The notes beneath the pieces were generated by a model, which saw only the letters and a list, made by a program, of their open reading frames with translations, was not told the DNA's origin and did no database searches. 9,329 nucleotides of DNA, from the NCBI GenBank assembly GCA_001515955.1, contig LOES01000082.1:1-9329 (forward strand). The letters are read 5' to 3'. The stretch is from Clostridia bacterium BRH_c25. Lineage in GTDB: Bacteria > Bacillota_A > Clostridia > Lutisporales > Lutisporaceae. Below are positions 1 through 9,329 of this stretch, one piece after another; positions within the stretch are counted from its first letter, which is position 1; each line of letters starts with the position of its first letter. The translations under genes were made by a program, and so were the position numbers.

Positions 1-152
1 CTGTCCTTAAGCTCAAGAGCCTCTTCCAGCGCGTTCATATCATCGTGGTTAATTATACTTGGAACACCATCCCTTATAAGTGTTCCAGTCTTGGGGTCCA
101 GTTTAACTTCATTTGTATCCGGAACCTGCTTTATGCAGACTATTATTTTCAT
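1..152 (-). CDS. etfB: Electron transfer flavoprotein beta subunit, N-terminal part (partial)
   Basis: Only the first 50 codons are in the window; the gene runs off the left edge. The protein begins [13 protein letters not shown] and continues with [15 protein letters not shown] and a [16 protein letters not shown] segment, the standard start of EtfB proteins of clostridial butyryl-CoA dehydrogenase complexes. With EtfA it forms a soluble cytoplasmic FAD- and nucleotide-binding heterodimer that exchanges electrons with acyl-CoA dehydrogenase. In several anaerobes it bifurcates electrons from NADH to crotonyl-CoA and ferredoxin. The start is the ATG at 150-152, behind a strong AGGAGG (complement at 161-166). 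It lies 21 bases after the bcd stop, so the two genes are almost certainly one transcript. etfA is expected next, outside the window. Whether this complex bifurcates cannot be judged from 50 residues. Confidence 0.93.
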
Positions 153-173
153 GAAAAAAACCTCCTAATATGA

Positions 174-1313
174 TTACTTCAGTACCTTCGCCGCGATGAC
201 CATCTTCTGCACCTGCGAGGTACCTTCGTATATTTCAGTTATTTTTGCATCTCTCATCATTCTCTCTACCGGATAATCTCTTGTATATCCGTAACCGCCG
301 AAAATCTGCACTGCCTTTGTGGTAACCTCCATTGCGGTTTCTGCAGCATACAGCTTCGCCATCGCAGCCTCCGTAGAGAACGGGAGCTTTTGATCCTTCT
401 TGTCAGCAGCATTGTATACAAGGAATCTGGCTGCTTCTATCCTTGTTGCCATATCCGCCACCATCCACTGCAAGCCCTGGAAGGATGAGAGAGGCTTGCC
501 AAACTGCTTTCTTTCCTTCATATACTTAACACATTCATCCAATGCACCTTCGGCTATTCCAAGTGCCTGTGCCGCTATACCTATTCTTCCGCCATCCAAG
601 GTCTGCATTGCTATGCCAAAGCCTTTCCCTACTTCACCCAGAAGATTCTCTTTAGGTACCATACAGTTTTCAAATATAAGCTCAGTCGTACTTGAACCTC
701 TGATCCCAAGCTTTTCTTCCTTCTTGCCTATGCTAAAACCTTTAAAATCCTTTTCAACAATAAAAGCGGAGATGCCTTTGTTGCCTTTTGATTTGTTTGT
801 CATTGCAAGAATTACATATATATCGGCTTCTCCACCGTTAGTGATGAATACCTTTGAACCATCCAATATATAATTATCCCCATCCAATATGGCAACCGTC
901 TGCTGTGCTGAAGAATCAGTACCGGCATTAGGCTCTGTCAGTCCAAAGGCTCCAAGCTTTTCACCCTTTGCCAGGGGTACCAGATACTTCATTTTCTGTG
1001 CTTCTGTCCCATACTGATATATAGGATGTGCTCCAAGGGAAGTATGGGCAGAAAGTATTACACCTGTTGTTCCACATACCTTGGAGAGTTCTTCAACAGC
1101 AATCGCATAGGTCAGATTGTCCCCTCCGGCACCGCCGTATTTTTTGGGAAATGGAATTCCCATCATATCATACCGGGCCATCTTTTCCACTGTCTCTCTC
1201 GGGAATCTTTCAGCTGCATCAATCTCTGCCGCAAGCGGCTTCACGACCTTTTCACCGAATTCCTTCAAAAGCGTCCTAACCATTTCCTGCTCTTTAGTCA
1301 GGCTAAAATTCAT
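174..1313 (-). CDS. bcd: Butyryl-CoA dehydrogenase (short-chain acyl-CoA dehydrogenase)
   Basis: A 379-residue FAD flavoprotein, full length for the family. It reduces crotonyl-CoA to butyryl-CoA (reverse: short-chain acyl-CoA oxidation) in the cytoplasm, taking electrons from EtfAB. Both acyl-CoA dehydrogenase signatures are visible: [12 protein letters not shown] at residues 122-133, and [16 protein letters not shown] followed by MMRD at 336-355. The catalytic base is the glutamate of IYEGTSQVQ, about residue 363, the position used by butyryl- and medium-chain enzymes. The ATG is preceded by AAGGAGGA (complement at 1321-1328). etfB follows after 21 bases. The crt gene that often precedes bcd in clostridia is absent; bcd is first in its operon behind a 520-bp control region with a sigma-54 promoter and a Rex-like site. 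Exact chain-length preference cannot be read from sequence, but the etfB partner supports the butyryl-CoA role. Confidence 0.92.
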
Positions 1314-1340
1314 AAATGCTTCCTCCTTTATTTTGGGGCA

Positions 1341-1391
1341 AATATTCCGCGAAAAACATTTTTATTTTCATTCAAATTTCGCGTAAATATT
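1341..1391 (-). promoter_or_regulatory. Hairpin in the bcd 5' untranslated region
   Basis: AATATT (1341-1346) and CGCGAAA (1348-1354) are matched by TTTCGCG (1377-1383) and AATATT (1386-1391), giving 7 plus 6 base pairs separated by a small internal loop and closed by a 22-base AT-rich loop. It starts 13 bases upstream of the bcd ribosome binding site and lies inside the leader expected from the sigma-54 promoter. It could protect the 5' end, affect translation, or be a protein-binding dyad. It has no U-run in the minus-strand direction, so it is not an obvious attenuator. The pairing is seen; any role is inference. Confidence 0.4.
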
Positions 1392-1519
1392 TCATTAGTT
1401 GATATTGAATTGGCACTATACTCACCGAAGCTGCTCTTGTGCATTCAACATAGCAATTCCCCTCTTATAAAAATTTGTGTGTACTAATTGAAAATATTAA
1501 TTTGATGCAATGGCTTTCA

Positions 1520-1537
1520 TTGTTAAATATTTAGCAA
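1520..1537. promoter_or_regulatory. Rex-type redox repressor operator
   Basis: TTGTTAAATATTTAGCAA matches the clostridial Rex consensus TTGTTAA-N4-TTAACAA at all but one of the 14 defined positions. Rex represses fermentative and butyrate-pathway genes when the NADH/NAD+ ratio is low and releases DNA when NADH rises; bcd-etfBA operons are established Rex targets in clostridia. The site covers the expected transcription start (near 1522) and overlaps the -12 element of the sigma-54 promoter, a position where bound repressor would block polymerase. The one deviation (TTGC for TTGT on the minus strand) supplies the GC needed by sigma-54. Confidence 0.72.
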
Positions 1538-1549
1538 TTATCGTGCCAG
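1533..1549 (-). promoter_or_regulatory. Sigma-54 (RpoN/SigL) -24/-12 promoter of bcd-etfB
   Basis: Read on the minus strand the sequence is CTGGCACGATAATTGCT, which fits the consensus YTGGCACG-R-N3-TTGCW at every defined position, with GG of the -24 and GC of the -12 elements correctly spaced. It points at bcd; the expected start near 1522 gives a leader of about 209 bases. Sigma-54 holoenzyme needs an AAA+ enhancer-binding activator; none is encoded in this window. A sigma-A alternative further upstream (TTGACA at 1579-1584, weak TGAAAT at 1555-1560, spacing 18) is much poorer. Confidence 0.8.
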
Positions 1550-1651
1550 CTTCTATTTCAACAGGTATTTTATTTTATTGTCAAAAATTTATCATAGATT
1601 TCAACCCTTCAGAGTACACTCTTATCTGAATTTAAATCCTTTAAAAATATC

Positions 1652-1695
1652 AAAATATCAATCAGTGCCGGATAATCGGCGCCAATTGATATTTT
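1652..1695. repeat. Large imperfect inverted repeat, possible activator site or terminator
   Basis: The arms AAAATATCAAT (1652-1662) and ATTGATATTTT (1685-1695) are perfect complements over 11 bp. Inside them GCCG (1667-1670) and CGGC (1677-1680) also pair, around the loop GATAAT. The centre lies about 150 bp upstream of the predicted sigma-54 start, a typical distance for an enhancer-binding protein site. It could instead act as a terminator for the gene ending at 1834, since T-rich sequence follows on both strands. The symmetry is seen; the choice between these roles is open. Confidence 0.45.
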
Positions 1696-1833
1696 TTTAA
1701 CATATAATGTAACAATATTTATTGCCCATTATTTTATAACACCGCCAAACTGGCGTAAATAAAGCATTTGTATGCTTACATGTCATGTGCAAATTATTTG
1801 GCATTAATTTTGAGCAGTCTCTTTTTTGCTGCA

Positions 1834-2844
1834 TCAGATAACCTGCCGCAGCTGTTTTTCTTTTAATTCTTTAACCAGAAGGTTCAGGAACAAGCCCACA
1901 TCCGTTACTATTCCTGCAGCTTGACTGCTGCCTCTGTCACTGAGCTTGGTCACAACCGCCGGATTTATATCCACGCAGACCATTTCAACTTTTGCAGGAA
2001 GCATATTCCCGGAAGCAATCCCATGCAGCATACTGCCCAGTACAATGACAATTTCTGAATTCATAAGATACTCTGAATAAGCCTCTTGAGCCTTTATCAT
2101 ATCTGTTATAGTATCAGGCAGCGGTCCGTCATCCCTGAGACTGCCGGCCAGAACATAAGGAATGTCGTGCTTCACACACTCATACATTATGCCGGAATTA
2201 ATCCCACCTGCATTAACTGCTTCTTTTATGCCTCCGTACTTGTTCACATGGTTTATCGCCCTCATATGATTGCGGTATCCCATTTGCACTGCCCTGCCGG
2301 ATTTTGCACATACTCCCAGTGAGGTTCCGTAAAGGCTCTTTTCAATATCGTGTACTGCAACAGCATTTCCGGCTAATATACTTGAAACATAGCCATCCCG
2401 TATAAGCTCCCTAAGATACGCATCTCCTCCCGTATGAACCACTACAGGACCCAATACAAACGTGACCTTCTTACTGTTGTTGACAATGCTTTCAGCAAGC
2501 TCCCTGATAATAAGCTCATTTCTTCTTTCGGAAGAAACACAATTGTTCATAAACCCAAAAATGTCCTTATCCTCACCCTCAATCCGGTTCAGTACCCGGA
2601 CTCCCGTATCACCGCAGACCAGCCGGTCTCCTTTTTTTATGTCCCGCAGCTTCTTGCAGTATGCACCGTTCCGGTTCACCACTATCATAGCATCCATCCT
2701 CTGGTTTTGAACTATTATCCAGCTTCCTTCCCAGAATATCATTGTTTTGTAGTTTGTTGTTGAATAAAAGTCATCGGGCACATGTTTATCTATCATCGCT
2801 TCTTTTAATATTACTGAAGCTGTGTAAAAATCATTGTTATCCAT
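1834..2844 (-). CDS. Archaeal-type ornithine cyclodeaminase / LOR-SDH family protein (TIGR00300, COG1915)
   Basis: A 336-residue cytoplasmic protein. Family hallmarks are GPVVVHTGG (132-140), ILAGNAVAVHDIE (156-168), YGTSLGV (172-178), GIMYECVKHDIPYVLAGSLRDDGPLPD (218-244) and VDINPAVVTKLSDRGS (291-306). Relatives are the NAD-dependent archaeal ornithine cyclodeaminases and the C-terminal domain of cyanobacterial ArgZ/AgrE, which convert ornithine to proline and ammonia. It appears shorter at the N-terminus than archaeal members (around 400 residues from memory) and lacks the arginine dihydrolase domain of ArgZ. The start is the ATG at 2842-2844 with AGGAGG (complement 2853-2858). It stands alone behind its own promoter and a T-box leader whose likely specifier is a proline codon, supporting proline synthesis. 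This is not the mu-crystallin type of ornithine cyclodeaminase. Family assignment is firm; the reaction is inferred from relatives and regulation. Confidence 0.82.
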   Translation of the reverse strand: MDNNDFYTASVILKEAMIDKHVPDDFYSTTNYKTMIFWEGSWIIVQNQRMDAMIVVNRNGAYCKKLRDIKKGDRLVCGDTGVRVLNRIEGEDKDIFGFMNNCVSSERRNELIIRELAESIVNNSKKVTFVLGPVVVHTGGDAYLRELIRDGYVSSILAGNAVAVHDIEKSLYGTSLGVCAKSGRAVQMGYRNHMRAINHVNKYGGIKEAVNAGGINSGIMYECVKHDIPYVLAGSLRDDGPLPDTITDMIKAQEAYSEYLMNSEIVIVLGSMLHGIASGNMLPAKVEMVCVDINPAVVTKLSDRGSSQAAGIVTDVGLFLNLLVKELKEKQLRQVI

Positions 2845-2870
2845 ATCAAATACCTCCTAAATTAGAAAAT

Positions 2871-2905
2871 AAAAAACCTCCATCCCAATAAAAGGGACGA
2901 AGGTT
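2871..2905 (-). terminator. T-box-controlled intrinsic terminator
   Basis: In the minus-strand RNA, AACCUUCGUCCC pairs with GGGAUGGAGGUU (12 pairs including two G-U wobbles) around a 7-base loop, and the descending arm runs directly into UUUUUU (complement at 2871-2876). It lies between the T-box motif and the ribosome binding site of the gene starting at 2844, the expected place for a regulated attenuator. Confidence 0.9.
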
Positions 2906-3137
2906 ATTCGCGGTACCACCCAATTTGACTATACACAGATGCCCTCCCTAGAAAAGGGCTCAAAGGTATAATCCTCTTGTATGCCAATAACGCAGGACTG
3001 CGGCAAGACTTTTCATCTGCAGCTTTGAGGGCGGGTTCAAGAAAAATAATCTCAGAAAACCTTTCAGCCGGTGAGTTTTCCTCTCTTTTAGAATCTTATT
3101 CTCTACTAATCCTCTTCATCGCCGTAAAAAGTGAATT
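2871..3137 (-). ncRNA. T-box riboswitch leader, probable tRNA-Pro specificity
   Basis: The minus strand carries the T-box signature TGGGTGGTACCGCG (complement at 2909-2922), immediately followed by an intrinsic terminator, and preceded by about 200 bases with the Stem I landmarks: an AGTAGAG segment early on, an apical hairpin around CCGGCTGAAAGG, then GAACCCGCC. By alignment with the usual GAA-specifier-purine pattern the specifier is CCC (3033-3035), a proline codon. The UGGU of the T-box would pair with ACCA, so the tRNA must have discriminator A73, as bacterial tRNA-Pro usually does. Uncharged tRNA binding would stabilise the antiterminator and switch on the ornithine cyclodeaminase-like gene. 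T-box identity is near certain; the specifier is assigned by eye, with frame-shifted readings (ACC Thr, CCG Pro) as alternatives. Confidence 0.93.
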
Positions 3138-3143
3138 TGTTTA

Positions 3144-3172
3144 ATTCTACACTGACGGAAGGTCTTTGTCAA
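3144..3172 (-). promoter_or_regulatory. Sigma-A promoter of the T-box transcript
   Basis: On the minus strand, TTGACA (complement 3167-3172) is followed after exactly 17 bases by TAGAAT (complement 3144-3149). The -35 is a perfect match and the -10 has one mismatch. Transcription would begin near 3137, at the 5' edge of Stem I of the T-box. Confidence 0.85.
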
Positions 3173-3253
3173 GCGTCATTTTTTTAAATTATTAAAATAT
3201 TTAAAGTTAAATACATATGTTGATCTTTAACCTATGCGTTATGTAGAAATTTC

Positions 3254-3262
3254 TGCTATAAT
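3254..3262 (+). promoter_or_regulatory. Extended -10 promoter for the DUF3810 gene
   Basis: TGCTATAAT is a perfect extended -10 (TGnTATAAT). No good -35 lies at normal spacing (ATGCGT at 17 bp), which is acceptable for an extended -10. Transcription would start near 3269, giving a leader of about 100 bases that contains a REP-like palindrome. It is divergent from the T-box promoter. Confidence 0.55.
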
Positions 3263-3312
3263 TCAGTATATGTTAAATAATAATTTAGCACAAACTTATA
3301 ACATAATATGTC

Positions 3313-3339
3313 GTAGGGAACGGTTCATAACCATTCCGC
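3313..3339 (+). repeat. REP-like palindrome, copy A
   Basis: GTAG (3313-3316) is followed by the stem GGAACGGTT (3317-3325), loop CAT, and AACCATTCC (3329-3337), one mismatch in nine, then GC. It is the only copy in the window with GTAG on the plus strand and the only one lying in a probable 5' untranslated region. Confidence 0.65.
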
Positions 3340-3367
3340 AAACAGACACAGAAAGCTGGATTTTACA

Positions 3368-4468
3368 ATGAATGATAATAAAACAATCAAAAAGCTGCCG
3401 GTATTGCTTCTCATTCCGCTTAGTGCTGCCCTTGCCCAGATTTCCTCCAAAAGGCCCGACCTTGTGGAGAAGCTTTATTCTTCAAGGATATATAAGCCCA
3501 TAGGCCGCATACTCAGCAGGGCAACAGGTATTTTTCCCTTTTCTGTTGCTGAACTGATAGTGCTCCTTGTACCTGCTGCTTTTATCCTTTATACAATAAA
3601 AGTTTTAGCAAAGTCTTTTTCCCGCAGCAGAATCAACTTCATGCCTATGGCAAAATATATAACCAATATTCTTGTTATAGTCAGCATAGCACTTTTCTGC
3701 TTTCTAGGCATATGGGGCCTCAATTACTACCGGATGCCCTTTGCCAGTATTGCGGGCCTGGATGTGCAGCCAACCTCCGTCAAGGAGCTGGAAAGCTTAT
3801 GCCGGGCTCTTATAGAACGGGCAAATTCCTTAAGACTATCAGTTAGCATAGACGCTGAGGGGAATATGGATATACCGGGCAGCCGCCGTGATATTCTGAA
3901 CAGCTGTTATAAAGGCTACGAGGTTATAGCTCATACTTATCCAGAGCTTGCAGGCAGTTATGGCAACCCCAAGCCTATTCTCCTATCCGGGCTGATGAAT
4001 TATACCGGCATCTGCGGTATATACTTTCCCTTTACCGGAGAAGCAAATGTAAATGTAGCAATACCCGAATCATCACTGCCTTCTACGGCATCTCATGAGA
4101 TGGCTCATCAGCGGGGGTTTTCCAGGGAGGATGAGGCCAATTATATTTCCTATCTGGCTTGTACCGCCCATCCTGATGTGAACTTCAAATATTCCGGGGT
4201 ATTGCTGGCATTGACAAATTCAATGAATGCCCTATACAAAAATGACCGGTCTATACATGCCGAGCTTTCTGAAAAATACAGCGAAGGAGTGCGGCATGAC
4301 CTTGCAGAAGTCAATGAATTCTGGCAGCAGTATGAAGGGCCTGTGGAACGCACCTCCAACAGAATAAACAACGCATACCTTAAAGCCAACAATCAAAAGG
4401 ACGGAGTCCAAAGCTACGGAAGGATGGTTGATCTGCTCATTGCAGAGCACAGGCAGGCAAGTGAGTAG
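3368..4468 (+). CDS. DUF3810 family membrane protein, putative zinc metallopeptidase
   Basis: A 366-residue protein. Three hydrophobic segments near the N-terminus (about residues 9-25, 58-80 and 97-118) are likely membrane helices, followed by a soluble region of about 245 residues. GIFPFSVAELIVLL and WGLNYYRMP are typical of DUF3810. The soluble region holds ASHEMAHQRGF with H243-E244-x-x-H247, an HExxH zinc motif, followed by REDEANYISYLAC, where E254 or E256 could be a third ligand as in gluzincins. The family has no established substrate that I know; a membrane-tethered peptidase is the best guess. The ATG at 3368 has only a weak ribosome binding site (GGA at 3358-3360). No partner gene is nearby: both neighbours lie on the other strand. 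The 3' end runs into a 12-bp tandem duplication that includes the stop codon. Confidence 0.82.
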   Translation: MNDNKTIKKLPVLLLIPLSAALAQISSKRPDLVEKLYSSRIYKPIGRILSRATGIFPFSVAELIVLLVPAAFILYTIKVLAKSFSRSRINFMPMAKYITNILVIVSIALFCFLGIWGLNYYRMPFASIAGLDVQPTSVKELESLCRALIERANSLRLSVSIDAEGNMDIPGSRRDILNSCYKGYEVIAHTYPELAGSYGNPKPILLSGLMNYTGICGIYFPFTGEANVNVAIPESSLPSTASHEMAHQRGFSREDEANYISYLACTAHPDVNFKYSGVLLALTNSMNALYKNDRSIHAELSEKYSEGVRHDLAEVNEFWQQYEGPVERTSNRINNAYLKANNQKDGVQSYGRMVDLLIAEHRQASE

Positions 4469-4510
4469 GTGCCTGAGTAGGTGCCAGGGTTTCACACCCA
4501 GGGTTTCACA
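4462..4510 (+). repeat. Two short tandem duplications at the end of the DUF3810 gene
   Basis: TGAGTAGGTGCC occurs twice without a gap (4462-4473 and 4474-4485), the first copy containing the TAG stop. CCAGGGTTTCACA then occurs twice with a 14-bp period (4484-4496 and 4498-4510). Slippage duplications just before the terminator are the simplest explanation. Confidence 0.8.
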
Positions 4511-4511
4511 A

Positions 4512-4541
4512 AAAGCCCACATCCGCTAAGATGTGGGCTTT
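4512..4541. terminator. Bidirectional terminator between convergent genes
   Basis: AAAGCCCACATC (4512-4523) and GATGTGGGCTTT (4530-4541) form a perfect 12-bp stem with a 6-base loop. The gene on the left reads rightward and the gene on the right reads leftward into it. On the minus strand the stem ends in TTTTT (complement 4510-4514), a better U-run than on the plus strand (TTT then CC), so it should serve the minus-strand gene best and probably both. Confidence 0.85.
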
Positions 4542-4556
4542 CCGTACACATTCCTA

Positions 4557-4814
4557 TTATTCCAGCTTTGAAGCAAATTCGACTATTTTCCTTTTCTGGT
4601 TGGTGTCCAGGTGCGTCAGGTCCGCATCGGACCTCAGGCCTAGTTCATTCTCCACATAGTCTATGACCTTCTTCAGGTTTCCGGTGTTTATACCTCCGTA
4701 CATGTCCAGCAGAGCTTCTTCGAAGGTTTTGAAATCCTTGTCGTTATATTTCGATGTCTCATATAATACATCCTCCAGCTGGTGTATCCCCATATCGTTG
4801 ATTTCAATTCCCAT
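4557..4814 (-). CDS. Small protein of unknown function (85 residues)
   Basis: I do not recognise this protein. It starts MGIEINDMGIHQLEDVLYET and is acidic and probably mostly helical, with a glycine pair in the middle (MYGGINTGNLKKVIDYVENEL) and no signal peptide, membrane segment or cysteine. I chose the ATG at 4812-4814 because AGGTGA lies five bases upstream; a GTG at 4821-4823 would add three residues but overlaps that ribosome binding site. A strong terminator follows at once, which supports a real gene. It sits about 200 bp downstream of the RarD-like gene on the same strand, with a REP-like cluster between them, and may be its distal partner or stand alone. No convincing promoter was seen directly upstream. 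Confidence 0.65.
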   Translation of the reverse strand: MGIEINDMGIHQLEDVLYETSKYNDKDFKTFEEALLDMYGGINTGNLKKVIDYVENELGLRSDADLTHLDTNQKRKIVEFASKLE

Positions 4815-4848
4815 AGCTTTCACCTATCCTTGTATAGTTTTTGTAACA

Positions 4849-4869
4849 GATGCGAGATACGAGATGCGA
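4849..4869 (+). repeat. Triplicated 7-bp tandem repeat
   Basis: GATGCGA, GATACGA and GATGCGA lie head to tail, with one base changed in the middle copy. The array is 30 bp from REP-like cluster B, on the side opposite its 8-bp array, and may belong to the same composite intergenic element. Confidence 0.6.
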
Positions 4870-4899
4870 GGATTTATGCATGTTCTTCGAAGCTTTTTA

Positions 4900-4975
4900 G
4901 TGGAACGGTCAAGACCGTTCCCTACGGCGGACGACCGATGGGCGCCCCTACCGGAATCCCGAAACCTCGTACCCA
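4900..4975 (-). repeat. REP-like composite element, copy B (two palindromes plus 8-bp array)
   Basis: Read on the minus strand there are three units of a degenerate 8-mer (TGGGTACG, AGGTTTCG, GGATTCCG; 4975-4952). Then comes palindrome type 2, GTAG-GGGCGCCC-ATC-GGTCGTCC-GC (4951-4927). After one base follows palindrome type 1, GTAG with the perfect 9-bp stem GGAACGGTC/GACCGTTCC around TT (4925-4900). Both palindromes begin with GTAG and end in CC(A/G)C. The cluster fills the gap between the RarD-like gene and the 85-residue gene. Confidence 0.75.
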
Positions 4976-5014
4976 TATTTATTCTTGCCTGTTTGCCAAA
5001 AACTATGTGCGGTA

Positions 5015-5959
5015 TCAGCCTTCCTTCACTTGGGCGATATCCTGCCTGCTGTTTCTGGACCTTCTTATCGCTTCCATGTTGGAGAAGGAATATATAATAA
5101 GTCCTATCCATATAAAGCTAAAGCTTAATAAATGGGTGCTCGTGAATTTTTCACCATAAACAAATACTCCGATAAAGAGGCTTATTGTCGGTGATATGTA
5201 CTGGAGAAAGCCTATAGTCGAAAGCTTCACTCTTGCTGATCCCATGGCATACCAGAGAAGCGGCGTAGCAGTGGCGACCCCCGCAAAAGCCAATATTATC
5301 AGGGTATGCAGGGATACTGTATATAGGGCACTTTGACCGCTTATAAGCTTATATAGGATATACCCCAAAGCTAGAGGAACCAGTATTGTAGTTTCCAGTG
5401 CCAGGCCTACCAGTGACTCTGCCTTGAGAAGCTTTTTAAACAAGCCGTATAACGCAAAGGTTGCTGCAAGCAAGAGTGCAACCCAGGGAAAGCTGCCGAA
5501 CTGTATAGTTATGATAGCAACTCCTACGGCCGCAAAGCCTATGGATATATACTGAAGCACATTGAGTCTTTCTTTGAGCACTGTCATTCCAAGCAGCACC
5601 ATCATCAGTGGATTTATATAGTACCCCATACTGGACTGCACAATATTGCCTGAGTTCACAGCCCAAATGTACAATCCCCAGTTAATTGTAATGAAAAACG
5701 CGCATAAGAGAACATTTCTTACTTTTCCTCTGTCCTTCAGGGTTTCTTTAAGTGTTCCAATTCCATTTTTGAAAAGCAGTATTCCTCCTACATACAGAAA
5801 CGACCAGAATATTCTATGTGCTAAAATCTCATCTGCAGGTATCTGATCAAGTAACTTCCAGTATATCGGCAGAAAACCCCATGCAGTAAATGCAATGGCT
5901 CCGTAGAATACTCCGATTATGCTGTTCTTATCCTTTGAAGCATTTATCCTTTTATTCAT
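5015..5959 (-). CDS. rarD: RarD-type EamA/DMT family transporter
   Basis: A 314-residue integral membrane protein with about ten predicted helices, the usual drug/metabolite transporter layout from two EamA repeats. The beginning (GVFYGAIAFTAWGFLPIYWKLL, then EILAHRIFWS) and the segments WGLYIWAVNSGNIVQSSMGYYINPL and STIGFLQYISPTISLFIGVFVYGE are characteristic of the RarD subgroup (TIGR00688). Members are predicted exporters; the name comes from a chloramphenicol-sensitivity annotation in gamma-proteobacteria, but the substrate is not established and should not be assumed here. The ATG at 5957-5959 has GAGGGG upstream at normal spacing. The C-terminus is basic and cytoplasmic-looking (NMEAIRRSRNSR). 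It follows pepD on the same strand with only REP-like copy C between and no clear promoter of its own, so readthrough from the pepD promoter is likely. Confidence 0.88.
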   Translation of the reverse strand: MNKRINASKDKNSIIGVFYGAIAFTAWGFLPIYWKLLDQIPADEILAHRIFWSFLYVGGILLFKNGIGTLKETLKDRGKVRNVLLCAFFITINWGLYIWAVNSGNIVQSSMGYYINPLMMVLLGMTVLKERLNVLQYISIGFAAVGVAIITIQFGSFPWVALLLAATFALYGLFKKLLKAESLVGLALETTILVPLALGYILYKLISGQSALYTVSLHTLIILAFAGVATATPLLWYAMGSARVKLSTIGFLQYISPTISLFIGVFVYGEKFTSTHLLSFSFIWIGLIIYSFSNMEAIRRSRNSRQDIAQVKEG

Positions 5960-5994
5960 TATGATATCCCCTCTACATTCATTCAGCCCAAATA

Positions 5995-6036
5995 CCGGAA
6001 CCCATGCAATGCGTTCCCTACAATGGGCACCCCTAC
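5995..6036 (-). repeat. REP-like element, copy C, with truncated second palindrome
   Basis: On the minus strand a half palindrome of type 2 (GTAGGGGTGCCCATT, 6036-6022) is followed directly by a type 1 palindrome (6021-5995) with stem GGAACGCAT / ATGGGTTCC, one mismatch. The missing half of type 2 corresponds to GGGCGTCCGC in copy D. The element ends five bases from the pepD stop codon. Confidence 0.65.
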
Positions 6037-6041
6037 GCCCA

Positions 6042-7502
6042 CTATATCTCCTTCATTTCCTTCAGGGCATCCAGCAGCAGTTCAAATACCCTCTCGGTAG
6101 ATGGTATGCTTAAATGCTCATCAGGGGTATGGACGTCATACATGTCCGGTCCCAGGGATATGGCATCCAGATCTTTTATCCTGCTCATAAACACACCGCA
6201 TTCCAAGCCTGCATGTATAGCAACTATCTCAGGCTCAGCCTGGTATTTTTCCTTATATACCTTTATAAATAAAGGCTTGAGCTTTGACCCGGGATTATAC
6301 TCCCACTCAGGGTATTCGGATTCTACTTTTACACTGCCACCCATTAGAGCTGCCAAAGCTTCAACCTGATTAAAAACATTTCTCTTCAAGCTTCTTACTG
6401 AGCTTCTTATCTCATTTGTCAGCCATATTTCGTTATCTCTTGAATTTACTACTCCCAGGTTAGTAGAGCTTTCAACAAGCCCGGCTATTTCCATGCTCAT
6501 GCTCTGAATGCCGTTTGGCAGCAATACCATGGAGGATATCACTCTATCCGCTGTTTTCTTTGAAAATACTTTTTCCACCTTTTCTTCCGTATCTTCAAGC
6601 TTAGTGCAAATACCTGGGTCAGCTGCTCTCAGTTCATTCTTGAATGCTGACTCCTGCTCTTTTATTACAGCTTCCAGCTTTATTCTATTTTCAGCAGCTG
6701 TCAGCAGCAATACTTCAGCTTCCCTGGGTATTGCATTGGATTTGAGCCCTCCGTTGATTTCTGCTATATGTATTTCGCATTCCTTCCTGATATGGTTCAA
6801 AAGCCTTCCCATCAGCTTGTTGGCATTTCCACGGCCTTTATCTATCTCCATACCTGAGTGCCCGCCTTTGAGCCCTCCAATGCCAAGTCTGTATACCGCA
6901 AGCTTTTGGGGAGCCTTTTCCCATTCTATAGGAATGACCATTTTTGCTTTTAAGCCTCCTGCGCTGCTTACCAGAAACTTTCCCTCCTCTTCGGAGTCCA
7001 GGTTTATCATCAGTTTTCCTTTGAGTTTCCCGGCATCTAAAGCCGGTGCTCCACTCATTGTATTTTCCTCATCGGAAGTGAACAAAACCTCAAGGCTTGG
7101 GTGTGGCAAATTCTTTGAAGCCAACAGTACCAATGCATAAGCCAGTGCAATCCCATTATCGGCTCCCAGAGTCGTCCCATGAGCATATATCATGTCATCT
7201 ACAACCCTCAGCTTAATCGGGTCCTTTTCAAAATCATGTACGGTTTCTTTATTCTTTTCGCAGACCATATCCATATGGCCCTGCAGTATCACTGTCGGAG
7301 CATTTTCATACCCCCTTGACGCAGGCTTTTTTATTATAACATTCAGCGCCTCGTCCCGTATTACTTCCAAGCCGTGTTTTCCGGCAAACCTGACCATATA
7401 ATCGCTTATCTGCTTTTCGTTTCCTGAACCCCTTGGAATTGCGGATATCTCCTCAAAATATCTAAAAACCTCGCTGTACTTTGAATTTTTTAATCTGTCC
7501 AT
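6042..7502 (-). CDS. pepD: Aminoacyl-histidine dipeptidase (PepD, M20 metallopeptidase)
   Basis: A 486-residue cytosolic di-zinc peptidase, full length for PepD. It hydrolyses Xaa-His and other dipeptides, supplying amino acids. M20 landmarks appear in order: VILQGHMDMVCEKN with zinc ligand H76 and D78; HGTTLGADNGIA with bridging D115; TSDEEN with the catalytic/zinc pair E145-E146; NLDSEEEG with ligand D169; the lid domain opening GLKGGHSGMEI; and DVHTPDEHLSIPSTERV near the end, with H458 as the last ligand. The ATG at 7500-7502 has AGGGTG upstream. A sigma-A promoter lies 70 bases upstream, and the RarD-like gene follows 82 bp downstream. Substrate preference beyond dipeptides cannot be told from sequence. 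Confidence 0.93.
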   Translation of the reverse strand: MDRLKNSKYSEVFRYFEEISAIPRGSGNEKQISDYMVRFAGKHGLEVIRDEALNVIIKKPASRGYENAPTVILQGHMDMVCEKNKETVHDFEKDPIKLRVVDDMIYAHGTTLGADNGIALAYALVLLASKNLPHPSLEVLFTSDEENTMSGAPALDAGKLKGKLMINLDSEEEGKFLVSSAGGLKAKMVIPIEWEKAPQKLAVYRLGIGGLKGGHSGMEIDKGRGNANKLMGRLLNHIRKECEIHIAEINGGLKSNAIPREAEVLLLTAAENRIKLEAVIKEQESAFKNELRAADPGICTKLEDTEEKVEKVFSKKTADRVISSMVLLPNGIQSMSMEIAGLVESSTNLGVVNSRDNEIWLTNEIRSSVRSLKRNVFNQVEALAALMGGSVKVESEYPEWEYNPGSKLKPLFIKVYKEKYQAEPEIVAIHAGLECGVFMSRIKDLDAISLGPDMYDVHTPDEHLSIPSTERVFELLLDALKEMKEI

Positions 7503-7571
7503 TCTAGCACCCTCTCTTCAAACTTGATAAAGCAAATATTCAGTATTACATTTCTGTCTCATACAAGTACT

Positions 7572-7600
7572 ATTATAGGATTTACTTTCTGTAAAATCAA
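7572..7600 (-). promoter_or_regulatory. Sigma-A promoter of pepD
   Basis: On the minus strand, TTGATT (complement 7595-7600) and TATAAT (complement 7572-7577) are separated by 17 bases. Transcription would start near 7565, giving a leader of about 60 bases before the ATG at 7502. Confidence 0.75.
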
Positions 7601-7657
7601 ACTAAATAGCAGCGCTGCTTATTTTTTCAGCCAAGCTTCAGCAATCCTGAACCCAGA

Positions 7658-7713
7658 CATTAAGGTGGTATTAAAGCCGCAGCATGCGCTACGGCTTTAA
7701 TACCACCTTAATG
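7658..7713. repeat. Perfect 22-bp inverted repeat overlapping the 3' end of the alcohol dehydrogenase gene
   Basis: The arms at 7658-7679 and 7692-7713 are exact reverse complements over 22 bp. The loop of 12 bases holds the TAG stop and can form three more pairs (AGC with GCT). The right arm is coding sequence (codons for the final IKVVLKP), so the left arm is an inverted copy of the gene's last codons. There is no U-run right after the stem on the minus strand, so it is not a canonical intrinsic terminator, although it may stop transcription or shield the mRNA 3' end. Confidence 0.85.
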
Positions 7714-8819
7714 CAATTGTCCTTCTTTTCATCGAATATCTCATATGCATGCTCCCCCTGGTCCAAGGACAGCTTGTGTGTTATTATATCAGTTGCGTCA
7801 AAGCTTCCATCCTGTATCAGCTTCAGTATCCGCTCCACATAAGTATGTGCAGGACATTGCCCCATCTTCAGGGTTATATTTCTTGCAAAGAAGTCCCCCA
7901 GGGGAAATCCATTATACCTCGCTCCATAAACACCCACAAGGGAAACGGTTCCGCCTTTACGCACAGCCTGAGTTCCGATTTCTATGGCTGATTTGGAGCC
8001 TCCTTGCAGCTTTAGTGCAGATTCCACCATCTCAACCACTGTCATCTTGCCGTCCATACCTACACAGTCTACCACTACATCTGCACCCCCATGGGTTATT
8101 TCCTTTATGTATTCCCCTGTATTGTCATAATCATTGAAATTCAAAGCCTCTACTTTGTTATATTTTCTTGCATGCTCCAGCCTGTAGTCTATATAGTCAA
8201 CAGCAATTATTCTGTCGGCTCCCATATATGCTGCCCATTTCTGCGCAAGCAGGCCCACAGGTCCGCAGCCCAGCACCACTACCGTATCTCCTTTTGAAAC
8301 TCCGCCAACTTCCACTCCCCAGTATGCGGTAGGCAATATGTCCGTGAGAAACAACACCTGCTCATCGGTCAATTCTTCCGGTACCTTGAAGGGGCCTACA
8401 TTGGCATAGGGCACTCTCAAATATTCTGCCTGACCACCATCGTAGCCTCCATAGGTCTTGCTGTAGCCAAATATGCCCCCTACCTCCCCGTTTGCATTGG
8501 AGTTGTCACACTGGCTCCATAGGTCATGCTCGCAGAACCAGCAGTGTCCGCAGGACACCGGGAAAGGCACAATTACTCTATCTCCTTTCTTTACTCTGGT
8601 GACTTCCTTTCCTGTTTCCTCCACTATGCCCATGGTCTCATGGCCCAATATGAAGCCTTTGGGCATATTGGGGACCATACCATGAATCAAATGCAGATCA
8701 GAACCGCAGATTGCCGTAGAAGTGACCTTTAGAATTATGTCATCCTCTTTCAGAATCTCCGGGTCTCCGACTTTTTTTACTTTTACATCCTTTATCCCTT
8801 GATAAGTAATAGCTCTCAT
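7689..8819 (-). CDS. Zinc-dependent alcohol dehydrogenase (MDR family, AdhB-like)
   Basis: A 376-residue cytoplasmic NAD(P)-dependent medium-chain dehydrogenase. Catalytic zinc ligands are C38 in TAICGSDLH, H60-E61 in GHETMG, and probably D160 in LTDILPTAY. The structural zinc site has C90, C93, C96 and C104. The Rossmann motif is VLGCGPVGLLAQ (182-193), with an acidic residue at the end of the second strand (AVDYID, D208), favouring NAD over NADP. It closely resembles the Bacillus subtilis AdhB and formaldehyde-dehydrogenase-like subgroup (MRAITYQGIK start, GVYGARYNGFPLGD, IKVVLKP end). It would interconvert an alcohol and its aldehyde; the substrate is unknown. I chose the ATG at 8817-8819, six bases after AGGAGG (complement 8826-8831). 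An upstream in-frame ATG at 8874-8876 would place 19 extra residues in a REP-like repeat. No strong promoter was found, so readthrough from the upstream gene is possible. Confidence 0.9.
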   Translation of the reverse strand: MRAITYQGIKDVKVKKVGDPEILKEDDIILKVTSTAICGSDLHLIHGMVPNMPKGFILGHETMGIVEETGKEVTRVKKGDRVIVPFPVSCGHCWFCEHDLWSQCDNSNANGEVGGIFGYSKTYGGYDGGQAEYLRVPYANVGPFKVPEELTDEQVLFLTDILPTAYWGVEVGGVSKGDTVVVLGCGPVGLLAQKWAAYMGADRIIAVDYIDYRLEHARKYNKVEALNFNDYDNTGEYIKEITHGGADVVVDCVGMDGKMTVVEMVESALKLQGGSKSAIEIGTQAVRKGGTVSLVGVYGARYNGFPLGDFFARNITLKMGQCPAHTYVERILKLIQDGSFDATDIITHKLSLDQGEHAYEIFDEKKDNCIKVVLKP

Positions 8820-8864
8820 ATTAAACCTCCTGTATTTATTGTCTCTCGGTTTGAATTCCCTAAA

Positions 8865-8960
8865 GCGGACGCCCAATGGGCGCCCCTACAGTGGAACGCA
8901 TAAAATGCGTTCCCTACAACCCGTACCCCGGAACCCCACAACCTCGAAACCTCGTAACCT
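8865..8960 (-). repeat. REP-like composite element, copy D (8-bp array plus two palindromes)
   Basis: On the minus strand, five contiguous 8-bp units follow the stop codon of the upstream gene at once: AGGTTACG, AGGTTTCG, AGGTTGTG, GGGTTCCG, GGGTACGG (8960-8921). Then come a type 1 palindrome, GTAG with the perfect 9-bp stem GGAACGCAT/ATGCGTTCC around TTT (8917-8891), and a type 2 palindrome, GTAG-GGGCGCCC-ATT-GGGCGTCC-GC (8889-8865). Compared with copy B, the order of the two palindromes is reversed but the orientation is the same. Confidence 0.75.
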
Positions 8961-9329
8961 CTACACTTCCACTTTTCCATAGATTCCCCCGCCACCGGCA
9001 CCTATTGCCAGTCTGCCTTCTCTGGCGAGAATTATGTTTTCCGCTATTTCTTCCTTCACTACTTTCTTCAGTTCTTCTAAAGAAGCTTTATGCAAAATGT
9101 TCATTTCATTCCCGAAGTAATCAATGAGCCTGCCTATGGTTTTTGGCCCCACCTTTGGCAAAAACTCCAGAGGCACTTGATAATGATAGGGTGCTCTTCC
9201 TACTGTCACAGGCACTTCTCTGTCCCTTATCTCCTCTATTCTATCCCTGACCCCTACTACAACCGGATGCCTGTCGGAAACAGTACAGCTCAAGACCGGA
9301 GGTTCACCTTCAATAACAGTATCACACGC
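8961..9329 (-). CDS. Endonuclease Q-like / TIGR00375 family protein, C-terminal part (partial)
   Basis: The frame is open through the right edge of the window, so only the last 122 residues are seen. The visible part has the DRHPVVVGVRDRIEEIRDRE segment, a helix-hairpin-helix-like stretch VPLEFLPKVGPKTIGRLIDYFG, the NILHKASLEELKKVV helix, and the glycine-rich tail AGGGGIYGKVEV. These resemble the C-terminal half of TIGR00375 proteins, whose N-terminus is a PHP-type phosphoesterase domain. Archaeal relatives include endonuclease Q, which cuts DNA at deaminated bases. The PHP domain lies outside the window, so catalytic residues cannot be checked. A TTG at 9291-9293 is not the start, since coding sequence continues upstream of it. 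The stop codon abuts the 8-bp repeat array. Confidence 0.75.
   Translation of the reverse strand, partial: ACDTVIEGEPPVLSCTVSDRHPVVVGVRDRIEEIRDREVPVTVGRAPYHYQVPLEFLPKVGPKTIGRLIDYFGNEMNILHKASLEELKKVVKEEIAENIILAREGRLAIGAGGGGIYGKVEV

Follow-up and report, generated by a model that had tools for sequence, protein, structure and literature searches.

A sigma-54 promoter and a Rex-type operator share the -12 box upstream of bcd: a candidate two-input control site for lysine fermentation

Upstream of bcd in the window, as we call the whole 9,329-nucleotide stretch of DNA analysed here, a sigma-54 promoter and a Rex-type operator overlap, with the letters TTGCT common to both. We propose, with a probability of roughly 0.8, that this is a composite control site at which a lysine activator acting with sigma-54 would switch on bcd-etfBA and which Rex would block until NADH rises. 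The AND-gate logic follows from the overlap, and Rex binding and repression are predicted from it.

The fused element upstream of bcd

The controlled operon and its upstream region comprise the following features.

3..152, minus strand: start of etfB, the operon's second gene, truncated at the edge of the window (match to electron transfer flavoprotein beta at E 3.1e-25)
174..1313, minus strand: bcd-type acyl-CoA dehydrogenase of 379 aa, the controlled gene (best NCBIfam match AcrC, at 570.7 bits, below the cut-off of 640)
1314..1521, minus strand: predicted 5' untranslated leader of about 208 nt, placed from the position of the -12 box
1520..1537: Rex-type operator, an 18-mer reading TTGTTAAATATTTAGCAA on the plus strand and TTGCTAAATATTTAACAA on the minus strand, where its left half is the -12 box
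1533..1548, minus strand: sigma-54 promoter TGGCACGATAATTGCT, with the -24 TGGC at 1545-1548 and the -12 TTGC at 1534-1537
1666..1681, no strand assigned: palindrome TGCCGGATAATCGGCG, proposed site of a lysine-fermentation activator, 117 bp from the -24 box

Bcd/Etf reduces crotonyl-CoA using NADH. In the relative G008, the bcd orthologue is followed by etfB (assigned by eye), etfA-type, crt and hbd genes.

Read on the minus strand from 1548 to 1520, the sequence upstream of bcd is TGGCACGATAATTGCTAAATATTTAACAA, in which a sigma-54 site without mismatch takes up bases 1-16 and a Rex-type palindrome, imperfect at a single base, the last 18. The promoter meets TGGCAY-N5-TTGCW, with GG and GC 10 bp apart, and is the only sigma-54 site without mismatch in the window; with up to two mismatches the pattern occurs 13 times against 11.6 expected, which is chance level. 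The minus-strand 18-mer reads TTGCTAA-ATAT-TTAACAA and thus differs once from TTGTTAA-N4-TTAACAA, the full form of the Rex operator. As an earlier note on this DNA had claimed, the sole mismatch between TTGTTAAATATTTAGCAA and the consensus TTGTTAANNNNTTAACAA, the G at 1534, is also the position that creates the GC of the -12 box on the other strand, where its complement is the C of TTGC. Taking this C as -12, the transcription start would therefore lie near 1521-1522 and the 18-mer would span about -15 to +3, in line with the same note's view that the Rex-type site covers both the -12 element and the start site.

A scan of the window with TTGTTAANNNNTTARCAA at up to two mismatches returned 1520-1537 as the sole place, matched on both strands; shuffled controls gave a mean of 0.27 matches, and two or more in 14 of 200 shuffles. 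Because such single-window statistics are modest on their own, it is conservation that carries the case.

Other features of the window are recorded here for completeness. A T-box leader (2890-3128, minus strand; Rfam RF00230, 107.5 bits) precedes the gene at 1834-2844, which matches the NPN-dependent ornithine cyclodeaminase family TIGR00300. Short palindromic units, REP-like by eye, are dispersed between the genes; they fall into two repeat families, 75-88% alike, with copies at 4918-4951 and 8856-8889 and at 5986-6033 and 8882-8929, and similar stretches lie near 3312 and 4926. An inverted repeat of 26 bp (7658-7713, 96% complementary, 4-nt loop) is located at the end of a zinc alcohol dehydrogenase-like gene.

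Conservation and spread among relatives

The pattern TGGC-N7-TTGCTAA-N4-TTARCAA was searched in 99 relatives of G001 and then in 391 relatives of G008, the two sets overlapping. Exact matches were present in 7 of the 391 genomes, every one directly upstream of bcd, and G005 carries the element before bcd with one altered base in the -24 box (CGGC), making eight genomes with the element at this position (G001, G004, G005, G008, G012, G018, G021 and G023). Allowing one mismatch across the 391 genomes yielded 18 matches versus 4 for the reversed pattern; ten of the 18 were not at bcd, six of these being inside ORFs and four intergenic.

Alignment of the window promoter with those of the eight genomes revealed that all 14 half-site columns (TTGCTAA and TTAACAA) are invariant, as opposed to none of the four central columns of the 18-mer, none of 40 upstream flank columns and one of 37 downstream (columns 4-40). 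The flanks are unalignable, with a mean pairwise identity of 0.31-0.34, and the distance from the element to the ATG varies, yet the -24 and -12 boxes are kept in 9/9 promoters, one with CGGC. Removing G021, a near duplicate of G023, alters none of these counts. The overlap of the -12 box with a Rex half-site described in the earlier note is thus conserved with exact spacing. That note had also named a pattern that would speak against it, namely orthologous promoters that retain the sigma-54 box while TTAACAA drifts, and the alignment contradicts this: TTAACAA is identical in 9/9, and the box and its palindromic partner are kept together, in register. Because the sequences are related, this is the conservation of one lineage and not nine independent events.

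Two trivial origins were considered and set aside. A chance match is ruled out by the conservation across relatives, and local synteny alone is an unlikely cause, since the gene upstream of bcd differs between four groups: the window with G004; G001; G005; and G008, G012, G018, G021 and G023, which have the same upstream gene.

The window Bcd was compared with 25 of these genomes, of which 11 contained a match at E ≤ 1e-130. Eight of these, at 78-93% identity, carry the fused element, and it is absent at the three diverged orthologues (G006, G011 and G024; 69-75% identical). Identity of Bcd alone does not decide presence of the fusion, because the bcd loci L002-L007, at 75-78%, have neither the element nor a sigma-54 site within 1.5 kb (best 2-3 mismatches). 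Among 80 bcd upstream regions scanned, only L001 (in G001), the closest relative in the genome collection, has the fused element, in the same arrangement and with different central bases. G001 is labelled Calditrichales bacterium MX18-03, a label that looks doubtful given its clostridial-type bcd and lysine-fermentation loci. A further 49 genomes, drawn from 50 of the 80 bcd loci (L021 and L052-L080 being left out and L001 covered by the earlier search), were searched with a close variant of the fused pattern, which had no exact match there and 28 matches at one or two mismatches; none of the six inspected (L302, L305, L313, L322, L326 and L328) precedes bcd. By eye, the L313 site precedes a MaoC-type hydratase-like gene and the L322 site a pyridine-nucleotide oxidoreductase-like gene. 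Within what was searched, the fused sigma-54 box is limited to one clade.

Candidate regulators and their sites

That the window organism has Rex, sigma-54 and the activator we infer from its relatives, among them G004, whose Bcd is 93% identical. Rex (PF06971) was found in seven of the eight genomes with the element. The search of G021, an assembly in many contigs, returned no Rex match although the element is present; around bcd this genome is nearly identical to G023, which has Rex. The recognition segment TASQIRQDLNCFGGFGQQGYGYNV is identical in all seven proteins and one residue away from that of the solved Rex 3wg9, to which G004 Rex aligns with an E value of 3.5e-89.

Rex control of clostridial crt-bcd-etfBA-hbd uses the same operator consensus, and the 400 nt upstream of bcd at the 80 loci contained a Rex site at up to two mismatches in 26 cases, versus 0.9 per 80 loci in dinucleotide shuffles, and at up to one mismatch in 9 (L001 included), versus 0.1. 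Rex control of bcd thus looks widespread, as judged from these predicted sites. Genome-wide, sites with at most one mismatch numbered 130 compared with 65 for a reversed-pattern control on both strands; at only twice the control, many single sites are chance, and the loci inspected lend support and are not a census. Thirty-eight loci with candidate sites were inspected, either selected or first among the matches listed. Sites with at most one mismatch precede a NuoE/HoxE-like gene (L343; L093 and L153 by eye), FeFe-hydrogenase-related genes (L157, L336 and L332), a TM1266 hydrogenase regulator (L348), a CoA-disulfide-reductase-like enzyme (L154), another pyridine-nucleotide oxidoreductase (L081) and OrtA (L346), and an SDR oxidoreductase is preceded by a perfect site at L151 and, by eye, by a site at L340. 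Other inspected sites fall within ORFs or precede genes with no evident redox function. The variant half-site with C may be tolerated by Rex, because it occurs without a sigma-54 box at a few sites (L154; L160, before a carboxyl-transferase gene; and L161, similar by eye).

Sigma-54 is encoded in all eight relatives carrying the element, and TGGCAYN5TTGCW, scanned with the added requirement of a non-G base at a fixed distance downstream, matched 156 times in the eight genomes versus 6 for reversed-pattern controls. Among the 150 matches listed, TTAACAA stands at this offset in seven, which are exactly the bcd promoters, and in none of the other 143. With one mismatch it occurs once among the listed sites, at the G018 kdd promoter (four mismatches to the Rex consensus), and with two mismatches five times.

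Related arrangements were seen in other registers. In G005, a maoC-like gene is preceded by a sigma-54 site whose TTAACAA is shifted by one base. Two other lineages have maoC-bcd operons in which a Rex-like site comes after the sigma-54 site at another spacing: at L084 (G002, same contig as L027; around 1470-1520) the Rex-like site has one mismatch and begins 22 bases from where the -24 box starts, and at L186 (G006, just before 7924) it has two mismatches and begins at 15 bases, compared with 11 bases in the window. The L027/G006 arrangement is suggestive only, perhaps of a separate origin of the same logic.

The palindrome at 1666-1681 is near chance when the window is taken alone (0.41 matches expected). 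A GCC(G/A)-N6-CGGC palindrome is nonetheless present upstream in all nine bcd promoters (the window and eight relatives), with 89-198 bp from its far end to the -24 box. In G004, the strict form TGCCG-N6-CGGCA has three exact copies in all: before bcd; just before the gene of a PAS-AAA-HTH activator, in which a PAS domain was detected; and some 200 bp upstream of a sigma-54 site leading into a two-gene CoA-transferase operon, a copy sought in this one genome. Downstream of the G004 activator gene come a sigma-54 site and genes for kdd (3,5-diaminohexanoate dehydrogenase), lysine 2,3-aminomutase, KamC and lysine 5,6-aminomutase, which identify the locus as one of lysine fermentation. Encoded beside kdd-kamA and its neighbors, the activator probably controls lysine-fermentation genes.

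Orthologues of this activator, at 69-80% identity, are present in six of the seven other genomes (in G008 only in part, at the end of a contig) and absent from G021. All seven activator genes are followed by a sigma-54 site and kdd, six of the kdd genes being 82-90% identical to that of G004. The palindrome adjoins the activator gene in each of the seven genomes. With the pattern loosened by one base per arm, a form that also matched inside ORFs, six of the seven genes have the palindrome 6-28 bp ahead of their called start; in G008, where the activator start is cut off, a weaker palindrome sits just behind the gene, before the kdd sigma-54 site. The proposed lysine-fermentation regulon thus has the palindrome at both the kdd-kam activator locus (in the loosened form) and bcd. 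Being only 6-28 bp before the called start, the activator-side copies could be sites of self-control.

At up to one mismatch the palindrome exceeds its control in each of the eight genomes but is common (per strand, 99 versus 34 in G004 and 362 versus 269 in G001). Of 18 exact loci listed, 11 are inside ORFs and seven intergenic, the latter comprising two at bcd, one at the activator and four before an ABC-transporter-like gene (L225, L226, L231 and L232), with no sigma-54 site detected within 400 nt. A fifth copy before such a gene was seen in G008 (L271, near 6476). No strict palindrome was found within 400 nt upstream at 30 sigma-54 loci outside the bcd, kdd and CoA-transferase promoters.

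Alternative readings, known systems and proposed mechanism

Two rival readings credit only one of the two sites with a function. If the site were a sigma-54 promoter only, the -12 box would fully explain the left half of the 18-mer, and TTAACAA might be kept as an easily melted start region, the surroundings being 70% A+T, with no Rex binding. We regard this as improbable, as the exact 7-mer with C and the exact N4 spacing persist in 9/9 promoters while the central bases change, TTAACAA is missing at this offset from the other 143 listed sigma-54 sites, and upstream regions of bcd elsewhere are strongly enriched in Rex-type sites. The converse reading, a Rex operator with an ordinary sigma-70 promoter elsewhere and an incidental sigma-54 match, draws on the many other bcd loci that carry Rex sites without a sigma-54 site and on sigma-70-like matches in the region (4 found versus 3.5 expected). 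It is very improbable in view of the -24 and -12 boxes retained in every promoter amid unalignable flanks, the upstream palindrome retained with them, and the 156 to 6 excess of sigma-54 sites of such quality. We would hardly expect the 18-mer to be read by another protein, such as a CRP/FNR-type regulator: palindromes with TTG...CAA arms also serve FNR-type proteins, but TTGTTAA-N4-TTAACAA in full is the operator of Rex, the DNA-binding segment of Rex in the relatives matches that of solved Rex, and several other such sites precede hydrogenase and NAD-linked genes.

A different objection concerns the upstream palindrome, which might be a terminator or the site of another regulator even if sigma-54 and Rex both bind, in which case the activator would not be the lysine one. 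T-runs follow the bcd palindrome in G005, G008 and G012 and longer inverted repeats surround it in some genomes, so that some copies may terminate transcription of the gene upstream; the exact palindromes ahead of an ABC-transporter-like gene in four genomes and the 16-36 sigma-54 activator-domain matches per genome also leave room for another regulator. Against this, the palindrome is kept before bcd despite four different upstream genes, it adjoins the activator gene, the only three exact copies in G004 are those at bcd, the activator and the CoA-transferase promoter, and a terminator scan of window positions 1300-1900 found none. On balance we consider this alternative unlikely.

Repressors at enhancer-dependent promoters have precedent in the CcpA sites at Bacillus sigma-L promoters, such as that of the levanase operon; there the repressor and signal differ from those proposed here, and we know of no sharing of the -12 box. 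Rex sites at adhA1/adhA2 of C. beijerinckii are said to have been reported by Zhang in 2014. These genes are under SigL and AdhR control and also belong to the Rex regulon (PMC7017808). Like bcd here, they combine a fermentation dehydrogenase, a sigma-54 promoter served by an enhancer-binding protein and an assignment to Rex; unlike bcd, no overlap of a Rex site with the -12 box is described for them in the accessible part of that source (PMC7017808). As cited in the same paper, Rex controls crt-bcd-etfBA-hbd in clostridia (PMC7017808), the same repressor family and the same kind of operon as here, generally without the fusion, given the single fused case among 80 upstream regions.

Sigma-54 control of bcd has also been described. 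Operons containing bcd are predicted to be under sigma-54 through CrbR, XcgR and YctR, and SigL binds the C. beijerinckii crt-bcd promoter in vitro (Nie 2019, PMC6615313). These systems resemble the present one in being predicted sigma-54 bcd-etf operons with activators of their own, and the CrbR operon has named upstream activator sites; in contrast to the present case, the text available from this source makes no mention of rex, lysine or kamA (PMC6615313). In the open-access literature searched, represented by titles and the starts of abstracts and with subscription papers mostly outside, we found no Rex site overlapping a sigma-54 -12 box and no Rex repression by competition for that element, and neither there nor in the accessible text of Nie 2019 (PMC6615313) a lysine-fermentation activator. 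Within this literature, sigma-54 control and Rex control of such genes appear to be known separately, and the novelty would seem to lie in the shared element and the link to lysine.

In the composite reading that we favor, sigma-54 RNA polymerase would occupy the -24 and -12 boxes of the bcd promoter, and the PAS-AAA-HTH enhancer-binding protein would bind the palindrome at 1666-1681 and open the promoter in response to lysine or a pathway signal. At low NADH/NAD+, dimeric Rex would bind the 18-mer over the -12 box and start site, excluding sigma-54 polymerase, and the activator could not rescue such a promoter because Rex would cover the -12 element, which sigma-54 has to hold in the closed complex; high NADH would release Rex. 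Because Bcd/Etf uses NADH on crotonyl-CoA, the operon would be switched on by the arrival of lysine products at high NADH, and the enzymes of this NADH-consuming step at the end of lysine fermentation would be made only with both substrate and reducing power. The sequences themselves show the two motifs, their fusion and conservation, the palindrome shared upstream and, in relatives, genes for Rex, sigma-54 and the activator; the binding events, the competitive exclusion and the signals are what we infer from the arrangement of sites.

How the element arose can be sketched tentatively, at somewhat below even odds: a T-to-C change in an ancestral Rex half-site may have made the sigma-54 -12 box, by which bcd joined the lysine regulon and kept its redox control, TTGCTAA being held since by both proteins, with Rex competing directly with sigma-54 polymerase for the -12 element.

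Sigma-54 promoters are usually regarded as controlled by activators from a distance. A core promoter element that doubles as a metabolite-sensing operator would be a compact two-input gate, for substrate and NADH, on the energy-conserving Bcd/Etf step, and the shared element would make competition between Rex and sigma-54 directly measurable. The reading also predicts a regulon for lysine fermentation to butyrate in amino-acid-fermenting bacteria.
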